This document shows positions 1 to 64,000 of a DNA stretch of 64,000 bases, piece after piece. The stretch is from Actinoallomurus purpureus (GTDB lineage: Bacteria; Actinomycetota; Actinomycetes; Streptosporangiales; Streptosporangiaceae): positions 434,001 to 498,000 of the forward strand of contig NZ_JAMXMY010000002.1 in the NCBI RefSeq assembly GCF_024055795.1, read 5' to 3'. The notes below the pieces were generated by a model, which ran no database searches, was not told the DNA's origin, and saw only the letters and a list, made by a program, of their open reading frames with translations. How positions within the stretch are numbered: the first letter of the stretch is position 1; every line of letters begins with the position of its first letter. The translations under genes and the position numbers were made by a program.

Positions 1-1
1 C

Positions 2-355
2 GGCGGTGCCCGCGGCTACGTCACCAAGACGATCTCGGGCCCGGAGCTGACCAGCGCGATCGGCCGGGTGGCCGAGGGTGACGCCGTCTTCTCACCCCGG
101 CTCGCGGGGTTCGTGCTCGACGCCTTCGCCGCGACCGACGCGCCGCCCATCGATCCTGAGCTGGACCAGCTCACCCAGCGCGAACGCGAGGTGCTCCGGC
201 TGATCGCCCGGGGCTACGCGTACAAGGAGATCGCCAAGGAGCTGTTCATCTCGGTCAAGACCGTCGAGACCCACGTGTCGTCGGTCCTGCGCAAGCTCCA
301 GCTGTCGAACCGCCACGAACTGTCCCGCTGGGCCGCCGCCCGCCGCCTCGTCTGA
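2..355 (+). CDS. LuxR/NarL-family response regulator (C-terminal part)
   Basis: Only the last ~117 codons are in the window; the gene begins off the left edge. The first visible residues (GARGYVTK) look like the end of a receiver domain with its conserved Lys. A linker follows, then a GerE-type helix-turn-helix: LTQREREVLRLIARG, a KEIAKELFIS segment, and SVKTVETHVSSVLRKL as recognition helix. The protein should be a DNA-binding transcription factor controlled by a sensor kinase that lies outside the window. The reading frame stays open to position 2, so the true start cannot be assigned. It converges on the carbonic anhydrase gene, with 7 bases between the two stop codons. Confidence 0.9.
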   Translation, partial: GGARGYVTKTISGPELTSAIGRVAEGDAVFSPRLAGFVLDAFAATDAPPIDPELDQLTQREREVLRLIARGYAYKEIAKELFISVKTVETHVSSVLRKLQLSNRHELSRWAAARRLV

Positions 356-362
356 CCAGGCC

Positions 363-857
363 CTAAGGGGCGACCTCGCGGAGCTCGCCGCTCTTGACGT
401 CGAAGACGAAGCCGCGGACGGAGTCCTTGTGCGGGATGAACGGGTCGGACGTGATCCGCGCGATTGACTCGCGCACGTCCTCGTCCAGGTCGGTGAACGC
501 CTCGACCGCCCAGTCGGGCTCGATGCCGGTGTCGGCCTTGAGCTGCGCGCGGAACTCCTCATCGGTGATGTTGAGCAGGCCGCACCCGGTGTGGTGGATC
601 AGCATGATCTCCCTGGTGCCGAGCGATCGCTGACTGATCGCCACCGAACGGATCACGTCGGCGGTGACCACGCCGCCCGCGTTCCGGACGATGTGCGCGT
701 CACCGATCTCCAAGCCGAGCATGCTGAACAGGTCGAGCCGGGCGTCCATGCACGCCACGACGGTCAGGTGCCGTTCCGGCGCCGCCGACAGACCGCCGGT
801 CGCGAAGTGGTCGGGGTAGCGCCGGGCATTCGCCAAGAGTGCGTCGGTGACGGACAT
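363..857 (-). CDS. beta-carbonic anhydrase
   Basis: A cytoplasmic zinc enzyme predicted to interconvert CO2 and bicarbonate. The 164-residue product carries the beta-class zinc-site signature: VVACMDAR (Cys36, Asp38, Arg40) and HHTGC (His89, Cys92). It has the small size of the actinobacterial single-domain form. I place the start at the ATG reading MSVTDALLANA because GAGGAG lies about 6 bases upstream; an in-frame start at 899 would add 14 residues without a ribosome binding site. It converges with the regulator fragment on its right-hand coding end. Bicarbonate would serve carboxylases such as the acyl-CoA carboxylase at the far end of the window, but that link is inference. Confidence 0.92.
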   Translation of the reverse strand: MSVTDALLANARRYPDHFATGGLSAAPERHLTVVACMDARLDLFSMLGLEIGDAHIVRNAGGVVTADVIRSVAISQRSLGTREIMLIHHTGCGLLNITDEEFRAQLKADTGIEPDWAVEAFTDLDEDVRESIARITSDPFIPHKDSVRGFVFDVKSGELREVAP

Positions 858-1072
858 ATGATCACTCCTCGGTTCATATCGCTCGCCACATTCCATCACG
901 AAGCACGTTTCCTGAATTTACCGCCCACTGTCCACATGCGACACCGCGCCGGCCGGCTCAGTCGGTGACCGGCACGCGTACGACGACGTCGGAGGCGTGG
1001 AAGGAGTGGCCGGGCACCGGCGCCGACAGGGCACCCTTTGTGATCGCATGACTACTGCGCTCTACTGCGTAC

Positions 1073-1106
1073 GTAGGTACAATCAAGTTGATGTAGGTAC
1101 ATCAAG
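1073..1106 (+). promoter_or_regulatory. Toxin-antitoxin operator: repeats before the antitoxin start
   Basis: GTAGGTACAATCAAG (1073-1087) and GTAGGTACATCAAG (1093-1106) form a direct repeat 20 bp apart, two helical turns. Inside it a perfect inverted repeat TTGATGTA / TACATCAA (1088-1095 and 1098-1105) is centred on GG. The palindrome ends 9 bases before the antitoxin ATG and touches its ribosome binding site. This is the usual place for autorepression by an antitoxin or antitoxin-toxin complex. Confidence 0.6.
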
Positions 1107-1114
1107 GGGGAGTG

Positions 1115-1399
1115 ATGAGCACCGTTTCGGTCCGAGAATTCTCTTACAACCCCAGCGCGATCTTCGCTCGCGTCGAGCAGGGTGAAACCATCCAGGTCAC
1201 CCGGCACGGCAACGTCATCGCTCTCCTACTCCCGGGCAGCGGCACCCTCGGGCGGTACTCCACGCTTGTGGCCAGGGGCCTCCTGAGGTTGAAGTCCACG
1301 ACGACCAACGACCTCGACCGCCTTCCGCGATACGCCGCACCGGCCGACGTGTCGCCACTGGAACTGCTCCTGGCCGAACGAGAGGAAGACGACCGGTGA
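1115..1399 (+). CDS. Phd/YefM-type antitoxin
   Basis: A 94-residue protein. The N-terminus (MSTVSVREFSYNPSAIFARV, then EQGETIQVTRHGNVIALLLP) matches the Phd/YefM fold, in which a small dimeric beta/alpha domain binds operator DNA. The C-terminal half is Leu/Glu/Asp-rich and should be the disordered arm that covers the toxin. An ATG at 1115 follows AAGGGGGAG; a GTG one codon earlier is possible. It shares the 4-base GTGA overlap with the downstream PIN toxin, so the pair is translationally coupled. A palindromic operator lies directly upstream. The toxin-antitoxin assignment rests on both members and their order, not on similarity of this protein alone. Confidence 0.85.
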   Translation: MSTVSVREFSYNPSAIFARVEQGETIQVTRHGNVIALLLPGSGTLGRYSTLVARGLLRLKSTTTNDLDRLPRYAAPADVSPLELLLAEREEDDR

Positions 1400-1788
1400 T
1401 CTACCTCGACGCCTCCGCGCTGATCACCCTCATCGCCGGCCGCTCGCACGTCCGTGAGCTACGGAATTTCCTGTCGGGCCGGCCCGCGGTGCCCATGGGG
1501 ACAAGCACCATCGGATTCGTCGAGACGGTTCGTACTCTTGACCGCGTCGGCGACTTCCCGCACGTCATGCAGGAGCTGACCCGAGATTTCACGGAGATCC
1601 TGGTCACCGATGAGGTACGGGACGCCGCCGCGCTCCTGCCCCTGGGGATCAGAACGCTCGACGCAATCCACGTGGCCAGCGCACAGATCATCGGTGATGC
1701 GCTCGAGGTCTTGGTCACCTATGACAAGCGCATGCTGGAGATCGCTCGGTCCGTCGGGCTGCCGGCCGAGGCGCCTGGGCTCGCGTGA
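1396..1788 (+). CDS. PIN-domain ribonuclease toxin (VapC-like)
   Basis: A 130-residue single PIN domain. Acidic residues fit the metal-binding site of the family: Asp5 (MIYLDASAL), Glu43 (FVETVR), Asp89 (RTLDAIHVAS) and Asp110 (TYDKRM). PIN toxins cleave RNA, often tRNA or rRNA, when their antitoxin is degraded. The GTG start overlaps the antitoxin stop by 4 bases. The antitoxin partner is of Phd/YefM type, a combination often seen with PIN toxins. The pair lies alone between housekeeping genes, which suits acquisition as a module. The target RNA cannot be predicted from sequence. Confidence 0.88.
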   Translation: MIYLDASALITLIAGRSHVRELRNFLSGRPAVPMGTSTIGFVETVRTLDRVGDFPHVMQELTRDFTEILVTDEVRDAAALLPLGIRTLDAIHVASAQIIGDALEVLVTYDKRMLEIARSVGLPAEAPGLA

Positions 1789-1798
1789 CGGCCTTGGG

Positions 1799-2236
1799 TC
1801 AGCGGCGGACCATGGGGACGTGGGGGATGCCGTCCTCGACGTACTCGGGGCCGTCGACGACGAAGCCGTACCTCGCGTAGAAGCCCGCGACGTGCGTCTG
1901 CGCGTCGAGCCGGACCGTACGGTCGCCGATGGCCTCCAGTGCGGCCTCCATGAGGCGTCCCGCCAGCCCGCCGCCGCGCGCGTGCGGCGCCGTCACCACC
2001 CGCCCGATCCGCGCGCCGCCGGCGTCGTCCAGCACGCGCAGGTACGCCTCCGGGGTCCCCGAGTCATCGGACAGCCAGACGTGCCGGGTGCCGGGCTCGG
2101 TGTCCCGCCCGTCCAGTTCCGGGTACGGGCACTCCTGCTCCACGACGAAGACGTCCACCCGGAGCTTCAACAGTGCGTAGAGCGTGCCGGAATCCAGTTC
2201 CGTGAACGTCGCCACGTGCGGTTTCGTGTCGCCCAT
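1799..2236 (-). CDS. ElaA-like GNAT N-acetyltransferase
   Basis: A 145-residue GNAT-fold protein close to the ElaA family. Family-typical stretches are LKLRVDVFVVEQECPYPELD near the N-terminus, the acetyl-CoA pyrophosphate-binding loop RGGGLAGRL, and the C-terminal FYARYGFVVDGPEYVEDGIPH. GNAT enzymes move an acetyl group from acetyl-CoA to an amine; the ElaA substrate is not settled. The ATG at 2236 has no clear Shine-Dalgarno sequence, but TAAGAT lies 8 bases ahead, so the mRNA may be leaderless. It converges with the PIN toxin gene, with 10 bases between their stops. Confidence 0.88.
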   Translation of the reverse strand: MGDTKPHVATFTELDSGTLYALLKLRVDVFVVEQECPYPELDGRDTEPGTRHVWLSDDSGTPEAYLRVLDDAGGARIGRVVTAPHARGGGLAGRLMEAALEAIGDRTVRLDAQTHVAGFYARYGFVVDGPEYVEDGIPHVPMVRR

Positions 2237-2244
2237 GACGTCCG

Positions 2245-2250
2245 ATCTTA
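2245..2250 (-). promoter_or_regulatory. Candidate leaderless-type -10 box for the ElaA-like gene
   Basis: On the minus strand TAAGAT sits 8 bases before the ATG at 2236, the distance expected when transcription starts at or next to the start codon. No -35 box is obvious. Confidence 0.35.
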
Positions 2251-2367
2251 AGGATCCCGCCGCAATGCTCCTGACCGAGGTGCAGGCGGCAGACGCCTGC
2301 GGGGAAGCGCCGCGGCCCCGGGCGGGACGCTCCGGAGCCGCGGGTCGTGCGCGGTGCTACGTCGGCG

Positions 2368-2739
2368 TCACACCTCGATCTCCTCCTCGATGCCCTTGAG
2401 GTGGTGGCGGGCCAGCGCCAGGTTCGCCCGGGACCGGTCGAGTGCCAGGTAGAGGAACAGGCCTTTCCCTTTGCGTCCGGTGATGGGACGGATGATGTGG
2501 TACTGGGCGGACAGGGTGATGAGGATGTCCTCGATCTCCTCCTTGATGCCGAGCTGTTCCATCGTGCGCAGCTTGGCGCGTACGACCTCGGTGTTGCCCG
2601 CCGCGGCGATCTGGAGGTCGAGCGTCTTCGAGCCGCCCAGGATGCCGAGGGCCATCCCGCTGTTGTAGTCGACGACGGCGGCGCCGACCGCGCCGTCGAC
2701 CGCCATCATGCTCTTCAGGGCCAGATCCAGGTTGGACAT
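2368..2739 (-). CDS. Roadblock/LC7-domain protein (third in operon)
   Basis: A 123-residue soluble protein with the alpha/beta layout of roadblock/LC7 (MglB-like) regulators, which usually dimerise and act on small Ras-like GTPases or as scaffolds. The N-terminus MSNLDLALKSMMAVDGAVGA gives the first helix and strand, DYNSGMALGILGG a beta hairpin, and LDRSRANLALARHHLKGIEEE the long last helix. It shares that last-helix pattern (RANLALARHRL type) with the protein at 4084-4476, so the two are paralogues. It is the last gene of a four-gene minus-strand operon, 15 bases after its predecessor. No GTPase gene is nearby, so its partner is unknown. Confidence 0.75.
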   Translation of the reverse strand: MSNLDLALKSMMAVDGAVGAAVVDYNSGMALGILGGSKTLDLQIAAAGNTEVVRAKLRTMEQLGIKEEIEDILITLSAQYHIIRPITGRKGKGLFLYLALDRSRANLALARHHLKGIEEEIEV

Positions 2740-2754
2740 GCGTGATCCTTTCGG

Positions 2755-3237
2755 TTACGGGAGTGCGGGGCGCTGGGTGCCAGAGGCCGCGTCGACCAGG
2801 TGATCGGCGATGTGGTGGGCCACGGGCCGGGATTCGAGGTGCAGGCGGCCGACGTTCGCGCCGGGGTCCGCCAGCACCGTGAGGGAGGCGGTCGACCCGG
2901 CGGCGTAGATCACGGCGTAGCCGTTGGTGCTCTGGACGACGACTTCGCGGAAGGCGCCGTCGTTCGCGATGGAGACCATCCGCTGTGACAGCGAGAGTTC
3001 GCTGGCGGCCAGGGCCGCCATGCCCTCGGGTTCGATCGAGGCCGGCAGATCGTGCGCGATGAGCAGTCCGTCCGAGGAGGCGACCAGGCTGCCGGTCAGC
3101 TGGGGGAGGCGTCCGCGCAGCGTCCTGAGCACCGCCAGCACGACGGGGTCGGGCACGCGGTTCAGGCCGTGGGCCGGGTCGGACATCGCCACCTTCGTCA
3201 ACCTTTCTCGCAGACCACCGAGCCGGCGCTTCGTCAT
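2755..3237 (-). CDS. Roadblock/LC7-domain protein, CvnB-like (second in operon)
   Basis: A 160-residue protein. From about residue 30 it reads like the CvnB roadblock proteins of actinobacterial conservons: VLRTLRGRLPQLTGSLVASSDGLLIAHDLP, then MAALAASELSLSQRMV, a strand pair REVVVQSTNGYAVIYAAG, and LTVLADPGANVGRLHLESR. The ATG at 3237 overlaps the stop of the preceding gene (ATGA), which supports this start; a shorter start (MSDPAHGL) at 3186 is possible. In conservons CvnB works with a sensor kinase (CvnA), a DUF742 protein (CvnC) and a Ras-like GTPase (CvnD). None of these is next to this gene, so its role can only be given as regulatory. Confidence 0.78.
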   Translation of the reverse strand: MTKRRLGGLRERLTKVAMSDPAHGLNRVPDPVVLAVLRTLRGRLPQLTGSLVASSDGLLIAHDLPASIEPEGMAALAASELSLSQRMVSIANDGAFREVVVQSTNGYAVIYAAGSTASLTVLADPGANVGRLHLESRPVAHHIADHLVDAASGTQRPALP

Positions 3238-4094
3238 GTCAGCTCCTCGAGCCCTGCCCGGAGCCGGACCAGCACGTCGAGTTCGACCGGCGCCCAGGGA
3301 CCGGACGCCGCCCCCTCGTCGCCGTCCGGTCCCTGAGGTGGCGGACGCCGCCGCCTGACCGGAAGCGCCTCGGGCTCGTTCCGGGCCGGCCGGACCAGTT
3401 CGGCGGCGGTGAGGGCGCGGACCGCCGTGAGGCATCCGAAGGCCGTACGTCCCAGGTCGCGCGCCAGATCGGCGGGCGTGCGGCGGCCGTCCGCGTTGAG
3501 GATGACCTCGATCTGCGGGGCCGTCAGGACGATCCGCCGCCGGCGCACCGTGCGGACCGGGACGACCGGGGCCCGGTCCACCAGCGTCGACGGCCACCCG
3601 GCGTCGGGCTCGTCGCGTCGGCGCGCGCACTCGCGCAGCAACGCGGTGGGGGAGATTCGGCACTCCGGGACGGGCCGGTGCGGCGGGCGTTCGGTGAAGG
3701 ACGGGGCGGCGTCCGAATCGAGCAGGAAGTACATCGCGTCGAAGATCGCCAACAGCACCCTTGTCTCCCGGTGCCATCCTGCGGGGTCATCCGGGACGGG
3801 CCGGGGCGCGCCATCGGTCCGCCCGGGTGCCGGCCACCGGTCCGATGGAGCCGGCGGGCCCGCGTCGGGTGCGGGGGTCCAGCGGCTCTCGGCGAACGTG
3901 ACGGCCCCGTCGGTGAGGTGGAGCACTCCGTCGTCGCCGGCCCGCAGCACGCCGGTGCGGCGGCCCTCCTCGATTCGGCGTAATGCCGCGATCAACCCGT
4001 TCTCCGGCGGAGCCAGGGCCGGAACGACCGCCCCGGCCGCGGTGTGCGGTGGTTCGCGAACGGTTCCCGCCGGTCGCGCCTCATCACCGCGCAC
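3234..4094 (-). CDS. DUF4388-like / winged-helix protein in roadblock operon
   Basis: A 286-residue protein with two recognisable parts. Residues ~33-75 (GLIAALRRIEEGRRTGVLR, then GVLHLTDGAVTFAES) resemble the DUF4388/PATAN-type segment found in bacterial signalling proteins. Residues ~195-240 (IVLTAPQIEVILNADGRRTP, then LARDLGRTAFGCLTAVRAL, AAELV) read as a winged-helix unit, similar in layout to the DUF742 (CvnC) helices. The linkers are Pro/Arg-rich and probably disordered. It overlaps the upstream gene by 11 bases and the downstream gene by 4, so the operon is tightly coupled. A DNA-binding or adaptor role is inference. Confidence 0.6.
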   Translation of the reverse strand: MRGDEARPAGTVREPPHTAAGAVVPALAPPENGLIAALRRIEEGRRTGVLRAGDDGVLHLTDGAVTFAESRWTPAPDAGPPAPSDRWPAPGRTDGAPRPVPDDPAGWHRETRVLLAIFDAMYFLLDSDAAPSFTERPPHRPVPECRISPTALLRECARRRDEPDAGWPSTLVDRAPVVPVRTVRRRRIVLTAPQIEVILNADGRRTPADLARDLGRTAFGCLTAVRALTAAELVRPARNEPEALPVRRRRPPPQGPDGDEGAASGPWAPVELDVLVRLRAGLEELT

Positions 4095-4476
4095 GTTCGG
4101 GCGCCGCCATTTCCTGAACCATTCTCTGCAGGCGATGCCGGGCCAATGCCAGATTCCCCTGCGCGCGGTCGATCAGTAGGTGCAGGAAGAGTAATGCGTC
4201 GACGCTCGTGTCGACGGCCGCGAGCAGGTGATATCCGTTCACGTCGCAGACGATGATCTCCTCGATGTCATCGCCGGCGGAAGTGCTGCTCATCGCCGGG
4301 TCGGCCAGGATCGCGCGGACGACCTCGGTGGTACCCGCGGCGTTCTCATGCCGGTCGACCACGTCCTCGCGGCCGGCCGACGCGACACAGAGACCGGTGG
4401 CGCAGTCGACGAGGGTCACGCTCCGCGCGCCGGGAACACCCATGAGCCGGGAAAGGCACCCGTCGATGCTCACCAC
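4084..4476 (-). CDS. Roadblock/LC7-like protein (first in operon)
   Basis: A 130-residue protein and first gene of the operon. It begins with GTG GTG, 5 bases after GGAGGA; I use the upstream GTG. The order of elements matches the protein at 2368-2739: an N-terminal helix, SVTLVDCATGLCVASAGRE as strand-turn-strand, an ENAAGTTEVVRAIL helix, EEIIVCDVNGYHLLAAVD as strands, and DRAQGNLALARHRLQRMVQE as the last helix. It is therefore a divergent paralogue. Three roadblock-type proteins in one operon with no kinase or GTPase is unusual. An AT-rich structured leader lies upstream. Confidence 0.7.
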   Translation of the reverse strand: MVSIDGCLSRLMGVPGARSVTLVDCATGLCVASAGREDVVDRHENAAGTTEVVRAILADPAMSSTSAGDDIEEIIVCDVNGYHLLAAVDTSVDALLFLHLLIDRAQGNLALARHRLQRMVQEMAAPERAR

Positions 4477-4561
4477 GCATTTCCTCCCGATCGGACCGAG
4501 CCTTCCAGAAGGCTGAGACGCTACATCGCCTTGGGCTGGCGCGCGGGGGAATAGCGCGAAT

Positions 4562-4641
4562 TCGGTTTGTTAACCGAGAAAAAGACGGATTTCAGCCGTT
4601 CGGGAGAAGAATACCTTTCGGTATTTATATTCGGCCGTCTT
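4562..4641 (-). promoter_or_regulatory. Structured AT-rich leader or terminator between nucleoside hydrolase and roadblock operon
   Basis: Read on the minus strand, AAGACGG (4641-4635) can pair with CCGTCTT (4588-4582), which runs into T residues. Inside lies a 6-bp hairpin AATACC / GGTATT (4625-4620 and 4615-4610) with a GAAA tetraloop and a short CCG/CGG pairing. A second hairpin TCGGTT / AACCGA (4577-4572 and 4567-4562) follows. The stretch is much richer in A and T than the DNA around it. It could be the terminator of the nucleoside hydrolase transcript, the leader of the roadblock operon, or both. Confidence 0.4.
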
Positions 4642-4715
4642 ATGATGCCGAGGGCCCGGCCACGGACGCGATTCAGGCCGGAGAGGCGCCACCGCCCCTC
4701 CACTGGCCTGAGCGC

Positions 4716-5666
4716 TCATAGCAGGCTCGCCAGCAGACGATCCTGGAAGGCCGTGACGTCCGCGCCGACGGCGACTCGGACGACGGGGCGGTCGCCCTCG
4801 TCGGCGTACGAGCGGCGGTCCCACAGCGTCGTGCCGCGGGTCCGCTCGCCGCGCAGCTCCACGCGTACGGGCCGCTCGGCGTACTCCCCGAGGGACGGGT
4901 CGACGGCCAGCATCGCGGCCAGCGCGTCGTGGATCACCGCGCCCCGCGTACCGAGCGAGCGGGTGTAGGCGGTGGCGTAGAACTCCAGGATCCGGGCGGC
5001 GAACCGGGCGACCTCGGAGTCGGCCTCGGCCAGCCGGTCCAGCCACGCGCCGTCCACCGCGGTCGGGTGGGTGGCGTCGAGCGGCACCAGCGTGATCGGC
5101 CAGCCGGCGCCCAGGACGAGCTCGGCGGCCTCCGGGTCGTGCCAGATGTTCGCCTCGGCGTGGCTGGTGATGTTGCCCTGGTGGTCGAACGCGCCGCCCA
5201 TGACGACCACCTCGCGGAACAGCGTCGGCAGCGACGGCTCCAGCAGCAGCGCGATGGCGAGGTTGGTCAGGGGACCGACGGCCAGGAGCGTCAGCTCGCC
5301 GGGCCGTTCCCTGCCGAGCCGGATGATCTGCTCCGGCGCGGAGATCTCCACCGGGCGGCCCACGGGCTCGGGCAGGCCGGTCTCGCCGAGTCCGTCCGTG
5401 CCGTGCCACTCGTCCGCGTAGGCGACGTCCTGGGCCATGGGGCGGACCGCTCCCACGGCGACCGGCACGCCGGTCAGGCCGGCGCGTTCGAGGACCCGCA
5501 GGGTGTTGAGCGCGCCGATGTCCGGAGCGACGTTGCCGTGCACGGTGCCGATGGCGACGAGTTCCGCGTCCCCGGTCTTCACCAGGGATGCCAGGTACAG
5601 CAGGGTGATCGCGTCGTCGATGCCGGTGTCGCAGTCCAGCAGGATCTTCGGTGCCACGTCGTCCAT
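4716..5666 (-). CDS. Inosine/uridine-preferring nucleoside hydrolase family protein
   Basis: A 316-residue protein that should cleave the N-glycosidic bond of ribonucleosides to ribose and free base. The Ca-binding signature of the family is at the N-terminus, ILLDCDTGIDDAITLLYL (DxDxxxDD type). Further family stretches are LLAVGPLTNLA, VVVMGGAF, ANIWHDPEAAELVL and the C-terminal VIHDALAAM. I start at the ATG at 5666 (MDDVAPKILLD) because it gives the normal family N-terminus and follows AGGA. It lies 125 bases after a PIG-L deacetylase gene on the same strand. It fits the salvage theme of the window, with purine nucleoside phosphorylase, cdd, deoA and add farther along. Confidence 0.93.
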   Translation of the reverse strand: MDDVAPKILLDCDTGIDDAITLLYLASLVKTGDAELVAIGTVHGNVAPDIGALNTLRVLERAGLTGVPVAVGAVRPMAQDVAYADEWHGTDGLGETGLPEPVGRPVEISAPEQIIRLGRERPGELTLLAVGPLTNLAIALLLEPSLPTLFREVVVMGGAFDHQGNITSHAEANIWHDPEAAELVLGAGWPITLVPLDATHPTAVDGAWLDRLAEADSEVARFAARILEFYATAYTRSLGTRGAVIHDALAAMLAVDPSLGEYAERPVRVELRGERTRGTTLWDRRSYADEGDRPVVRVAVGADVTAFQDRLLASLL

Positions 5667-5791
5667 TTCCTGGGTTCTTCTTCGGCCGGTACTGAGGGGC
5701 TGTCCGGCGGAGTTCAGGGTCGGTGCGGCCGGGCCGCGATCCGCCGGTGGAGGGGGCGCGGTCGAGCCCGCGATCCGTCCGGCCGCTCCGG

Positions 5792-6511
5792 CTATTCGGC
5801 CGGAACGACCTGGAAGACCTCGGCCAGGCGGCCTTCGGCGAGCCCGCCGCGGCGGCCGTTGGCGCCCATCCAGGTGCGGAGCATCTCCTCCAGGTCGTCG
5901 CGGTGGGAGACCTGGCTGACGTGCGCGCGCAGCGCCGCGAGCTTGCGGTCGAAGACGTCGGTGACGTCGACGTAGTGGTCGGGCGAGGGACCGCCGCCGA
6001 TCCACATCTCCCGGGCGGTCCAGGCCTCCAGCCCCTCGTCGCGAAGCTCCGGGAAGGCGTACGGGTTGCGGGCGTCGGGGTAGACGGCGTCGAACGCGGC
6101 CGATCCGACCGCCCGGTGGTCCGGATGACCCGCGTAGATCCGTTCGTAGTTCCGCTCGGGGCTGGGGATGACGACCCGGTCGGGGCGGACCTGCCGGATG
6201 ACGCGCGCGATGTCGCGGCGCAGGTCGAGATTGGCCTCCACCCGGCCGTCCGGATAGCCGAGGAAGCGCACGTCGGTGACGCCGACGCACTTGGCGGCCG
6301 CGGTCTGCTCGGCCCGGCGCAGCGGGCCCATCTCCTCGCGCGGGAGGTCGTCGTCGAAACCGCCCGCGTCGCCGTCGGTCACCAGCAGGTACGCCACCTC
6401 GATGCCCGCGTCGACCCACGTCGCGACCGTTCCGGCGCAGGAGAAGTCGATGTCGTCCGGGTGGGCCATCACTACAAGCGCGCGCTCAACGTCGTCGATC
6501 ACGCTCGTCAT
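5792..6511 (-). CDS. PIG-L family (LmbE-like) deacetylase
   Basis: A 239-residue zinc-dependent N-deacetylase of the PIG-L/LmbE family, which acts on N-acetylglucosamine-type substrates and in actinobacteria includes the mycothiol enzymes MshB and Mca. The zinc site is visible as MAHPDDIDFSCAGT (AHPDD) and the later HPDHRAVG. The protein is shorter than typical MshB or Mca, so I do not assign it to mycothiol synthesis. It starts 80 bases from dhaK, which is transcribed the other way, so the two share a divergent promoter region. Confidence 0.9.
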   Translation of the reverse strand: MTSVIDDVERALVVMAHPDDIDFSCAGTVATWVDAGIEVAYLLVTDGDAGGFDDDLPREEMGPLRRAEQTAAAKCVGVTDVRFLGYPDGRVEANLDLRRDIARVIRQVRPDRVVIPSPERNYERIYAGHPDHRAVGSAAFDAVYPDARNPYAFPELRDEGLEAWTAREMWIGGGPSPDHYVDVTDVFDRKLAALRAHVSQVSHRDDLEEMLRTWMGANGRRGGLAEGRLAEVFQVVPAE

Positions 6512-6591
6512 CTTAGGAACATTCCCGCCTTAACCCATCAATCAGCCACAACTCTGGCGTCCGAGGGGTGGACAGGGGTATCCCGGAGAGC

Positions 6592-7587
6592 ATGAAGAAA
6601 CTGATCGGTGACGTCGACGACGTCGTCCTCGACACCCTGCGCGGCATGGCGGCCGCCCATCCCTCCCTGCGGGTCGACCTGGACCAGCGGATCATCGTCC
6701 GGGCCGACGCCCCGCGTACGGGCAAGGTCGGGCTGGTCTCCGGAGGCGGCTCCGGGCACGAGCCGCTGCACGGGGGCTTCGTCGGGTACGGCATGCTCGA
6801 CGCCGCCTGTCCCGGCGAGGTGTTCACCTCGCCGGTGCCCGACCAGATCCTCGCCGCGACCACCGCGGTCTCCGGCGGCGCCGGGGTCGTGCACATCGTG
6901 AAGAACTACACCGGTGACGTGCTGAACTTCCAGATGGCTGCCGAACTGGCCGAGGACGAGGACATCGAGGTCGTGCCCGTCGTGATCGACGACGATGTGG
7001 CGGTCCAGGACAGCACGTACACCGCCGGGCGCCGGGGCACCGGCGCGACCCTCTTCGCGGAGAAGACCGCCGGTGCGCTCGCCGAGTCCGGCGGGACGCT
7101 CCAGGACGTCGCCGCCGTCGCCCGCGAGGTCAACGAGCGGACCCGCTCGTTCGGGGTCGCGCTGACCGCCTGCACCGTCCCGGCCGCCGGACGCCCCACG
7201 TTCGAGCTCGGCGCGGACGAGATGGAGCTGGGCATCGGCATCCACGGCGAGCCCGGCCGCGAGCGTACGAAACTGCGCCCGGCACCCGAGATCGTCGACG
7301 TGTCGCTGTCGGCGATCGACGACGACATGCCGCTGTCCGGTTCGGAGGTCCTCGTCCTGGTCAACGGCATGGGCGGGACGCCGCTCATGGAGCTGTACAT
7401 CGCGTACGCGGCCGTGGCCGACTGGCTCGGCGGGCACGGCGTGACGGTGGCGCGGTCGCTCGTCGGCAACTACGTGACGAGCCTGGAGATGGCGGGCGTC
7501 ATGATCTCGGTCCTGCGGCTGACGCCGCAGCTCACCGAGCTGTGGGACGCGCCGGTGCAGACGCCCGGCCTGCGGTGGGGGCGCTGA
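6592..7587 (+). CDS. dhaK: Dihydroxyacetone kinase subunit DhaK
   Basis: A 331-residue DHA-binding subunit of PTS-type dihydroxyacetone kinase. The N-terminus [12 protein letters not shown] and the loop [15 protein letters not shown] are typical. His218 in GIGIHGEPG is the residue that binds the DHA carbonyl covalently in the E. coli enzyme, at the same number. I use the ATG at 6592 because it gives the family N-terminus and follows CCGGAG; a GTG at 6568 would add eight atypical residues. dhaL follows with a one-base overlap (TGATG). The products should phosphorylate dihydroxyacetone to DHAP for glycolysis, with phosphate from PEP through DhaM. Confidence 0.96.
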
Positions 7588-8195
7588 TGGACACGCGCCG
7601 CTGGATCGAGCGCTTCGCCGAACTCGTCGCGGCGGACGCCGACCGCCTGACCAGGCTGGACGCCGCGATCGGCGACGGAGACCACGGCACCAACCTGAAC
7701 CGCGGCCTGAAGGCGGCGACCGAGGCCCTCGAACCGGGCCTGCCGCCCGGCAAGGTGCTGATGACCGCCGGCCGGGCGCTCGTGTCCAAGACGGGGGGCG
7801 CGTCGGGACCGCTGTACGGCGGCGCGTTGCGCCGGGCCGGAAAGGCCCTCGGCGACGGCGCCGACGTGGACGCCGCCGCGCTCGGCGCGGCCCTCCACGC
7901 CGCGCTGGACGCCGTACAGGAGCTGGGCAAGGCCGTCGAGGGGGACAAGACGATGGTCGACGCGCTCGCCCCCGCCGTCGCGGCGTACGAGGCCGCCGCC
8001 GGCGATGGAGTGGCGGCCGCCGCCCAGGCCGCCCTGGACGCCGCGGAGAAGGGCGCAGAGGGCACCGTGCCGCTGCAGGCGCGCAAGGGCCGGGCCAGCT
8101 ACCTCGGGCCGCGCAGCGTCGGCCACCTGGACCCCGGAGCGGCCTCGACCGTTCTGCTCTTCCGCGCCCTCGCCGAGGCGGCCGCCGACGGATGA
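7587..8195 (+). CDS. dhaL: Dihydroxyacetone kinase subunit DhaL
   Basis: A 202-residue ADP-binding subunit. The Mg-ADP site is seen as LDAAIGDGDHGTN (Asp25, Asp30, Asp32 in the DxxxxDxD pattern), and the central KTGGASGPLYGG loop is typical. In the PTS-type enzyme ADP stays bound and is re-phosphorylated in place by DhaM. The ATG overlaps the dhaK stop by one base, so translation is probably coupled. dhaM follows after a 266-base gap, longer than usual for this operon. Confidence 0.95.
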   Translation: MDTRRWIERFAELVAADADRLTRLDAAIGDGDHGTNLNRGLKAATEALEPGLPPGKVLMTAGRALVSKTGGASGPLYGGALRRAGKALGDGADVDAAALGAALHAALDAVQELGKAVEGDKTMVDALAPAVAAYEAAAGDGVAAAAQAALDAAEKGAEGTVPLQARKGRASYLGPRSVGHLDPGAASTVLLFRALAEAAADG

Positions 8196-8436
8196 CCCGG
8201 CCCCGCGACGGCGGCGGTTCCACCGGCGCATCGATGGTCGCCGCATGCCTGCGCGACCGTGCCGCTCCACTGCTGAAGCGCGTCCGCGGCTTGCACCTGA
8301 CGCGACGTCACGGCCTAACGTCCCGGCCATGACGCCGACAGACGCGGAAGCCGGCCGGACCATGTCGGTGGGGGAGCCGACCCGGACGACCGGGCCGACC
8401 GGCCGCCGACCGGACGGGGGGGCGTGTAACAAAAAT

Positions 8437-8458
8437 CCCGATGTGCGGCAATATCGGG
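8437..8458 (+). promoter_or_regulatory. Short hairpin immediately before the dhaM start
   Basis: CCCGAT (8437-8442) and ATCGGG (8453-8458) form a 6-bp stem with a 10-base loop. The right arm supplies the G-rich run just before the ATG at 8462 and could cover its ribosome binding site. A second in-frame ATG (8441) lies in the structure. Confidence 0.35.
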
Positions 8459-8461
8459 GTC

Positions 8462-8881
8462 ATGAGCACTGTGGGAATCGTGCTGATCTCGCACAGCCGG
8501 GCCCTCGCCGAAGGGGCCGCCGAACTGGCCTCCCAGATGGGCGTAGGTGAGGTCACCGTCCGGCCGGCCGGAGGTGACGGCGAGGGCGGCCTGGGCACCA
8601 GCATCGACCTCGTCGAGCAGGCCGTGCGGGACGCCGACGGCGGGGCCGGGGTCGTCCTGATCGCCGACCTCGGCTCCTCCGTCCTGACCGCCCGTACGTA
8701 CCTGGAAGAGCTCGAGGACGCCCGCGCCGGCCGCCCCGGCGAGCCCGAGACGGACATCGTGCTGGCCGACGCGCCGTTCGTCGAGGGCTCCGTCGCGGCG
8801 GCCTCGGCCGCGGCGGGGGGAGCCGACGTCACCGCCGTCGCCCGCGCCGCCCACGAGGCGTACGCCTTCCGCAAGACCTGA
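8462..8881 (+). CDS. dhaM: PTS-dependent dihydroxyacetone kinase phosphotransferase subunit DhaM
   Basis: A 139-residue PTS EIIA-mannose-type domain. VGIVLISHSRALAEG places the phospho-accepting His at residue 11; ADLGSSVLTARTYLEEL and LADAPFVEGSVAAA follow as in the family. It is the single-domain form, without the HPr and EI-like extensions of the E. coli protein, so it depends on general EI and HPr encoded elsewhere. I start at MSTVGIV; an ATG at 8441 would add seven residues. The last 36 bases, including the stop, are repeated with three changes 65 bases downstream. Confidence 0.93.
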   Translation: MSTVGIVLISHSRALAEGAAELASQMGVGEVTVRPAGGDGEGGLGTSIDLVEQAVRDADGGAGVVLIADLGSSVLTARTYLEELEDARAGRPGEPETDIVLADAPFVEGSVAAASAAAGGADVTAVARAAHEAYAFRKT

Positions 8882-8952
8882 CCGGCGATCCGCGGCCGGA
8901 CGCCTCCGTCGTCGCTCACGAGGCGCACGCCTTGCGCAGGACCTGACCGGCG
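8852..8952 (+). repeat. Imperfect duplication of the dhaM 3' end
   Basis: Bases 8852-8887 (CACGAGGCGTACGCC...) recur at 8917-8952 (CACGAGGCGCACGCC...) with 3 differences in 36. The first copy holds the last codons and stop of dhaM; the second is non-coding. It looks like a recent tandem duplication that drifted. Confidence 0.75.
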
Positions 8953-9025
8953 CCCCGCCGCCGCCTCGCCGCGTACGGCCTCACCCGTTCGATCCGGTGA
9001 ACCGGATGGGCGCATCGGACTCGGA

Positions 9026-11422
9026 GTGCCGGCGTCAGGGAATAACCTTCATTGGGTGTCGACGCTCGTAAGCCATCCTCTCCTCGACGGCCTCAATGAC
9101 GCCCAGCGCGCGGCGGTCGCCCACCAGGGCGGTCCGCTGCTGATCGTCGCGGGCGCGGGGTCGGGCAAGACCCGGGTCCTCACCCACCGCATCGCCTACC
9201 TGCTCGCGGAGCGGGGCGCGCAGCCCGGCGAGATCCTCGCGATCACGTTCACCAACAAGGCCGCCGGAGAGATGAAAGAGCGCGTCGACGCGCTGGTCGG
9301 GCCCCGGTCACGGGCGATGTGGGTGATGACCTTCCACTCCGCGTGCGTGCGCATCCTGCGCCGCGAGGCGAAGCGGCTCGGCTTCCCCTCCAGCTTCTCC
9401 ATCTACGACCAGGCCGACTCGCAGCGGCTGATGGCGCTGGTCTGCCGCGAGCTCGACCTCGATTCCAAGCGCTACCCGCCCCGGAGCTTCTCCGCCCAGG
9501 TCTCCAACCTCAAGAACGAGCTGATCGACTACGAGACGTTCCGCGGTCAGGCCTCGACGCACATGGAGAAGACCCTCGCCGAGGCGTACGAGACCTACCA
9601 GACCCGGCTGCGGCAGGCCGGCGCGATGGACTTCGACGACCTGATCATGACGACGGTCAACCTGCTGCAGGCCTTCCCTGACGTCGCCGAGCACTACCGG
9701 CGGCGGTTCCGGCACGTCCTCGTCGACGAGTACCAGGACACCAACCACGCGCAGTACACCCTGGTCCGCGAGCTGGTCGGGCAGCCGGGCGACGAGGACG
9801 ACCTGCCGCCCGCCGAGCTGTGCGTCGTCGGTGACGCCGACCAGTCGATCTACGCCTTCCGCGGCGCGACGATCCGCAACATCCTGGAGTTCGAGCGCGA
9901 CTACCCCGACGCCGCCGTCATCCTGCTCGAGCAGAACTACCGCTCGACGCAGACGATCCTGTCGGCGGCCAACGCGGTGATCGAGCGCAACGCCGACCGC
10001 AAGCCCAAGCGCCTGTGGTCCGACCAGGGCGACGGCCCGAAGGTCAGCGGGTACGTCGCCGACAACGAGCACGACGAGGCGGCGTTCGTCGCGCAGGAGA
10101 TCGACCGGCTCAGCGACGAGGATGGCGTCGCGCCCGGCGACGTCGCGGTGTTCTACCGCACCAACGCCCAGTCACGTGTGTTCGAAGAGGTCTTCATCCG
10201 GGTCGGCCTGCCGTACAAGGTCGTCGGCGGCGTCCGGTTCTACGAGCGCAAGGAGATCCGCGATCTGCTCGCCTACCTCCGCGTGCTCGGCAACCCCGAG
10301 GACACCGTCAGCCTCCGCCGCATCCTCAACGTTCCCAAGCGCGGCATCGGCGACCGCGCCGAGGCGTGCGTCGAGGTGCTCGCCGGCCGTGAGCGCATCT
10401 CGTTCTGGCAGGCGCTGCGCCGCGCCGAGGAGGCGCCCGGCATCGCCACCCGCTCGCTCAACCAGATCAAGGACTTCGTCGCGCTCCTCGACGAGCTGGG
10501 CGACATGGTCGAGACCGCGACGCCGACCGAGCTGATCGAGGCGATCCTGACCAGGAGCGGCTACCTCGCCGAGCTGGAGGCATCGCGCGACCCGCAGGAC
10601 GAGACCCGCGTCGAGAACCTCCGGGAGCTGGAGTCGGTGGCGGCCGAGTTCGAGGAGCGTCTCGCCGCCGGGGTGGTCGCTCCGGCGGCCGGGCCGACCG
10701 GCGACGAGGGCGAGGACGACGGCGACCGCGAGGGGGAGGGCGACCGCGAGGGTGACGGCGAGCAGACCGTGCCCACCGGAGCCGAGGGGCGGCTCGTGGA
10801 GTTCCTGGAGCAGGTGGCCCTGGTGGCCGACGCCGACCAGATCCCCGGCGGGGAGGCGGGCGTCGTCCCGCCGAGCGACCGCGGACAGGAGGGCGTCGTC
10901 ACGCTGATGACCCTCCACACCGCCAAGGGGCTGGAGTTCCCGGTCGTGTTCCTCAGCGGGATGGAGGACGGCGTCTTCCCGCACCTGCGCTCGCTCGGCG
11001 ACGCCAAGCAGCTGGAGGAGGAGCGGCGGCTCGCCTACGTCGGCATCACCCGCGCCCGGCAGCGGCTGTACGTCTCCCGCGCGACGATGCGCAGCTCCTG
11101 GGGCGCCCCCTCCTACAACCCGCCGTCGCGGTTCCTCTCCGAGATCCCCGACAAGCTCGTGGAGTGGAAGGGCGGCGGCCAGGGTGCCCACGCCGCCCCG
11201 GCCATGGCGTCGCTCGCCCAGCGGCCCGGCGTGCGTTCCCCGGGCAACCGCGCCGTGCCCGCACTGTCCTCCGGCGACCGGGTCTCCCACGATTCGTTCG
11301 GTCTCGGCACCGTCGTCGCGGTCGACGGAGCCGGTGAGAAGGCCGCCGCCACAGTGGACTTCGGCGGCGAGTACGGGGTGAAGCGCTTCGTCCTCCGCTA
11401 CGCGCCGATCGAGAAGCTGTAA
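9026..11422 (+). CDS. pcrA: ATP-dependent DNA helicase PcrA/UvrD
   Basis: A ~798-residue superfamily 1A helicase that unwinds DNA 3'->5' in repair, recombination control and replication fork maintenance. Visible motifs: Walker A AGAGSGKTRVL; TFTNKAAGEMKERV; motif II VDEYQDTN; motif III GDADQSIYAFRGA; motif IV EQNYRSTQ; motif V LMTLHTAKGLEFPVVFLSGME; motif VI EERRLAYVGITRARQRL. Between motifs IV and V lies a Glu/Asp/Gly-rich low-complexity insert. The C-terminal DRVSHDSFGLGTVVAV segment is the Tudor-like end of PcrA. The GTG at 9026 is a poor start with GGAG directly abutting; a GTG at 9056 is equally possible. Confidence 0.95.
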   Translation: MPASGNNLHWVSTLVSHPLLDGLNDAQRAAVAHQGGPLLIVAGAGSGKTRVLTHRIAYLLAERGAQPGEILAITFTNKAAGEMKERVDALVGPRSRAMWVMTFHSACVRILRREAKRLGFPSSFSIYDQADSQRLMALVCRELDLDSKRYPPRSFSAQVSNLKNELIDYETFRGQASTHMEKTLAEAYETYQTRLRQAGAMDFDDLIMTTVNLLQAFPDVAEHYRRRFRHVLVDEYQDTNHAQYTLVRELVGQPGDEDDLPPAELCVVGDADQSIYAFRGATIRNILEFERDYPDAAVILLEQNYRSTQTILSAANAVIERNADRKPKRLWSDQGDGPKVSGYVADNEHDEAAFVAQEIDRLSDEDGVAPGDVAVFYRTNAQSRVFEEVFIRVGLPYKVVGGVRFYERKEIRDLLAYLRVLGNPEDTVSLRRILNVPKRGIGDRAEACVEVLAGRERISFWQALRRAEEAPGIATRSLNQIKDFVALLDELGDMVETATPTELIEAILTRSGYLAELEASRDPQDETRVENLRELESVAAEFEERLAAGVVAPAAGPTGDEGEDDGDREGEGDREGDGEQTVPTGAEGRLVEFLEQVALVADADQIPGGEAGVVPPSDRGQEGVVTLMTLHTAKGLEFPVVFLSGMEDGVFPHLRSLGDAKQLEEERRLAYVGITRARQRLYVSRATMRSSWGAPSYNPPSRFLSEIPDKLVEWKGGGQGAHAAPAMASLAQRPGVRSPGNRAVPALSSGDRVSHDSFGLGTVVAVDGAGEKAAATVDFGGEYGVKRFVLRYAPIEKL

Positions 11423-11520
11423 AAGGTTGCGCGGCCGATGTGGCCGGATGCGGGCGTCGACATGAGACGCGTGGACCTGCATGATGCACGTGGGAGCACC
11501 TGCGGCCCGTTGGGAGGAAA

Positions 11521-12984
11521 ATGGGGCGGTTCGCGCGGCGTCTCCTCGTCGCGGTCGTGTCCGCGCTGAGCACGACCGTTCTCACGTCATCGGTTCTCGT
11601 GTCGTCCGCCGAGGCCTCGGCGGCCCGGCCGGTCGCGCCTCCGGCCGGCACCTACCGCATTCCCGCCTACCGGCCGGCTCCGGCCATGCAGCGGCTGGTC
11701 GTCTGCAAACCGGGCGGTCATCTGACCGGCCTGGCGCAGCAGCTGGCCCGAGAATGCGCCTACCACGACATTCAGGCGGCCGTCGACGCCGTCCGGCAGC
11801 GCGGCATCACGATCTACGTCCTCCCCGGCACGTACCGTGAGCAGCCCAGCCTCGCCGCGCCGTCCGTGCCGTGCCGCGCGCTCGCCCACCAGGGCACGCT
11901 GTCGTACGAGCAGCAGCAGGCCTGCCCGCATCTGCGGAACCTGATCAGCGTCTCCGGCATGGACGACCTGCAGATCGAGGGTGTCGGCGCCGGGGTCGTC
12001 GTCGAGGGCGACAAGCCGGTCGGCGTCCGCGCCGACCGCGCCGACGGCTTCTACCTGCGCAACGTCACGGTCAAGGGGTTCGCCGAGGACGGCGTGGCCG
12101 TCGTCGAGACCGACGGCTTCGTCCTCGATCGGGTCGCCGGGCTGAAGAACCGCGGGCACGGGCTCGCGGCGTACGCCACCGATCACGGCGTGATCGCCGA
12201 CTGTGAGGCGTCCGGCAACGGCGACGCGGGCATCGCCACGGCCTCCGCCTCGGACCAGCGCGGCAACCGGCTGTCCGTCGAGATCCGCGGCTGCCGCTCC
12301 CACGGGAACCTGGTCGGCTACTCGGGGACGGCCGGCGACTCGGTGTACGTCCACGACAACGAGTTCTCGGCGAACGCCACCGGCGCGGTGCTCGACAGCA
12401 GCATGCAGGCGGTGGGCATGCCGCAGAACCACGCGATGTTCGTCGCGAACCGGGTGTTCGGCAACAACGCCGACCCCTACCGCGACTGCGGCTCACACTG
12501 CCCGTCGCACGCGGTGCCGGTCGGCACCGGCATGCTGCTGGCGGGCGGCGACGAGAACACCTACGCGGGCAACTTCGTGTACGACAACTGGCGTTACGGC
12601 ATCGCCCAGCACTGGATCCCGGCCGGCCGGCGCGGCGAGACCGACCCGGCCAAGCAGCGAGACACCTCGCACGGCAACCGGTACGTCGGCAACCTGATGG
12701 GCGTCACGCCCTCCGGCGCGCGGGCGCCGAACGGCGCCGACTTCTGGTGGGACGAACAGGGCGACGGCAACTGCTGGCAGAACAACGCCTCCTCGTGGGG
12801 CCGGCCGCGCAGCGACCCGGCGGCCCTGCCGGACTGTGAGCACCCTTCGTCCGGTGGGCCGTACGCCCAGTTGGGCAACCCTGCCAAGACCACGGTCGTG
12901 ACGGCCTGCGCCACCTACACCCCCGGCCGCCGGGAGCCGAACGGCTGCACCTGGCTCACCGCGCCGTCGCGTCCCGGATCCTGA
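11521..12984 (+). CDS. Secreted right-handed parallel beta-helix protein
   Basis: A 487-residue protein with a clear Sec signal peptide (MGRFARRLLVAVVSALSTTV, cleavage expected near EASA-A). A segment DIQAAVDAVRQRGITIYVLP is typical of the entry into pectate-lyase-like beta-helices. Then come many short turns with alternating hydrophobic and Asn/Gly/Asp residues (DLQIEGVGAGVVVEGD, FYLRNVTVKGF, NRLSVEIRGCRSHG, DNEFSANATGAV, NRYVGNLMG), the pattern of a right-handed parallel beta-helix (NosD/pectin lyase fold). Several Cys pairs near the N- and C-termini suggest disulfides outside the cell. Its substrate, probably a polysaccharide or cell-wall polymer, cannot be named. It begins 98 bases after pcrA. 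Confidence 0.8.
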   Translation: MGRFARRLLVAVVSALSTTVLTSSVLVSSAEASAARPVAPPAGTYRIPAYRPAPAMQRLVVCKPGGHLTGLAQQLARECAYHDIQAAVDAVRQRGITIYVLPGTYREQPSLAAPSVPCRALAHQGTLSYEQQQACPHLRNLISVSGMDDLQIEGVGAGVVVEGDKPVGVRADRADGFYLRNVTVKGFAEDGVAVVETDGFVLDRVAGLKNRGHGLAAYATDHGVIADCEASGNGDAGIATASASDQRGNRLSVEIRGCRSHGNLVGYSGTAGDSVYVHDNEFSANATGAVLDSSMQAVGMPQNHAMFVANRVFGNNADPYRDCGSHCPSHAVPVGTGMLLAGGDENTYAGNFVYDNWRYGIAQHWIPAGRRGETDPAKQRDTSHGNRYVGNLMGVTPSGARAPNGADFWWDEQGDGNCWQNNASSWGRPRSDPAALPDCEHPSSGGPYAQLGNPAKTTVVTACATYTPGRREPNGCTWLTAPSRPGS

Positions 12985-13079
12985 CCCGCCGGGATCCGGA
13001 TCGCACCGGATCGCACCGGATCGCCCCGGGGACCAATCTTGACCTGCCGGGATCCGTCTCGCACCGGATCGCCCCGGGA
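12983..13079 (+). repeat. Direct repeat with GGATCGCACC units
   Basis: A segment reading GACC-GCCGGGATCCG...CACCGGATCGCCCCGGG occurs at 12983-13030 and again at 13041-13079. The first copy has an extra GGATCGCACC unit. It sits just after the beta-helix stop and may be a degenerate terminator or slipped-strand repeat. Confidence 0.6.
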
Positions 13080-13128
13080 CGGATCGTGCCGCGCGAGGCC
13101 GGTCGGCGCCGTCCCCGCGTATTACGGC

Positions 13129-13134
13129 TAGTCT
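13129..13134 (+). promoter_or_regulatory. Candidate -10 box for the B12-binding mutase subunit
   Basis: TAGTCT lies 36 bases before the ATG at 13170. The leader in between holds GTAGGAGG, a strong ribosome binding site. No clear -35 box. Confidence 0.4.
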
Positions 13135-13169
13135 GCGGAACATCTCATGCACCCCGGTAGGAGGCAGTA

Positions 13170-13568
13170 ATGGCGGGTCCGATCCGCGTCGTCATCGCCA
13201 AGCCCGGTCTCGACGGCCATGATCGCGGCGCGAAGGTCGTGGCTCGCGCCCTGCGCGACGCCGGCATGGAGGTCATCTACACCGGGTTGCACCAGACCCC
13301 TGAGCAGATCGTCGAGGCGGCGCTGCAGGAGGACGCCGACGGCATCGGGCTGTCCATCCTGTCCGGCGCCCACATGACGCTGTGCGCCAAGGTCGTCGAG
13401 CTGCTCAAGGACCGCGACGCACTCGACATCACGGTCTTCGTCGGCGGCATCATCCCCGACGCGGACATCCCGGAGCTGGAGAAGCTCGGCGTCGCGAAGA
13501 TCTTCACGCCCGGCGCGACCACCCAGGAGATCGTCGAATGGGTGCGCGCCGGCGTCGGGAAGGACTGA
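13170..13568 (+). CDS. Cobalamin-binding small subunit of a split methylmalonyl-CoA mutase
   Basis: A 132-residue stand-alone B12-binding domain. It has the DxHxxG motif for the base-off/His-on lower ligand ([12 protein letters not shown]), the SxL motif (LSILSGAH) and the GG motif ([10 protein letters not shown]). The C-terminal [15 protein letters not shown] is typical of acyl-CoA mutase small subunits. Split mutases pair such a subunit with a ~530-residue TIM-barrel subunit. One is encoded at 38083, about 24.5 kb away, so the two are probably unlinked halves of one enzyme converting methylmalonyl-CoA and succinyl-CoA. That brings propionyl-CoA carbon into the TCA cycle next to sucCD. Confidence 0.92.
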
Positions 13569-13586
13569 CCCCGCGAAGGCATCGAC

Positions 13587-13603
13587 CGCGGGCGAGACCC
13601 GCG
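13587..13603 (+). terminator. Hairpin after the B12-binding subunit gene
   Basis: CGCGGG (13587-13592) and CCCGCG (13598-13603) with a 5-base loop lie 19 bases after the stop. There is no T-run. Confidence 0.35.
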
Positions 13604-13624
13604 CGAACGTCGGGCGGACCCGGC

Positions 13625-13724
13625 CGCGCCTGAGCGCATACGGTCCGGGCTTCCCCTCCTGCGTCTGGGCGCACGCCGGCCGGTCTTCCCCCGCGCCTGA
13701 GCGCACACTGGCCGGTCTTCACCG
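13625..13724 (+). repeat. Three imperfect ~33-bp tandem repeats
   Basis: Units start at 13625, 13660 and 13692. Each has the core GCGYCTGRGCGCA followed by CCGG and CTTC. They lie between the mutase subunit gene and the end of the GH15-like gene. There are no spacers, so this is not a CRISPR array. Confidence 0.6.
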
Positions 13725-13747
13725 CCTGACCGCCGGAGCGCTGCTCC

Positions 13748-15151
13748 TCAGCCTGGCGGGACGGGCAGGGCGGAGCGGTCGGTCGCGAGGGAAAGGACGA
13801 CGAGCGCCGACGTCCAGCCGAGAGGGGCGACCCCGGCCTGGCGGCCCCGGGCGTCGACCTTCTCCGGGAACGACCCCAGCGAGGTCCGGTGCGCGATCAG
13901 CCAGCCGAGCCAGTCCCGCCCCCCGGCCCTGTCGCCGATCGCCGCGGCCTCGAGCGCGAACAGGCCGGTCTCCGGCGTCCACGCGGCGCTGGCGCCGAAC
14001 GCCTCGCCGGGTACCGCACCGCCGCCCGCCAGCCGCAGCCGGTCCCGGATCCGGGCCACCGCCGCCAGCACCCCGGGCGCGGGCGTCGCGAACGGCGGGG
14101 CCAGGAAGGTGACGGAGGCGTCCGCGGCCCCTCCGCGGATGGGCGAACGCGGATAGCCGTACGGCGCGAACCGCCGCTCGATGGCCGCGGACAGCCGGTC
14201 GGCGGCCCGGTCCCAGCGCTGCGCGGCGCCGGCGTCGCCACGGTCGGTGGCCAGCGCGGCGGCGGCCCGCAGCCCGGCCAGCATGGGCGCGCAGACACCG
14301 AGCGTCGGCGCGTGCGGCGCCTGCTCCCGCGAGGGGCTGCGCTCCCAGTAGTCCGGCGACGGCGGCGGGAGGCCGTCGGCGCGCAGCGCGGTCGCGGAAC
14401 GGTCGGCGGCCCGGCGGACCATCGGCCACAGCGTGTCCAGATTGGCCGCCCGCGGGTCCTTCTCGTGCAGGAACCAGGTCGCCCAGAGCACCCAGCCGAG
14501 ACTGTCCAGCTGTACCTCCCGGCCGTCCGTGACGGCCGTGCCGTCGGGCCGGTACCGGGCGGCCCACAGGCCCGTCGGCGCCTGGGTGCGGGCCAGGAAG
14601 TACAGCACCCGCTGGGCGTCGCCGCCGTGACCGGTGGCGGCGAACGCCGCGACGGCGAACGCTCCGTCGCGCGGCCACACGTAGTTCCACGCGCCGTACC
14701 AGGACGCGGTCGAGGCGCCGTTCGGCAGCGTCAGCATGCGCAGGTCGAGCAGGGCACGGGCGGCCGCCTCGCGCTGCTGCGCCGTCGCGCCGGGCACCGT
14801 TCCCGAGGCCAGCCACGCCTGGTCGGAGCGGACCGCGTCGGCCACCCGCGGATCGTCGCGGTGCAGCGTCAGCGGCTCGCCGCCGCCGAACGGGATGAGT
14901 CGCGCCCGGCCGTCCGGGAGCATCAGGACGGCGCTGCCCGGGACGTAGGACGCGCCGGCCGCCTCCTCCGGCGTGACCGCGACCCGCGTGAACGGCCAGC
15001 CGCCGTTGCCGATCAGGCCGGGACTGCGCCACGGCGAGGCGTCGGTTCGCGGCAGGCCGGCGGCACAGGTGGCGCTGAGCGCGGCGACGAGGAGGAGAAG
15101 GGCGATGTGGCGCACCCTCCGTGCCGCCCTCTGTGCCGTCTTCCGCGTCAC
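13748..15151 (-). CDS. Secreted glycoside hydrolase family 15-like protein
   Basis: A ~467-residue protein with an N-terminal export signal (VTRKTAQRAARRVRHIALLL, then VAALSATCAAG; the Cys could be a lipid attachment site though the lipobox is not classical). The mature part has features of glucoamylase-like (alpha/alpha)6 barrels: YGAWNYVWPRDGAFA, a QLDSLGWVLWATW helix, and the C-terminal GVAPLGWTSALVVLSL. The WPRDG motif is close to the substrate-binding loop of GH15 enzymes. It should act outside the cell on an alpha-glucan or related sugar; exact specificity is unknown. The start is the GTG at 15151, after GGGAGG; an upstream in-frame start at 15235 would place odd residues before the signal. 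Confidence 0.75.
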   Translation of the reverse strand: MTRKTAQRAARRVRHIALLLLVAALSATCAAGLPRTDASPWRSPGLIGNGGWPFTRVAVTPEEAAGASYVPGSAVLMLPDGRARLIPFGGGEPLTLHRDDPRVADAVRSDQAWLASGTVPGATAQQREAAARALLDLRMLTLPNGASTASWYGAWNYVWPRDGAFAVAAFAATGHGGDAQRVLYFLARTQAPTGLWAARYRPDGTAVTDGREVQLDSLGWVLWATWFLHEKDPRAANLDTLWPMVRRAADRSATALRADGLPPPSPDYWERSPSREQAPHAPTLGVCAPMLAGLRAAAALATDRGDAGAAQRWDRAADRLSAAIERRFAPYGYPRSPIRGGAADASVTFLAPPFATPAPGVLAAVARIRDRLRLAGGGAVPGEAFGASAAWTPETGLFALEAAAIGDRAGGRDWLGWLIAHRTSLGSFPEKVDARGRQAGVAPLGWTSALVVLSLATDRSALPVPPG

Positions 15152-15391
15152 TGGCGCACCCTCCCTACCGTGTCGCGCCTCACCGGCGGCTGCTGCGATC
15201 CATGGCGTTCCAGTACACCAAACCCCGGAGTGCACTTTGACGACATCGACTCCTTACCCGGCCGTCATCTCCGGAACGCGTTCCGCCGGACCCACCGGCC
15301 CGCGCCGCATCCTGGAAGGACTAGGCTGCCTGGTCGGAGCGGACCGCTGGACGCGGTCGTTATCTGTCGATCCCGTTAAGGACGGACCCCC

Positions 15392-16582
15392 GTGGACCTG
15401 TTCGAACATCAGGCGAAGGAGCTCTTCGCGGAGTACGGCGTCCCGGTCCCCACCGGCAAGATCGCCAAGACGCCGGAGGAGGCCCGCGCGATCGCCGACG
15501 AGTTCGCCGCGGCCGGCACCTCGCGCGTCGTCGTCAAGGCGCAGGTGAAGACCGGCGGTCGTGGTAAGGCCGGCGGCGTGAAGGTGGCCGACTCGCCCGC
15601 CGACGCGGAAGAGAAGGCGCGGCAGATCCTCGGCATGGACATCAAGGGCCACACGGTCCACAAGGTCCTCGTCGAAGAGGCCAGCGCCATCGCCCAGGAG
15701 TACTACTTCTCGTTCCTGCTCGACCGCGCCAACCGGACGTTCCTGTCCATCTGCTCGGTCGAGGGCGGCATGGAGATCGAGGAGGTCGCCGCCACCAAGC
15801 CCGACGCGGTGGCCATGGTGCCGATCTCCGCCCTGGCCGGCGTCGACCGGGCAAGGGCCCGTGAGATCGCGGCCGCCGGCCGGCTGCCGGTCGAGGCCCT
15901 GGACGGCGCGGCGGAGCTCATCGAGCGCCTGTGGGCCGTCTTCGTCGACGAGGACGCCACCCTGGTCGAGGTCAACCCGCTGATCCTCACGCAGGACGGC
16001 CGGGTCGTGGCCCTCGACGGCAAGGTCACCCTCGACGAGAACGCGTCCTTCCGCCAGGCCGAGCATGCGGCCCTGGAGGACAAGGCCGCCGCCGACCCGC
16101 TCGAGGCCAAGGCCAAGGCGAAGGACCTCAACTACGTCAAGCTGGACGGTTCCGTCGGCATCATCGGCAACGGCGCGGGCCTGGTCATGTCCACGCTCGA
16201 CGTCGTCGCCTACGCCGGTGAGCAGTACGACGGGCAGAAGCCGGCCAACTTCCTCGACATCGGCGGCGGCGCCTCGGCCGAGGTCATGGCCAACGGCATG
16301 GAGATCGTGCTCGGCGACCCGGCTGTCAAGAGCGTGTTCATCAACGTGTTCGGCGGCATCACCTCCGGTGACGCCGTCGCGAACGGCATCGTCCAGGCCG
16401 TCAAGCTCCTGGGCGACCGTGGCGAGACCGTCGACCGGCCGATCGTGGTCCGGCTCGACGGCAACAACGCAGAGGAGGGCCGGCGCATCCTCAACGAGGC
16501 CGCGATCCCGGTCATCGAGCAGGTAGAGACGATGGACGAAGCGGCGCGCCGTGCCGCCGAACTGGCCGCGCAGGGGGCATGA
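15392..16582 (+). CDS. sucC: Succinyl-CoA synthetase subunit beta (ADP-forming type)
   Basis: A 396-residue ATP-grasp subunit of the TCA enzyme that makes succinate and ATP or GTP from succinyl-CoA. It begins [20 protein letters not shown], the family N-terminus. [14 protein letters not shown] is the nucleotide-binding region. Metal-binding VEVNPLI and the [20 protein letters not shown] and FVNVFGGIT-like ([15 protein letters not shown]) segments complete the beta subunit. The GTG at 15392 follows AAGGACGG. sucD starts 1 base after the stop, so the two subunits are co-translated. Confidence 0.97.
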
Positions 16583-16583
16583 G

Positions 16584-17468
16584 ATGGCGATCTGGCTGAC
16601 AGAGAACAGCAAGGTCATCGTCCAGGGGATGACCGGCGGTGAGGGGTCGAAGCACACGGCCCGCATGCTGCGCGCCGGCACGAACGTCGTCGGTGGCGTC
16701 AACGCCCGCAAGGCCGGGCAGACCGTCACCCACGAGGGCCGTGACCTCCCGGTGTTCGGCACCGTCGCCGAGGCGATCGAGCAGACCGGCGCGGACGTGT
16801 CCGTGGTCTTCGTTCCGCCGAAGTTCACCAAGGACGCCGTCGTCGAGGCCATCGACGCGGAGATCCCGCTGTGCATCGTGATCACCGAGGGCATCCCGGT
16901 GCACGACAGCACGTGGTTCTGGGCGCACGCGGTGGAGAAGGGCGGCAAGACCCGCATCATCGGCCCGAACTGCCCCGGCATCGCCTCGCCGGGCAAGTCG
17001 AACGCCGGCATCATCCCGGCCGACATCACCACGCCGGGCCGCATCGGCCTGGTGAGCAAGTCGGGCACGCTGACGTACCAGATGATGTACGAGCTGCGTG
17101 ACATCGGCTTCTCCACGTGCGTCGGCATCGGTGGCGACCCGGTCATCGGCACGACCCACATCGACGCCCTGGAGGCCTTCCAGGCCGACCCCGAGACCGA
17201 CGCGATCGTGATGATCGGTGAGATCGGCGGCGACGCCGAGGAGCGCGCCGCCGCGTACATCGAGCAGCACGTCACCAAGCCGGTCGTCGGGTACGTCGCG
17301 GGCTTCACGGCCCCCGAGGGCAAGACGATGGGCCACGCCGGCGCGATCGTCTCCGGCTCCTCCGGCACCGCCCAGGCCAAGAAGGAGGCCCTGGAGAAGG
17401 TCGGCGTCCGGGTCGGCAAGACCCCGAGCGAGACGGCTCGCCTCATGCGCGAGATCATGTCCGCCTGA
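16584..17468 (+). CDS. sucD: Succinyl-CoA synthetase subunit alpha
   Basis: A 294-residue CoA-binding subunit. [20 protein letters not shown] is the normal N-terminus with the CoA-binding glycine loop. [20 protein letters not shown] and [15 protein letters not shown] are family blocks. The active-site His that is phosphorylated during catalysis is in [12 protein letters not shown]. The ATG is one base after the sucC stop. A perfect 14-bp inverted repeat terminator follows, so sucCD form a closed unit. Confidence 0.97.
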
Positions 17469-17490
17469 TCCACGGCGGCACACGTCGCCG

Positions 17491-17529
17491 AAGACGCCCG
17501 GGCCGGGACCTCCTGGCCCGGGCGTCTTT
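17491..17529 (+). terminator. Intrinsic terminator of sucCD
   Basis: AAGACGCCCGGGCC (17491-17504) and GGCCCGGGCGTCTT (17515-17528) form a perfect 14-bp stem with a 10-base loop, followed by T residues. It lies 22 bases after the sucD stop. Confidence 0.9.
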
Positions 17530-17691
17530 CGCGCGAGAGCGGCTTCGCCCGCGGCTCATGTCGTGCGGGCGTGTGGGGCGTCCGTGGCGAAGGGAAGGGC
17601 GACACGCCGGGCGGGTGCGCGGGATCGCCGGTTCCGCGCTGCCAGCATGGTGACGCCGTCCGCGAAGCGAGTGAGGAGCGGTGATCGCCCC

Positions 17692-19155
17692 ATGACCACG
17701 ACCGATCACGACGAGGCGGAGCTCGACGAGGGCGACCCGTCGCCTGTGGCGGAGCCCGTGACCCGGCCGCTCGCCGTCACCGGCATCGTCGCGGCGGTCT
17801 GGTCGGCGGGCATCGGCCTGACCGTCCTCACCACCATCACGCTGATCGGCTGGATCGCCGCGCCGCGCAGCGCGCTCGGCACGGGCCTGCCGGACGTCTT
17901 CCGCACGGCGGTCGGGTTCTGGCTCGTGGCCCACCACGCGGGCTTCACGGTGCCGCACGGCCGCGTGGGGCTGCTGCCGCTCGGGCTGATGGTGCTGCCG
18001 GGCGCGGTGCTTTTCCGCAGCGGCGGGTGGATCGCGCGGACCGGCCGCGTGCGGGGCCGCTACCGGATCGGTGTCGTGCACGCCGCACTGGCGCTGGCCG
18101 TCCCGTACGCGGTGCTGTCCGGGCTGCTCGCGCTCCTTGCGCACTCGTCGGTCGTCCGGCCGTCCGCGTGGCAGGCGCTGCTGCTGTGCTTCCTGCTGGC
18201 CCTGTTCGCCGGAGGCCTCGGGGCGGCGCGGATGCTGGTCTCGACGACCAACCGCGCCCCGTGGGTGGCGATGCTCGGGCTGCTGCCCAGGCGCGCCCGT
18301 TCGGTGGCCGCAGGGGCCACCGGCGCGACGGCCGTGCTGCTCGGCTCGGGTGTCCTGATCTTCCTCGCGTCCCTGCTGTTCCACCTGTCCGAGGCCAAGA
18401 ACCTCTACGACGTTCTCAAGCCGGGTGTCGTCGGCGGGATCCTGCTCTTCCTCGTCGGGCTGGTGTATCTGCCGAACGCCGCGCTGTGGGCGGTCGCGTA
18501 CGCCGTGGGGCCGGGGTTCGCGGTCGGTGCGGGTACGAGCGTGTCGCCGTCCGGGGTGTTCGTCGGCATGATCCCGGCGTTCCCGCCGCTCGCGGCGCTG
18601 CCGCAGCCGGGGCCCGCGCCGCTGGTGTCGCTGTTCACGCTGGCCGTGCCGTTCGCCGCCGGAGCCGTCGGCGGCGTGTTCACGATCCGGTACCAGCCGA
18701 CCGCGGCGACCGAGGCGGCGCCGCTGTGGGGCTTCGTGTCCGGGGTGCTCACCGGCGGCGTGATCGCCTTCCTCGCCGCCCTGTCCGGTGGCCCGCTCGG
18801 CGGTGGGCGGATGGCCGTCATGGGGCCGTCCGCGTGGCAGATCGGGCTGCTGGCCGCGCTCGAGGTGGGCGTGTCGGCCGCGATCGCCGCCTGGGTGGCG
18901 AACTGGCGGCTGCTGCGCCGTGCGCCCTCCGTCGACGATGTCCCCGACGACGAGCCCGTGGCCGAGGAGGTCGAGTTCGAGGAACCGGAGCCGCTCCTGG
19001 CGTCCGTCGACGACGAGCCGCCGCTGCCCGAGGGCGTCATCCCGATCGGGGAGTGGACCGGCTCGCGGACCGCCGAGCCGCCGCGGTCGCGCGAGGAGCC
19101 CGCGCCCGGAACGGTGTCACCGATCAGGAAGCGGCCTCCGCGCGACCGCGGCTGA
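17692..19155 (+). CDS. DUF6350 family polytopic membrane protein
   Basis: A 487-residue integral membrane protein with about 8-10 hydrophobic helices from residue ~30 to ~410 (for example AVTGIVAAVWSAGIGLTVLT, LLLCFLLALFAGGLG, GVVGGILLFLVGLVYLPN). The N-terminal ~25 residues and the C-terminal ~75 are acidic (DDVPDDEPVAEEVEFEEPEP) and should be cytoplasmic. Its place between sucCD and purN is the usual actinobacterial location of DUF6350 proteins. The function is unknown. I chose the ATG at 17692, with GAGGAG 13 bases upstream; an ATG at 17647 would add 15 residues. Confidence 0.85.
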   Translation: MTTTDHDEAELDEGDPSPVAEPVTRPLAVTGIVAAVWSAGIGLTVLTTITLIGWIAAPRSALGTGLPDVFRTAVGFWLVAHHAGFTVPHGRVGLLPLGLMVLPGAVLFRSGGWIARTGRVRGRYRIGVVHAALALAVPYAVLSGLLALLAHSSVVRPSAWQALLLCFLLALFAGGLGAARMLVSTTNRAPWVAMLGLLPRRARSVAAGATGATAVLLGSGVLIFLASLLFHLSEAKNLYDVLKPGVVGGILLFLVGLVYLPNAALWAVAYAVGPGFAVGAGTSVSPSGVFVGMIPAFPPLAALPQPGPAPLVSLFTLAVPFAAGAVGGVFTIRYQPTAATEAAPLWGFVSGVLTGGVIAFLAALSGGPLGGGRMAVMGPSAWQIGLLAALEVGVSAAIAAWVANWRLLRRAPSVDDVPDDEPVAEEVEFEEPEPLLASVDDEPPLPEGVIPIGEWTGSRTAEPPRSREEPAPGTVSPIRKRPPRDRG

Positions 19156-19164
19156 ACGACGGGG

Positions 19165-19632
19165 TCAGAACCAAGAGTCGTACCGCCGCAGGGAGTCCTT
19201 CGGCATGTGCAGCCGGTGTTCGATCCGCGGGAAGTATTCGTCCTGGCAGGTCTTCTTGTCGTCGATGGTGAGGGCCGACTCGCGGCACTTCGTGTAGCCG
19301 CTGAGCTCGTTCCACATCGTCGCGGTCAGCGCGATCGAGAAGGCGCAGAAGACCAGGCCGATCGAGCCGAGCACGACCCCCGCGACCGCGCCCGGCGCCG
19401 GGGCGAGCACCCGCCGGGCCCGCTTCCGGGAACGTATGCCCGTCACGACCGCCGCGATGGACAGCACCAGCCCGGCGGGAAGGAACAGGAACGTCAGAAC
19501 GAGCCCCGTGATACCCAGGATCAGCGCGCGGGGGCCGCCGCGCTCCGGCGCGGTCGGCGGCAGCGGCGGCCGGGGTGGTTCGGGGAGCTGCGTCTGCGGC
19601 CCGGCCTGCTCGGGGCCTGGCGCGTCACTCAC
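19165..19632 (-). CDS. DUF4190-like small membrane protein
   Basis: A 155-residue protein. The first ~35 residues are Pro-rich (PPRPPLPPTAPERGG) and likely cytoplasmic. Two membrane helices follow (ALILGITGLVLTFLFLPAGL and VAGVVLGSIGLVFCAFSIAL) separated by a basic RSRKRARR loop, the DUF4190 layout. A short extracytoplasmic tail contains two Cys (KCRES, KTCQDE) that might form a disulfide. The GTG at 19632 follows AGGAGG closely. It converges with the DUF6350 gene and is divergent from purN. The function is unknown; a second DUF4190-like gene is at 50263. Confidence 0.75.
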   Translation of the reverse strand: MSDAPGPEQAGPQTQLPEPPRPPLPPTAPERGGPRALILGITGLVLTFLFLPAGLVLSIAAVVTGIRSRKRARRVLAPAPGAVAGVVLGSIGLVFCAFSIALTATMWNELSGYTKCRESALTIDDKKTCQDEYFPRIEHRLHMPKDSLRRYDSWF

Positions 19633-19675
19633 TGGTCCTCCTGGTGTCGGCTGAGCCGAGTCGAGCGGCGGCCGA

Positions 19676-19681
19676 TAGGCT
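19676..19681 (+). promoter_or_regulatory. Candidate -10 box for purN-purH
   Basis: TAGGCT lies 39 bases before the purN GTG, in the 87-base gap from the divergent DUF4190 gene. No clear -35 box. Confidence 0.4.
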
Positions 19682-19719
19682 GGTACGGCCCGCCCACCAG
19701 TCGTTCCTGGGAGTTTACG

Positions 19720-20325
19720 GTGTCCGCCCGGCTCGTCGTCCTCGTCTCCGGTGCGGGGACCAACCTACAAGCGCTGCTCGACGCGTGTGTCGATCCAGCT
19801 TATGGCGCTCGGATCACTGCCGTGGGCGCCGATCGCGACGACATCGAGGGACTGCGCCGCGCCGAGCGCGCCGGCGTGCCGACCTTCGTGGTCCGCGTGA
19901 GAGACCATCCGACGCGCGACGCGTGGGACGCCGCGCTGACCGAAGCGGTCGCCGCGTACGCCCCTGACCTGGTCGTCTCCGCCGGCTTCATGAAGATCCT
20001 CGGCAAGCGGTTCCTGGACCGGTTCGCCGGTCAGGTGATCAACACGCACCCCGCGCTGCTGCCGGCCTTCCCCGGCACGCACGGCGCGCGCGAGGCACTG
20101 GAGTACGGCGTCAAGGTGACCGGTTGCACGGCGCACTTCGTCGACGCCGGGGTCGACACCGGCCCCATCATCACCCAGGAGGCCGTACCCGTCCTGGACG
20201 ACGATGACGAGGACTCGCTGCACGAGCGGATCAAGGCGGTCGAACGCCCGCTGCTCGTGCGGACCGTGGGCCGTCTGGTCCGCGAGGGATGGACCATCGA
20301 GAACAGGAAAGTGAGGATCGGGTGA
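19720..20325 (+). CDS. purN: Phosphoribosylglycinamide formyltransferase
   Basis: A 201-residue folate-dependent enzyme for the third step of purine synthesis, transferring formyl from 10-formyl-THF to GAR. The nucleotide-binding [16 protein letters not shown] is at the N-terminus. [17 protein letters not shown] and the active-site block [20 protein letters not shown] with the catalytic Asn-His pair follow, then [19 protein letters not shown] with the catalytic Asp. The GTG start follows GGGAG. It overlaps purH by 4 bases (GTGA). folD downstream supplies its cofactor. Confidence 0.96.
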
Positions 20326-21872
20326 CCCGCATCGCGATCAAGCGGGCGCTGATCAGCGTCTACGACAAGGCCGGCCTCGAAGGACTCGCCAAGGGTCTTC
20401 ACCAGGCCGGCGTGGAGATCGTCTCGACCGGGTCGACCGCCGCCCGCATCGCCGAGGCGGGCGTCCCGGTCATGAAGGTCGAGAAGCTCACCGGCTTCCC
20501 CGAGTGCCTCGACGGCCGGGTCAAGACGCTGCACCCGAAGGTGCACGCCGGGCTCCTCGCCGACCGGCGTAACCCCGACCACGTACAGCAGCTCGAAGAC
20601 CTGCACGTCGAACCGTTCGACCTGCTGATCTCCAACCTGTACCCGTTCCGGGAGACGGTCGCCTCCGGCGCCGCCCCGGACGAGATCGTCGAGCAGATCG
20701 ACATCGGCGGCCCCGCGATGGTGCGCGCCGCCGCCAAGAACCACCAGAGTGTCGCGGTCGTCGTCGACCCTGCGGCGTACGACCAGGTGCTCGACGCCGT
20801 ACGCCGGGGCGGCTTCGAGCTGGAGGAGCGCAAGCGGCTCGCGGCGGCGGCCTACGCCCACACCGCCGCGTACGACGTCGCGGTGGCGTCGTGGTTCGCG
20901 AGCGCGTACGCGCCGGACTCGGAGACCCGCTGGCCGGACGTGGTCGGCGCGGTCCGCACCCGCAAGAGCGTCCTGCGCTACGGGGAGAACCCGCACCAGG
21001 AGGCGGCGCTCTACACCGACGGCGACGGCGGCCTGGCCGAGGCCGAGCAGCTGCACGGCAAGGAGATGTCCTACAACAACTACGTCGACGCCGACGCCGC
21101 CCGCCGGGCCGCGTACGACTTCGCCGAGCCGTGCGTCGCGATCATCAAGCATGCCAACCCGTGCGGCATCGCGATCGGCGCCGACATCGCCGAGGCGCAC
21201 CGCAAGGCGCACGCCTGCGACCCGGTGTCGGCGTACGGCGGCGTCATCGCGACCAATCGGCTCGTTTCGGCCGACATGGCCCGCCAGCTCGCCGAGATCT
21301 TCACCGAGGTGATCGTCGCCCCCGGCTTCGAGGAGGAGGCGCTGGCGCTCCTCACGGCCAAGAAGAAGAACCTCCGGCTGCTGGTGTGCCCGGAGGGCCC
21401 GGCCGCCCAGGTCGACACCCGGCAGATCGACGGCGGTCTGCTCGCGCAGAGCCGGGATCGGATCGACGCGCCCGGCGACGACCCGGAGACCTGGGAGCTC
21501 AGGACGGGTGAGCCCGCCGATGAGGCGACCCTCCGCGACCTCGTGTTCGCCTGGCGGGCCTGCCGCTCGGTGAAGTCCAACGCGATCCTGCTGGCCGCCG
21601 ACGGCGCGACCGTCGGGGTCGGCATGGGGCAGGTCAACCGGGTCGACTCCGCGCGCCTCGCGGTGTCGCGGGCGGGGGACCGCGCCGCCGGCGCGGCGGG
21701 TGCCTCGGACGCCTTCTTCCCCTTCGCCGATGGTCTTCAGGTGCTCGTGGACTCCGGAGTCACGGCTATTGTCGAACCCGGTGGGTCGATCCACGACGAA
21801 GAGGTGATCGAAGCGGCCGCCAAGGTCGGCATCACCCTCTACTTCACGGGGGTCCGCCACTTCTTCCACTGA
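20322..21872 (+). CDS. purH: Bifunctional AICAR formyltransferase/IMP cyclohydrolase
   Basis: A 516-residue two-domain enzyme for the last two steps to IMP. The N-terminal IMP cyclohydrolase domain (residues ~1-200) starts [19 protein letters not shown] and carries STGSTAARI and [15 protein letters not shown]. The formyltransferase domain holds [27 protein letters not shown], the catalytic KHANPCGIA block with Lys and His, and [10 protein letters not shown]. Start codon GTG overlaps the purN stop. A strong terminator lies 8 bases after its stop. Confidence 0.97.
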
Positions 21873-21879
21873 CCCCACA

Positions 21880-21908
21880 GGTCGCCGGGGATTCCGTCCC
21901 CGGCGACC
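21880..21908 (+). terminator. Intrinsic terminator of purN-purH
   Basis: GGTCGCCGGGGA (21880-21891) and TCCCCGGCGACC (21897-21908) form a perfect 12-bp stem with a 5-base loop. No long T-run follows, as is common in high-GC actinobacteria. Confidence 0.8.
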
Positions 21909-21928
21909 GCAGCCCCCAGGGAGACATC

Positions 21929-22114
21929 GTGCCCGGGTTCCTCGCGTTCAGCGTGGCCATCATCGGCCGAAGCGCGGCGTTCAGCGAGCAGGTCCGCCCA
22001 GTGATCGGCCTCATCGCCGCCGTGCTGGCCGCCGTTCTCGCGGGGTCCGCGAGCTGGCACCTCACGGACCGCCTCGTCGCCTGGCGGCGGCGGGCGGACC
22101 AGGACGAGCTGTAG
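21929..22114 (+). CDS. Small hydrophobic protein, possibly membrane-embedded
   Basis: A 61-residue open frame with GTG start, preceded by CAGGGAGA at good spacing. It lies between the purH terminator and folD, in the direction of both. The product has a hydrophobic N-terminus (FLAFSVAIIG) and a long hydrophobic stretch (VIGLIAAVLAAVLAGSASW) followed by a basic tail (RRRADQ), so it would be inserted in the membrane. I do not recognise the family. Because it is short and a minus-strand frame overlaps it, coding is likely but not certain. Confidence 0.5.
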   Translation: MPGFLAFSVAIIGRSAAFSEQVRPVIGLIAAVLAAVLAGSASWHLTDRLVAWRRRADQDEL

Positions 22115-22139
22115 TTCCCACGCCTGAGAGGATTGACCC

Positions 22140-22991
22140 GTGACCGCACGAATTCTCGACGGTAAGGCGACCGCCGCGGCGATCCGCGCCGAACTGAAGC
22201 AGCGCGTCGACGCGCTGCGCGAGCGCGGAGTCGTGCCCGGCCTGGGCACCGTTCTCGTGGGCGACGACCCGGGAAGCCAGGCCTACGTCGCCGGCAAGCA
22301 CCGTGACTGCGCCGAGGTGGGGATCGCCAGCATCCGGCGCGACCTGCCCGCGACGGCCACTCAGGAGGAGGTCGAGGCGGCCGTCGACGAGCTCAACGCC
22401 GACCCGGCGTGCACCGGCTACATCGTCCAGTTGCCCCTTCCCAAGGGCCTGGACGAGCAGCGGGTCCTCGAGCGCATCGATCCGGCCAAGGACGCCGACG
22501 GCCTGCACCCGGTCAGCCTCGGGCGCCTCGTGCTGATGCAGCCGGGCGCGCTGCCGTGCACTCCGCGCGGCATCGTCGAACTGCTGCGCCGCCACGACGT
22601 GCCGGTGCGGGGCGCCGACGTCACCGTCATCGGCCGGGGCATCACGGTGGGCCGGGCGCTCGGCCTGCTGCTCACGCGCCGGTCCGAGAACGCCACCGTC
22701 ACGACCTGCCACACCGGCACGAAGGACCTCGCCGCGCACACGCGCGGTGCCGACATCGTCGTCGTGGCCGCAGGGGTCCCGGGTCTGCTCACCGCGGACA
22801 TGGTCAAGCCCGGTGCGACCGTGCTCGACGTCGGCATCACCCGCACGGAAGAGGGTCTCGTCGGCGACGTCCACCCCGACGTCCGCGAGGTCGCCGGATG
22901 GGTCGCGCCCATGCCCGGCGGTGTGGGGCCCATGACCCGCGCCATGCTGCTGGCCAACGTCGTCGAGTCCGCGGAGAAGGCCTCGGCCTGA
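22140..22991 (+). CDS. folD: Methylenetetrahydrofolate dehydrogenase/cyclohydrolase
   Basis: A 283-residue bifunctional C1 enzyme that converts 5,10-methylene-THF to 10-formyl-THF. The active-site Lys is in [28 protein letters not shown] and [14 protein letters not shown] are family signatures. The Rossmann NADP site reads [18 protein letters not shown], and the C-terminal [14 protein letters not shown] is conserved. The GTG start is preceded by GAGAGGA at 8 bases. It provides formyl-folate to purN and purH next door. Confidence 0.97.
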
Positions 22992-23103
22992 CCCGAGACC
23001 GCCCCCGCTCCGCCGCAGGCTCGGCGGCCGAGCCACGAGGACGGCGGCGCGGTCGGTCGCGGTGCCAGGAGACGTCGCCACCGGCTCCACGGTGGCGACC
23101 TGG

Positions 23104-23820
23104 TCAGCTCGCGCGCCGTCCCGGCGTCGTCGGCTGCCCGGGGGCCGTCGGCTGACGCGGCTGTGGCGGGGTGCCCGGCCGGGCTCCGTCGGGACGACGG
23201 GCCGGCTCCGGCGGACGGCCGCCCTGCGGCGGCACGTGCACAGGCGGCAGTGGGCGGACCAGCCCGAGGGCGATCACCTCGTTCGCGAGCCGGGTGCGCC
23301 GGTTGGCGCCCTCGGGGATGCGGAACTTCTGGTACAACCGCAACAGGTGCTGCTTGACCGCCGCCTCGGTCACCACGAGGTCGGTGGCGATCTCACGGGC
23401 CGTGGCGGGCGCGACGAACGCCTCGTCGGACAAGGCGGGACGGCACAACGACGTCAGCACGTCGACCTCCCGGCGGGTGAGCTCAGGGGCGACGGCACGG
23501 CGCAGCTCCACGTCAGGGTCGACGTCCTCGCGCGGGATGCCGCCCATCCGGCAGCGCGCGGCGCCGAAGCTGATCACGTCACCGTCCTCGAGCACACGCC
23601 GCGCGATCGGCCGGCCGTTGACCCTGGTCCCGTTGCGCGACAGGCCGAGGTCCACGACGTAGACGTACGGACCGCGGCGGACCAGCTCGGCGTGCAGCCG
23701 GGACACGCTCGGATCGTCGAGTCGTATGTCCACGCCACGGCCTCGGCCGATCGTCGTGACCTCTGAGCGCAGTGGTAGTACCGTGCCGGTTTCTTCGATC
23801 CGTATGTACGGGCCCTCCAC
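23104..23820 (-). CDS. FHA-domain protein with LuxR-like helix-turn-helix
   Basis: A 238-residue regulator with three parts. Residues ~20-95 form an FHA phosphothreonine-binding domain (TTIGRGRGVDIRLDDPSVSR with the Gly-Arg and Ser-Arg core, then GLSRNGTRVNGR). Residues ~112-175 look like a helix-turn-helix (LTRREVDVLTSLCRPAL, then AREIATDLVVTEAAVKQHLL, RLYQKF). The tail is Pro/Arg-rich and disordered. It may read the phosphorylation state of a Ser/Thr-kinase substrate and bind DNA, but this is inference. The GTG at 23820 has GAAGGGA 5 bases upstream. It is divergent from the citrate synthase gene (169 bases apart). Confidence 0.8.
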   Translation of the reverse strand: MEGPYIRIEETGTVLPLRSEVTTIGRGRGVDIRLDDPSVSRLHAELVRRGPYVYVVDLGLSRNGTRVNGRPIARRVLEDGDVISFGAARCRMGGIPREDVDPDVELRRAVAPELTRREVDVLTSLCRPALSDEAFVAPATAREIATDLVVTEAAVKQHLLRLYQKFRIPEGANRRTRLANEVIALGLVRPLPPVHVPPQGGRPPEPARRPDGARPGTPPQPRQPTAPGQPTTPGRRAS

Positions 23821-23989
23821 AGCGGTCCCTTCAGTAGTTAGCGACCCCTGTCTGCCTGGTTACCCGGACCGGCCATGGTCACACCCGCCTACCGGTGGGT
23901 AGGACCGAGTACACCGGAGATTACGGGACATCCGACCCTCCGTGAAGGGGGCTTCGGGACCGCCGGAACGCGGAGGGAGTGAGGCGGCC

Positions 23990-25111
23990 ATGAGTACGCC
24001 GTCGAAGGGGCTGGCCGATGTCGTCGCCGCCTCCACCGCGCTGAGCGACATCGACGGCATCCGAGGGCTCCTGTCGTACCGCGGATACGACATCCACGAC
24101 CTGGCCGGGAGGATCGGCTTCGAGGAGTGCGTGCACCTCCTCCACCACGGGTCACTGCCCGACCGCGCCGGGCTCACGGCCCTCACGGAGCGCCTGGCCG
24201 AGGGCAGGAGGCTCGGCGGCCTCGTCGCGGACGTCCTCGACGCGGTCGCGCGGAGCCAGGCGCCGATGGAGGCGCTGCGCACGCTCGTCTCGCTGTCCAG
24301 CGCGGACGACCCGGACGCCGCTTCCAATGAGCCGGCGGCCGACCTTCGCAAGGCGGCCCGGCTGACGGGCCGGCAGCCGGGCCTCGTCGCGCGCTACCAC
24401 GCCGCCCGCCGTGGAGTGACCGTCCCGGACCCCGACCCTACGCTCGGCATCGCCGGCGACTTTCTGCTGCAGATCACCGGCCGGCGTCCGTCGGCACGCG
24501 AGGTCGAGATCTTCGACGAGTGCCTGGTCCTGCACGCCGACCACACGATGAACGCCTCGACCTTCGCCGCCCGCGTCTGCGCGGCGACGCTGTCGGACAT
24601 GCACTCGGCGATCGTCGCCGCGATCGGCACGCTGAAGGGTCCCCTGCACGGCGGCGCGAACGAGCAGGTCATGCACATGCTGGAGACGATCGGGAGCGCC
24701 GCCGAGGCGCCCCGGGCCGTACGCGCCCGGCTCGACGCGGGGCAGAAGATCCCCGGGTTCGGGCACCGCGTCTACAAGACGGAGGATCCACGGGCCACCC
24801 ACCTGCGCCGGCTGGCGCGCGAACTCGCCGGCAGCACGGGCGACGACCGCTGGTGGGCCATCTCCCGCCGCATCGAGGAGGCCGTCCTCGCCGAGAAGAG
24901 ACTGTTCCCCAACGTCGACTTCTTCGCCGCGAGCGTCTACCGCGGTCTCGGCATCCCGACCGACCTGTTCACCCCGGTGTTCTCCATCAGCCGGATGGCC
25001 GGCTGGACCGCCCACGTCATCGAGCAGCACGCCGACAACCGGCTCATCCGTCCCGGCAGCGAGTACGTCGGGGAACACGACCGAGAATGGGTCCCTCTGG
25101 ACCGGCGGTGA
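23990..25111 (+). CDS. Citrate synthase / 2-methylcitrate synthase family protein
   Basis: A 373-residue short-type citrate synthase. It condenses acetyl-CoA with oxaloacetate, or propionyl-CoA in the methylcitrate cycle. Catalytic blocks are visible: DIDGIRGLLSYRGYDIHDLA near the N-terminus, HADHTMNASTFAAR (His), LKGPLHGGANEQVMHML, GFGHRVYKTEDPR (His) and PNVDFFAASVYRGLGIP (Asp), with FSISRMAGWTAHVIEQ at the end. The length matches the methylcitrate synthase-like branch, but substrate choice cannot be settled by eye. The ATG at 23990 follows GAGG. DUF3017 and mdh lie downstream. Confidence 0.9.
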   Translation: MSTPSKGLADVVAASTALSDIDGIRGLLSYRGYDIHDLAGRIGFEECVHLLHHGSLPDRAGLTALTERLAEGRRLGGLVADVLDAVARSQAPMEALRTLVSLSSADDPDAASNEPAADLRKAARLTGRQPGLVARYHAARRGVTVPDPDPTLGIAGDFLLQITGRRPSAREVEIFDECLVLHADHTMNASTFAARVCAATLSDMHSAIVAAIGTLKGPLHGGANEQVMHMLETIGSAAEAPRAVRARLDAGQKIPGFGHRVYKTEDPRATHLRRLARELAGSTGDDRWWAISRRIEEAVLAEKRLFPNVDFFAASVYRGLGIPTDLFTPVFSISRMAGWTAHVIEQHADNRLIRPGSEYVGEHDREWVPLDRR

Positions 25112-25144
25112 GCATTCACGCTCGAGCGCTGCCAAGATAGAGAC

Positions 25145-25549
25145 ATGTCGGAGCAGTACGGGCCACCGGAGTCGTACGAAGCGTCCCCGGCGGACGCCCC
25201 GCCGTCGGCGCAGCCCGCGCCCGGGCCGAGGACCCCGCCGTCCCCGCGCCGCGCGGAGCGCGCGCAGGTCCGCCCGGCCGTGCCGCGGTGGCTGGGGCAG
25301 CTGCCGTACGTCTTCGTGCTCTGCGGGGTCGCGGCCGGCCTGGCCGTGGTGGCGACCAACCACTTCCGGCGGGGCAGCATGCTGATCGCCGCGTCGGTGT
25401 TCATCGGGGCGCTCGCCCGGCTGGTGCTCCCGGAGAGCCAGACCGGAATGCTCGCGGTGCGCCGCCGGTGGGTGGACGTCCTGCTCATGACGGCCGCCGC
25501 GGTCGGCGTCACACTCGTCGCATTCGTCGCAAAGGGCACCACCGGCTGA
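25145..25549 (+). CDS. DUF3017 family membrane protein
   Basis: A 134-residue protein. The first ~45 residues are Pro/Ala-rich (SPADAPPSAQPAPGPRTPPS) and cytoplasmic. Three hydrophobic helices follow: LPYVFVLCGVAAGLAVVATN, MLIAASVFIGALARLVLP and VLLMTAAAVGVTLVAFVA. DUF3017 proteins commonly sit just upstream of mdh in actinobacteria, as here. The role is unknown. It is 33 bases after the citrate synthase gene and 278 bases before mdh. Confidence 0.88.
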   Translation: MSEQYGPPESYEASPADAPPSAQPAPGPRTPPSPRRAERAQVRPAVPRWLGQLPYVFVLCGVAAGLAVVATNHFRRGSMLIAASVFIGALARLVLPESQTGMLAVRRRWVDVLLMTAAAVGVTLVAFVAKGTTG

Positions 25550-25735
25550 GCGGTTGGTCCGCCATCGGCGCTTCGAGTGGAGAAAAAAGGTCTGCCCCGG
25601 GCGCGCACCTTGCGAGCGGGTCCGGGGCTTACGGCCTCAGCTTACGGAACCGATGGTGGTGAAGCACGGTCGGGTGCCGGAGTTGTTGGCGCGGAGGCCG
25701 TGATGGGCGGTGCGGTGGGGCGATCGGGCGCGCGG

Positions 25736-26817
<1,082 letters not shown>

Positions 26818-27054
26818 CACGGAGGCGCGATCGTCTCTTTGCGTGATCGAATTGACGCGGAGCGTGACTTCTGTGATCCTCGCCGTCAGAGTCACCTCAT
26901 CAAGAGCCATTGCCGGCCAGGAGTGGTCGTGCCCCGCGTCAAGGCCGTCTGGGTGGCGTGCAGACGGACACGAGGAGCTTGGAGGAGACTCACCGCAGCC
27001 AGCGGTCGCCCTTCGGTTCGTGTCAACCCCCAGCGCCGAGGAGGCAGAAGCACC

Positions 27055-27357
27055 GTGGGAGTCATCGAGGACATCCAGACCCGGGTCGGGACCCTGGAGC
27101 GACGCATGGACGACCATGACACCGCGTGCGGCCGGATCGAGCAGCGGCTCGACCGGCTCACGGACGACGTCACCGAGCTCAAAGCTGACGTCACCGAGCT
27201 CAAGAGGGACATGGCGCAGGTCAAGGCCAATACGGCCGACCTGGGCGAGATCCGGGCTCGGGTCGCGGTCATCCCGGAGCTGATGGCCGGGCAGGTCGAG
27301 CTGCGCGAGATGGTCGCGAAGCTGCTGGCCCGGTCCGAGGCGGACGGCCGCTCCTGA
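27055..27357 (+). CDS. Small coiled-coil protein
   Basis: A 100-residue soluble protein dominated by heptad repeats: RVGTLERRMDDHD, RIEQRLDRLTDDVTELKADV, TELKRDMAQVKANTADL and MVAKLLARSE. It should form a parallel coiled coil, probably a trimer or tetramer. DVTELKADVTELKRD contains a short tandem duplication. I do not recognise a named family. The GTG at 27055 follows GAGGAGG by 10 bases. A strong bidirectional terminator lies after the stop. Confidence 0.65.
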   Translation: MGVIEDIQTRVGTLERRMDDHDTACGRIEQRLDRLTDDVTELKADVTELKRDMAQVKANTADLGEIRARVAVIPELMAGQVELREMVAKLLARSEADGRS

Positions 27358-27380
27358 GGCGGTCTCAGGCACAGCGGTGA

Positions 27381-27419
27381 AAGGCCGCCGGGTCCCCGTG
27401 ACGGGGGCCCGGCGGCCTT
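27381..27419. terminator. Strong intrinsic terminator, probably bidirectional
   Basis: AAGGCCGCCGGG (27381-27392) and CCCGGCGGCCTT (27408-27419) form a perfect 12-bp stem. The loop contains a further CCCC/GGGG pairing. It lies between the coiled-coil gene and the convergent membrane-protein gene. Confidence 0.8.
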
Positions 27420-27504
27420 CGCGTGCAGGCGTGCCCGGTGGTGCGGCTGAACGCCGGGGCGTCGGCGGCCGCCGCCTGCGACGTTCGCGCGACCATGTCG
27501 CGGA

Positions 27505-27864
27505 TCAGGTGGCTCGGCGGGCGCGCCAGACCAAATACACGGCGGTGACCAGCGGTCCGATGATCATGACGGTCAGGAGCGGGACGCCCAGCCAGCCGGA
27601 CAGGGCGGTGCCCGTGCAGTGCCCGCCGTGCCGGTGCCCGCTCGCGTCGTCCACGTACACGCATTCGCGGGTGGGGGCGAAGACGACGAGGGCGGTGGCC
27701 GCGGCCAGCCCGCCCGGCCAGACGAGCAGGCCGGCCAGTTTGTCGCGGGCCGACCAGCGCGACGAGCCCACGAGCATCGCCGCGCCGATCAGCCAGCCGG
27801 CCACCGGGAGCAGCACTCCTCCGACGAGGAGCAGGAACACCGTTATTGCCTCATAGCGCCGCAT
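27505..27864 (-). CDS. Small membrane protein after galK
   Basis: A 119-residue hydrophobic protein with about three membrane helices (AITVFLLLVGGVLLPVAGWL, LAGLLVWPGGLAAATALVVF and LGVPLLTVMIIGPLVTAVYL). The loop between helices 2 and 3 contains CVYVDDASGHRHGGHC, two Cys and three His, which could bind metal or form a disulfide outside the cell. I do not recognise a family. I use the ATG at 27864; a longer start at 27921 would overlap the galK stop. It follows galK on the same strand. Confidence 0.6.
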   Translation of the reverse strand: MRRYEAITVFLLLVGGVLLPVAGWLIGAAMLVGSSRWSARDKLAGLLVWPGGLAAATALVVFAPTRECVYVDDASGHRHGGHCTGTALSGWLGVPLLTVMIIGPLVTAVYLVWRARRAT

Positions 27865-27901
27865 GTGACCAAGGATGGCGGTACGGGGTGATCCAGGCGT
27901 G

Positions 27902-29011
<1,110 letters not shown>

Positions 29012-29013
29012 GA

Positions 29014-29260
29014 TCACCGTGCCTGTCGTGGGGGCAGCGATCCTACCGGCAGCCCATCGGGGAAAAGGTCCTCGGTCGCCCGTTCGAGGGCGAGGCGGAC
29101 GGCCCCGGTCGCGACGCCGACTGGAGCCGGCCGCCGATGAGGACACCCGCCGCGACGCGGTTGCCGGCGAGGACGCAGACGGCGTCCCGTACGTCCTGGG
29201 CGGCCCCGCGCCAGTGCTCGGCGATGGTGGCGAGCAAGAACGGAGTACGCCGACATCCGA
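29014..29260 (-). pseudogene. Truncated, frameshifted gene remnant upstream of galK (possibly ROK family)
   Basis: Two minus-strand frames read as one protein only if a frameshift near 29130 is allowed: FLLATIAEHWRGAAQDVRDA, then CVLAGNRVAAGVLIGGRLQ, then in another frame GAVRLALERATEDLFPDG ending at 29014. The stop is two bases before galK. The AEHWRGAA...VLAGNRVAAGVLIGGRL stretch resembles ROK-family sugar kinases/repressors, but the match is by eye only. The 5' part is missing. Confidence 0.4.
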
Positions 29261-29292
29261 CCATCCGCTTTACGCGTGCGTGCACCGCCAGT

Positions 29293-29590
29293 AAGGTCGC
29301 TGGCGCTCCCACGGCTCCATCGAGGGCGACGGGGTTCGGCTGACCCTGGAGGACTTCGTCTCCGGGACCCACGAGGTCGTCGAGGCGGACGACGGGGAGG
29401 AGGCGTCACTTGCCGGGGACCAGGCCCCGCCGACACGTTCGTCGCCGCGCTGGCCGCGAACGACCCGTCCCTGCTGCTCTCCGACGCCCGCACGTCCCTC
29501 GCGAGCCACCGGCTCGTGTGGGCCGCCGAGCGGGCCCGGCACACCGGCACCGTCGTCTCCCTCCCCGACGGCGGGAGCTCCGCCCCCTGA
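29293..29590 (+). pseudogene. C-terminal remnant of a Gfo/Idh/MocA-like oxidoreductase
   Basis: From 29301 one frame reads SHGSIEGDGVRLTLEDFVSG and THEVVEADDG. Near 29395 the sense continues in another frame as PADTFVAALAANDPSLLL, ARTSLASHRLVWAAERARHT and GTVVSLP. Together they look like the last third of a Gfo/Idh/MocA sugar oxidoreductase with a one-base frameshift. The N-terminal NAD-binding part is absent. The stop is 41 bases before the solute-binding protein gene. Confidence 0.5.
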
Positions 29591-29631
29591 CGCCCCCCTG
29601 CACCGCCCTCCATCCCACCAGCGGAGTCACC

Positions 29632-30894
29632 ATGAAGCACCGTTTCCCGCGCCGGAGCCTCCTCGGCGCCGTCCTGGCCCTCGGGCTGTGCGCCTGCGGA
29701 TCCTCCGGCGGCTCCGACGACTCGGCCGGCCGCGGGCCGATCACCTGGGCGAGCTTCAAGGAGCCCACGGGAACCCTCCGGAAGATCGTCGACAGCTGGA
29801 ACTCCTCCCACCCCGGCACCAAGGTCACCCTGGTCGATCTGCCGGAGGCGGCCGACGCCCAGCGCCAGCAGCTCGTCCAGAACGCCCAGATCAAGTCCAC
29901 CGCGTACGACGTCGTCACGCTGGACGCCGTCTGGACCGCCGAGTTCGCCGCGAACCGGTGGGCGGAACCGCTCACCGGCCTGGACACCGGCGGGTTCCTC
30001 GAACCATCGCTGCGGACCGGCCAGTACCGCGGGAAGCCGTACGCCGCGCCGTGGCTCACCGGCGCGGGCCTGCTGTACTACCGGACCGACCTGCTGAAGA
30101 AGGCCGGCATCGACAAGCCCCCGACGACGTGGCAGGAGCTCACCGACGACTGCGCCAAGGTGCGCAGGTCCGTCGACATCGGGTGCTACGCCGGCCAGTA
30201 CGACAAGTACGAGGGCCTGACCGTCAACGTCACCGAGGCGATCAGCAGCGCCGGCGGGCAGATCCTCGACGCCTCCGGGAAACCGGCCCTGAACACCCCG
30301 GAGGCCCTGGCCGGTCTGCGGTTCCTCACCGACGGCCTCAAGAACGGCCTGATCCCCAAGCCCGCCCTCACCTACCAGGAGGAGAACGGCCGGCGCGCCT
30401 TCGAGGCCGGCGACCTGCTCTTCCACCGCAACTGGGGCTACGTCTACGCCCTCGCGGGCAAGGCCGACGGCTCCAGCAAGGTCGCCGGCCGGTTCGGGGT
30501 CGCGTCGCTGCCCGGGCGCACCGGCCCGGGCACGTCCACCCTCGGCGGGAACAACGTGGCGATCTCCGCCTTCTCCAAGCACAAGAAGACGGCCCTGGAG
30601 TTCATCCGGTACGTCACCGGCACCGAGGCCGAGAAGGCCTTCGGCCTCGGCAGCGCGTACCCGATGTCCCGCACCGCGCTGTACTCCGACCCCGACATGG
30701 TCAAGGCACAGCCGTACCTGCCGACACTGGCCACGTCCATCCAGAACGCCCGGCCCCGGCCGGAGGTCGTCCGCTACGGCGACGTCACCGCGGCCGTCCA
30801 GGAAGCGGCCTACGCGGCCCTGCGAGGCGAGCAGAGCCCTGAACAGGCCCTGTCCGGCCTGCAGGCCAAGCTGGGTCCCCTGACCGCGAACTGA
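29632..30894 (+). CDS. Sugar ABC transporter substrate-binding lipoprotein (orphan)
   Basis: A 420-residue family 1 extracellular solute-binding protein. The N-terminus MKHRFPRRSLLGAVLALGLC followed by ACGSSGGSDD is a lipoprotein signal, with Cys in LCAC as the likely lipidated residue. Ligand-cleft features include ITWASFKEPTGTLRKIVDSW, YDVVTLDAVWTAEFA, PYAAPWLTGAGLLYYRTDLL and TTWQELTDDC. The protein is of the maltose/trehalose class and should hold a sugar outside the cell. No permease or ATPase genes are next to it, so it may serve a transporter encoded elsewhere or be a relic. It follows a broken oxidoreductase gene and converges with galE. Confidence 0.88.
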   Translation: MKHRFPRRSLLGAVLALGLCACGSSGGSDDSAGRGPITWASFKEPTGTLRKIVDSWNSSHPGTKVTLVDLPEAADAQRQQLVQNAQIKSTAYDVVTLDAVWTAEFAANRWAEPLTGLDTGGFLEPSLRTGQYRGKPYAAPWLTGAGLLYYRTDLLKKAGIDKPPTTWQELTDDCAKVRRSVDIGCYAGQYDKYEGLTVNVTEAISSAGGQILDASGKPALNTPEALAGLRFLTDGLKNGLIPKPALTYQEENGRRAFEAGDLLFHRNWGYVYALAGKADGSSKVAGRFGVASLPGRTGPGTSTLGGNNVAISAFSKHKKTALEFIRYVTGTEAEKAFGLGSAYPMSRTALYSDPDMVKAQPYLPTLATSIQNARPRPEVVRYGDVTAAVQEAAYAALRGEQSPEQALSGLQAKLGPLTAN

Positions 30895-30906
30895 GGGATC
30901 TGGGCG

Positions 30907-31854
30907 TCAGCGCCGGGCGAAGCCCCAGGCGTCGGCGACCATCGCCTTCAGGTCCCGTTCGGGCTTCCAGCCGAGCCGGTCCGCGATCTTGGTGGAGGAG
31001 GCGATCAGCACCGCCGGGTCGCCGGGCCGGCGGGGGCCCTCCACCGCCGGGATCTCGTGGCCGGTCACCTCACGGCAGACGTCGATCACCTCGCGGACCG
31101 AGTAGCCGGACCCGCTGCCGAGATTGAAGATCTCGTGGCTGTGCGGGGTGCAGGCGTCCAGGGCCAGGAGGTGGGCCTCGGCCAGGTCGACGACGTGGAT
31201 GTAGTCGCGGACGCAGGTGCCGTCCGGCGTCGGGTAGTCGGTGCCGAAGACCGACACCGACGCGCGCTCGCCGAGCGGCACCTTGAGCACGTTGGGGATG
31301 ATGTGCGTCTCGACCGTGTGCCGCTCGCCGTACCTGCCGTAGGCGCCCGCGACGTTGAAGTAGCGCAGGCTCACCCCGCCGATGCCGTAGAGGCGGGCGT
31401 ACTCCGCGAGGGTCGTGTCGATGGCGAGCTTGGACGCGCCGTAGGGGTTCGTGGGCCGGGTGGGGTCGGTCTCCAGGATCGGTGTGCGCTCCGGCTCACC
31501 GTAGGTCGCGGCGGTCGAGGAGAACACGATGCGCGGCGTCCCGTGCGTCCGCATCGCGTCGAGCAGGGCCAGCGACTCGCCGAGGTTCTTGTCCCAGTAC
31601 AGCCCGGGCTTCTCGACCGACTCTCCGACGAGGGACTTGGCCGCGAAGTGCAGCACGCCGTCGAACCCCTCGGCCAGCGTCTCATGGGCCGCCTCCCGGA
31701 GCGTGGCCCGGACGAGCCGCGCTCCGTCCGCGACCGCGTCGGCGTGACCGGTCGAGCAGTCGTCCAGCACGACCACCTCGTGCCCGGCCTCCAGCAGTCG
31801 TGCCGAGACGACACTGCCGATATAACCGGCACCTCCCGTGACGAGAAGTTTCAT
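30907..31854 (-). CDS. galE: UDP-glucose 4-epimerase
   Basis: A 315-residue extended SDR enzyme that interconverts UDP-glucose and UDP-galactose. The NAD-binding [20 protein letters not shown] is at the start, [17 protein letters not shown] follows, and the catalytic Ser/Thr and YxxxK are seen in [12 protein letters not shown] and [22 protein letters not shown] and [12 protein letters not shown] are typical of GalE. AAGGAGG lies 5 bases before the ATG. It completes galactose use with galK, and supplies UDP-galactose for polysaccharides. Confidence 0.96.
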
Positions 31855-31935
31855 CAGGCCTCCTTCTGAGCAGGAACGGGTACGCTTTCAGCTCAAGTCT
31901 TTCCGAACAACCCACCTGGATATGGACGACCCACA

Positions 31936-31941
31936 TAGTCT
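31936..31941 (+). promoter_or_regulatory. -10 box for the CNNM/CBS gene
   Basis: TAGTCT lies 12 bases before the ATG at 31954, so the transcript should have a leader of only about 5-7 bases. Confidence 0.45.
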
Positions 31942-31944
31942 GAG

Positions 31945-31966
31945 GCGTTTCTCATGAGAGAAACGC
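31945..31966 (+). promoter_or_regulatory. Perfect palindrome with the start codon in its loop
   Basis: GCGTTTCTC (31945-31953) and GAGAAACGC (31958-31966) are exact complements. The 4-base loop between them is ATGA and holds the start codon. It can act as a DNA operator at the transcription start, or as an mRNA hairpin that presents the start codon. Confidence 0.65.
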
Positions 31967-33261
31967 TGGTGAGCGCCGCGATCGTCCTCGCGCTCATTCT
32001 CATCGAGGCCCTGTTCGTGGCGTCCGAGATCGCTCTCGTGTCGCTGCGCGACAGCCAGGTCCGCCGCATCGCCGAGCTCGGGCGGCGCGGTACCGCGGTG
32101 GCCAGGCTCGTCAGCGACCCCAACCGGTTCCTCGCGGTGGTGCAGATCGGCGTCACGCTGACCGCACTGCTGTCGTCGGCCTACGGCGCCATCACGCTCT
32201 CGGAGACCGCCAAGAAGGCGCTCATCGCGCATGCCGGGCTGTCGGACGGCCTGGCCGGGTTCGTCGGCGTCGTCGGCGTCACCCTGATCATCTCCTACGT
32301 CACGCTGGTCATCGGCGAGCTGGCGCCCAAGCGGCTCGGCCTGCAGCGGGCCGAGGGCACCGCGCTGACGGTGGCGCCGTTCCTCGACCGGATGGCGAAG
32401 GTCTCCCGGCCGGTGATCTGGCTGCTGTCGAAGTCGACCAACGTCATCGTGCGCCTGCTCGGCGGCGACCCGGACACCTCCCGCGAGGCGATCACCGCGG
32501 AGGAGATCCGCGCGCTCGTGGCCGGCACCGCCGAGATCGCACCGGACGAGCGGAACCTGATCGAGGAGGTCTTCGCGGCCGGGGAGCGTCAGCTCCGCGA
32601 GGTGCTGGTGCCCCGCACCGAGGTGGAGTTCCTCGACGCCTCGACACCCGTGTGCAAGGCCGCGAAGATCGCCGCGGGCAGTCCGCACTCACGGTTCCCG
32701 GTGTACCGGGACTCCCACGACGACGTCATCGGCTTCGTGCACGTCCGGGACCTGCTCGATCCGCAGATCTCCGGCCGCTCCACGCCGGCCGGCGAACTCG
32801 TACGGCCGGTGCTCTACCTCCCGGCCAGCAAGCGGGTGCTGGCCGCGCTGTCGGAGATGCGGCGTGAGGGCCACCACCTGGCGATCGTCGTCGATGAGTA
32901 CGGTGGAACAGCGGGGATCGTCACCCTCGAAGATCTCGTCGAGGAGCTCATCGGCGACATCCGCGACGAGTACGACGTGGAGGACGCCCACGCCCGCCGG
33001 CTGCACGGCGGCGCGCTCGAGATCGACGGACTGCTCAATCTCGACGCGTTCGCCGACGAGACCGGCCTGGAGCTGCCCGAAGGGCCGTACGAAACGGTCG
33101 CGGGCTATCTCATGGCCGTTCTCGGGCATCTGCCGCAGGTCGGGGAGAGCATCGAGGTGGACGGGCATCACCTCACCGTCACGGAGGTGGACGGCAGGCG
33201 CGTGTCGCGCGTTCGCCTCACTCCTCCGCCCGCCCAACCGGCGGACGCCGACGAATCCTGA
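31954..33261 (+). CDS. CNNM/HlyC-CorC family protein with DUF21 and CBS domains
   Basis: A 435-residue membrane protein. The N-terminal DUF21 (CNNM) domain (residues ~1-190) has four hydrophobic segments (LVSAAIVLALILIEALFVAS, FLAVVQIGVTLTALLSSAYG, GFVGVVGVTLIISYVTLVIG). A pair of CBS domains follows (REVLVPRTEVEFLD, SRFPVYRDSHDDVIGFVHVR, LAIVVDEYGGTAGIVTLEDL, EELIGDIRDEYD). The C-terminal ~80 residues are a CorC/HlyC domain (LEIDGLLNLDAFADETGLEL and GYLMAVLGHLPQVGE). Relatives are linked to Mg/Co homeostasis. The ATG sits in the loop of a palindrome. trpS starts 12 bases later. Confidence 0.92.
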   Translation: MRETLVSAAIVLALILIEALFVASEIALVSLRDSQVRRIAELGRRGTAVARLVSDPNRFLAVVQIGVTLTALLSSAYGAITLSETAKKALIAHAGLSDGLAGFVGVVGVTLIISYVTLVIGELAPKRLGLQRAEGTALTVAPFLDRMAKVSRPVIWLLSKSTNVIVRLLGGDPDTSREAITAEEIRALVAGTAEIAPDERNLIEEVFAAGERQLREVLVPRTEVEFLDASTPVCKAAKIAAGSPHSRFPVYRDSHDDVIGFVHVRDLLDPQISGRSTPAGELVRPVLYLPASKRVLAALSEMRREGHHLAIVVDEYGGTAGIVTLEDLVEELIGDIRDEYDVEDAHARRLHGGALEIDGLLNLDAFADETGLELPEGPYETVAGYLMAVLGHLPQVGESIEVDGHHLTVTEVDGRRVSRVRLTPPPAQPADADES

Positions 33262-33273
33262 GAGAATCCACCT

Positions 33274-34302
33274 ATGCCCATCGAGTCCAGCCCGTCCGCC
33301 CCGCGCCCGCGGGTCCTGTCCGGGATCCAGCCGACCGCCGACTCCTTCCACCTCGGCAACTACCTCGGCGCGCTCCGTCAGTGGGTCGCCCTGCAGGACA
33401 CCCACGACGCGTTCTACTGCATCGTCGACCTGCACGCCATCACGATGGAGCACGACCCGCAGACGCTGCGGCGGCGCACGCGGGTGGCGGCGGCGCAGCT
33501 GTTCGCGATCGGGCTGGACCCGGAGCGCAGCACGGTCTTCGTGCAGAGTCAGGTGCCCGAGCACGCGGAGTTGCAGTGGGTGCTGTCCTGCCTCACCGGG
33601 TTCGGCGAGGCGAGCCGGATGACGCAGTTCAAGGACAAGTCGGCCAAGCAGGGGACCTCCGCGGCCTCCGTCGGGCTGTTCACGTACCCGATCCTGCAGG
33701 CCGCCGACATCCTGCTCTACCAGGCCGACCAGGTGCCGGTCGGGGAGGACCAGCGGCAGCATCTCGAGCTGACCCGCACGCTCGCGCAGCGGTTCAACCA
33801 CCGCTTCGGCGAGACCTTCGTCGCGCCCGAGGCGTACATCCCGAAGGCCACCGCGAAGATCACCGACCTGCAGGAGCCGACGGCGAAGATGAGCAAGTCC
33901 TCGTCCTCGCCGCAGGGCATCCTCGACCTGCTCGACGAGCCAGGCTCGGTGCGCAAGAAGATCATGCGAGCGGTCACCGACACCGGCACGGAGATCAAGG
34001 CCGACGAGGTGAACAAACCAGGTGTCACCAACCTCCTCCGGATCCACTCCGCGCTGTCCGGCACCTCCGTCGAGGACCTCGAGCGCCGTTTCGAGGGCCA
34101 GGGGTACGGCGCGCTCAAGAAGGAACTCGCCCAGATCGTCCTGGACACCTTCGAGCCGATCCGGGAGCGCACCGCCAAGCTGCTGGCCGACGAGGGGGAG
34201 CTCGACCGGATGCTGATGGTCGGCGCGGACCGCGCCCGGGAGGTCGCCCGGCAGACGATGGGCACCGTACGCGACCGGGTGGGGTTCCTGGGTCGTGACT
34301 GA
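33274..34302 (+). CDS. trpS: Tryptophanyl-tRNA synthetase
   Basis: A 342-residue class Ic synthetase that charges tRNA-Trp. The HIGH signature appears as [10 protein letters not shown], and the KMSKS signature as [43 protein letters not shown] and [15 protein letters not shown] are typical. It starts 12 bases after the CNNM gene, and an RNA-ligase-like gene overlaps its end by 8 bases, so these three form one unit. There is no visible trp leader. Confidence 0.97.
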
Positions 34303-34837
34303 CGCCGAGGAGCGCACGATCGGAGTGGCCGTCGCCATTCCCGAGCCGTACGGTCCGGAGCTGCAACGCCGCCGCGCGTCGTTCGGTGATCCGCTCGCGG
34401 CGTCCATCCCCACGCACATCACGCTGGTGCCGCCGACGCGGGTGCCGGTCCCCGCTCTGGACGACATCGAGCGGCATCTGCGCGCGGCGGCCCGCGACGA
34501 GTCCCCCTTCGACATCCATCTCCGGGGCACGGGCACCTTCCGGCCCGTGTCACCGGTGGTGTTCGTCGCGCTCGCGGAGGGCATCGGTGACTGCGAGCGC
34601 CTCGAGCGCGGGGTCCGCCGGGGCCCGCTCGCCGTCGAGCGGGCCTTCCCCTACCACCCGCATGTGACCGTGGCCCACCATCTCGCCGACGACGCGCTCG
34701 ACCGCGCGTTCAAGGAGCTGGCCTCCTACGAGGCGAAGTTCCCGGTGCGCGCCTTCTCGCTGTACGAGCACGGGGCGGACGGCGTGTGGCGGCCGCGGCG
34801 GCACTTCCCGTTCGGTCGCCGCGCGCACCGTTCATGA
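34295..34837 (+). CDS. 2'-5' RNA ligase-like (LigT / 2H phosphoesterase) protein
   Basis: A 180-residue 2H phosphoesterase. The two catalytic HxT/HxTx motifs are [10 protein letters not shown] (residues ~40-45) and [10 protein letters not shown] (~118-123), the usual spacing for this superfamily. The family handles 2',3'-cyclic or 2'-5' RNA ends. The gene begins with GTG inside the end of trpS, so the two are translationally coupled. Coupling with an aminoacyl-tRNA synthetase suggests RNA repair or tRNA end metabolism, but that is inference. Confidence 0.85.
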
Positions 34838-34887
34838 GCGTTCGCTCCGGGTGAATCTTCTTCTTTCGGCGGGGTAGTGCCCCCACC

Positions 34888-35868
34888 ATGGCGCCGATGA
34901 TCGGTGGGGTGCAGCGGGGTGTCACCTCGGTTCAGGAGCACGGGAAGGCGTTCCTGCGCGGCCTGCGGGCCCGCTGGCGGTGGTTCGACCACATGGGCCG
35001 GGCCTATGACCGTTACGAGCGGCACCGGGGCAACCGGCTGGCCGCGGCCCTGACCTTTTACGGGTTCCTGTCGTTCTTCCCGCTGGTCGCCCTGGCCTTC
35101 GCCGTGATGGGGTACGCCGTGGCGGTCAGCCCCGGAGCCCGCGACTACGTCACCAAGGCGATCTCCGAGATCCTGCCCGGCATCGCCGACAAGCTCCCCG
35201 TGCAGCAGATCGCCGACGCCAAGGCGGGCGCCGGCGTGTTCGCGCTGCTCGGCCTGTCGTGGAGCGGCCTGGGCTGGATCGGCGTCTGGCGCGAGTTCCT
35301 CCGCACGATGTGGACGGGCGATCCGGAGGACGACGCCAACCCGATCCTCAAGAAACTCGCCGACCTGGCCGTCCTGCTCGTCCTGGGCCTGACGCTGCTC
35401 GCGTCGGTCGCGCTTTCGGGACTGGCCACCTCGGCCACCCACGCCGTCCTCCACGCCGCCGGGGTGGACCACGTTCCGGGCGCCGGCACGGTCCTGCGTC
35501 TGGTGGCGATCGGCGTCGCGGTCGTCGCGGACACCTTCGTCTTCCTGGTGCTGTTCTCCCGCCTGTCGGGCACCCGCGCGCCCTGGCGGCGGCTGCTGCG
35601 CGGCTGCCTGTTCGGCGCCCTGGGCTTCGAGGCGCTCAAGCTGCTCGGCGCGTACCTCGTTGGGCACGTCGTGCGCAATCCGCTGTACGCGTCGTTCGCC
35701 GTGATCGTCGGCCTGCTGATCTGGATCAACGTCGTCTCGCGGTTCGTCCTGTTCACCGCGGCGTGGACGGCGACGCGCCGGGTGGTGCTGAAAGCCGACG
35801 AAGCAACGGCCGACGCACCACCGGCCGACGACTCCGAGCAGAGCCCCCGCCCCGCCGAGCGCACGTAA
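34888..35868 (+). CDS. YihY/BrkB family membrane protein
   Basis: A 326-residue protein with about six membrane helices. The family signature RYERHRGNRLAAALTFYGFL, followed by SFFPLVALAFAVMGYAVAV, is near the N-terminus. LLSWSGLGW-like (LLGLSWSGLGWIGVWREFL), LLVLGLTLLASVALSGLAT and LRGCLFGALGFEALKLLGAY follow, and the last helix is FAVIVGLLIWINVVSRFVLF. The C-terminal tail is acidic. The YihY/BrkB family is widespread but lacks a firm function. It converges with the D-Ala-D-Ala carboxypeptidase gene; an imperfect hairpin (35871-35912) lies between them. Confidence 0.9.
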   Translation: MAPMIGGVQRGVTSVQEHGKAFLRGLRARWRWFDHMGRAYDRYERHRGNRLAAALTFYGFLSFFPLVALAFAVMGYAVAVSPGARDYVTKAISEILPGIADKLPVQQIADAKAGAGVFALLGLSWSGLGWIGVWREFLRTMWTGDPEDDANPILKKLADLAVLLVLGLTLLASVALSGLATSATHAVLHAAGVDHVPGAGTVLRLVAIGVAVVADTFVFLVLFSRLSGTRAPWRRLLRGCLFGALGFEALKLLGAYLVGHVVRNPLYASFAVIVGLLIWINVVSRFVLFTAAWTATRRVVLKADEATADAPPADDSEQSPRPAERT

Positions 35869-35914
35869 GAAGAGGGGCTGGCGGCGCGCCGGTCGCGGGC
35901 GGGGAGCCCTCTGA

Positions 35915-37672
35915 TCAGCGTGCCGCCTCGTCGTCGCGGCTTCCGGCCTCCGGTGACTCGTCGGACATCGCCGGCGACGGCTCGCCCGCCGACCCGTCCA
36001 CCGGCTCGAACGGCCCTCTGGCCCGTAGGCCCGGCTCCCCGCCGCCCGTCGCGGCGTCCCGTGCGGTCGCCGTGCCGTCGCGTACGGTGCGCTCGGCGTC
36101 CCCCACCGTCCGTTCGTCGTCACGGAGGGTCCGCTCGGCCTCCTCGACCGCCCAGCCCCCGTCCAGTACGGTCCGTTCGGCCGCCCACTCGTCATCGCGG
36201 AGGGTCCGTTCGGCGTCCCGTACGGCCGGGTCCTCCTCGGCCCGAGGGCCGTCGTGGACCGTCTCCTCGCCGTCGGCCCACGCGTCGTGCGGGAGCTGCA
36301 CCGGATTCGGTGCGGTCTGCCGGGCGGACGGGTCCTGTCCATCGGAGGACAGCGGGGCGCCCGCGACCTTGACGTCGCCGGGATGCCGCAGCCGCGGCAC
36401 CGGTTCGGTGCCATCGGTGTCACCGGGAACCGGCGTCTCGGAGCCGGCACCGGGCGGCGGGGCCGGATCGGGGCCGATCGTGCGGACGTGACCGCCGACG
36501 GGCGGCAGCGGCGGTGCCGCGCCGGCGAGCGCCGCGCGCCGCCGCCGGCGCCGCAGGCCGATCGTCACGCCGACGACGATCACCAGGAGGACGGCACCCC
36601 CGCCCCCGGCGGCGCCGAGCCTGCTCCAGTCGGGGCCGTCGGCGGGGGAGACGCGCACGGTGCGCGGCCTCTTGTCCACCGTCGCCGCGGTCTTCTTCGG
36701 CTGCGGCGGCGGAATCGGATCCACCAGCGTCCCCACCGGCTGCGCCTTCGCGCGCTCGGCGAAGCCCCAGTTCAGCAGCGAACGCGCGTCGCCCCAGAAG
36801 TCGGACTGCGCGTGCATCAGCGCGATGATGATCGTGTGGCCGTTCCGCGTGGCCGCGCCGACGAAGCTGCCGAGCGCGTGGCTGGTCCAGCCGTTCTTGC
36901 CGCCGATCATGCCGCGGTAGCCGTCACCGACGAGCAGGTGGTCGTGCGTGCCGATCTGGTAGCCGCCGGTCTTCTTGCCCTTCTCCCGCTCCTTCTTGTC
37001 CGGCGGGGCCGGCCAGTCGTAGAGCGTCGCCCCGACGTACTTGCGGAAGTCGGGCAGCGTGAGGCCCTGCTTCATGATCAGCGCGAGGTCGTACGCGGAG
37101 CTGTGCTGCTGCGCGAGCGTGAGCGGCGGGTCGTCGTCGAGACCGTTGGGGGTCCGGGCGACGGTGTCGAGGGCCTGGATCCGGTGGGCCTCGGCGTTCA
37201 TCTGGTCGAGGGACGGCCCAAGTCCGCCGTTCGCCTCGCACAGGGCGATGGCGGTGTCGTTCCCGGACTGCATGAGCAGGCCGTGGAACAGGTCGCGGAC
37301 GGTGTACTTCCACTTGGTGTCCATGCCGACCGCCGATCCGGACGCGTTGACCGCCGTCTGGGACGGCTTCACCTGCTTCGCCGGATCCAGGCGCGGGATC
37401 AGCGTGATCGAGGTGAGCGTCTTCAGCGTGCTGGCGGGCCGGAAGTGGCCGTGCGGGTCCTTCGCGGCCAGGATCCGTCCCGTCTCCAGGTCGGCGATGA
37501 CGTACGACGACGCCTGAATGTGCGGCGGGGCCGACACTCCGGACGACCGGTCCCAGATGTACCCGTGCCCGCCGAGGCCGGGGCCGCCGACGACCGTGTC
37601 GGCCCGGGCCGGCGCTGCGACCAGCGGGACGACACCCACGGAAAGGGTCAGCAGGGTGATTAACGTTCGCAT
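35915..37672 (-). CDS. Secreted D-alanyl-D-alanine carboxypeptidase with repeat-rich cytoplasmic tail
   Basis: A 585-residue serine peptidase of the DacC type that trims peptidoglycan stem peptides. It has a signal peptide (MRTLITLLTLSVGVVPLVAA) and the SxxK (ASTLKTLTS), SxN (MQSGNDTAI) and KTG-like (GGKNGWTSHA, here KNG) motifs. After residue ~310 a single membrane helix (GGGAVLLVIVVGVTIGL) is followed by RRRRRR and a ~180-residue acidic tail with repeated AERT(L/V)RDxE units. The tail should be inside the cell. The ATG at 37672 is divergent from the small membrane gene at 37741. Confidence 0.9.
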   Translation of the reverse strand: MRTLITLLTLSVGVVPLVAAPARADTVVGGPGLGGHGYIWDRSSGVSAPPHIQASSYVIADLETGRILAAKDPHGHFRPASTLKTLTSITLIPRLDPAKQVKPSQTAVNASGSAVGMDTKWKYTVRDLFHGLLMQSGNDTAIALCEANGGLGPSLDQMNAEAHRIQALDTVARTPNGLDDDPPLTLAQQHSSAYDLALIMKQGLTLPDFRKYVGATLYDWPAPPDKKEREKGKKTGGYQIGTHDHLLVGDGYRGMIGGKNGWTSHALGSFVGAATRNGHTIIIALMHAQSDFWGDARSLLNWGFAERAKAQPVGTLVDPIPPPQPKKTAATVDKRPRTVRVSPADGPDWSRLGAAGGGGAVLLVIVVGVTIGLRRRRRRAALAGAAPPLPPVGGHVRTIGPDPAPPPGAGSETPVPGDTDGTEPVPRLRHPGDVKVAGAPLSSDGQDPSARQTAPNPVQLPHDAWADGEETVHDGPRAEEDPAVRDAERTLRDDEWAAERTVLDGGWAVEEAERTLRDDERTVGDAERTVRDGTATARDAATGGGEPGLRARGPFEPVDGSAGEPSPAMSDESPEAGSRDDEAAR

Positions 37673-37712
37673 GGCGGCCCAACGGTAGACGACGGGGTAG
37701 GTGCACGACACA

Positions 37713-37726
37713 GGGGGTGTACCCCC
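37713..37726. promoter_or_regulatory. Palindrome between divergent genes
   Basis: GGGGGT-GT-ACCCCC lies in the 68-base gap between the divergent D-Ala-D-Ala carboxypeptidase and small membrane protein genes. It is a plausible shared operator. Confidence 0.4.
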
Positions 37727-37740
37727 AATAATGACTGCTG

Positions 37741-37959
37741 ATGAAGCTCTCTCGGTTCGCCTCCGCTTTTATGATCGGCCTTGCCGCATTCATGATCTTT
37801 GAGTGGCTCATGCTTGCCAAGAACTTGGGCAGCGGTCCGGCCCGATCCACCGCGTTCTATGTCATCCACGCCATCTTGATCTGCGTCAACCTCGTCCTGG
37901 CCGCCGTGCTCGGCACGATCGGCTGGCGCTCCTGGAGGGCCGGCCGCGGTGTGAAGTAG
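37741..37959 (+). CDS. Small two-helix membrane protein (SCO4848-like)
   Basis: A 72-residue protein with two membrane helices (AFMIGLAAFMIFEWLMLAK and AFYVIHAILICVNLVLAAVL) and a short basic tail (GWRSWRAGRG). It resembles the actinobacterial SCO4848 family, which lies beside a D-Ala-D-Ala carboxypeptidase gene in Streptomyces, the same arrangement as here. The function is unknown; membership in cell-envelope maintenance is inferred from that neighbourhood. No clear ribosome binding site precedes the ATG. Confidence 0.78.
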   Translation: MKLSRFASAFMIGLAAFMIFEWLMLAKNLGSGPARSTAFYVIHAILICVNLVLAAVLGTIGWRSWRAGRGVK

Positions 37960-38082
37960 GCCACCATGTAACCGAACGGCGATCGGTCGTACGATCGCAC
38001 AAGGGCGAGGTGGAGCCGCGTAAGCCTGCACGCCGAGGGCGTTCTCGCAGGTCGGCGGCGCGAATGGGAAGGTGATGACGGC

Positions 38083-39696
<1,614 letters not shown>

Positions 39697-39781
39697 CGGA
39701 GGCGACCAGGCGAAGCGTCCGATCCGCGCCCGCGCGAGCCTCGTGACGGGCGATGACCCCCCGGGAGCGAGGATCACCACG

Positions 39782-40552
39782 ATGAGCGACGAGTGGCGGG
39801 CGAACATCGACGCCTTGGAGCAGACGGCCCGTTCGGTGATCGCGCTGGGCGAGGAACTCGAGGCGCCGGACTGGGCCCGTGCGACCGAGTGCCCGGGCTG
39901 GTCGGTCCTCGACCAGTACTCCCATATTCTGGGACTGGAGCGTTGGCTGCTCGGCGAGGCCGCGGACGACGAGCCGCGGACGGCGGCCAACACCGGTCTC
40001 GACGTGGAGGCCCTCCGCTCCTGGCCGCCGGAGAAGATCCTCGGTGAGCTGCGCGGGGTGATCGACCGGCGTCTCGCGGCGCTGCGATCCGGTGCCGTCG
40101 ACCTGTCGCAAGTGGTGACCACTCCCTTCGGCGTGGACATGCCGTACGGCGATTTTCTGCGACACCGTGCATTCGACGTGTGGATGCACGAACAGGACGT
40201 ACGACGCGCCACGGGGCGTCCGGGCAACCTCGGCGGTCCCGCCGCCGAGACCGCCGCGCGCATCCTCGGCGGCGCGCTGCCCTTCGTCGTGGGCAAGCGG
40301 GCGGCGGCCGAGCCGGGCCAGACGGTCCTGGTCGAGACGCCCACGCGTCGCTGGTGCGTCGAGGTCGGCGCCGACCGGCGGGCCCGGTTCGCGGAGGAGA
40401 CGCCGGAGCCGTCCGCGCGGCTCCGCATGGAGTGGGAGACGTTCGTCCGGCTCGGCGGCGGCCGCGTGGACCCGTCCCAGGCCGACGTGCGGGTCACGGG
40501 AGACGGGGACCTCGCCGGCCGGGTGCTCGCGGGCATGTCCGTCACGCCCTGA
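39782..40552 (+). CDS. Maleylpyruvate isomerase family mycothiol-dependent protein
   Basis: A 256-residue DinB/MDMPI-type protein. The N-terminal half is a four-helix bundle with a metal-binding pattern: ATECPGWSVLDQYSHILGLE (His) and HRAFDVWMHEQDVRRA (His, Glu). The family uses mycothiol, the actinobacterial thiol, in isomerase or transferase reactions. The C-terminal part (VLVETPTRRWCVEVGADR) is the usual SCP2-like region. The substrate is unknown. The ATG at 39782 follows GAGGA by 9 bases. Confidence 0.85.
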   Translation: MSDEWRANIDALEQTARSVIALGEELEAPDWARATECPGWSVLDQYSHILGLERWLLGEAADDEPRTAANTGLDVEALRSWPPEKILGELRGVIDRRLAALRSGAVDLSQVVTTPFGVDMPYGDFLRHRAFDVWMHEQDVRRATGRPGNLGGPAAETAARILGGALPFVVGKRAAAEPGQTVLVETPTRRWCVEVGADRRARFAEETPEPSARLRMEWETFVRLGGGRVDPSQADVRVTGDGDLAGRVLAGMSVTP

Positions 40553-40624
40553 GCGGCGGACAAGCCCACCAGGGTTGATGATCAAAATGGTTATTAGTGA
40601 GGATTGCTCGTAGCCGGAACGGAT

Positions 40625-40704
40625 GGCGGTGACCGCCCGATGGGTGCCCCAGAAGAGTCAACCGCGCATCGCGGGGCAAAGACGCCCCGAGACCGCATGC
40701 GGTC
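40625..40704 (+). promoter_or_regulatory. Structured leader with three inverted repeats before the YbdK-like gene
   Basis: Three inverted repeats lie in the 273-base gap: GGCGGT-G-ACCGCC (40625-40637), CGGGGC / GCCCCG (40672-40689, 6-base loop) and the perfect palindrome GACCGCATGCGGTC (40691-40704). They may fold as hairpins in mRNA or bind proteins. I do not recognise a known riboswitch class. Confidence 0.4.
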
Positions 40705-40825
40705 GGCGGCATGATGGTCGTCGATCGGGGCGGTTTCGGTGCTCACTCGGGGCACCTGACGTGCTGGCCGAATTACATCACGCGAGAGCCATCAACCTGC
40801 AAGGATTGAGGGACGGAGGTTGGCC

Positions 40826-41992
40826 GTGGCCATTGAGTTCAATGCCTCGCGAGGCGCGACACTGGGCGTCGAGTGGGAGCTTCAGCTCATCGACGACCAG
40901 ACACGATGCCTTCGTCAGGACGCTGGACAGGTGCTGGGGGCGCTGCCCGGGCTCAGCGAGGCCGAGCGCAACCCCAAGATCCGCCATGAGCTCATGGAGT
41001 CGACCGTGGAGATCGTCACCGACGTGTGCCACACGGTCTCCGAGGCGCGCGCGGATCTGGCCGCCACCATCACCGAGCTGCGCTCCGCCGCCGAGCCCCG
41101 GGGCATCGGCCTCGCCTGCACCGGAACCCACCCGATCAGCGACTGGCGCGACGCGGAGATGGCGCCGATCCAGCGCTACGCCGAACTGGTCGAGCAGTAC
41201 CAATGGCTGGCGCGGCGCATCCAGACGTACGGCGTGCACGTCCACGTCGGCGTGCGCTCCGGCGACAAGGCCATTCCGATCGTGAACGCCCTGTCCGCCT
41301 ACCTCCCGCACTTCCTCGCGCTCACCGCGTCGAGCCCCTTCTGGAGCGGCCACGACACGGGGCTGGCGTCGAGCCGGGCGATCGTCTTCGGGGCGCTGCC
41401 CACGGCCGGCCCGCCACACCTGCTGGCGGACTGGGCCGAGTTCGAGGCGTACATGGACACGCTGCTGCGCGCTCAGGCGATCAAGAGCATCAAAGAGGTC
41501 TGGTGGGACATCCGGCCGCACCCGGATTTCGGCACCATCGAGATCCGGATGTTCGACGGAATTCCGACTCTCCGGGAGGTCGGAATGGCCGCGGCGCTGT
41601 GCCAATCACTCGTCGAACTGTTCGATCACCAGCTCGATCGCGGATACACTTTGCCCAGCCCAGCCGCGTGGGTCGTGCGCGACAACAAATGGCGAGCGAC
41701 CCGGTACGGCCTGGACGCCATCGTGATCACCGACGATCAGGGAACGACCGCTCCGCTCCGCGACGAGCTCTACGAACTGGTCCGGGAGCTGGAGCCGATG
41801 GCGGACCGGCTCGGTTGCGCCGAGGATCTGAAAGTGGTCTCCGACGTCCTTGACCATGGCGCCTCCTACGAACGGCAGCGCGCCATCGTCGCCGATGGCG
41901 GCAGCCTTGAGGACGTCGTGACCGCGGGTCTCACGGAGTTCCGGGACGACCGGTTCGTCAATCCACGGGAGGTGACACATGCGGGGGCCTGA
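40826..41992 (+). CDS. YbdK-type carboxylate-amine ligase (glutamate-cysteine ligase 2 family)
   Basis: A 388-residue GCS2-family enzyme. It should form an amide between a carboxylate such as glutamate gamma-carboxyl and an amine such as cysteine, with ATP. Blocks include LGVEWELQLID, RHELMESTVEIVTDVCHT, the nucleotide/metal-binding QTYGVHVHVGVRSGDKA, IEIRMFDGIPTLREV, and AAWVVRDNKWRATRYGLDA. I start at GTG 40826, 7 bases after GGAGG; an upstream TTG would lie directly on that site. Its stop lies inside the start of the amidohydrolase gene (14-base overlap). Confidence 0.9.
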   Translation: MAIEFNASRGATLGVEWELQLIDDQTRCLRQDAGQVLGALPGLSEAERNPKIRHELMESTVEIVTDVCHTVSEARADLAATITELRSAAEPRGIGLACTGTHPISDWRDAEMAPIQRYAELVEQYQWLARRIQTYGVHVHVGVRSGDKAIPIVNALSAYLPHFLALTASSPFWSGHDTGLASSRAIVFGALPTAGPPHLLADWAEFEAYMDTLLRAQAIKSIKEVWWDIRPHPDFGTIEIRMFDGIPTLREVGMAAALCQSLVELFDHQLDRGYTLPSPAAWVVRDNKWRATRYGLDAIVITDDQGTTAPLRDELYELVRELEPMADRLGCAEDLKVVSDVLDHGASYERQRAIVADGGSLEDVVTAGLTEFRDDRFVNPREVTHAGA

Positions 41993-43241
41993 ATTCCCCG
42001 GTAATGAGCCAGGAGGAGGGCTGAGACCGCAACTCGACTCGTTCCTTGCCGAGAACGAGAACGATCTCATCGCCTTCCGCCGGGATCTGCACATGCACCC
42101 GGAGCTCGGCTTCGCCGAGCACCGCACGACGGCTCGTCTGATCGAGGCGCTGACGGCGGCGGGGCTGCGGCCGAAGCGGCTGCCCAAGGGCACCGGCCTG
42201 GTCTGCGAGGTCGGCAACGGCGACGGGCCGGTCGTCGGCCTGCGCGCGGACATCGACGCCCTTCCGCTGACCGACGAGAAGGACGTCCCCTACCGTTCCA
42301 CGGTGCCGGGCCTCTGCCACGCCTGCGGCCACGACGTGCACACGACCATCCTGCTCGGAGTGGGGCGGTTCTTCGCCCGGCAGGCCGCCGCGGGCCTGGT
42401 GCCCGGAAAGGTGCGGCTGATCTTCCAGCCGGCCGAGGAGACGCCGGGCGGCGCCCTGGACGTCCTGGCCGCCGGCGGCATCGCCGGGGTCGACCGCATC
42501 TTCGCGCTGCACTGCGACCCCCGCCTGGAGGTCGGCCGGCTCGGCCTGCGGGTCGGCCCGATCACCGCGGCGTGCGACAAGGTGGACGTCCGCGTCGCCG
42601 GTCCCGGAGGCCACACCGCCCGCCCCCACCTGACCGCGGACCTGGTGTACGCCCTGGCCAAGATCGTTACTGAGCTGCCGGCCGCCCTGTCACGGCGCGT
42701 CGACCCGCGCTCCAGCCTCAGCCTGGTGTGGGGTCGCGTATCGGCCGGGTCGGTGGCCAACGCCATCCCCGACGACGGCATCGCCCAGGGCACCGTGCGC
42801 TGCCTCGACGACGAGGCCTGGCACTCCGCGCCCGAGCTGATGAAGACCCTGCTCGACTCGGTGGCCAGTGCGTATGGCGTCAAGGCCGAGCTGGACTACG
42901 TACGCGGCGTCCCCCCGACCGTCAACGAGAAGACGAGCATCGACATGTTCCGCACCGCCGTCGGCAGCGTGCTGGGCGAGGACGGCGCGGCCGGCACCCC
43001 CCAGAGCCTCGGCGGCGAGGACTTCGGCTGGTACCTCGAGTCGATCCCCGGAGCGCTCGCCCGGCTCGGCGTCGCGGCGCCCGGCATGGCGGGGGCGTAC
43101 GACCTGCACCGTGGCACCTTCGACGTGGACGAGCGGAGCATCGGCATCGGTGTGCGGATCATGGTCGCCACCGCGCTGACGGCCCTGTGGGAGAGCCGGC
43201 GTGCCGGCGCCACCGAGCCCATCGGAGAGCCGGCCGCTTAA
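41979..43241 (+). CDS. M20-family amidohydrolase (hippurate hydrolase-like)
   Basis: A 420-residue metalloprotease-like hydrolase that cleaves N-acyl bonds. FRRDLHMHPELGFAEHRTT is the family N-terminus. GLRADIDALPLTD and PGLCHACGHDVHTTILLG carry metal ligands, FQPAEETPGGALDVLAAGG follows with the catalytic Glu pair, and the last metal site is in YDLHRGTFDVDE. The ATG follows GGGAGGTG. It overlaps the YbdK-like ligase gene by 14 bases, so the two are co-translated. One could make and the other split gamma-glutamyl or acyl amides, but that is inference. Confidence 0.92.
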   Translation: MRGPEFPGNEPGGGLRPQLDSFLAENENDLIAFRRDLHMHPELGFAEHRTTARLIEALTAAGLRPKRLPKGTGLVCEVGNGDGPVVGLRADIDALPLTDEKDVPYRSTVPGLCHACGHDVHTTILLGVGRFFARQAAAGLVPGKVRLIFQPAEETPGGALDVLAAGGIAGVDRIFALHCDPRLEVGRLGLRVGPITAACDKVDVRVAGPGGHTARPHLTADLVYALAKIVTELPAALSRRVDPRSSLSLVWGRVSAGSVANAIPDDGIAQGTVRCLDDEAWHSAPELMKTLLDSVASAYGVKAELDYVRGVPPTVNEKTSIDMFRTAVGSVLGEDGAAGTPQSLGGEDFGWYLESIPGALARLGVAAPGMAGAYDLHRGTFDVDERSIGIGVRIMVATALTALWESRRAGATEPIGEPAA

Positions 43242-43461
43242 CGATCAGGCTCTGTTCTCGGGGCCGCTCACCCTCCTCACGCGCTGGGCGAAGCGGGCGG
43301 CCTCGTCTGCTGGCCTGACCAGTGACGATGCGCTCTCGCCTTGATAACGGACACGTTGCGACACGGTAGCTTTGGTTCGTTCTGCGCCTGGCTCCGACTA
43401 AGGTCCGAGGGATTCGTGCCAAGACGCACATTTCGGGCGGGGTCTAATTGGAGGAGCTACC

Positions 43462-44508
43462 TTGCGCCGTGCAGTGAAGATGACCGCCGTGGTCGCGAGC
43501 GCGGTGCTTGCGCTGAGTGCCGCCGGCTGCGGCGGTAAGAAGGCCAGCACCGGGGGCGGTGGCGGCAGCGAGAGCCAGAAGTCCCTCAAGGTCGGCCTCG
43601 CGTACGACGTGGGCGGCCGTGGTGACAAGTCGTTCAACGACGCCGCGTACGCGGGCCTGCAGAAGGTCCAGAGCGACCTGAAGCTCGACGTCAAGGACAT
43701 CGAGGCCAAAGAGGGCGAGAGCGACAACGACAAGATCCAGCGGCTGCAGCTGCTGGCCCAGTCGGGCTACAACCCGGTGATCGCGGTCGGTTTCGTGTAC
43801 GCGACGGCGCTCGGCAAGGTCGCGCCGAAGTTCCCGAACACCAAGTTCGCCATCATCGACGACAACTCGATCCAGCAGGCGAACGTCGCGGACCTGCTCT
43901 TCGCCGAGCAGGAGGGCTCCTACCTCGTCGGCGCCGCGGCCGCCAAGAAGTCCAAGACCGGCAGCATCGGCTTCATCGGCGGCGTGGAGACGCCGCTGAT
44001 CAAGAAGTTCGAGGCCGGGTACGTCGCGGGCGCCAAGAAGATCAACCCGAACGTCAAGGTCCAGATCAAGTACATCTCCCAGCCGCCGGACTTCGGTGGC
44101 TTCAAGGACCCGGCCAAGGGCAAGACGATCGCCCAGGGCATGTACGACGGGGGCGCGGACGTGATCTACGCGGCGGCCGGCCTGTCCGGCAGCGGCTCCC
44201 TGCAGGCGGCCACCTCGACCAAGAAGTGGTTCATCGGCGTGGACTCCGACCAGTACCAGTCGGCGTCCGCCGACGAGAAGCCCTACGTCCTGACCTCGAT
44301 GCTCAAGCGCGTGGACACTGCGGTGTTCAACTTCGTCAAGGACGTCGGCGACAACAAGTTCCAGAAGGGCGACCAGCGGTTCAGCCTCAAGAACGACGGC
44401 ATCGACTACTCCAAGTCGAACCCGTCGGCCCTGGGCGACCTGTCGGCGACCCTCGACGACCTGAAGCAGCAGATCGTCTCCGGAAAGATCACGCCGCCCG
44501 AGAAGTGA
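43462..44508 (+). CDS. BMP-family nucleoside ABC transporter substrate-binding lipoprotein
   Basis: A 348-residue BMP/Med-type lipoprotein. The signal MRRAVKMTAVVASAVLALSA ends in AAGC with Cys as the lipidated residue. KVGLAYDVGGRGDKSFNDAA and GSIGFIGGVETPLIKKFEAG are BMP signatures. The family usually binds nucleosides, which matches the downstream cdd and deoA. The TTG start has GGAGGAG 6 bases upstream. A strong hairpin lies between it and the ATPase gene. Confidence 0.95.
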   Translation: MRRAVKMTAVVASAVLALSAAGCGGKKASTGGGGGSESQKSLKVGLAYDVGGRGDKSFNDAAYAGLQKVQSDLKLDVKDIEAKEGESDNDKIQRLQLLAQSGYNPVIAVGFVYATALGKVAPKFPNTKFAIIDDNSIQQANVADLLFAEQEGSYLVGAAAAKKSKTGSIGFIGGVETPLIKKFEAGYVAGAKKINPNVKVQIKYISQPPDFGGFKDPAKGKTIAQGMYDGGADVIYAAAGLSGSGSLQAATSTKKWFIGVDSDQYQSASADEKPYVLTSMLKRVDTAVFNFVKDVGDNKFQKGDQRFSLKNDGIDYSKSNPSALGDLSATLDDLKQQIVSGKITPPEK

Positions 44509-44523
44509 CGGCGACAAGGGCTC

Positions 44524-44564
44524 GGGCCCGGGTGGGCGGCCGTTCCGGCCTCCCACCCGGGCCC
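44524..44564 (+). terminator. Strong hairpin between BMP lipoprotein and ABC ATPase genes
   Basis: GGGCCCGGGTGGG (44524-44536) and CCCACCCGGGCCC (44552-44564) form a perfect 13-bp stem, with an inner GGCCG/CGGCC hairpin. It lies between the substrate-binding and ATPase genes and may end most transcripts early, as in operons where the binding protein is in excess. Confidence 0.7.
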
Positions 44565-44583
44565 ACTGGCGCGGGAGCAGGGC

Positions 44584-46104
44584 ATGTCCACGACTGAGCC
44601 GGCGGTCGAGCTGCACGGCATCACCAAGCGCTTCCCCGGTGTCGTGGCCAACCACGACATCGACATCACGGTCGCGGCGGGCACGGTGCACGCGATCGTT
44701 GGGGAGAACGGCGCGGGTAAGTCGACCCTGATGAAGATCCTCTACGGCATGCAACGGCCGGACGAGGGGACCATCGAGGTCAACGGGGCGGTGGCGGATC
44801 TCCATTCACCGTCCGACGCCATCGCGCGCGGCATCGGCATGGTGCACCAGCACTTCATGCTCGCCGACAACCTCACCGTCCTGGAGAACGTCGTCCTCGG
44901 CGCGGAGAAGCTCCACGGCATCGGCGCCGGCGCACGGCGCCGCATCCAGGAGATCTCCGACCAGTACGGCCTCGGCGTCGAGCCGGGCCGGCTGGTCGAG
45001 GAACTCGGCGTCGGGGCCCGCCAGCGCGTGGAGATCCTCAAGGTCCTCTATCGCGGTGCGAAGATCCTCATTCTGGACGAGCCGACCGCGGTGCTCGTGC
45101 CGCAGGAGGTGGATGAGCTCTTCGCCAACCTCGAGGAGCTCAAGCGCGAGGGCCTCACCGTCATCTTCATCTCGCACAAGCTCGATGAGGTCCTCAAGGT
45201 CGCCGACGCGATCACCGTGATCCGCCGGGGCACCACCGTCGCCTCCGCCGATCCCCGGGAGGTCTCCGCGCGGCAACTGGCCGAGCTCATGGTCGGCAGC
45301 GAACTGCCGGTTCCGGAGCTGCGGGAGTCGACGGTGACCGACGTTCCGGTGCTGACCGTCGAGGACGTCACGGTCCGCGACGCGACCGGCCGCGCCGTCG
45401 TCGACGGCGTGTCCCTGACCATCCACGAGGGCGAGATCCTCGGGATCGCCGGAGTCGAGGGCAACGGCCAGGCCGAACTGGTCGAAGCGATCATGGGCAT
45501 GCTGCCGGTCGAGTCCGGCGTCCTCAGGCTCAGGGGACAGGACCTGGTCGGCCGGTCCACCCGGCATCGCCGCGAGATGGGCATCGGATTCATCCCCGAG
45601 GACCGCCACCGGCACGGCCTGCTGCTGGAGTCGTCGCTGTGGGAGAACCGCGTCCTCGGCCACCAGACGCGGCCGCCGAACGTCAAGGGAATCCTCATCG
45701 ACCGGGCCGGCGCGCGCCGGGACACCGAGCGGATCGTCGAGGACTATGACGTGCGGACGCCCGGCATCGACGTCGCCGCGGCGTCGCTGTCCGGCGGCAA
45801 CCAGCAGAAGCTCATCATCGGCCGGGAGATGTCCGGCGAACCGAAGCTGCTGATCGCCTCGCATCCGACCCGCGGCGTGGACGTCGGCGCGCAGTCCGCG
45901 ATCTGGGACCACCTGCGGCGCGCCCGGGGCGAGGGGCTGGCGGTGCTGCTCATCTCCGCCGACCTGGACGAACTGATCGGCATGTCCGACACCCTGCGGG
46001 TGATCCTGCGCGGCCGGCTGGTCGGGGAGGCCGACCCGGCCACCATCACCCCGGACGCACTCGGCTCCCTCATGACCGGCGCCGGAGAGGGGAGCGCGGC
46101 ATGA
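44584..46104 (+). CDS. Nucleoside ABC transporter ATP-binding protein (two ABC domains)
   Basis: A 506-residue fused double ATPase. The first half has Walker A VGENGAGKSTLMKILYG, an ABC-like signature and Walker B KILILDEPTAVLVPQEV. The second half has the degenerate GVEGNGQAELVEAIMG, SLSGGNQQKLIIGREM signature and LLIASHPTRGVDVGAQ in place of Walker B. This is the NupA/RbsA-like layout of nucleoside transporters. It is followed by the permease with a 4-base ATGA overlap. It powers the import that the BMP lipoprotein and the two permeases carry out. Confidence 0.95.
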   Translation: MSTTEPAVELHGITKRFPGVVANHDIDITVAAGTVHAIVGENGAGKSTLMKILYGMQRPDEGTIEVNGAVADLHSPSDAIARGIGMVHQHFMLADNLTVLENVVLGAEKLHGIGAGARRRIQEISDQYGLGVEPGRLVEELGVGARQRVEILKVLYRGAKILILDEPTAVLVPQEVDELFANLEELKREGLTVIFISHKLDEVLKVADAITVIRRGTTVASADPREVSARQLAELMVGSELPVPELRESTVTDVPVLTVEDVTVRDATGRAVVDGVSLTIHEGEILGIAGVEGNGQAELVEAIMGMLPVESGVLRLRGQDLVGRSTRHRREMGIGFIPEDRHRHGLLLESSLWENRVLGHQTRPPNVKGILIDRAGARRDTERIVEDYDVRTPGIDVAAASLSGGNQQKLIIGREMSGEPKLLIASHPTRGVDVGAQSAIWDHLRRARGEGLAVLLISADLDELIGMSDTLRVILRGRLVGEADPATITPDALGSLMTGAGEGSAA

Positions 46105-47195
46105 TTTCCAACCTGCTCGCGAAGTCGTACGCGCGGACCGTGGTGGCGGCGCTCGTCGCACTCGTGTTCGCGATCGTCGTGACCTCGATCGTGCTGTCGG
46201 TGAGCGGGTTCAACCCGCCGTCGACGTTCCAGGCGATGTTCTCGTTCGGCAAGCAGCCCGACAGCGTCGTCAACACGGTGAACCGCGCGGCGGCGTACTA
46301 CCTGTCCGCGCTCGCCGTCGCCATCGGGTTCCGGATGAACCTGTTCAACATCGGCGTCGACGGGCAGTACCGCCTCGCCGCGATGGTCGCCGCCGCTGCG
46401 GGCGGCGCCTGGGCACTCCCGGCCGGCCTCCACCAGCTAGTGATCATCCTGGTCGCGGCGGTCGTGGGCGGCGCGTGGGCGGCCCTCGCCGCGATCCTCA
46501 AGGTGACGCGCGGCGTCAGCGAGGTCATCTCGACCATCATGCTGAACTTCATCGGCACCGGGGTGATCGCCTTCCTGCTCAGCCCGGACCGGCTCGCGGT
46601 GAAGGTCGCCGGCAGCAACAACATCGGCACCAAGCCCATCGCGTCCTCGGGCCGGGTGCCGGGGATCTCCTACCCGGGCAGCGACCTGAAGATCTACGGT
46701 CTGGTCCTGCTGGCGGTACTGGCCGGCCTCGGCTTCTGGTTCATGGTCAACAGGACGCGCTTCGGCTTCGATCTGCGGGCCACGGGTCTGTCCCAGAGCG
46801 CCGCCGTCGCCAGCGGTGTCGACACCAAGCGCATGGTGATCATCGCGATGGCCCTGTCTGGTGCGGTGGCCGGCCTGGTCGGCATGCCGCAGCTGCTCGG
46901 TGGGTCGTACTCCTACTCGCTGGACTTCCCGACCGGGATCGGTTTCACCGGGATCGGGATCGCGCTGCTGGGCCGGAACAACCCGGTCGGCATCGCGTTC
47001 GCGTCGCTGCTGTGGGCGTTCCTCGACCAGTCGTCGCAGATCCTCGAGTTCAACGACATCCCGAAGGAGATCGTCGCCATCACCCAGGCGGCCGTGCTGC
47101 TGTCGGTGGTCGTGGTGTACGAAATCGTCAACCGGGTGGGCCGGCGCATGGACCAGCGGCGCGTCGCCGCGCAGCTCGGAGAGGTGGCGGCGTGA
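46101..47195 (+). CDS. Nucleoside ABC transporter permease 1
   Basis: A 364-residue membrane protein of the BPD_transp_2 family with about eight to ten helices. ISTIMLNFIGTGVIAFLLSP and TRFGFDLRATGLSQSAAVAS (the coupling loop with the EAA-like sequence) are visible. GIGFTGIGIALLGRNNPVGI is a signature for NupB-like permeases. Its GTGA end overlaps a tiny open frame, and the second permease follows 127 bases later. It should form a heterodimer with the product of 47322. Confidence 0.93.
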   Translation: MISNLLAKSYARTVVAALVALVFAIVVTSIVLSVSGFNPPSTFQAMFSFGKQPDSVVNTVNRAAAYYLSALAVAIGFRMNLFNIGVDGQYRLAAMVAAAAGGAWALPAGLHQLVIILVAAVVGGAWAALAAILKVTRGVSEVISTIMLNFIGTGVIAFLLSPDRLAVKVAGSNNIGTKPIASSGRVPGISYPGSDLKIYGLVLLAVLAGLGFWFMVNRTRFGFDLRATGLSQSAAVASGVDTKRMVIIAMALSGAVAGLVGMPQLLGGSYSYSLDFPTGIGFTGIGIALLGRNNPVGIAFASLLWAFLDQSSQILEFNDIPKEIVAITQAAVLLSVVVVYEIVNRVGRRMDQRRVAAQLGEVAA

Positions 47196-47257
47196 GCACA
47201 GGGACGCGGCATCGGCCGGCGCACGGTTCCGAGCAGGCAGGCGAGGTGGCACCGTGA
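47192..47257 (+). CDS. Tiny coupled open frame 1 between permeases
   Basis: A 21-residue open frame starting GTG within the stop of permease 1 (GTGA) and ending in the start of the next tiny frame (GTGA). Composition is Arg/His/Gly-rich. It may be a by-product of an inserted segment rather than a real gene. Confidence 0.25.
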   Translation: MSTGTRHRPAHGSEQAGEVAP

Positions 47258-47325
47258 GCGAGCGAAGCGAGCGAGCCATGAGCACAGCATCCTTGATCAC
47301 CCTTCCGACGAAGGAGGGCTCATGA
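47254..47325 (+). CDS. Tiny coupled open frame 2 (MSERSERAMS-type leader)
   Basis: A 23-residue open frame whose first codons are encoded by the repeat at 47256-47275 and whose stop overlaps the ATG of permease 2 (ATGA). GGAGGG precedes that ATG. It could act as a translational coupling leader. N-termini of this type (MSERSER...) recur in actinobacteria. Coding significance is uncertain. Confidence 0.3.
   Translation: MSERSERAMSTASLITLPTKEGS
47256..47275 (+). repeat. 20-bp mirror repeat of GAGC units
   Basis: GAGCGAGCGA followed by AGCGAGCGAG reads the same in both directions along one strand (mirror repeat, not inverted). The surrounding 86-base segment is flanked by TGAGCACAG at 47193-47201 and 47279-47287, as if inserted or duplicated. 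Confidence 0.7.
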
Positions 47326-48581
47326 TCGACCAGGAGGTCCGTACGCCGACGCCCCGCACCGGGCCGGCGCGGGCGGCGCGCGGCCGGCGGGCGCTGACCA
47401 TCGGGCTGGGCGTCTTCGCCGCGCTCATCGCGCTCCGGCTGATCACCGGCGAGACGGACATCACCTCCAGCGGCACCATGAGCGCGACGCTGGCCCTCGC
47501 CGTACCGATCGGGATGGCCGCGATGGGCGGCCTGTGGTCCGAACGCTCCGGCGTGGTCAACATCGGGCTCGAAGGCATGATGGTATTCGGCACGTGGGGC
47601 GCGGCCTTCGGGGCGTACTTCAGCGGCAGTCCCTGGCTGGGCCTGGTCGCCGGAGCCATCGCCGGAGCGCTGGGCGGCCTGCTGCACGCGGTCGCGACGG
47701 TGACCTTCGGCGTGGACCACATCGTCTCCGGTGTCGCGATCAACATCCTGGCACCGGGCGTCACGCGCTACCTGTCGGACCTGCTCTTCACGCACGAGAG
47801 CGGCGGCGGGGCCACCCAGTCGCCGCCGCTGCCGAGCTTTCCCACGTGGAGCGTGCCCGGCGTCGGCGGCCCGCTGGGCGACCTCGAGAAGCACCACTGG
47901 TTCCTGATCTCCGACCTCGCCGGCCTCGTCCGCGGGCTGCTCACGAACCTGTCCCCGGTCACCCTCATCGCGGCCGCGCTCATCCCGATCTCGTTCTTCC
48001 TGCTGTGGCGCACGGCGTTCGGCCTGCGGCTGCGATCCTGCGGGGAGAACCCGCTCGCCGCCGAGTCACTGGGCGTCAAGGTCTACACGATGAAGTACGC
48101 CGCGGTCGTGATCTCCGGTGCGTTCGCCGGAGTGGGCGGCACGTTCCTGGCCATGGTGGCGTCCTCGAACTACCAGGAGGGCCAGGTCAACGGGCGTGGC
48201 TTCATCGGCCTCGCCGCCATGATCTTCGGTAACTGGCGGCCGGGTGGCGTCGCGGCGGGCGCCGGACTGTTCGGCTACACCGACGCGCTGCAGCTGCGCG
48301 GCGGCGCCGGTGCGGTGCACGCCATGCTCCTCCTGCTGGGCGTCGGGCTCCTGGCCCTGGCGGTCTGGCACGGCTACCGGCGCCGGATGGTCACGGCGGC
48401 GGTCTCGGCGGTCGTGGGGGTCGGGCTCCTCGCCTGGTTCTTCCTGACCGACGAGCTGCCGAGGGAGATCGTCACCTACAGTCCGCACATCACGACGCTG
48501 CTCGTCCTGGCGTTCGCGGCCCAGCGGCTGCGCATGCCGGCCGCCGACGGGCTGCCCTACCGTAAGGGCGGGGGGCACTGA
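47322..48581 (+). CDS. Nucleoside ABC transporter permease 2
   Basis: A 419-residue membrane protein. It has NupC-like blocks: MGGLWSERSGVVNIGLEGMM, FGVDHIVSGVAINILAPGVT, the coupling loop FGLRLRSCGENPLAAESLGV, and GRGFIGLAAMIFGNWRPGGV. The C-terminus carries extra helices and a short cytoplasmic tail. The ATG follows AGGAGGGCTC. Its stop overlaps the cdd start (TGATG). Together with permease 1, the ATPase and the BMP lipoprotein it should import nucleosides. Confidence 0.94.
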   Translation: MIDQEVRTPTPRTGPARAARGRRALTIGLGVFAALIALRLITGETDITSSGTMSATLALAVPIGMAAMGGLWSERSGVVNIGLEGMMVFGTWGAAFGAYFSGSPWLGLVAGAIAGALGGLLHAVATVTFGVDHIVSGVAINILAPGVTRYLSDLLFTHESGGGATQSPPLPSFPTWSVPGVGGPLGDLEKHHWFLISDLAGLVRGLLTNLSPVTLIAAALIPISFFLLWRTAFGLRLRSCGENPLAAESLGVKVYTMKYAAVVISGAFAGVGGTFLAMVASSNYQEGQVNGRGFIGLAAMIFGNWRPGGVAAGAGLFGYTDALQLRGGAGAVHAMLLLLGVGLLALAVWHGYRRRMVTAAVSAVVGVGLLAWFFLTDELPREIVTYSPHITTLLVLAFAAQRLRMPAADGLPYRKGGGH

Positions 48582-48979
48582 TGGCCGACATCGACTGGGA
48601 GGCCCTCCGGCAGGCCGCCCGTACGGCGATGGAGAAGGCGTACGCGCCGTACTCCGAATTTCCCGTGGGCGCCGCCGGGCTGACCGACGACGGCCGCGTC
48701 GTCTCCGGCTGCAACGTGGAGAACGCCTCGTACGGCGTCGGCCTGTGCGCCGAGTGCGGGTTGGTCTCGGCGCTGCACGGCACGGGCGGCGGGCGGCTGG
48801 TCGCCGTCGCCGTCGTGGACCGCGCGGGTTCGCCGCTGATGCCCTGCGGGCGCTGCCGACAGCTGCTGTGGGAGCACGGCGGCCCCGACATGCTGCTGGA
48901 GACCGTTCGCGGCATCCGGCCGATGCGCGAGGTCCTGCCCGACGCCTTCGGCCCCGACGACCTGGAGAACCGTAAATGA
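48581..48979 (+). CDS. cdd: Cytidine deaminase
   Basis: A 132-residue zinc enzyme that turns cytidine and deoxycytidine into uridine and deoxyuridine. The catalytic GVGLCAECGLVSALHG and MPCGRCRQLLWEHGG carry the zinc cysteines and the glutamate. The substrate-binding NVENASYGVG is present. It overlaps permease 2 by one base and deoA by four (ATGA), so uptake and deamination are co-expressed. Confidence 0.96.
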   Translation: MADIDWEALRQAARTAMEKAYAPYSEFPVGAAGLTDDGRVVSGCNVENASYGVGLCAECGLVSALHGTGGGRLVAVAVVDRAGSPLMPCGRCRQLLWEHGGPDMLLETVRGIRPMREVLPDAFGPDDLENRK

Positions 48980-50262
48980 CCTTCGACGCCGTCGACGTCA
49001 TCCGCGCCAAGCGGGACGGCGGAGAGCTGTCCGACGCGCAGATCGACTGGACGATCGACGCCTACACCAAGGGGGTCATCGCCGAGGAGCAGATGTCGGC
49101 CCTGGCCATGGCGATCCTCCTGAAGGGCATGACCCGGCGGGAGGTCGCCCGGTGGACGGACGCGATGATCCGCTCGGGCGAGCGGATGGACTGGTCGGGG
49201 CTGAGCCGGCCCACGGCGGACAAGCACTCCACCGGCGGGGTCGGCGACAAGATCACACTGCCGCTGGCGCCGACCGTCGCCGCCTGCGGGGCGGCCGTTC
49301 CGCAGCTGTCCGGACGCGGCCTCGGCCACACCGGCGGCACCCTCGACAAGCTCGAGTCGATCCCAGGCTGGCGGGCGTCACTGTCCAACGAGGAGATGCT
49401 GGCCGTCCTCGACCGGGCGGGCGCGGTGGTGTGCGCGGCCGGCTCCGGCCTCGCGCCCGCCGACCGCAAGCTGTACGCCCTGCGCGACGTCACCGGCACG
49501 GTCGAGTCGATCCCGCTGATCGCCAGCTCGATCATGTCCAAGAAGATCGCGGAGGGCACCGGCGCGCTGGTGCTCGACGTCAAGGCCGGGTCCGGGGCGT
49601 TCATGAAGAGCGTCGAGGACGCCCGTGAGCTGGCCCGCACGATGGTCGCCATCGGCGCCGACCACGGGGTCAGGACGGTCGCCCTGCTGACCGCCATGGA
49701 CACCCCCCTCGGCCGTACGGTCGGCAACGCCATCGAGGTCGACGAGTCCGTGGAGGTCCTGGCCGGCGGCGGCCCGGAGGACGTCGTCGAGCTGACGGTG
49801 GCCCTGGCCCGCGAGATGCTGGCCGCAGCGGGCCTGGCGGGCGCCAAGGACCCGGCCGACGCGCTGCGCGACGGCTCGGCCATGGACGCCTGGCGGAGCA
49901 TGATCACCGCGCAGGGCGGCGACCCGGACGCCCCGCTCCCGGTCGCGAAGGAGACCCACGAGGTCCTGGCGACGGAGTCCGGCGTGCTGACCCGGCTCGA
50001 CGCCTTCGGCGTCGGCGTCGCGGCGTGGCGCCTCGGCGCCGGGCGGGCGCGCAAGGAGGACCCCGTGGCCCACGCGGCGGGCATCGTCCTGCACGCCAAG
50101 CCCGGCGAGACCGTACACGCGGGGCAGCCGCTGATGACCCTCCACGCCGACGACCCGTCGCGCTTCGAGCGCGCGCTGGCCGCACTCGAGGGCGCCGTCG
50201 AGGTCGAGACGGCCGTCGGCGAGACGTCGGAGCGGCCGCTGGTCATCGACCGGATCGCCTGA
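48976..50262 (+). CDS. deoA: Thymidine phosphorylase (pyrimidine-nucleoside phosphorylase)
   Basis: A 428-residue enzyme that splits thymidine or deoxyuridine with phosphate into base and deoxyribose-1-phosphate. The phosphate-binding KHSTGGVGDKITLPLAP is near residue 80. VPQLSGRGLGHTGGTLDKLE, SIMSKKIAEGTGALVLDVK and GSGAFMKSVEDA are family signatures. The C-terminal domain is complete. It ends directly against the stop of the convergent DUF4190 gene (TGA/TCA). Confidence 0.96.
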   Translation: MTFDAVDVIRAKRDGGELSDAQIDWTIDAYTKGVIAEEQMSALAMAILLKGMTRREVARWTDAMIRSGERMDWSGLSRPTADKHSTGGVGDKITLPLAPTVAACGAAVPQLSGRGLGHTGGTLDKLESIPGWRASLSNEEMLAVLDRAGAVVCAAGSGLAPADRKLYALRDVTGTVESIPLIASSIMSKKIAEGTGALVLDVKAGSGAFMKSVEDARELARTMVAIGADHGVRTVALLTAMDTPLGRTVGNAIEVDESVEVLAGGGPEDVVELTVALAREMLAAAGLAGAKDPADALRDGSAMDAWRSMITAQGGDPDAPLPVAKETHEVLATESGVLTRLDAFGVGVAAWRLGAGRARKEDPVAHAAGIVLHAKPGETVHAGQPLMTLHADDPSRFERALAALEGAVEVETAVGETSERPLVIDRIA

Positions 50263-50559
50263 TCAACCGGTTCCTGACTGGGAGGCGGCGGCGGCCATGA
50301 TGATGACGATGACCACGAACACGAGCCCCAGGACGATGAAGGCCGTGCCGATCGCGCCCATCACGATGCCGGCCGTCGCATTGCCCTCGCCGCCGATGTA
50401 CCCGCCGCTCTCGCGGATCCGCCGCTTGGCCGACATCCCCATGAACAGCGCGATGGGCGACAGCAGGCCGCACAACACAAGGCCGAGGATGCCGAGGACC
50501 ATCGAGGTTGTCGCCCCACTGTCATCCTGCGGGGGCGGCGGCACCGGATACTGATACAT
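50263..50559 (-). CDS. DUF4190-like small membrane protein
   Basis: A 98-residue protein with a short Pro-rich start (MYQYPVPPPPQDDSGATTSM), then two helices (VLGILGLVLCGLLSPIALFM and GAIGTAFIVLGLVFVVIVII) separated by MSAKRRIRESGGY, the DUF4190 layout. The stop is adjacent to the deoA stop. No clear ribosome binding site precedes the ATG. It interrupts the deoA-add order seen in related operons. Confidence 0.75.
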   Translation of the reverse strand: MYQYPVPPPPQDDSGATTSMVLGILGLVLCGLLSPIALFMGMSAKRRIRESGGYIGGEGNATAGIVMGAIGTAFIVLGLVFVVIVIIMAAAASQSGTG

Positions 50560-50628
50560 GTCGGCACCATAGACGAACGCCGCCACGGACCGCGTGTCCA
50601 GGATCGGCCGAGTCAGTGGCGGCCGATT

Positions 50629-50931
50629 GACCTGCGCGGCAAGCCCCAGCGGGTCACGCTGCACTCTTGGGGGTTCGCCCAGCTCGGCCAGTTCATCGCC
50701 TACAAGGCGGTCCGCGCCGGGGTACCGGTGGTGTATGTGGACCCGCGCTACACCTCCCAGGGGTGCTCGGCGTGCGGTCACATCGACAAGAAGAATCGGC
50801 CCGAACAGGCCGTGTTCTGCTGCACGTCGTGCGGCTTCGCTGAGCATGCCGACGTGAACGCAGCCCGTAACATCGCCGCACGCGGTGTCGCGGGCTGGGC
50901 AGTGAGTCACGCTGCCGACGACGCGGCCTGA
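50629..50931 (+). pseudogene. TnpB (IS200/IS605 family) C-terminal remnant
   Basis: An open frame reads RVTLHSWGFAQLGQFIAYKA, then VRAGVPVVYVDPRYTSQGCS, ACGHIDKKNRPEQ, CCTSCGFAEHADVNAARNIA. These are the last ~100 residues of a TnpB, with the zinc-finger cysteines and the last RuvC Asp in HADVNAARN. The first ~75% of the protein is missing, so it cannot be active. A hairpin (CTCGG / CCGAG, 50966-50985) downstream may be a remnant of the element's right end. Confidence 0.8.
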
Positions 50932-51005
50932 ACCGTACCCGCCAGGCACGGAACAGAGTTGCAAGCTCGGAAATTCGAGGCCGAGAAGCTGACGAAGTAC
51001 GTCAT

Positions 51006-51191
51006 TTGAGCCGATCACACCGGACGTACTGGAAGCTGGTGCCGTACGACCACGTCTTCAAGCCCGGCCACCGCATCGGCCTGGTGATCATGGCCACCGA
51101 CCACGACTACACGCTGCGGTACCCGGCCGGCACGAAGGTCTCCGTCCGGCTCGGCGGCTCGACCCTGCGGCTGCCCCTCACCACCGGCTGA
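51006..51191 (+). pseudogene. C-terminal remnant of an S15 X-Pro dipeptidyl-peptidase-like gene
   Basis: The frame reads YWKLVPYDHVFKPGHRIGLV, then IMATDHDYTLRYPAGTKVSV and GSTLRLPL. This matches the closing jelly-roll part of CocE/PepX S15 peptidases (usual length 550-650). The rest of the gene is absent. It begins about 75 bases after the TnpB remnant, and the loss may have been caused by the element. Confidence 0.7.
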
Positions 51192-51195
51192 CGAC

Positions 51196-51244
51196 CGCCG
51201 TACGGGCCCCCTCTCCGCGCCCCGCCGAGGGGGCCCGTACGGCG
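51196..51244 (+). terminator. Perfect 18-bp stem terminator
   Basis: CGCCGTACGGGCCCCCTC (51196-51213) and GAGGGGGCCCGTACGGCG (51227-51244) form an 18-bp stem with a 13-base loop. It lies just after the S15 remnant and 35 bases before add, so add needs its own promoter. Confidence 0.85.
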
Positions 51245-51265
51245 ATCTGAGGGGCGCACGGCGGG

Positions 51266-51271
51266 TAGTGT
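51266..51271 (+). promoter_or_regulatory. Leaderless-type -10 box of add
   Basis: TAGTGT ends 7 bases before the GTG at 51279, the distance for a transcript starting at or near the start codon. No Shine-Dalgarno sequence is needed or present at good spacing. Confidence 0.5.
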
Positions 51272-51278
51272 GCGAGGC

Positions 51279-52364
51279 GTGACGAACCGCCCTGTGCTCG
51301 ACGACATCCGGCGGGCCCCCAAGGTGCTCCTCCACGATCACCTCGACGGCGGGCTGCGGCCGGAGACCATCGTGGACCTCGCCCGCGAGACCGGCTACGA
51401 CGCCCTCCCCACCACCGACCCGGACCGGTTGCGCACCTGGTTCGCCGAGGCGTCCGACTCCGGCTCACTGGAGCGCTACCTGGAGACGTTCGATCACACG
51501 GTCGGCGTGATGCAGACCGCCGAGGCCCTCACCCGCGTCGCGTACGAGTGCGCCGAGGACCTGGCCAACGACGGTGTCGTCTACGCGGAGGTGCGATACG
51601 CGCCCGAGCAGCACACTCGCCGGGGCCTCACGCTGGGCCAGGTCGTCGAGGCGGTGCTGCAGGGGTTCGCCGACGGCGGCCGGGACCACGGCATCCGGGT
51701 GGGCACGCTGCTCACCGCGATGCGCCACCAGGCCCGCAGCATGGAGATCGCCGAGCTGGCCGTCCGCTACCGCGACGACGGCGTCGTCGGCTTCGACATC
51801 GCCGGCGCCGAGGCGGGCTACCCGCCCACCCGGCACCTCGACGCGTTCGAGTACCTCCAGCGGGAGAACGCCCACTTCACCATCCACGCGGGCGAGGCGT
51901 TCGGTCTGCCGTCGATCTGGCAGGCCATCCAGTGGTGCGGCGCCGACCGGCTCGGCCACGGCGTGCGGATCATCGACGACATCGCCGAGCGCGACGCGGA
52001 CATCCCCCGGCTCGGGCGCCTCGCAGCCTACGTACGCGACAAGCGCATCCCGCTGGAAATGTGCCCCAGCTCCAACGTCCAGACCGGCGCCGCCAAGTCC
52101 ATCGCCGAACACCCCATCGGGCTCCTCCGCCGCCTGTACTTCCGGGTCACCGTCAACACCGACAACCGGCTGATGAGCGGCACCACCCTGTCCGAGGAGT
52201 TCGCCAAGCTCGTCGAGGCGTTCGACTACGGCTGGGACGACCTGCAGTGGTTCACGGTCAACGCCATGAAGTCCGCCTTCCTCGGCTTCGACGAACGCCT
52301 CGAGCTCATCAACGGGGTCATCAAGCCGGGCTTCGCGCAGCTGAAGTGGCGCTCGCACCCGTGA
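51279..52364 (+). CDS. add: Adenosine deaminase
   Basis: A 361-residue zinc amidohydrolase that converts adenosine and deoxyadenosine to inosine forms. The N-terminal zinc site is [15 protein letters not shown] (HxH). Later ligands and catalytic residues: [14 protein letters not shown] (His, Glu), RLGHGVRI (His), and [20 protein letters not shown] (Asp). I use GTG 51279 with a leaderless-type -10; GTG 51270 is in frame upstream. It lies downstream of the TnpB and S15 remnants that separate it from deoA. A PH-domain gene overlaps its stop (GTGA). Confidence 0.95.
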
Positions 52365-52978
52365 CCGCCGCCGTGTCCCCCCAGACTCCGGCCGGGGCCA
52401 AGGTGTTCCGGTCGAGCGCCGCCCGCTTCTTCGGCTGGGCCTGGATGGTCTTTGCCGCGGCCAACCTCGCCGACCTGATCTGGCGAGGAGACGACGCGGC
52501 CTCACTGGTCGCCGCGACCGTCATGCTGCTCGGCTGCGGCGTCGCGTACGTCGTCGCGTTGCGCCCGCGCATCGTCGCCCACGCCGAGGCCGTCCGTCTG
52601 CACAACCTGTTCCGCGACGTCGAGGTGCGCTGGGGCGGGGTGGAGCGGGTCGAGGGCGGCGACGCGGTATACGTCCACGCGGGCGGCCGCCGGTTCCGCG
52701 CCTTCGTCCTGCAGATCTCCCCGCGCAACCGCGCGCGGTTCGAGGCGAAGGCCCGCCGCGAGGAGCGGAAGCTCCCCGACCACGTCGCGGAGTACATCCA
52801 GGGACGCACCCAGACCGACTTCGCGGTCGAAGAACTCCGCGAGATGGCCGAGGACCGCTCGCGTGGCGCGAAGACGGGTGCGACCGAGCCGGTGGTGACT
52901 TGGGCATGGCCCGCCATCACCGCTCTGGCGGTGCCCGCCGCGGCCTTCGTCACCGCCGTCATCATCGCCCTGTTCTAA
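52361..52978 (+). CDS. Bacterial PH-domain membrane protein
   Basis: A 205-residue protein. Two membrane helices near the N-terminus ([39 protein letters not shown]) precede a small beta-rich domain ([40 protein letters not shown]) of bacterial PH type. A final membrane helix ([20 protein letters not shown]) closes the protein. It is translationally coupled to add by GTGA. The role is unknown. Confidence 0.8.
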
Positions 52979-53032
52979 GGACGGCCGCGCCTGGTCGTCT
53001 CCAGTCCGGTGGCGTGGATGGGGACCTGCCGG

Positions 53033-53212
53033 TCAGCCGTTCCTCTCCCAGTTCTCGGTGACACGTGCCTTCTCGGCCTCGATGAGGGGACGGACGACGT
53101 CCTCGACCGTTCGGTGGGAGATCTCGGCGAACGCCCAGACCCACTCGACGAGTTCGGCGGGCAGTTCGAGGGTCAGGCGGCGCGTGCCGGAGTCCGAACG
53201 AGACCTGGTCAT
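53033..53212 (-). CDS. Small ribbon-helix-helix-like protein
   Basis: A 59-residue protein reading MTRSRSDSGTRRLTLELPAE then LVEWVWAFAEISHRTVEDVV and RPLIEAEKARVTENW. The short basic strand RRLTLEL followed by two helices fits a ribbon-helix-helix DNA-binding protein, which usually acts as a dimer. The start ATG at 53212 follows GGGAG; a longer start at 53230 is possible. It is divergent from the nitronate monooxygenase gene and could regulate it. That regulation is inference. Confidence 0.55.
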   Translation of the reverse strand: MTRSRSDSGTRRLTLELPAELVEWVWAFAEISHRTVEDVVRPLIEAEKARVTENWERNG

Positions 53213-53247
53213 GAGGGGTCTCCCTTCCATAGAGGATGATGACGGTC

Positions 53248-54210
53248 ATGGCATTGTCGACGGCGTTCACGGAGTTGCTCGGTGTGCAGCACCCGATCGC
53301 GCTGGCGCCGATGGGCGGGTCGGCCGGCGGCGCGCTGGCGGCGGCCGTGTCCAACGGCGGAGGGCTCGGGTTGCTGGGCGCCGGCAACGGGGATCAGGAC
53401 TGGCTGGCCCGCGAGTTGCCGATCGTCGCGGAGGGCACCGGGAAGCCGTGGGGTGTCGGGTTCCAGACCTGGGCGATCGATGCCGGTGCGGTCGTGCGGG
53501 CGCTGGAGTACGACCCCAGGGCGGTGATGTTGTCCTTCGGCGACCCGAGCCCGTTCACCGAGCGCATCCGCGCGGCCGGCGCGGTACTGATCATTCAGGT
53601 CACCGATTTGGAGGAGGCCAGGCAGGCCGTGGACCTGGGCGCCGACGTCATCGTGGCCCAGGGGACCGAAGGCGGTGGACACGGCGCCCGGCGCGGGCGA
53701 TCCACGCTTCCGTTCGTACCCGTCGTGGTGGATCTGGCGGCGCCGGTGCCGGTGCTGGCGGCCGGCGGGATCGCTGACGGGCGCGGTGTGGCCGCGGCCC
53801 TGGCCCTCGGTGCCGCCGGGGCCCTCCTCGGCACCCGCTTCCAGGCCACGGCCGAGGCCCTTGTCGACCCGTCGATCGCCAAGGCGATCCTCGATGGACG
53901 CGGGGAGGACACCGAGCGCAACAGGGTCCTCGATATCGCTCGAAGCTCACGGTGGCCTTCGAAGTACACCGCCCGCACCCTCGGCCACCCCTACCTCGAC
54001 CGATGGCGAGGCAGGGAGTCGGAACTCGCCGCCGACCCTCAGGCCAAACAGGCCTACCAGGATGACGTGGCCCGCGGCGATCTACTCCCGCTGCCGGTGT
54101 GGGCCGGCGAGGCCGTCGATCTCATCAACGACCTGCCATCCGCAACCGATCTTGTCAGCACTCTCGCCGCCCAGGCTGAGGACGCATTGTCCCGAGCGGG
54201 CAGGCACTGA
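53248..54210 (+). CDS. Nitronate monooxygenase family protein
   Basis: A 320-residue FMN-dependent TIM-barrel enzyme related to 2-nitropropane dioxygenase, which oxidises toxic alkyl nitronates. FMN-site features are QHPIALAPMGGSAGGALAAA, VIVAQGTEGGGHGARRGRST, VPVLAAGGIADGRGVAAALA and GAAGALLGTRFQATAEA. Three clustered ATGs (53236, 53239, 53248) are possible; I use 53248 for normal family length, but 53239 has better spacing from GAGG. The natural substrate is uncertain. Confidence 0.88.
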   Translation: MALSTAFTELLGVQHPIALAPMGGSAGGALAAAVSNGGGLGLLGAGNGDQDWLARELPIVAEGTGKPWGVGFQTWAIDAGAVVRALEYDPRAVMLSFGDPSPFTERIRAAGAVLIIQVTDLEEARQAVDLGADVIVAQGTEGGGHGARRGRSTLPFVPVVVDLAAPVPVLAAGGIADGRGVAAALALGAAGALLGTRFQATAEALVDPSIAKAILDGRGEDTERNRVLDIARSSRWPSKYTARTLGHPYLDRWRGRESELAADPQAKQAYQDDVARGDLLPLPVWAGEAVDLINDLPSATDLVSTLAAQAEDALSRAGRH

Positions 54211-54231
54211 CTCGACCGCTTCGCCAGAAAC

Positions 54232-54480
54232 GGCCAAGCCGTTGTGGGACGGCGCGCCGGGCCCGGGTTGCACAGGCAGCAGGAGACGACGAAGCCGTGG
54301 TGGGAGGGGTGCGCGGACCGGCGTAGCCCGGCGTCGGGGTTCCCGGGAGCCGTCCCCCTGGACGGAGACCGGGAGATGGCGAAGCCGTTGTGGAGGGGGG
54401 CCGGGCGTAGCCCGGCACCGGGGGTTCCAGGGAGCCGTCCCCCTGGATAGACACCAGAAAACGGCGAAGCCGCCCCAAGG
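54232..54480 (+). repeat. ~85-bp imperfect tandem repeats next to tRNA-Gly
   Basis: Two full units (54291-54380 and 54381-54465), a partial unit before (54232-54290) and the start of another after (54466-54480) begin with GAAGCCG or AAGCCG. They share GCGTAGCCCGGC, GGTTCC and GGGAGCCGTCCCCCTGGA. They lie between the nitronate monooxygenase stop and the 3' end of the tRNA-Gly gene. Confidence 0.7.
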
Positions 54481-54503
54481 GGCGGCGAGCATGGCGATCC
54501 GAG

Positions 54504-54576
54504 AGCGGACGACGGGATTCGAACCCGCGACCCTCACCTTGGCAAGGTGATGCTCTACCAACTGAGCCACGTCCGC
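54504..54576 (-). tRNA. tRNA-Gly (anticodon GCC)
   Basis: A 73-base minus-strand tRNA. The acceptor stem pairs GCGGACG with CGTCCGC. The D-arm has GGCTCAGTTGGTAGAGC. The anticodon stem TCACC/GGTGA encloses the loop TTGCCAA with anticodon GCC. The T-arm reads GCGGGTTCGAATCCCGT. The discriminator is T, and CCA is not encoded. Confidence 0.96.
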
Positions 54577-54606
54577 GTGACTTCATAAGAATACCGGATT
54601 CGGTGA

Positions 54607-55248
54607 CTAGACGAGTCCGGCGTCGTGGGCGAGGAGGGCGACCTGGACGCGGTTGTTGAGTTCCAGCTTGGCCAGCAGCCGGGAGACATGGGCCTTGACG
54701 GTGGCGACGCTCATGTAGAGCTCGGAGCCGATCTCGGCGTTCGACTTGCCCTGGCCGATGGCGACGACGACCTCGCGTTCACGGTCGCTGAGGCGGGTGA
54801 GGCGTTCCTGGGCGGGGTTGCGGCGCGTGTGGGCGACGTGTGCGATCAGGCGACGGGTGACGCTGGGGGAGAGGATCGGCTCGCCGGCGGCGACGCGCCG
54901 GATCGCGTTGATGATCTCGCCGGGCGGAGTGTCCTTGAGGAGGAACCCGGCGGCACCGGCTCGCAGGGCGCGCAGGACGTGCTCGTCGGCGTCGAAGGTG
55001 GTCAAGATGATGACCTCCGGGGAACCCTGGCGGGCTCGGAGGGCCTCGGTCGCGGCGAGGCCGTCCATGCGGGGCATCCGGATGTCCATGAGGACGACGT
55101 CCGGCAGGTGTTCGGCGACGAGCGGGGCGACCTCGGAGCCGTCGCTGGCCTCCGCGACGATCCGCAGATCATCGGCTCCGGCCAGCATCATCGACAGGCC
55201 CGCACGGACCAATGCGTCATCGTCGACGATCAGCACGCGAATGGTCAC
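54607..55248 (-). CDS. NarL/LuxR-family response regulator
   Basis: A 213-residue two-domain regulator. The receiver domain has the acidic pair in VLIVDDDALVRAGL, phospho-acceptor Asp55 in VVLMDIRMPRMDG, Thr in ILTTFDADEHVL and Lys in FLLKDTPPGEI. The C-terminal GerE-type DNA-binding domain contains LSDREREVVVAIGQGKSNAE and SVATVKAHVSRLLAKLELNN. It is cognate to the histidine kinase encoded 47 bases upstream on the same strand. The regulon is unknown. Confidence 0.95.
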   Translation of the reverse strand: MTIRVLIVDDDALVRAGLSMMLAGADDLRIVAEASDGSEVAPLVAEHLPDVVLMDIRMPRMDGLAATEALRARQGSPEVIILTTFDADEHVLRALRAGAAGFLLKDTPPGEIINAIRRVAAGEPILSPSVTRRLIAHVAHTRRNPAQERLTRLSDREREVVVAIGQGKSNAEIGSELYMSVATVKAHVSRLLAKLELNNRVQVALLAHDAGLV

Positions 55249-55295
55249 GGGGACACATTAATGGTGCTCGGTGATCAGCGGCCTGATTCGACGGG

Positions 55296-56555
55296 TCAGG
55301 CGTTGCCGCCGACCGCGGCCGCTCGTGCCGCCTGGTCACGCCAGGGCAGCCACGCGCGGATCCGGAACTCCCCGTCCGGCGTCGGGCCGTGTTCGAGCCG
55401 GCCTCCGGACAGCAGGGCGCGTTCGGCCAGCCCGATGAGCCCGGTGCCCGAGCCCGGGATCTCCGACACGGCACTGACCAGGGGGTTGCGCACCTCGACG
55501 GTGAGGTCGGCGCCCGCCGAGCCGCCGATGATCACACTCACGGCCGCGTCGGGAGCGTGCTTACGGGCGTTCGTGAGCGCCTCCTGCACGGTGCGGTAGG
55601 CGCTGCGCCCGACACCGGTGGGCACCGCGTTCAGGTCGCGCAGCCGGTTCTCGTACGTCACGGTCATCCCCGCCCGCCGCGACTCGTCGATGAGGGTGGG
55701 CAGGTCGGCGATGTTCGGCTGGGGGCGCTCTGGGGTGTCCTCCGCCGCGTCCTCGCGGAGCACGCCGATCACTTCCCGCAGGTCCTGCAGTGCCTGGTGC
55801 GCGCTGGCCCGGATGACACCCGCGGCCTTGGCGATCTCCTCCGGGGGAGCGTCGGGGCGGAACTCCAGTGCCCCCGCGTGCACGCTGAGCAGCGAGATGC
55901 GGTGGGCGAGTACGTCGTGCATCTCACGGGCGATCCGGGCGCGTTCCTGCTGCCGGGCCTGCTTCACGCGGAGCTGCTGCTCGGCCTCTGCTCGTAGCGC
56001 TCGCTCGCGCAGGGACAGGATGAGCTGCCGCCGGGCGCGGACGAACATCCCCCAGGCGACGACCGCCGCGATGATGACCACGCTCCACAAGATCCCGGTC
56101 CAGTACCCCGTCTTGGGGTCCGGGAAGACGGCCGTGTAGATCAGGCCGGTGACGAAGTGCACCAGCGCGACCAGTGCCACCGTACGGAAACGCCGGTGCA
56201 CGGCGACCGTGAACAGTGCGATGCACGCCGCGCCCGAGACCGTCACGGAGATGACGCTCAGTACGCCCAAGGCGGCCCCGAGCTCGACCGGACGGCGTCG
56301 CCGTATCCACAGGGTGAGGCAGCCGAGCGCGCCGATGGCCACGTCGAGCAGGCGCGGCGGGTGATGGGGCGGGGGAGATCCCTGGGAGGTGGCGAACAGC
56401 ATCAACGCCCCGAACAGCGCCGCCAGGACGAAGCAGGCCATGTCGACCACCCAGTCGCGCGCCGATCGCCGGATTCGCTCCATCGGTTCGGGGGCGACGA
56501 GGAGGGCGGGCAGGAGGGACGGGTGGTCGGGGCGGGACACCGCCATACCGCTCAT
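55296..56555 (-). CDS. Two-component sensor histidine kinase (NarX/DesK type)
   Basis: A ~419-residue membrane kinase. About four to five membrane helices (MACFVLAALFGALMLFATS, LLDVAIGALGCLTLWI, VISVTVSGAACIALFTVAV, ILWSVVIIAAVVAWGMFVR) form the sensor part without a large extracellular domain. The HisKA_3 box ERARIAREMHDVLAHRISLL has the phospho-His. The ATPase domain shows the N-box YRTVQEALTNARKHAP and G-box GSGTGLIGLAERALLSGG. A TTG at 56564 is an alternative start. It precedes its response regulator gene in the operon. Confidence 0.93.
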   Translation of the reverse strand: MSGMAVSRPDHPSLLPALLVAPEPMERIRRSARDWVVDMACFVLAALFGALMLFATSQGSPPPHHPPRLLDVAIGALGCLTLWIRRRRPVELGAALGVLSVISVTVSGAACIALFTVAVHRRFRTVALVALVHFVTGLIYTAVFPDPKTGYWTGILWSVVIIAAVVAWGMFVRARRQLILSLRERALRAEAEQQLRVKQARQQERARIAREMHDVLAHRISLLSVHAGALEFRPDAPPEEIAKAAGVIRASAHQALQDLREVIGVLREDAAEDTPERPQPNIADLPTLIDESRRAGMTVTYENRLRDLNAVPTGVGRSAYRTVQEALTNARKHAPDAAVSVIIGGSAGADLTVEVRNPLVSAVSEIPGSGTGLIGLAERALLSGGRLEHGPTPDGEFRIRAWLPWRDQAARAAAVGGNA

Positions 56556-56745
56556 GTTCGTCAACGGTAGGCCCTCTCCCGGTGGCCGGGCATCCGCCGA
56601 AAGTCGATGCGGGAACGACCTCGGTCGGCCGTCACCGGCCCACCGAGTCGCGACCGCTCAGGAGCCACGTCCCACGCTTCGGCCGAGCGCCGGGGCCGGC
56701 CGATCGGACCCCCGTCTCCCGAATGGCCGACGGCCGGACCGCGGG

Positions 56746-58413
56746 CTACAGCCCGAGGATGCTCGCGAGGTCGCTGCGGAGCACCGCGAGCGCGGTGTCG
56801 GCCCTCGTGCGGGCGCCGGCGACCGAGGCGGTCACCGGCTCGACGACCTCGAGGTAGCACTTGAGCTTCGGCTCGGTGCCGGACGGCCGGACGACGACGC
56901 GTCCGCCCTCCGACAGCCGGAAGCGCAGGCCGTCCGTCGGGGGCAGGCCGCCGAGCCCGGCGGACAGGTCGTCCACTTCTGTGACCGTGCGGCCGCCGAG
57001 CCGGTCCGGTGGCGTCGCGCGCAACCGGGCCATCGCGTCGGCGATGAGTGACAGGTCGGCCACCCGTACCGACAGCTGGGCGGTCGCGTGCAGGCCGTAC
57101 CGGCGTGCCTGGTCGTCGAGGAGGTCGGTGAGCGTACGGCCCTCGGCCTTGGCCTCGGCGGCCAGCGCGGCGACGGCGAGCGCCGCGCCGATGCCGTCCT
57201 TGTCGCGTACGGGGACGCCGTCGTCCCCGCCGACGCAGTAGCCCAGGGCCTCCTCGTAGCCGTACACCAGGCGGTCGCGGGCGGTGCCCGCCTTCATGAT
57301 CCACTTGAACCCGGTCAGCGACTCGGCGTACCGGACGCCGTGTGCCGCCGCGATCTTGCCGAGCAGCGACGACGAGACGATCGTGGTGACGACGAGCCGG
57401 TCGGCCCCACCGGTGTGCCGCAGGACGTGCTCGGCGAGCAGCCCGCCGACCTCGTCCCCGGTCAGCATCCGCCCGCCCACGGCGACCGCGCAGCGGTCCG
57501 CGTCAGGGTCGTTGGCGATCACCAGGTCGTGGCCCTTGCCCAGAGCGAGGGCCAGGTCCATCGCGCCGGGCTCCTCCGGGTTGGGGAAGGCCACGGTCGG
57601 GAAGTCCGGGTCGGGGCGGTCCTGCTCGGCGACGACGTCCGGCACCGGGAACCCGCTCCACTCGAAGGCGCGGCGCAGCACCTCCCCGCCCACCCCGTGC
57701 AGCGGGGTGTACGCGACCGTCACGTCCCGCAAGGCGCCCAGCGGCAGCCGCCCCAGCGAGCGGAGGTAGGCCTCGACGATGCCGTCGCCGAGGACGTTCC
57801 ATTCCGCCCCGCGCGGCAGCTCGTCGACCCGGCCCACGGCGTCGATCGCGCGGGAGATCTCCGAGTCGAGCGGCGGGATGATCTGGGCGCCGTCGCCCCA
57901 GTAGACCTTGTAGCCGTTGTCTCTCGGCGGGTTGTGGCTGGCGGTCACCATGACGCCGGCGTCGGCGCCCAGGTGACGGACGGCGTACGCGAGGACCGGC
58001 GTCGGCAGAGGCCGCGGCATCAGGTGCACCGTGAGACCCGCCCCGGCGAGCACGGCGGCGGAGTCCTCGGCGAAAGTGTCGGACTTGTGCCGCGCGTCGT
58101 ACCCGATCACGACGGAGCCGCCGTTGCCGGGCCGCTCGAACCGCTCCGCCGCCTCATCGGAGGTGAGAACGGTGGCGAGGCCGGCGGCGGCCCGCATCAC
58201 CGTCACCCGGTTCATCCGGTTGGGGCCGGCGCCGAGCTCCCCGCGCAGGCCCGCGGTGCCGAATTCCAGCTTCGCCCCGAACCGCTCGGCCAGTGCCGCC
58301 TCGTCGTTCAGCAGACCCCGCAGTTCCTCCCGGGTCTCCGGGTCGGGATCCTGGGCGAGCCACTCTTCGGCCTGCCGCCGGTGGCCCGTGTCGTCGCTCA
58401 CGTATTCGTCCAC
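56746..58413 (-). CDS. Phosphohexomutase / phosphopentomutase-type phospho-sugar mutase
   Basis: A 555-residue alpha-D-phosphohexomutase. The catalytic Ser lies in VMVTASHNPPRDNGYKVYW, the metal-binding DPDADR in VIANDPDADRCAVAVG, the sugar-binding GYEEALGY and the phosphate-binding RPSGTEPKLKCYLEV at the end. The family includes phosphoglucomutase and phosphomannomutase; the next gene is a purine nucleoside phosphorylase, so conversion of ribose-1-phosphate to ribose-5-phosphate is a reasonable idea (inference). The start is GTG 58413, with GTG 58401 as alternative. Confidence 0.9.
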   Translation of the reverse strand: MDEYVSDDTGHRRQAEEWLAQDPDPETREELRGLLNDEAALAERFGAKLEFGTAGLRGELGAGPNRMNRVTVMRAAAGLATVLTSDEAAERFERPGNGGSVVIGYDARHKSDTFAEDSAAVLAGAGLTVHLMPRPLPTPVLAYAVRHLGADAGVMVTASHNPPRDNGYKVYWGDGAQIIPPLDSEISRAIDAVGRVDELPRGAEWNVLGDGIVEAYLRSLGRLPLGALRDVTVAYTPLHGVGGEVLRRAFEWSGFPVPDVVAEQDRPDPDFPTVAFPNPEEPGAMDLALALGKGHDLVIANDPDADRCAVAVGGRMLTGDEVGGLLAEHVLRHTGGADRLVVTTIVSSSLLGKIAAAHGVRYAESLTGFKWIMKAGTARDRLVYGYEEALGYCVGGDDGVPVRDKDGIGAALAVAALAAEAKAEGRTLTDLLDDQARRYGLHATAQLSVRVADLSLIADAMARLRATPPDRLGGRTVTEVDDLSAGLGGLPPTDGLRFRLSEGGRVVVRPSGTEPKLKCYLEVVEPVTASVAGARTRADTALAVLRSDLASILGL

Positions 58414-58443
58414 TCCGCCCTGCTCGCCGATGTCGTACGTCGC

Positions 58444-59244
58444 CTACAGGGCCCGCAGGGCCTTGGCCAGGAGCGCGCCCATCCGCTCGGCGGCGGCACG
58501 CCCGGCGGCCAGCACCTCGAGGTGGTCCAGCGGCTGCCCGGTCAGCCCGGCGGCGACGTTCGTCACCAGGGAGATGCCCAGGACGTCGGCGCCGCCCTCC
58601 CGGGCCGCGATCGTCTCCAGCGCGGTGGACATGCCGACCAGGTCCGCGCCCATCGTGCGCAGCATCTGGATCTCCGCCGGCGTCTCGTACGACGGGCCGG
58701 GCAGCGCGGCGTAGACGCCCTCGGCCAGCGTCGGGTCGATGTCCTTGACGAGGGCCCGGAGGGCCGGGGAGTAGGCCCCGGTCATGTCGACGAAGGTCGG
58801 ACCGGTGATCGGGTTCTGGCCGGTGAGGTTCAGGTGGTCGCTGATCAGGACCGGGTCGCCGACCTTCTGCCACTCCGGGCGGGTGCCGCCGGCGGCGTTG
58901 GTGAGCACGATCGTCTTGACCCCGGCGGCCAGCGCGGTGCGGACGCCGTGCACGACCGGCCCCACGCCCCGCCCCTCGTACAGGTGGGTGCGTCCGAGGA
59001 AGACCAGCGCGCGCTTGGCCCCGACCTCGACGACGCGGACCGTGCCCGCGTGGCCTGGCACGCCGGGTTCGGCGAAGCCGGGAAGCTCGGTCACGGTGAT
59101 CTCGTCGGCGGGCGCACCGAGCGCGTCGGCCGCCGGAACCCAGCCCGACCCCATGACGAGGGCGACGTCGAAGGAGTCGGCGGCGAGGCGTCGTTTCAGC
59201 GTGTCGGCCGCTGATCGGGCCAGCTCGTAGGCGTCATTGCTCAC
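58444..59244 (-). CDS. Purine nucleoside phosphorylase (trimeric type)
   Basis: A 266-residue enzyme that cleaves inosine and guanosine with phosphate to base and ribose-1-phosphate. [17 protein letters not shown], the phosphate and base sites [12 protein letters not shown] and [22 protein letters not shown], and [20 protein letters not shown] with the [10 protein letters not shown] block are family features. It is upstream of the phospho-sugar mutase gene, 30 bases apart. The GTG start lies 8 bases after a TAGTCT box, so its mRNA may be leaderless. Confidence 0.95.
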
Positions 59245-59252
59245 AAGCGGAC

Positions 59253-59258
59253 AGACTA
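59253..59258 (-). promoter_or_regulatory. Leaderless-type -10 box of the nucleoside phosphorylase gene
   Basis: On the minus strand TAGTCT ends 8 bases before the GTG at 59244. It suggests a promoter of its own although a same-strand gene lies upstream. Confidence 0.45.
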
Positions 59259-59277
59259 CCCACGCCGTACGTGCTGG

Positions 59278-59730
59278 TCAGTCGCCGAGTGACTTGCACG
59301 GACGGGTGCGCAGGTCCTTGACGTAGTCGTCGGGCGCTCCGGCCTTCTCCGCGGCGTCCCCGAGGATGCCGAGATAGCGGGCCGACGGCAGGCCACCCTC
59401 ATAGGCGTCGAGGACGTAGAGCCAGGCGAGGACGTCGCCGTCGAGGGTGGCGATCCGCACCCGCATCTTCCGGTAGACGCCGAGGGCCGCCCCCTCCCAC
59501 CCGTCGAGCGCCTGCTCGTCGAGGTCCGGGACGTCGTACAGCGCGACGAAGACGTGCTCGTCGGCGTCCTCGACCACGGTGGCCAGGGCGCCTTCGAAGC
59601 CGACGTTCTCTCCGCCGAAGGTCAGCCGCCAGCCCTTGAGCCAGCCGGTCGTGCGCAGGGGCGAGTGCGGAGCCCGCTGCGCCATCTGCTCGGGATCCAT
59701 GTTCGATGCGTACGCCGCGTACAAGGCCAC
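59278..59730 (-). CDS. Gamma-glutamylcyclotransferase family protein
   Basis: A 150-residue GGCT-fold protein. VALYAAYASNMDPEQMAQRA carries the YxSN-type substrate loop of the family; GWRLTFGGENVGFEGALATV and EQALDGWEGAALGVYRKMRV hold the conserved Glu. The fold cuts gamma-glutamyl amino acids to 5-oxoproline and an amine. A GTG start at 59730 is preferred; longer frames go to 59820 into the region shared with the divergent flavoprotein gene. The real substrate is unknown. Confidence 0.85.
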   Translation of the reverse strand: MALYAAYASNMDPEQMAQRAPHSPLRTTGWLKGWRLTFGGENVGFEGALATVVEDADEHVFVALYDVPDLDEQALDGWEGAALGVYRKMRVRIATLDGDVLAWLYVLDAYEGGLPSARYLGILGDAAEKAGAPDDYVKDLRTRPCKSLGD

Positions 59731-59800
59731 GATCGCCCAGCGTACGGCCTGGAGCGACGCGACGACGCGCCAACCCCGGGAGTGCGGAAGAATGACCGAT

Positions 59801-61186
59801 ATGACAAGCGTAGCCATCATCGGAGGCGGCCCTGGCGGCTACGAATCCGCCCTGGTCGCGGCCCAACTCGGCGCCGACGTCACGCTCGTGGAGCGCGACG
59901 GGCCCGGCGGAGCCTGCGTACTCACCGACTGCGTTCCCTCCAAGACGCTCATCGCCACCTCCACCCGCATGGCGGTCCTGTCGGAGTCGGCGTCGCTCGG
60001 CGTGCGGTTCTCCGGAGGCGGAGACGGCGAGGTCGGCGGGCCGGAGGTCGATCTCCCGCTCGTCAACAAGCGGGTGAAGGAACTGGCCTGGGCTCAGTCC
60101 GCCGACATCGAGCGGCGGGTCGCGGACGAGGGCGTACGCATCATCCGCGGCGACGCACGCCTCGTCGACCCGCAGATCGTGGCGGTCGGCGACGAGCGGA
60201 TCCACGCCGACGTCGTGCTCATCGCCACCGGCGCGACGCCGCGGGTGCTGCCCGGCGCGGAGCCCGACGGCGAGCGCATCCTGAACTGGCGCCAGCTCTA
60301 CGACCTGCCCGAGCTGCCCGAGGACCTCATCGTGGTGGGCTCCGGCGTCACCGGCGCGGAGTTCGCCGCCGCGTACCTCGCGCTGGGCTCGCGTGTCACG
60401 CTCGTCTCCTCCCGCGATCACGTGCTGCCGAACGAGGACGAGGACGCCGCACGGGTCCTCGAAGAGGTCTTCCAGCGGCGCGGCATGAACCTCCTGGCCC
60501 GTTCCCGGGCGGCCGGGGTGAAGCGCACCGCCGACGGCGTCGAGGTGACGCTCACCGACGGCCGTACGGTCAGCGGCTCGCACTGCCTCATGACGGTCGG
60601 CATGGAGCCGAACACCCGCGGGCTCGGTCTGGAGGAGGCCGGCGTCCGGCTGGACGAGTGCGGGTTCGTCCAGGTCGACAAGGTCTCCCGCACCTCCGCG
60701 CCGCACGTGTACGCCGCCGGGGACTGCACGGGAATCCTGATGCTCGCCTCGGTCGCCGCCATGCAGGGCCGCATCGCGATGTGGCACGCCCTCGGCGAGG
60801 CCGTGCAGCCGCTCAAGCTCGGCTGGGTGGCGGCCAACATCTTCACCGATCCGGAGGTCGCCACGGTCGGCGTGTCCCAGGCGCAGATCGACTCGGGCGA
60901 GGTGCCGGCCCGCATCGTGAAGCTGCCGCTCGCCACCAACCCCCGCGCGAAGATGCAGGGCTTCCTTGACGGGTTCGTGAAGCTGTTCTGCCGGCCGGCC
61001 ACCGGCATCGTGCTCGGCGGCGTGATCGTCGCGCCCCGGGCCAGCGAGCTGATCCTCGGCCTGTCCATGGCGGTGCAGCAGCATCTGACCGTCGATCAGG
61101 TCGCTCACACGTTCGTGGCCTACCCGTCCGTGTCCGGCAGCCTCACCGAGGCCGCCCGTCGCCTCATGCAGGAATCGGCCTACTGA
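59801..61186 (+). CDS. LpdA-type NAD(P)H quinone reductase / disulfide oxidoreductase family flavoprotein
   Basis: A 461-residue FAD flavoprotein of the pyridine nucleotide-disulfide oxidoreductase family. The FAD motif is VAIIGGGPGGYESALVAA, the NAD(P) motif VVGSGVTGAEFAAAYLALG, and APHVYAAGDCTG the second FAD motif. Cys39 and Cys44 (GGACVLTDCVPSKTL) have the redox CX4C spacing, but the C-terminal His-Glu dyad of lipoamide dehydrogenase is replaced by AYPSVSGS. This is therefore closest to LpdA-type quinone reductases with an intact Cys pair. The ATG at 59801 is used; an ATG at 59792 is possible. Confidence 0.88.
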   Translation: MTSVAIIGGGPGGYESALVAAQLGADVTLVERDGPGGACVLTDCVPSKTLIATSTRMAVLSESASLGVRFSGGGDGEVGGPEVDLPLVNKRVKELAWAQSADIERRVADEGVRIIRGDARLVDPQIVAVGDERIHADVVLIATGATPRVLPGAEPDGERILNWRQLYDLPELPEDLIVVGSGVTGAEFAAAYLALGSRVTLVSSRDHVLPNEDEDAARVLEEVFQRRGMNLLARSRAAGVKRTADGVEVTLTDGRTVSGSHCLMTVGMEPNTRGLGLEEAGVRLDECGFVQVDKVSRTSAPHVYAAGDCTGILMLASVAAMQGRIAMWHALGEAVQPLKLGWVAANIFTDPEVATVGVSQAQIDSGEVPARIVKLPLATNPRAKMQGFLDGFVKLFCRPATGIVLGGVIVAPRASELILGLSMAVQQHLTVDQVAHTFVAYPSVSGSLTEAARRLMQESAY

Positions 61187-61199
61187 CCCGCGGCCCCCT

Positions 61200-61290
61200 C
61201 CACGCGTCGTCGGCCGTCGCTCGTGGGCTGCTGCGCGATGACGGTCAGGGGGAGTCTGACGAAGGACCACGCGTCGTCGGCCGTCGCTCG
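61200..61290 (+). repeat. 24-bp direct repeat upstream of the DnaA-box-like cluster
   Basis: A 24-bp sequence starting CCACGCGTCGTCGGCC occurs exactly at 61200-61223 and 61267-61290, 67 bp apart. It lies between the flavoprotein stop and the DnaA-box-like sites. Confidence 0.85.
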
Positions 61291-61320
61291 ACGGCCGCGA
61301 TCGTTCAGGGGCCGGTGCCA

Positions 61321-61367
61321 CAGTCCACAGGTTGTGGACAACTACTGTGGACGACCCCTGTGGATGA
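61321..61367. promoter_or_regulatory. Cluster of four DnaA-box-like sites
   Basis: Four nonamers are present: CAGTCCACA (61321-61329, plus), and on the minus strand TTGTCCACA (61341-61333, exact actinobacterial DnaA box), TCGTCCACA (61354-61346) and TCATCCACA (61367-61359). The last three begin every 13 bp. The cluster lies in an intergenic gap between lpdA-like and DUF5313-like genes, which are convergent. Confidence 0.7.
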
Positions 61368-61381
61368 CGCGAAAGGGGAGG

Positions 61382-61723
61382 TCAGTGCGGTGGATGGCCG
61401 CGTTCCGGGTCGTCGGGCACGGGCAGCCCGTGCTGGCGCAGCCGCGCCTGCCGGATGTCGGCGGCGTTGACGCCGACGACGAAGGTGCTGCTCAGCAGCG
61501 CCAGCGCGACGACGGCCACCCGGAGGCCCCACTCGGCGGGCAGCAGCCCGAGCCCCACGCAGACCGGAGTCATGAGAACGAGGTGGCGGGCCATCATCCG
61601 GCCACGCCACCCCGCGTCGGTCAGGTCGTGCCGGACCCAGCTGAGGTTCTCCGGAGGGAGCCGGAACCCCAAGATGTAACGGGCCCACCGCAGCGGGCCC
61701 GGGTCACCGGGTAGCCGGCTCAG
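61382..61723 (-). CDS. DUF5313-like membrane protein with probable CTG start
   Basis: A 113-residue protein. The sense sequence begins with LSRLPGDPGPLRWARYILGF, then RLPPENLSWVRHDLTDAGWR, which matches DUF5313 N-termini only if translation starts upstream of the first TTG (61672). The only upstream in-frame candidate after the stop is CTG at 61723, with GGAGG 6 bases before. Two helices (MARHLVLMTPVCVGLGLLPA, VAVVALALLSSTFVVGV) follow. It is 12 bases downstream of the Gly-rich membrane protein gene on the same strand. The function is unknown. Confidence 0.65.
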   Translation of the reverse strand: MSRLPGDPGPLRWARYILGFRLPPENLSWVRHDLTDAGWRGRMMARHLVLMTPVCVGLGLLPAEWGLRVAVVALALLSSTFVVGVNAADIRQARLRQHGLPVPDDPERGHPPH

Positions 61724-61735
61724 CGGGGGCCTCCA

Positions 61736-63076
61736 TCACCAGTCGCCCCCGCCGCCGAAGTCACCCCCGCCATCGAAGCCCCCGAAGTCGCCGCCGCCGA
61801 TGTCGAAGCCACCGCCACCGCCGCCGCCATCTCCGCCACCGAAGCCCCAGCCGCCGTCGTTGTTGTTGCCGGCGTCGTACCCGGCCGCGTAACCCGAGTC
61901 GTACCCGCCGTGGCCGCCGAAGCCACCGCTGAAGATCGATCCCAGTGCGGTGCCGATGAGCAGACCGCCGATCATGTCACCGCCGCCGAAGCCGGAGTAG
62001 TACCCCCCGGCGTACGGCGCGTACGCCGGTCCGGCGTCCCAGTACGGCCGCCGCTGACCGCCGACAGTGACGAGGCGGGCGTCGGGCTCCAGGCCGGACA
62101 GCACCCGCTGCGCGTCGGCCGCGCAGGCCGGGACCGACCGGGGCGCGCCACCCGGGGGCGCCCACGTGACGTCCTGCACCGACGGGCCGTGCTGCGGGTT
62201 GAAGAAGCAGGGCGCACGCCGCTCCGGGGCCGGCAGGCCTTCGAGGCGGGCCCGCACCGCGGTCATGGAGTAGCGGCCGTCCTCCAGGGCCTCGGTGACC
62301 TTGCGCATGTCCTCCGGCCGGCGCGCCGCGTCGACCGCCGCCTTGGCCCGGTCGTAGGAGTCCATCGCCCGCTGGTAGTCGTCGCGGGCGGCCGGGTCGA
62401 GACTCGGGTCCATGACGTTCAGGTTGAGCGCGGTGATGTCCTCACCGAGCCGGGTGACGTCCTCGTAGACGCTTTCCTTCAGCTCGGCCAGCTGCTTGGC
62501 CTCCCGCTCCTTGCGCCGCTTGCGGGCGAAGAAGATCAGGCCCACGACGCCCGCGACGATGAGCACCAGGATGGCGAGCACGACGAACCCGGCCGTGGCC
62601 GACCCGGACTTCTTGTCCCCGATGGCCTTGTCGAACCGCTTGTCGAGGTTGAGCAGCAGGCTCTTGAGGTTCGAGGAGTCGCCCCGCGCCTGGGCCACCA
62701 GCTCCTTGATCTTGCTGCTGCCCAGGCCCTCGTGAGACCCCGCGAGGACCCGCTGGCCGGTGCCGTCGAGCAGGATCAGGGTGCCCTTCTTACCCAGGGC
62801 GGTGTCGAGCTGGCGCAGGCCGGCGGTGGTGACCCGGCTCTGCTTCACCACGGCGATCCGGATGGTCGACTCGTCGTCCTTGAGCGCGCTGACGACGCTC
62901 TGCTGGTCCGAGCCGGACATCGTCGCACCGGCGTCCTGGGACAGGTAGAACCGCTGGCTCTTCAGCCCCTGGACGACGTTCTGGAACGGGTCGGCGCTCG
63001 CCGGTGTGGCGAACGCGAACAACAAAGCGACGACGGCAGCCACCGCGGCGGGAATCGTCGAACGGCGAATCTTCAT
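61736..63076 (-). CDS. Gly-rich TPM-like membrane protein
   Basis: A ~446-residue protein. A signal peptide (MKIRRSTIPAAVAAVVALLF, then AFATPASA) leads to a ~150-residue extracytoplasmic domain (TIRIAVVKQSRVTTAGLRQL and TLILLDGTGQRVLAGS) resembling TPM-type domains. A membrane helix (ATAGFVVLAILVLIVAGVVG) precedes a cytoplasmic coiled-coil segment with many charged residues (KRRKEREAKQLAELKESV). The C-terminal ~90 residues are very rich in Gly, Tyr and Asp (GYDSGYAAGYDAGN, FGGGDGGGGGGGFDIGGG). ATG 63076 follows GAAGG. The role is unknown; TPM proteins have been linked to photosystem repair or stress. Confidence 0.7.
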   Translation of the reverse strand: MKIRRSTIPAAVAAVVALLFAFATPASADPFQNVVQGLKSQRFYLSQDAGATMSGSDQQSVVSALKDDESTIRIAVVKQSRVTTAGLRQLDTALGKKGTLILLDGTGQRVLAGSHEGLGSSKIKELVAQARGDSSNLKSLLLNLDKRFDKAIGDKKSGSATAGFVVLAILVLIVAGVVGLIFFARKRRKEREAKQLAELKESVYEDVTRLGEDITALNLNVMDPSLDPAARDDYQRAMDSYDRAKAAVDAARRPEDMRKVTEALEDGRYSMTAVRARLEGLPAPERRAPCFFNPQHGPSVQDVTWAPPGGAPRSVPACAADAQRVLSGLEPDARLVTVGGQRRPYWDAGPAYAPYAGGYYSGFGGGDMIGGLLIGTALGSIFSGGFGGHGGYDSGYAAGYDAGNNNDGGWGFGGGDGGGGGGGFDIGGGDFGGFDGGGDFGGGGDW

Positions 63077-63327
63077 GGCGGCCTTCATGTGATCAGATTG
63101 GTTGCTACGACTACCTTCGACGAATCAGCGGTCGGGATGGTTCCGTAAACGCCGCGTGAGCTCCCCACACGGCACCTCGTCCACCAGGTCGCCCCTGAGC
63201 CGATCGTGACCGTCTGCTGACCCTACGCTACGCCTGGGACCGGCCTCTTAGTAGAGCAACGCAGGGTCGACGGGCACGTGCGGGCGTCCTGAGCCACGCA
63301 GACCCGTACGCCCGGCCGGCCGGCGCC

Positions 63328-64000
63328 TCAGGAGTCCTTGATGTCGCAGATCACGGCACCGCTGGACACCGTCTGGCCGACCTCCGCGGACAGCCCGGTG
63401 ACGGTGCCCGCCTTGTGCGCCGTGAGCGGCTGCTCCATCTTCATGGCCTCGAGGACGACGATGGTCGCTCCGGCCTCCACGGATGCGCCGTCCTCGACGA
63501 GGATCTTGACGATCGTGCCCTGCATGGGGCTGACCAGGGAGTCTCCGCCGGCGGCGGCCGCACCGGCCTTCTTGCCGCCACGTCGCCGGGCCGGGGTCGC
63601 GCGGCCGGGGTTGGAGGCGGTGGTGGAGGCGCCCAGTCCGGCGGGGAGCACCACCTCGATGCGCTTGCCCCCGACCTCGACGGTGACCTTCTCCCGCTCG
63701 GCGGCCTCCTCCGTCTCCACGGCGGCGTCGTACGGCGGGATCGTGTTGTCGAACTCGGTCTCGATCCAGCGCGTGTGCACCCGGAACGGCGCGTCGACGA
63801 ACGCCGGGTCCTCGACCACCGTGCGATGGAACGGGATGACCGTCGGCATCCCGCCGACCTCGAACTCCGCCAGAGCGCGCCGGGCCCGCTCGAGCGCCTG
63901 CGTCCGGTTCGCACCCGTGACGACCAGTTTCGCGATCATCGAGTCGTACATCTGCGGGATCGTCATGCCCTGCTCGAAGCCCGTGTCGAGGCGCACCCCC
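63328..64000 (-). CDS. Acetyl/propionyl-CoA carboxylase alpha subunit, C-terminal part
   Basis: The last ~224 codons are visible; the gene begins beyond the right edge. The end of the biotin carboxylase domain (MYDSMIAKLVVTGANRTQAL, ERARRALAEFEVGG) is followed by a Glu/Ala linker. The biotinyl domain reads LVSPMQGTIVKILVEDGASV with the biotinylated Lys in VVLEAMKMEQPLTA. This subunit carboxylates biotin with bicarbonate and ATP, and its partner carboxyltransferase makes malonyl- or methylmalonyl-CoA. The methylmalonyl-CoA mutase subunits elsewhere in the window would act after it. Confidence 0.93.
   Translation of the reverse strand, partial: GVRLDTGFEQGMTIPQMYDSMIAKLVVTGANRTQALERARRALAEFEVGGMPTVIPFHRTVVEDPAFVDAPFRVHTRWIETEFDNTIPPYDAAVETEEAAEREKVTVEVGGKRIEVVLPAGLGASTTASNPGRATPARRRGGKKAGAAAAGGDSLVSPMQGTIVKILVEDGASVEAGATIVVLEAMKMEQPLTAHKAGTVTGLSAEVGQTVSSGAVICDIKDS

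Follow-up and report, generated by a model that had tools for sequence, protein, structure and literature searches.

DnaA is the protein that starts DNA copying, and DnaA sites placed outside the origin are one of the ways in which bacteria limit re-initiation. To our knowledge, few off-origin DnaA sites are known in actinomycetes. According to excerpts of the relevant papers, datA of Escherichia coli lowers DnaA (PMC4585315), working with IHF and promoting ATP hydrolysis (PMC4585315, PMC10950094), and DnaA-box clusters of Bacillus subtilis and Streptomyces coelicolor repress untimely initiation (PMC4585315, PMC10950094). Boxes I and II of the E. coli DARS are described in part of PMC8682772 as acting via head-to-head AAA+ contacts. 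We measured the E. coli K-12 DARS1 and DARS2 regions, in both of which a plus-strand box is followed by a minus-strand box and a second minus-strand box, with a gap of 5 bp between the opposed boxes and a step of 12 bp between the tandem ones. These triples are presumably the DARS cores, to judge from their place (bioD–uvrB in one case, beside mutH in the other). In mycobacteria, excerpts of PMC7738170 report that purified DnaA enriched five regions and that homologous regions were recovered by ChIP-seq; the Rv0010c–Rv0011c site includes a palindrome of two DnaA-like boxes and is bound in vitro, and the homologous region in M. smegmatis is bound in vivo. Direct DnaA binding also autoregulates dnaA itself in S. 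lividans and in slow-growing mycobacteria (PMC8203912, in part).

The DnaA-box cluster described here lies at 61321–61367 of a 64,000-nucleotide stretch of Actinoallomurus purpureus DNA, hereafter the window (positions 434001–498000 of contig C22 in the 9.25-Mb, 52-contig assembly of genome G000). As far as the excerpts go, it resembles datA in being a non-coding, off-origin site with a predicted place near oriC, and differs from it in that the cluster is known here as boxes alone, whereas datA acts with IHF and through ATP hydrolysis (PMC4585315, PMC10950094). The clusters of S. coelicolor and B. subtilis likewise lie near oriC, as these papers describe them. With the three core boxes of DARS1 and DARS2 the cluster shares order and orientation (core box I is opposed to II, and III is in tandem with II), but its gap is 3 bp and its step 13 bp, against 5 and 12 bp in DARS. 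The Rv0010c–Rv0011c site, as excerpted, is likewise intergenic, lies outside oriC and has a two-box palindrome; by comparison, the cluster is a predicted site only, is situated at a DUF5313 gene instead of crgA and carries two further tandem boxes. As far as the excerpts list them, it is none of the five mycobacterial DnaA-bound regions.

The box cluster and its surroundings

The plus-strand nonamer CAGTCCACA (61321–61329), which has two mismatches to a DnaA box, forms the first half of a head-to-head pair, and after the 3-bp spacer GGT (61330–61332) the second half, TGTGGACAA (61333–61341, minus strand), is the perfect DnaA box TTGTCCACA. Two more minus-strand boxes follow in tandem at 13-bp steps: TGTGGACGA (61346–61354; read as a box, TCGTCCACA, with one mismatch), which is also present in two other Actinoallomurus genomes (G003 and G007), and TGTGGATGA (61359–61367; read as a box, TCATCCACA), with one mismatch to TTATCCACA and two to TTGTCCACA. 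The string TGTGGATGACGCG of this last box recurs in the dnaA promoter of the same genome. A sequence-only reading of the window had described four nonamers in 47 bases, one of them exact, with minus-strand starts at 61333, 61346 and 61359; both the coordinates and the steps of exactly 13 bp agree with the sequence. The word 'phased', which that reading also used, is apt for the regular spacing and not for helical phasing, as 13 bp is not a helical repeat.

The cluster is flanked by two genes that converge on it, both with uncertain starts: a DUF5313 gene (PF17240; 61382–61732, minus strand), whose stop codon (61382–61384) is 14 bp from the cluster, and a gene for a pyridine nucleotide-disulphide oxidoreductase (59792–61186, plus strand), whose protein has its closest named relatives in Actinoallomurus (92–93 per cent protein identity). 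The convergent intergenic region is 195 bp long and has 69.7 per cent GC. An Rfam search returned a single match, far under the gathering score and outside the cluster. The same intergenic region also holds a 32-bp direct repeat (61200–61231 and 61267–61298; 91 per cent alike, with a spacing of 67 bp), the second copy of which contains a perfect 9-bp hairpin (61278–61297) that is perhaps the terminator of the oxidoreductase gene.

Single boxes occur in the window at chance density, with seven matches to TTRTCCACA at one mismatch or fewer against 5.6 expected. At the cluster this search finds only the three minus-strand boxes and misses the plus-strand one, because that box has two mismatches. 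The array is not at chance density: even when up to three mismatches are tolerated, the window holds a single match to the 13-bp triple and a single match to the four-box pattern, and 100 dinucleotide shuffles yield neither. Density alone thus proves nothing here, and the earlier claim that the arrangement exceeds chance holds for the array. Three direct copies of TGTGGAY at gaps of 1–31 bp are found at one place in the entire 9.25-Mb genome (control, zero); the array is unique in this genome. The sole DnaA-domain match of the genome sits on another contig, in line with the earlier observation that no dnaA lies nearby. The locus is therefore a group of several boxes in non-coding DNA outside oriC that is beyond chance.

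Conservation with the DUF5313 gene

All eight Actinoallomurus genomes examined (G000 included) have the DUF5313 gene. Just past its stop codon, G000, G003 and G007 carry the four boxes in identical geometry, and G002, G005 and G006 carry the head-to-head pair with its 3-bp gap; G001 has a gap-3 pair with one degenerate half, and G004, a metagenome-assembled genome, has no box there. Thus, the gap-3 pair is present in 7/8 genomes of the genus (counting the half-degenerate pair of G001), which answers the question, raised by the sequence-only reading, of whether related genomes conserve the cluster: at least the head-to-head pair is kept at the same place. Because the four-box form is so confined and G004 lacks boxes, the cluster is dispensable. 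Among the three four-box genomes, 24/24 core positions are invariant as compared with 10/17 spacer positions (Fisher P-value = 0.0009, n = 3 genomes), and the core TCCACA of the plus-strand box is one of the invariant elements.

The cluster goes with the DUF5313 gene and not with the oxidoreductase neighbourhood. In G003 and G007 the boxes are kept although the neighbour on the far side differs (in G003 it is a PALP-family gene according to Pfam), and none of the 37 oxidoreductase loci inspected, of 80 in other genomes, has the cluster. Those 80 loci contained 23 DUF5313 genes, one of which (L031) belongs to the genus genome G004; at the remaining 22 loci, all outside the genus, neither TCCACA nor TGTGGA occurs within 150 bp past the DUF5313 stop (150 bases were present after every stop, which in L099 lies 132 bases past the match).

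In a search of 341 genomes of the family, the exact four-box geometry was recovered in four (control, zero): G000, G003, G007 and the unrelated G410. The array in G410 (L210:1488-1556) consists of a tandem 13-bp unit with a DnaA-box core beside an integrase-like gene, so named by reading its translation. It was considered as a relative of the cluster and rejected as an independent, minisatellite-like array of 13-bp units.

The dnaA-promoter layout and the pairs around dnaA

We searched 394 genomes of the class Actinomycetes for TCCACA-N(3-5)-TGTGGA-N(6-7)-TGTGGA, a pattern that allows only steps of 12 and 13 bp, and found it in 71 of them, with no match in the control. Of the 76 matched places (the window excluded), 57 are situated approximately 31–186 bp upstream of dnaA, all in one fixed orientation with gap 3 and step 12; the distances to dnaA were extrapolated from a tblastn match. 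Two more places (L266 and L267), also with gap 3 and step 12, lie at a contig edge beside yidC, from which we infer that they are dnaA promoters as well. Five places, all with gap 5, fall between dnaA and dnaN, and the remaining 12 are before dnaB (2), before gyrB (2), after crgA (1) and at other genes (7), with gene names at the non-dnaA places, except crgA, read from translations. The pair with a tandem box is thus a signature of DnaA sites. Its step is 12 bp in 59/59 places at known (57) or inferred (2) dnaA promoters, and 13 bp in 8/12 places that are at neither the dnaA promoter nor dnaA–dnaN, the latter being a small count. The step-13 places include two kinds of triple boxes, each found in two genomes that belong to a single genus: those with gap 5 separate an rplI-like gene from dnaB (L221 and L222, near 1501), and those with gap 3 separate a DUF721-like gene from gyrB (L214, near 1501, and L243:1520-1547). 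Across the phylum, TTRTCCACANNNTGTGGA was found in 35/198 genomes (with one control match in one genome); the full pair is therefore common, though not universal, in the class.

In all eight Actinoallomurus genomes, the dnaA promoter itself reads NNGTGCACA, 3 bp, TGTGGACAA and, at a step of 12 bp, TGTGGATGA, with strict tandem boxes. Its opposing box is TTGTGCACA (one mismatch) in three genomes and (G/C)CGTGCACA in five; with respect to this box, the window cluster is nearer to the class form than is the promoter of its own genus, where the box is weaker and has a TGCACA core. In the dnaA–dnaN region of the genus, the step between the closest tandem boxes is 10 bp, and additionally 11 bp in five genomes. 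The 13-bp step of the window cluster, which according to the sequence-only reading could let DnaA load in order, differs from the steps in both of these regions. The cluster therefore shares with actinomycete dnaA promoters the gap-3 head-to-head boxes and, after them, a tandem box that points the same way as the second, and it differs from them in that it does not lie before dnaA, has a step of 13 instead of 12 bp, includes one extra box and is situated between convergent genes.

Boxes of the same type are found after crgA, as a triple in G269 (L283:1520-1547) and as gap-3 pairs in G000 (L159:1563-1577) and G001 (L155:1501-1515), the pairs being 16 and 19 bp, respectively, from the crgA stop. 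We take Rv0011c to be crgA, and the crgA-adjacent boxes in these three genomes are then probably the counterpart of the mycobacterial Rv0010c–Rv0011c site. More generally, the related arrays in rpmH–dnaA, between dnaA and dnaN, before dnaB and after crgA match mycobacterial DnaA-binding regions in the published excerpts (PMC7738170).

The preference for a 3-bp gap extends to the genome as a whole. In G000, exact TTRTCCACA occurs 41 times versus 20 for the reversed control, and TCCACA/TGTGGA head-to-head pairs (0–30 bp apart) occur 27 times versus 9, with gap 3 in 17 of the 27; in G001, 27 pairs were found (0–14 bp apart; control, 3), of which 15 have gap 3. Gap 3 is thus a strongly preferred head-to-head spacing. 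Direct pairs, TCCACA-N(0-30)-TCCACA, are not enriched in G000 (21 versus 23 in the reversed control), which makes tandem arrays such as the window cluster unusual there. In 557 kb of sequence, the eight most frequent inverted hexamers do not include TCCACA, whichever gap from 0 to 8 bp is considered. Protein sequence may account for some of the excess of gap-3 pairs across the genome, since a GC3 heuristic classes 15 of the 32 such pairs as apparently coding or uncertain, and L006, L151 and L169 are additional borderline cases; these calls combine the heuristic with our own reading, and the list of intergenic pairs was picked by hand. Allowing at least 5/6 matches and steps of 8–21 bp, the 17 intergenic pairs, including that of the window, have extra flanking hexamers at steps of 12 (4), 13 (3), 14 (1), 15 (1) and 20 bp (1), and the other 15 pairs have only one, at step 19. 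Three G001 pairs (L176, L177 and L178, at 3964308, 3973673 and 3996771) have similar, GGCC-CAAGGG-like flanks, as might result from the copying of a larger element, and because of these shared flanks they are not independent.

In G001, which is assembled into three contigs, all 15 gap-3 pairs map to 2.03–4.74 Mb of the contig that carries dnaA at 3.32 Mb, and hence within 1.42 Mb of dnaA; the positional probability calculated for this belt assumes independence and ignores the gathering of conserved genes near oriC. In 22 sampled 20-kb stretches of G001, single hexamers are in clear excess only in the dnaA stretch (23 versus 6), so the belt around dnaA is a property of pairs alone. The DUF5313 locus of G001 (4,009,860) lies inside the belt, 0.69 Mb from dnaA (3,318,493), and is in this genome origin-proximal. 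By synteny only, the window cluster would also be approximately 0.7 Mb from dnaA: a coding pair at C22:217981 matches the G001 pair at 3,761,240, which lies in a gene of similar size. No origin could be placed by GC skew, which was too noisy both in the window and in the 22 G001 stretches.

Candidate functions of the cluster

On balance, we consider it probable that the cluster is a lineage-specific, off-origin DnaA control site, a sink or regulator situated between convergent genes. Since its neighbours converge on the cluster, it cannot repress the promoter of either, and for the window we rejected the idea that the cluster controls transcription of an adjacent gene; the earlier remark that the neighbours give no promoter reason for the cluster is correct in this genome. 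With no neighbouring promoter to repress, the cluster is most likely a sink or regulator of DnaA. The head-to-head pair, with boxes 3 bp apart, would nucleate cooperative DnaA binding, and the two tandem boxes at 13-bp steps would extend the DnaA complex in one direction. At a place some 0.7 Mb from oriC, the cluster would double soon after initiation, and the doubled cluster could tie up DnaA or change its nucleotide state and so damp re-initiation, as reported for datA and for the clusters that B. subtilis and S. coelicolor have near oriC. Alongside the observed anatomy, rarity, genus conservation, dnaA-promoter layout and place in the belt of pairs, the DnaA binding, its cooperativity and the titrating or regulatory effect are predictions from the sequence pattern.

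The pair could instead be mainly an RNA hairpin that ends transcription of DUF5313, and of the convergent gene, with the likeness to DnaA boxes as a by-product. The DUF5313 stop is only 14 bp away from the cluster, the pair folds into stems of 6–9 bp in seven genus genomes (with loops of 3 nt in six and 5 nt in one), wobble pairing in G001 preserves the stem despite the decay of the second box, and the intergenic region folds as RNA somewhat better than its shuffles (z = -2.4; 2/200 shuffles as good). Set against this, a terminator scan of 61100–61800 found none, and the stem with a T-run that marks an intrinsic terminator is absent from the window: at most two T occur in the 10 nt after the hairpin in G000, G002, G005 and G006, and only G003 and G007 have four T there, along with another hairpin, which ends in TTT, immediately after the pair. 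A hairpin also leaves unexplained the extra tandem boxes with their invariant cores, the belt and the layout upstream of dnaA, and we regard this explanation as unlikely. Quite unlikely, too, is a neutral or decaying relic with no present function, such as a fragment copied from the dnaA promoter or a product of slippage of a 13-bp unit. The string TGTGGATGACGCG, common to the cluster and the dnaA promoter of its genome, the range of box numbers from zero to four among the genus genomes and the independent origin of tandem 13-bp box units in G410 are all consistent with a relic; the invariance of the cores across three species whose spacers have diverged, and the retention of the gap-3 pair in 7/8 genus genomes, argue against one.

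The order and orientation of boxes that the cluster has in common with E. coli DARS1 and DARS2, together with the head-to-head AAA+ contacts of DARS boxes I and II (PMC8682772, in part), raise the question of whether the cluster recharges DnaA, with ADP-DnaA bound head to head and at the tandem box releasing its ADP. In DARS, however, the gap is 5 and the step 12, as against 3 and 13 in the cluster, the layout is not specific to DARS because dnaA promoters share it, and a literature search for DnaA-reactivating DARS in Actinobacteria found none; we regard a DARS-like role as attractive but unlikely. A related and rather doubtful reading is that of a DnaA control station with DARS topology, in which the dnaA-promoter layout, its step lengthened from 12 to 13 bp and its place a promoter-free site approximately 0.7 Mb from oriC, would act on the nucleotide state of DnaA. 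Of the roles proposed by the sequence-only reading, that of a non-chance DnaA-box cluster outside oriC stands, and that of an accessory initiation site does not. Multiple, regularly spaced DnaA boxes are what an accessory or cryptic origin would have, but the locus has only four of them and no AT-rich unwinding element beside them (the most AT-rich 50 bp of 61187–61500 has 44 per cent AT, as compared to 64 per cent in dnaA–dnaN), which makes an origin highly improbable.

Off-origin DnaA-box clusters are already known, and the DUF5313 site adds one with a re-spaced dnaA-promoter layout. In a literature search of partial coverage, in which neither name was a search term, no DnaA-box cluster was reported for Actinoallomurus or beside DUF5313. 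The cluster is a small, testable candidate for an off-origin DnaA site in actinomycetes. The sequence rule that it shares, gap-3 head-to-head boxes plus a tandem box, identifies dnaA promoters throughout the class and, once its gap-5 variants are included, also places like four of the five mycobacterial DnaA-bound regions. If the doubtful reading as a control station of DARS topology were true, the step would distinguish promoter-type (12 bp) from control-type (13 bp) sites.
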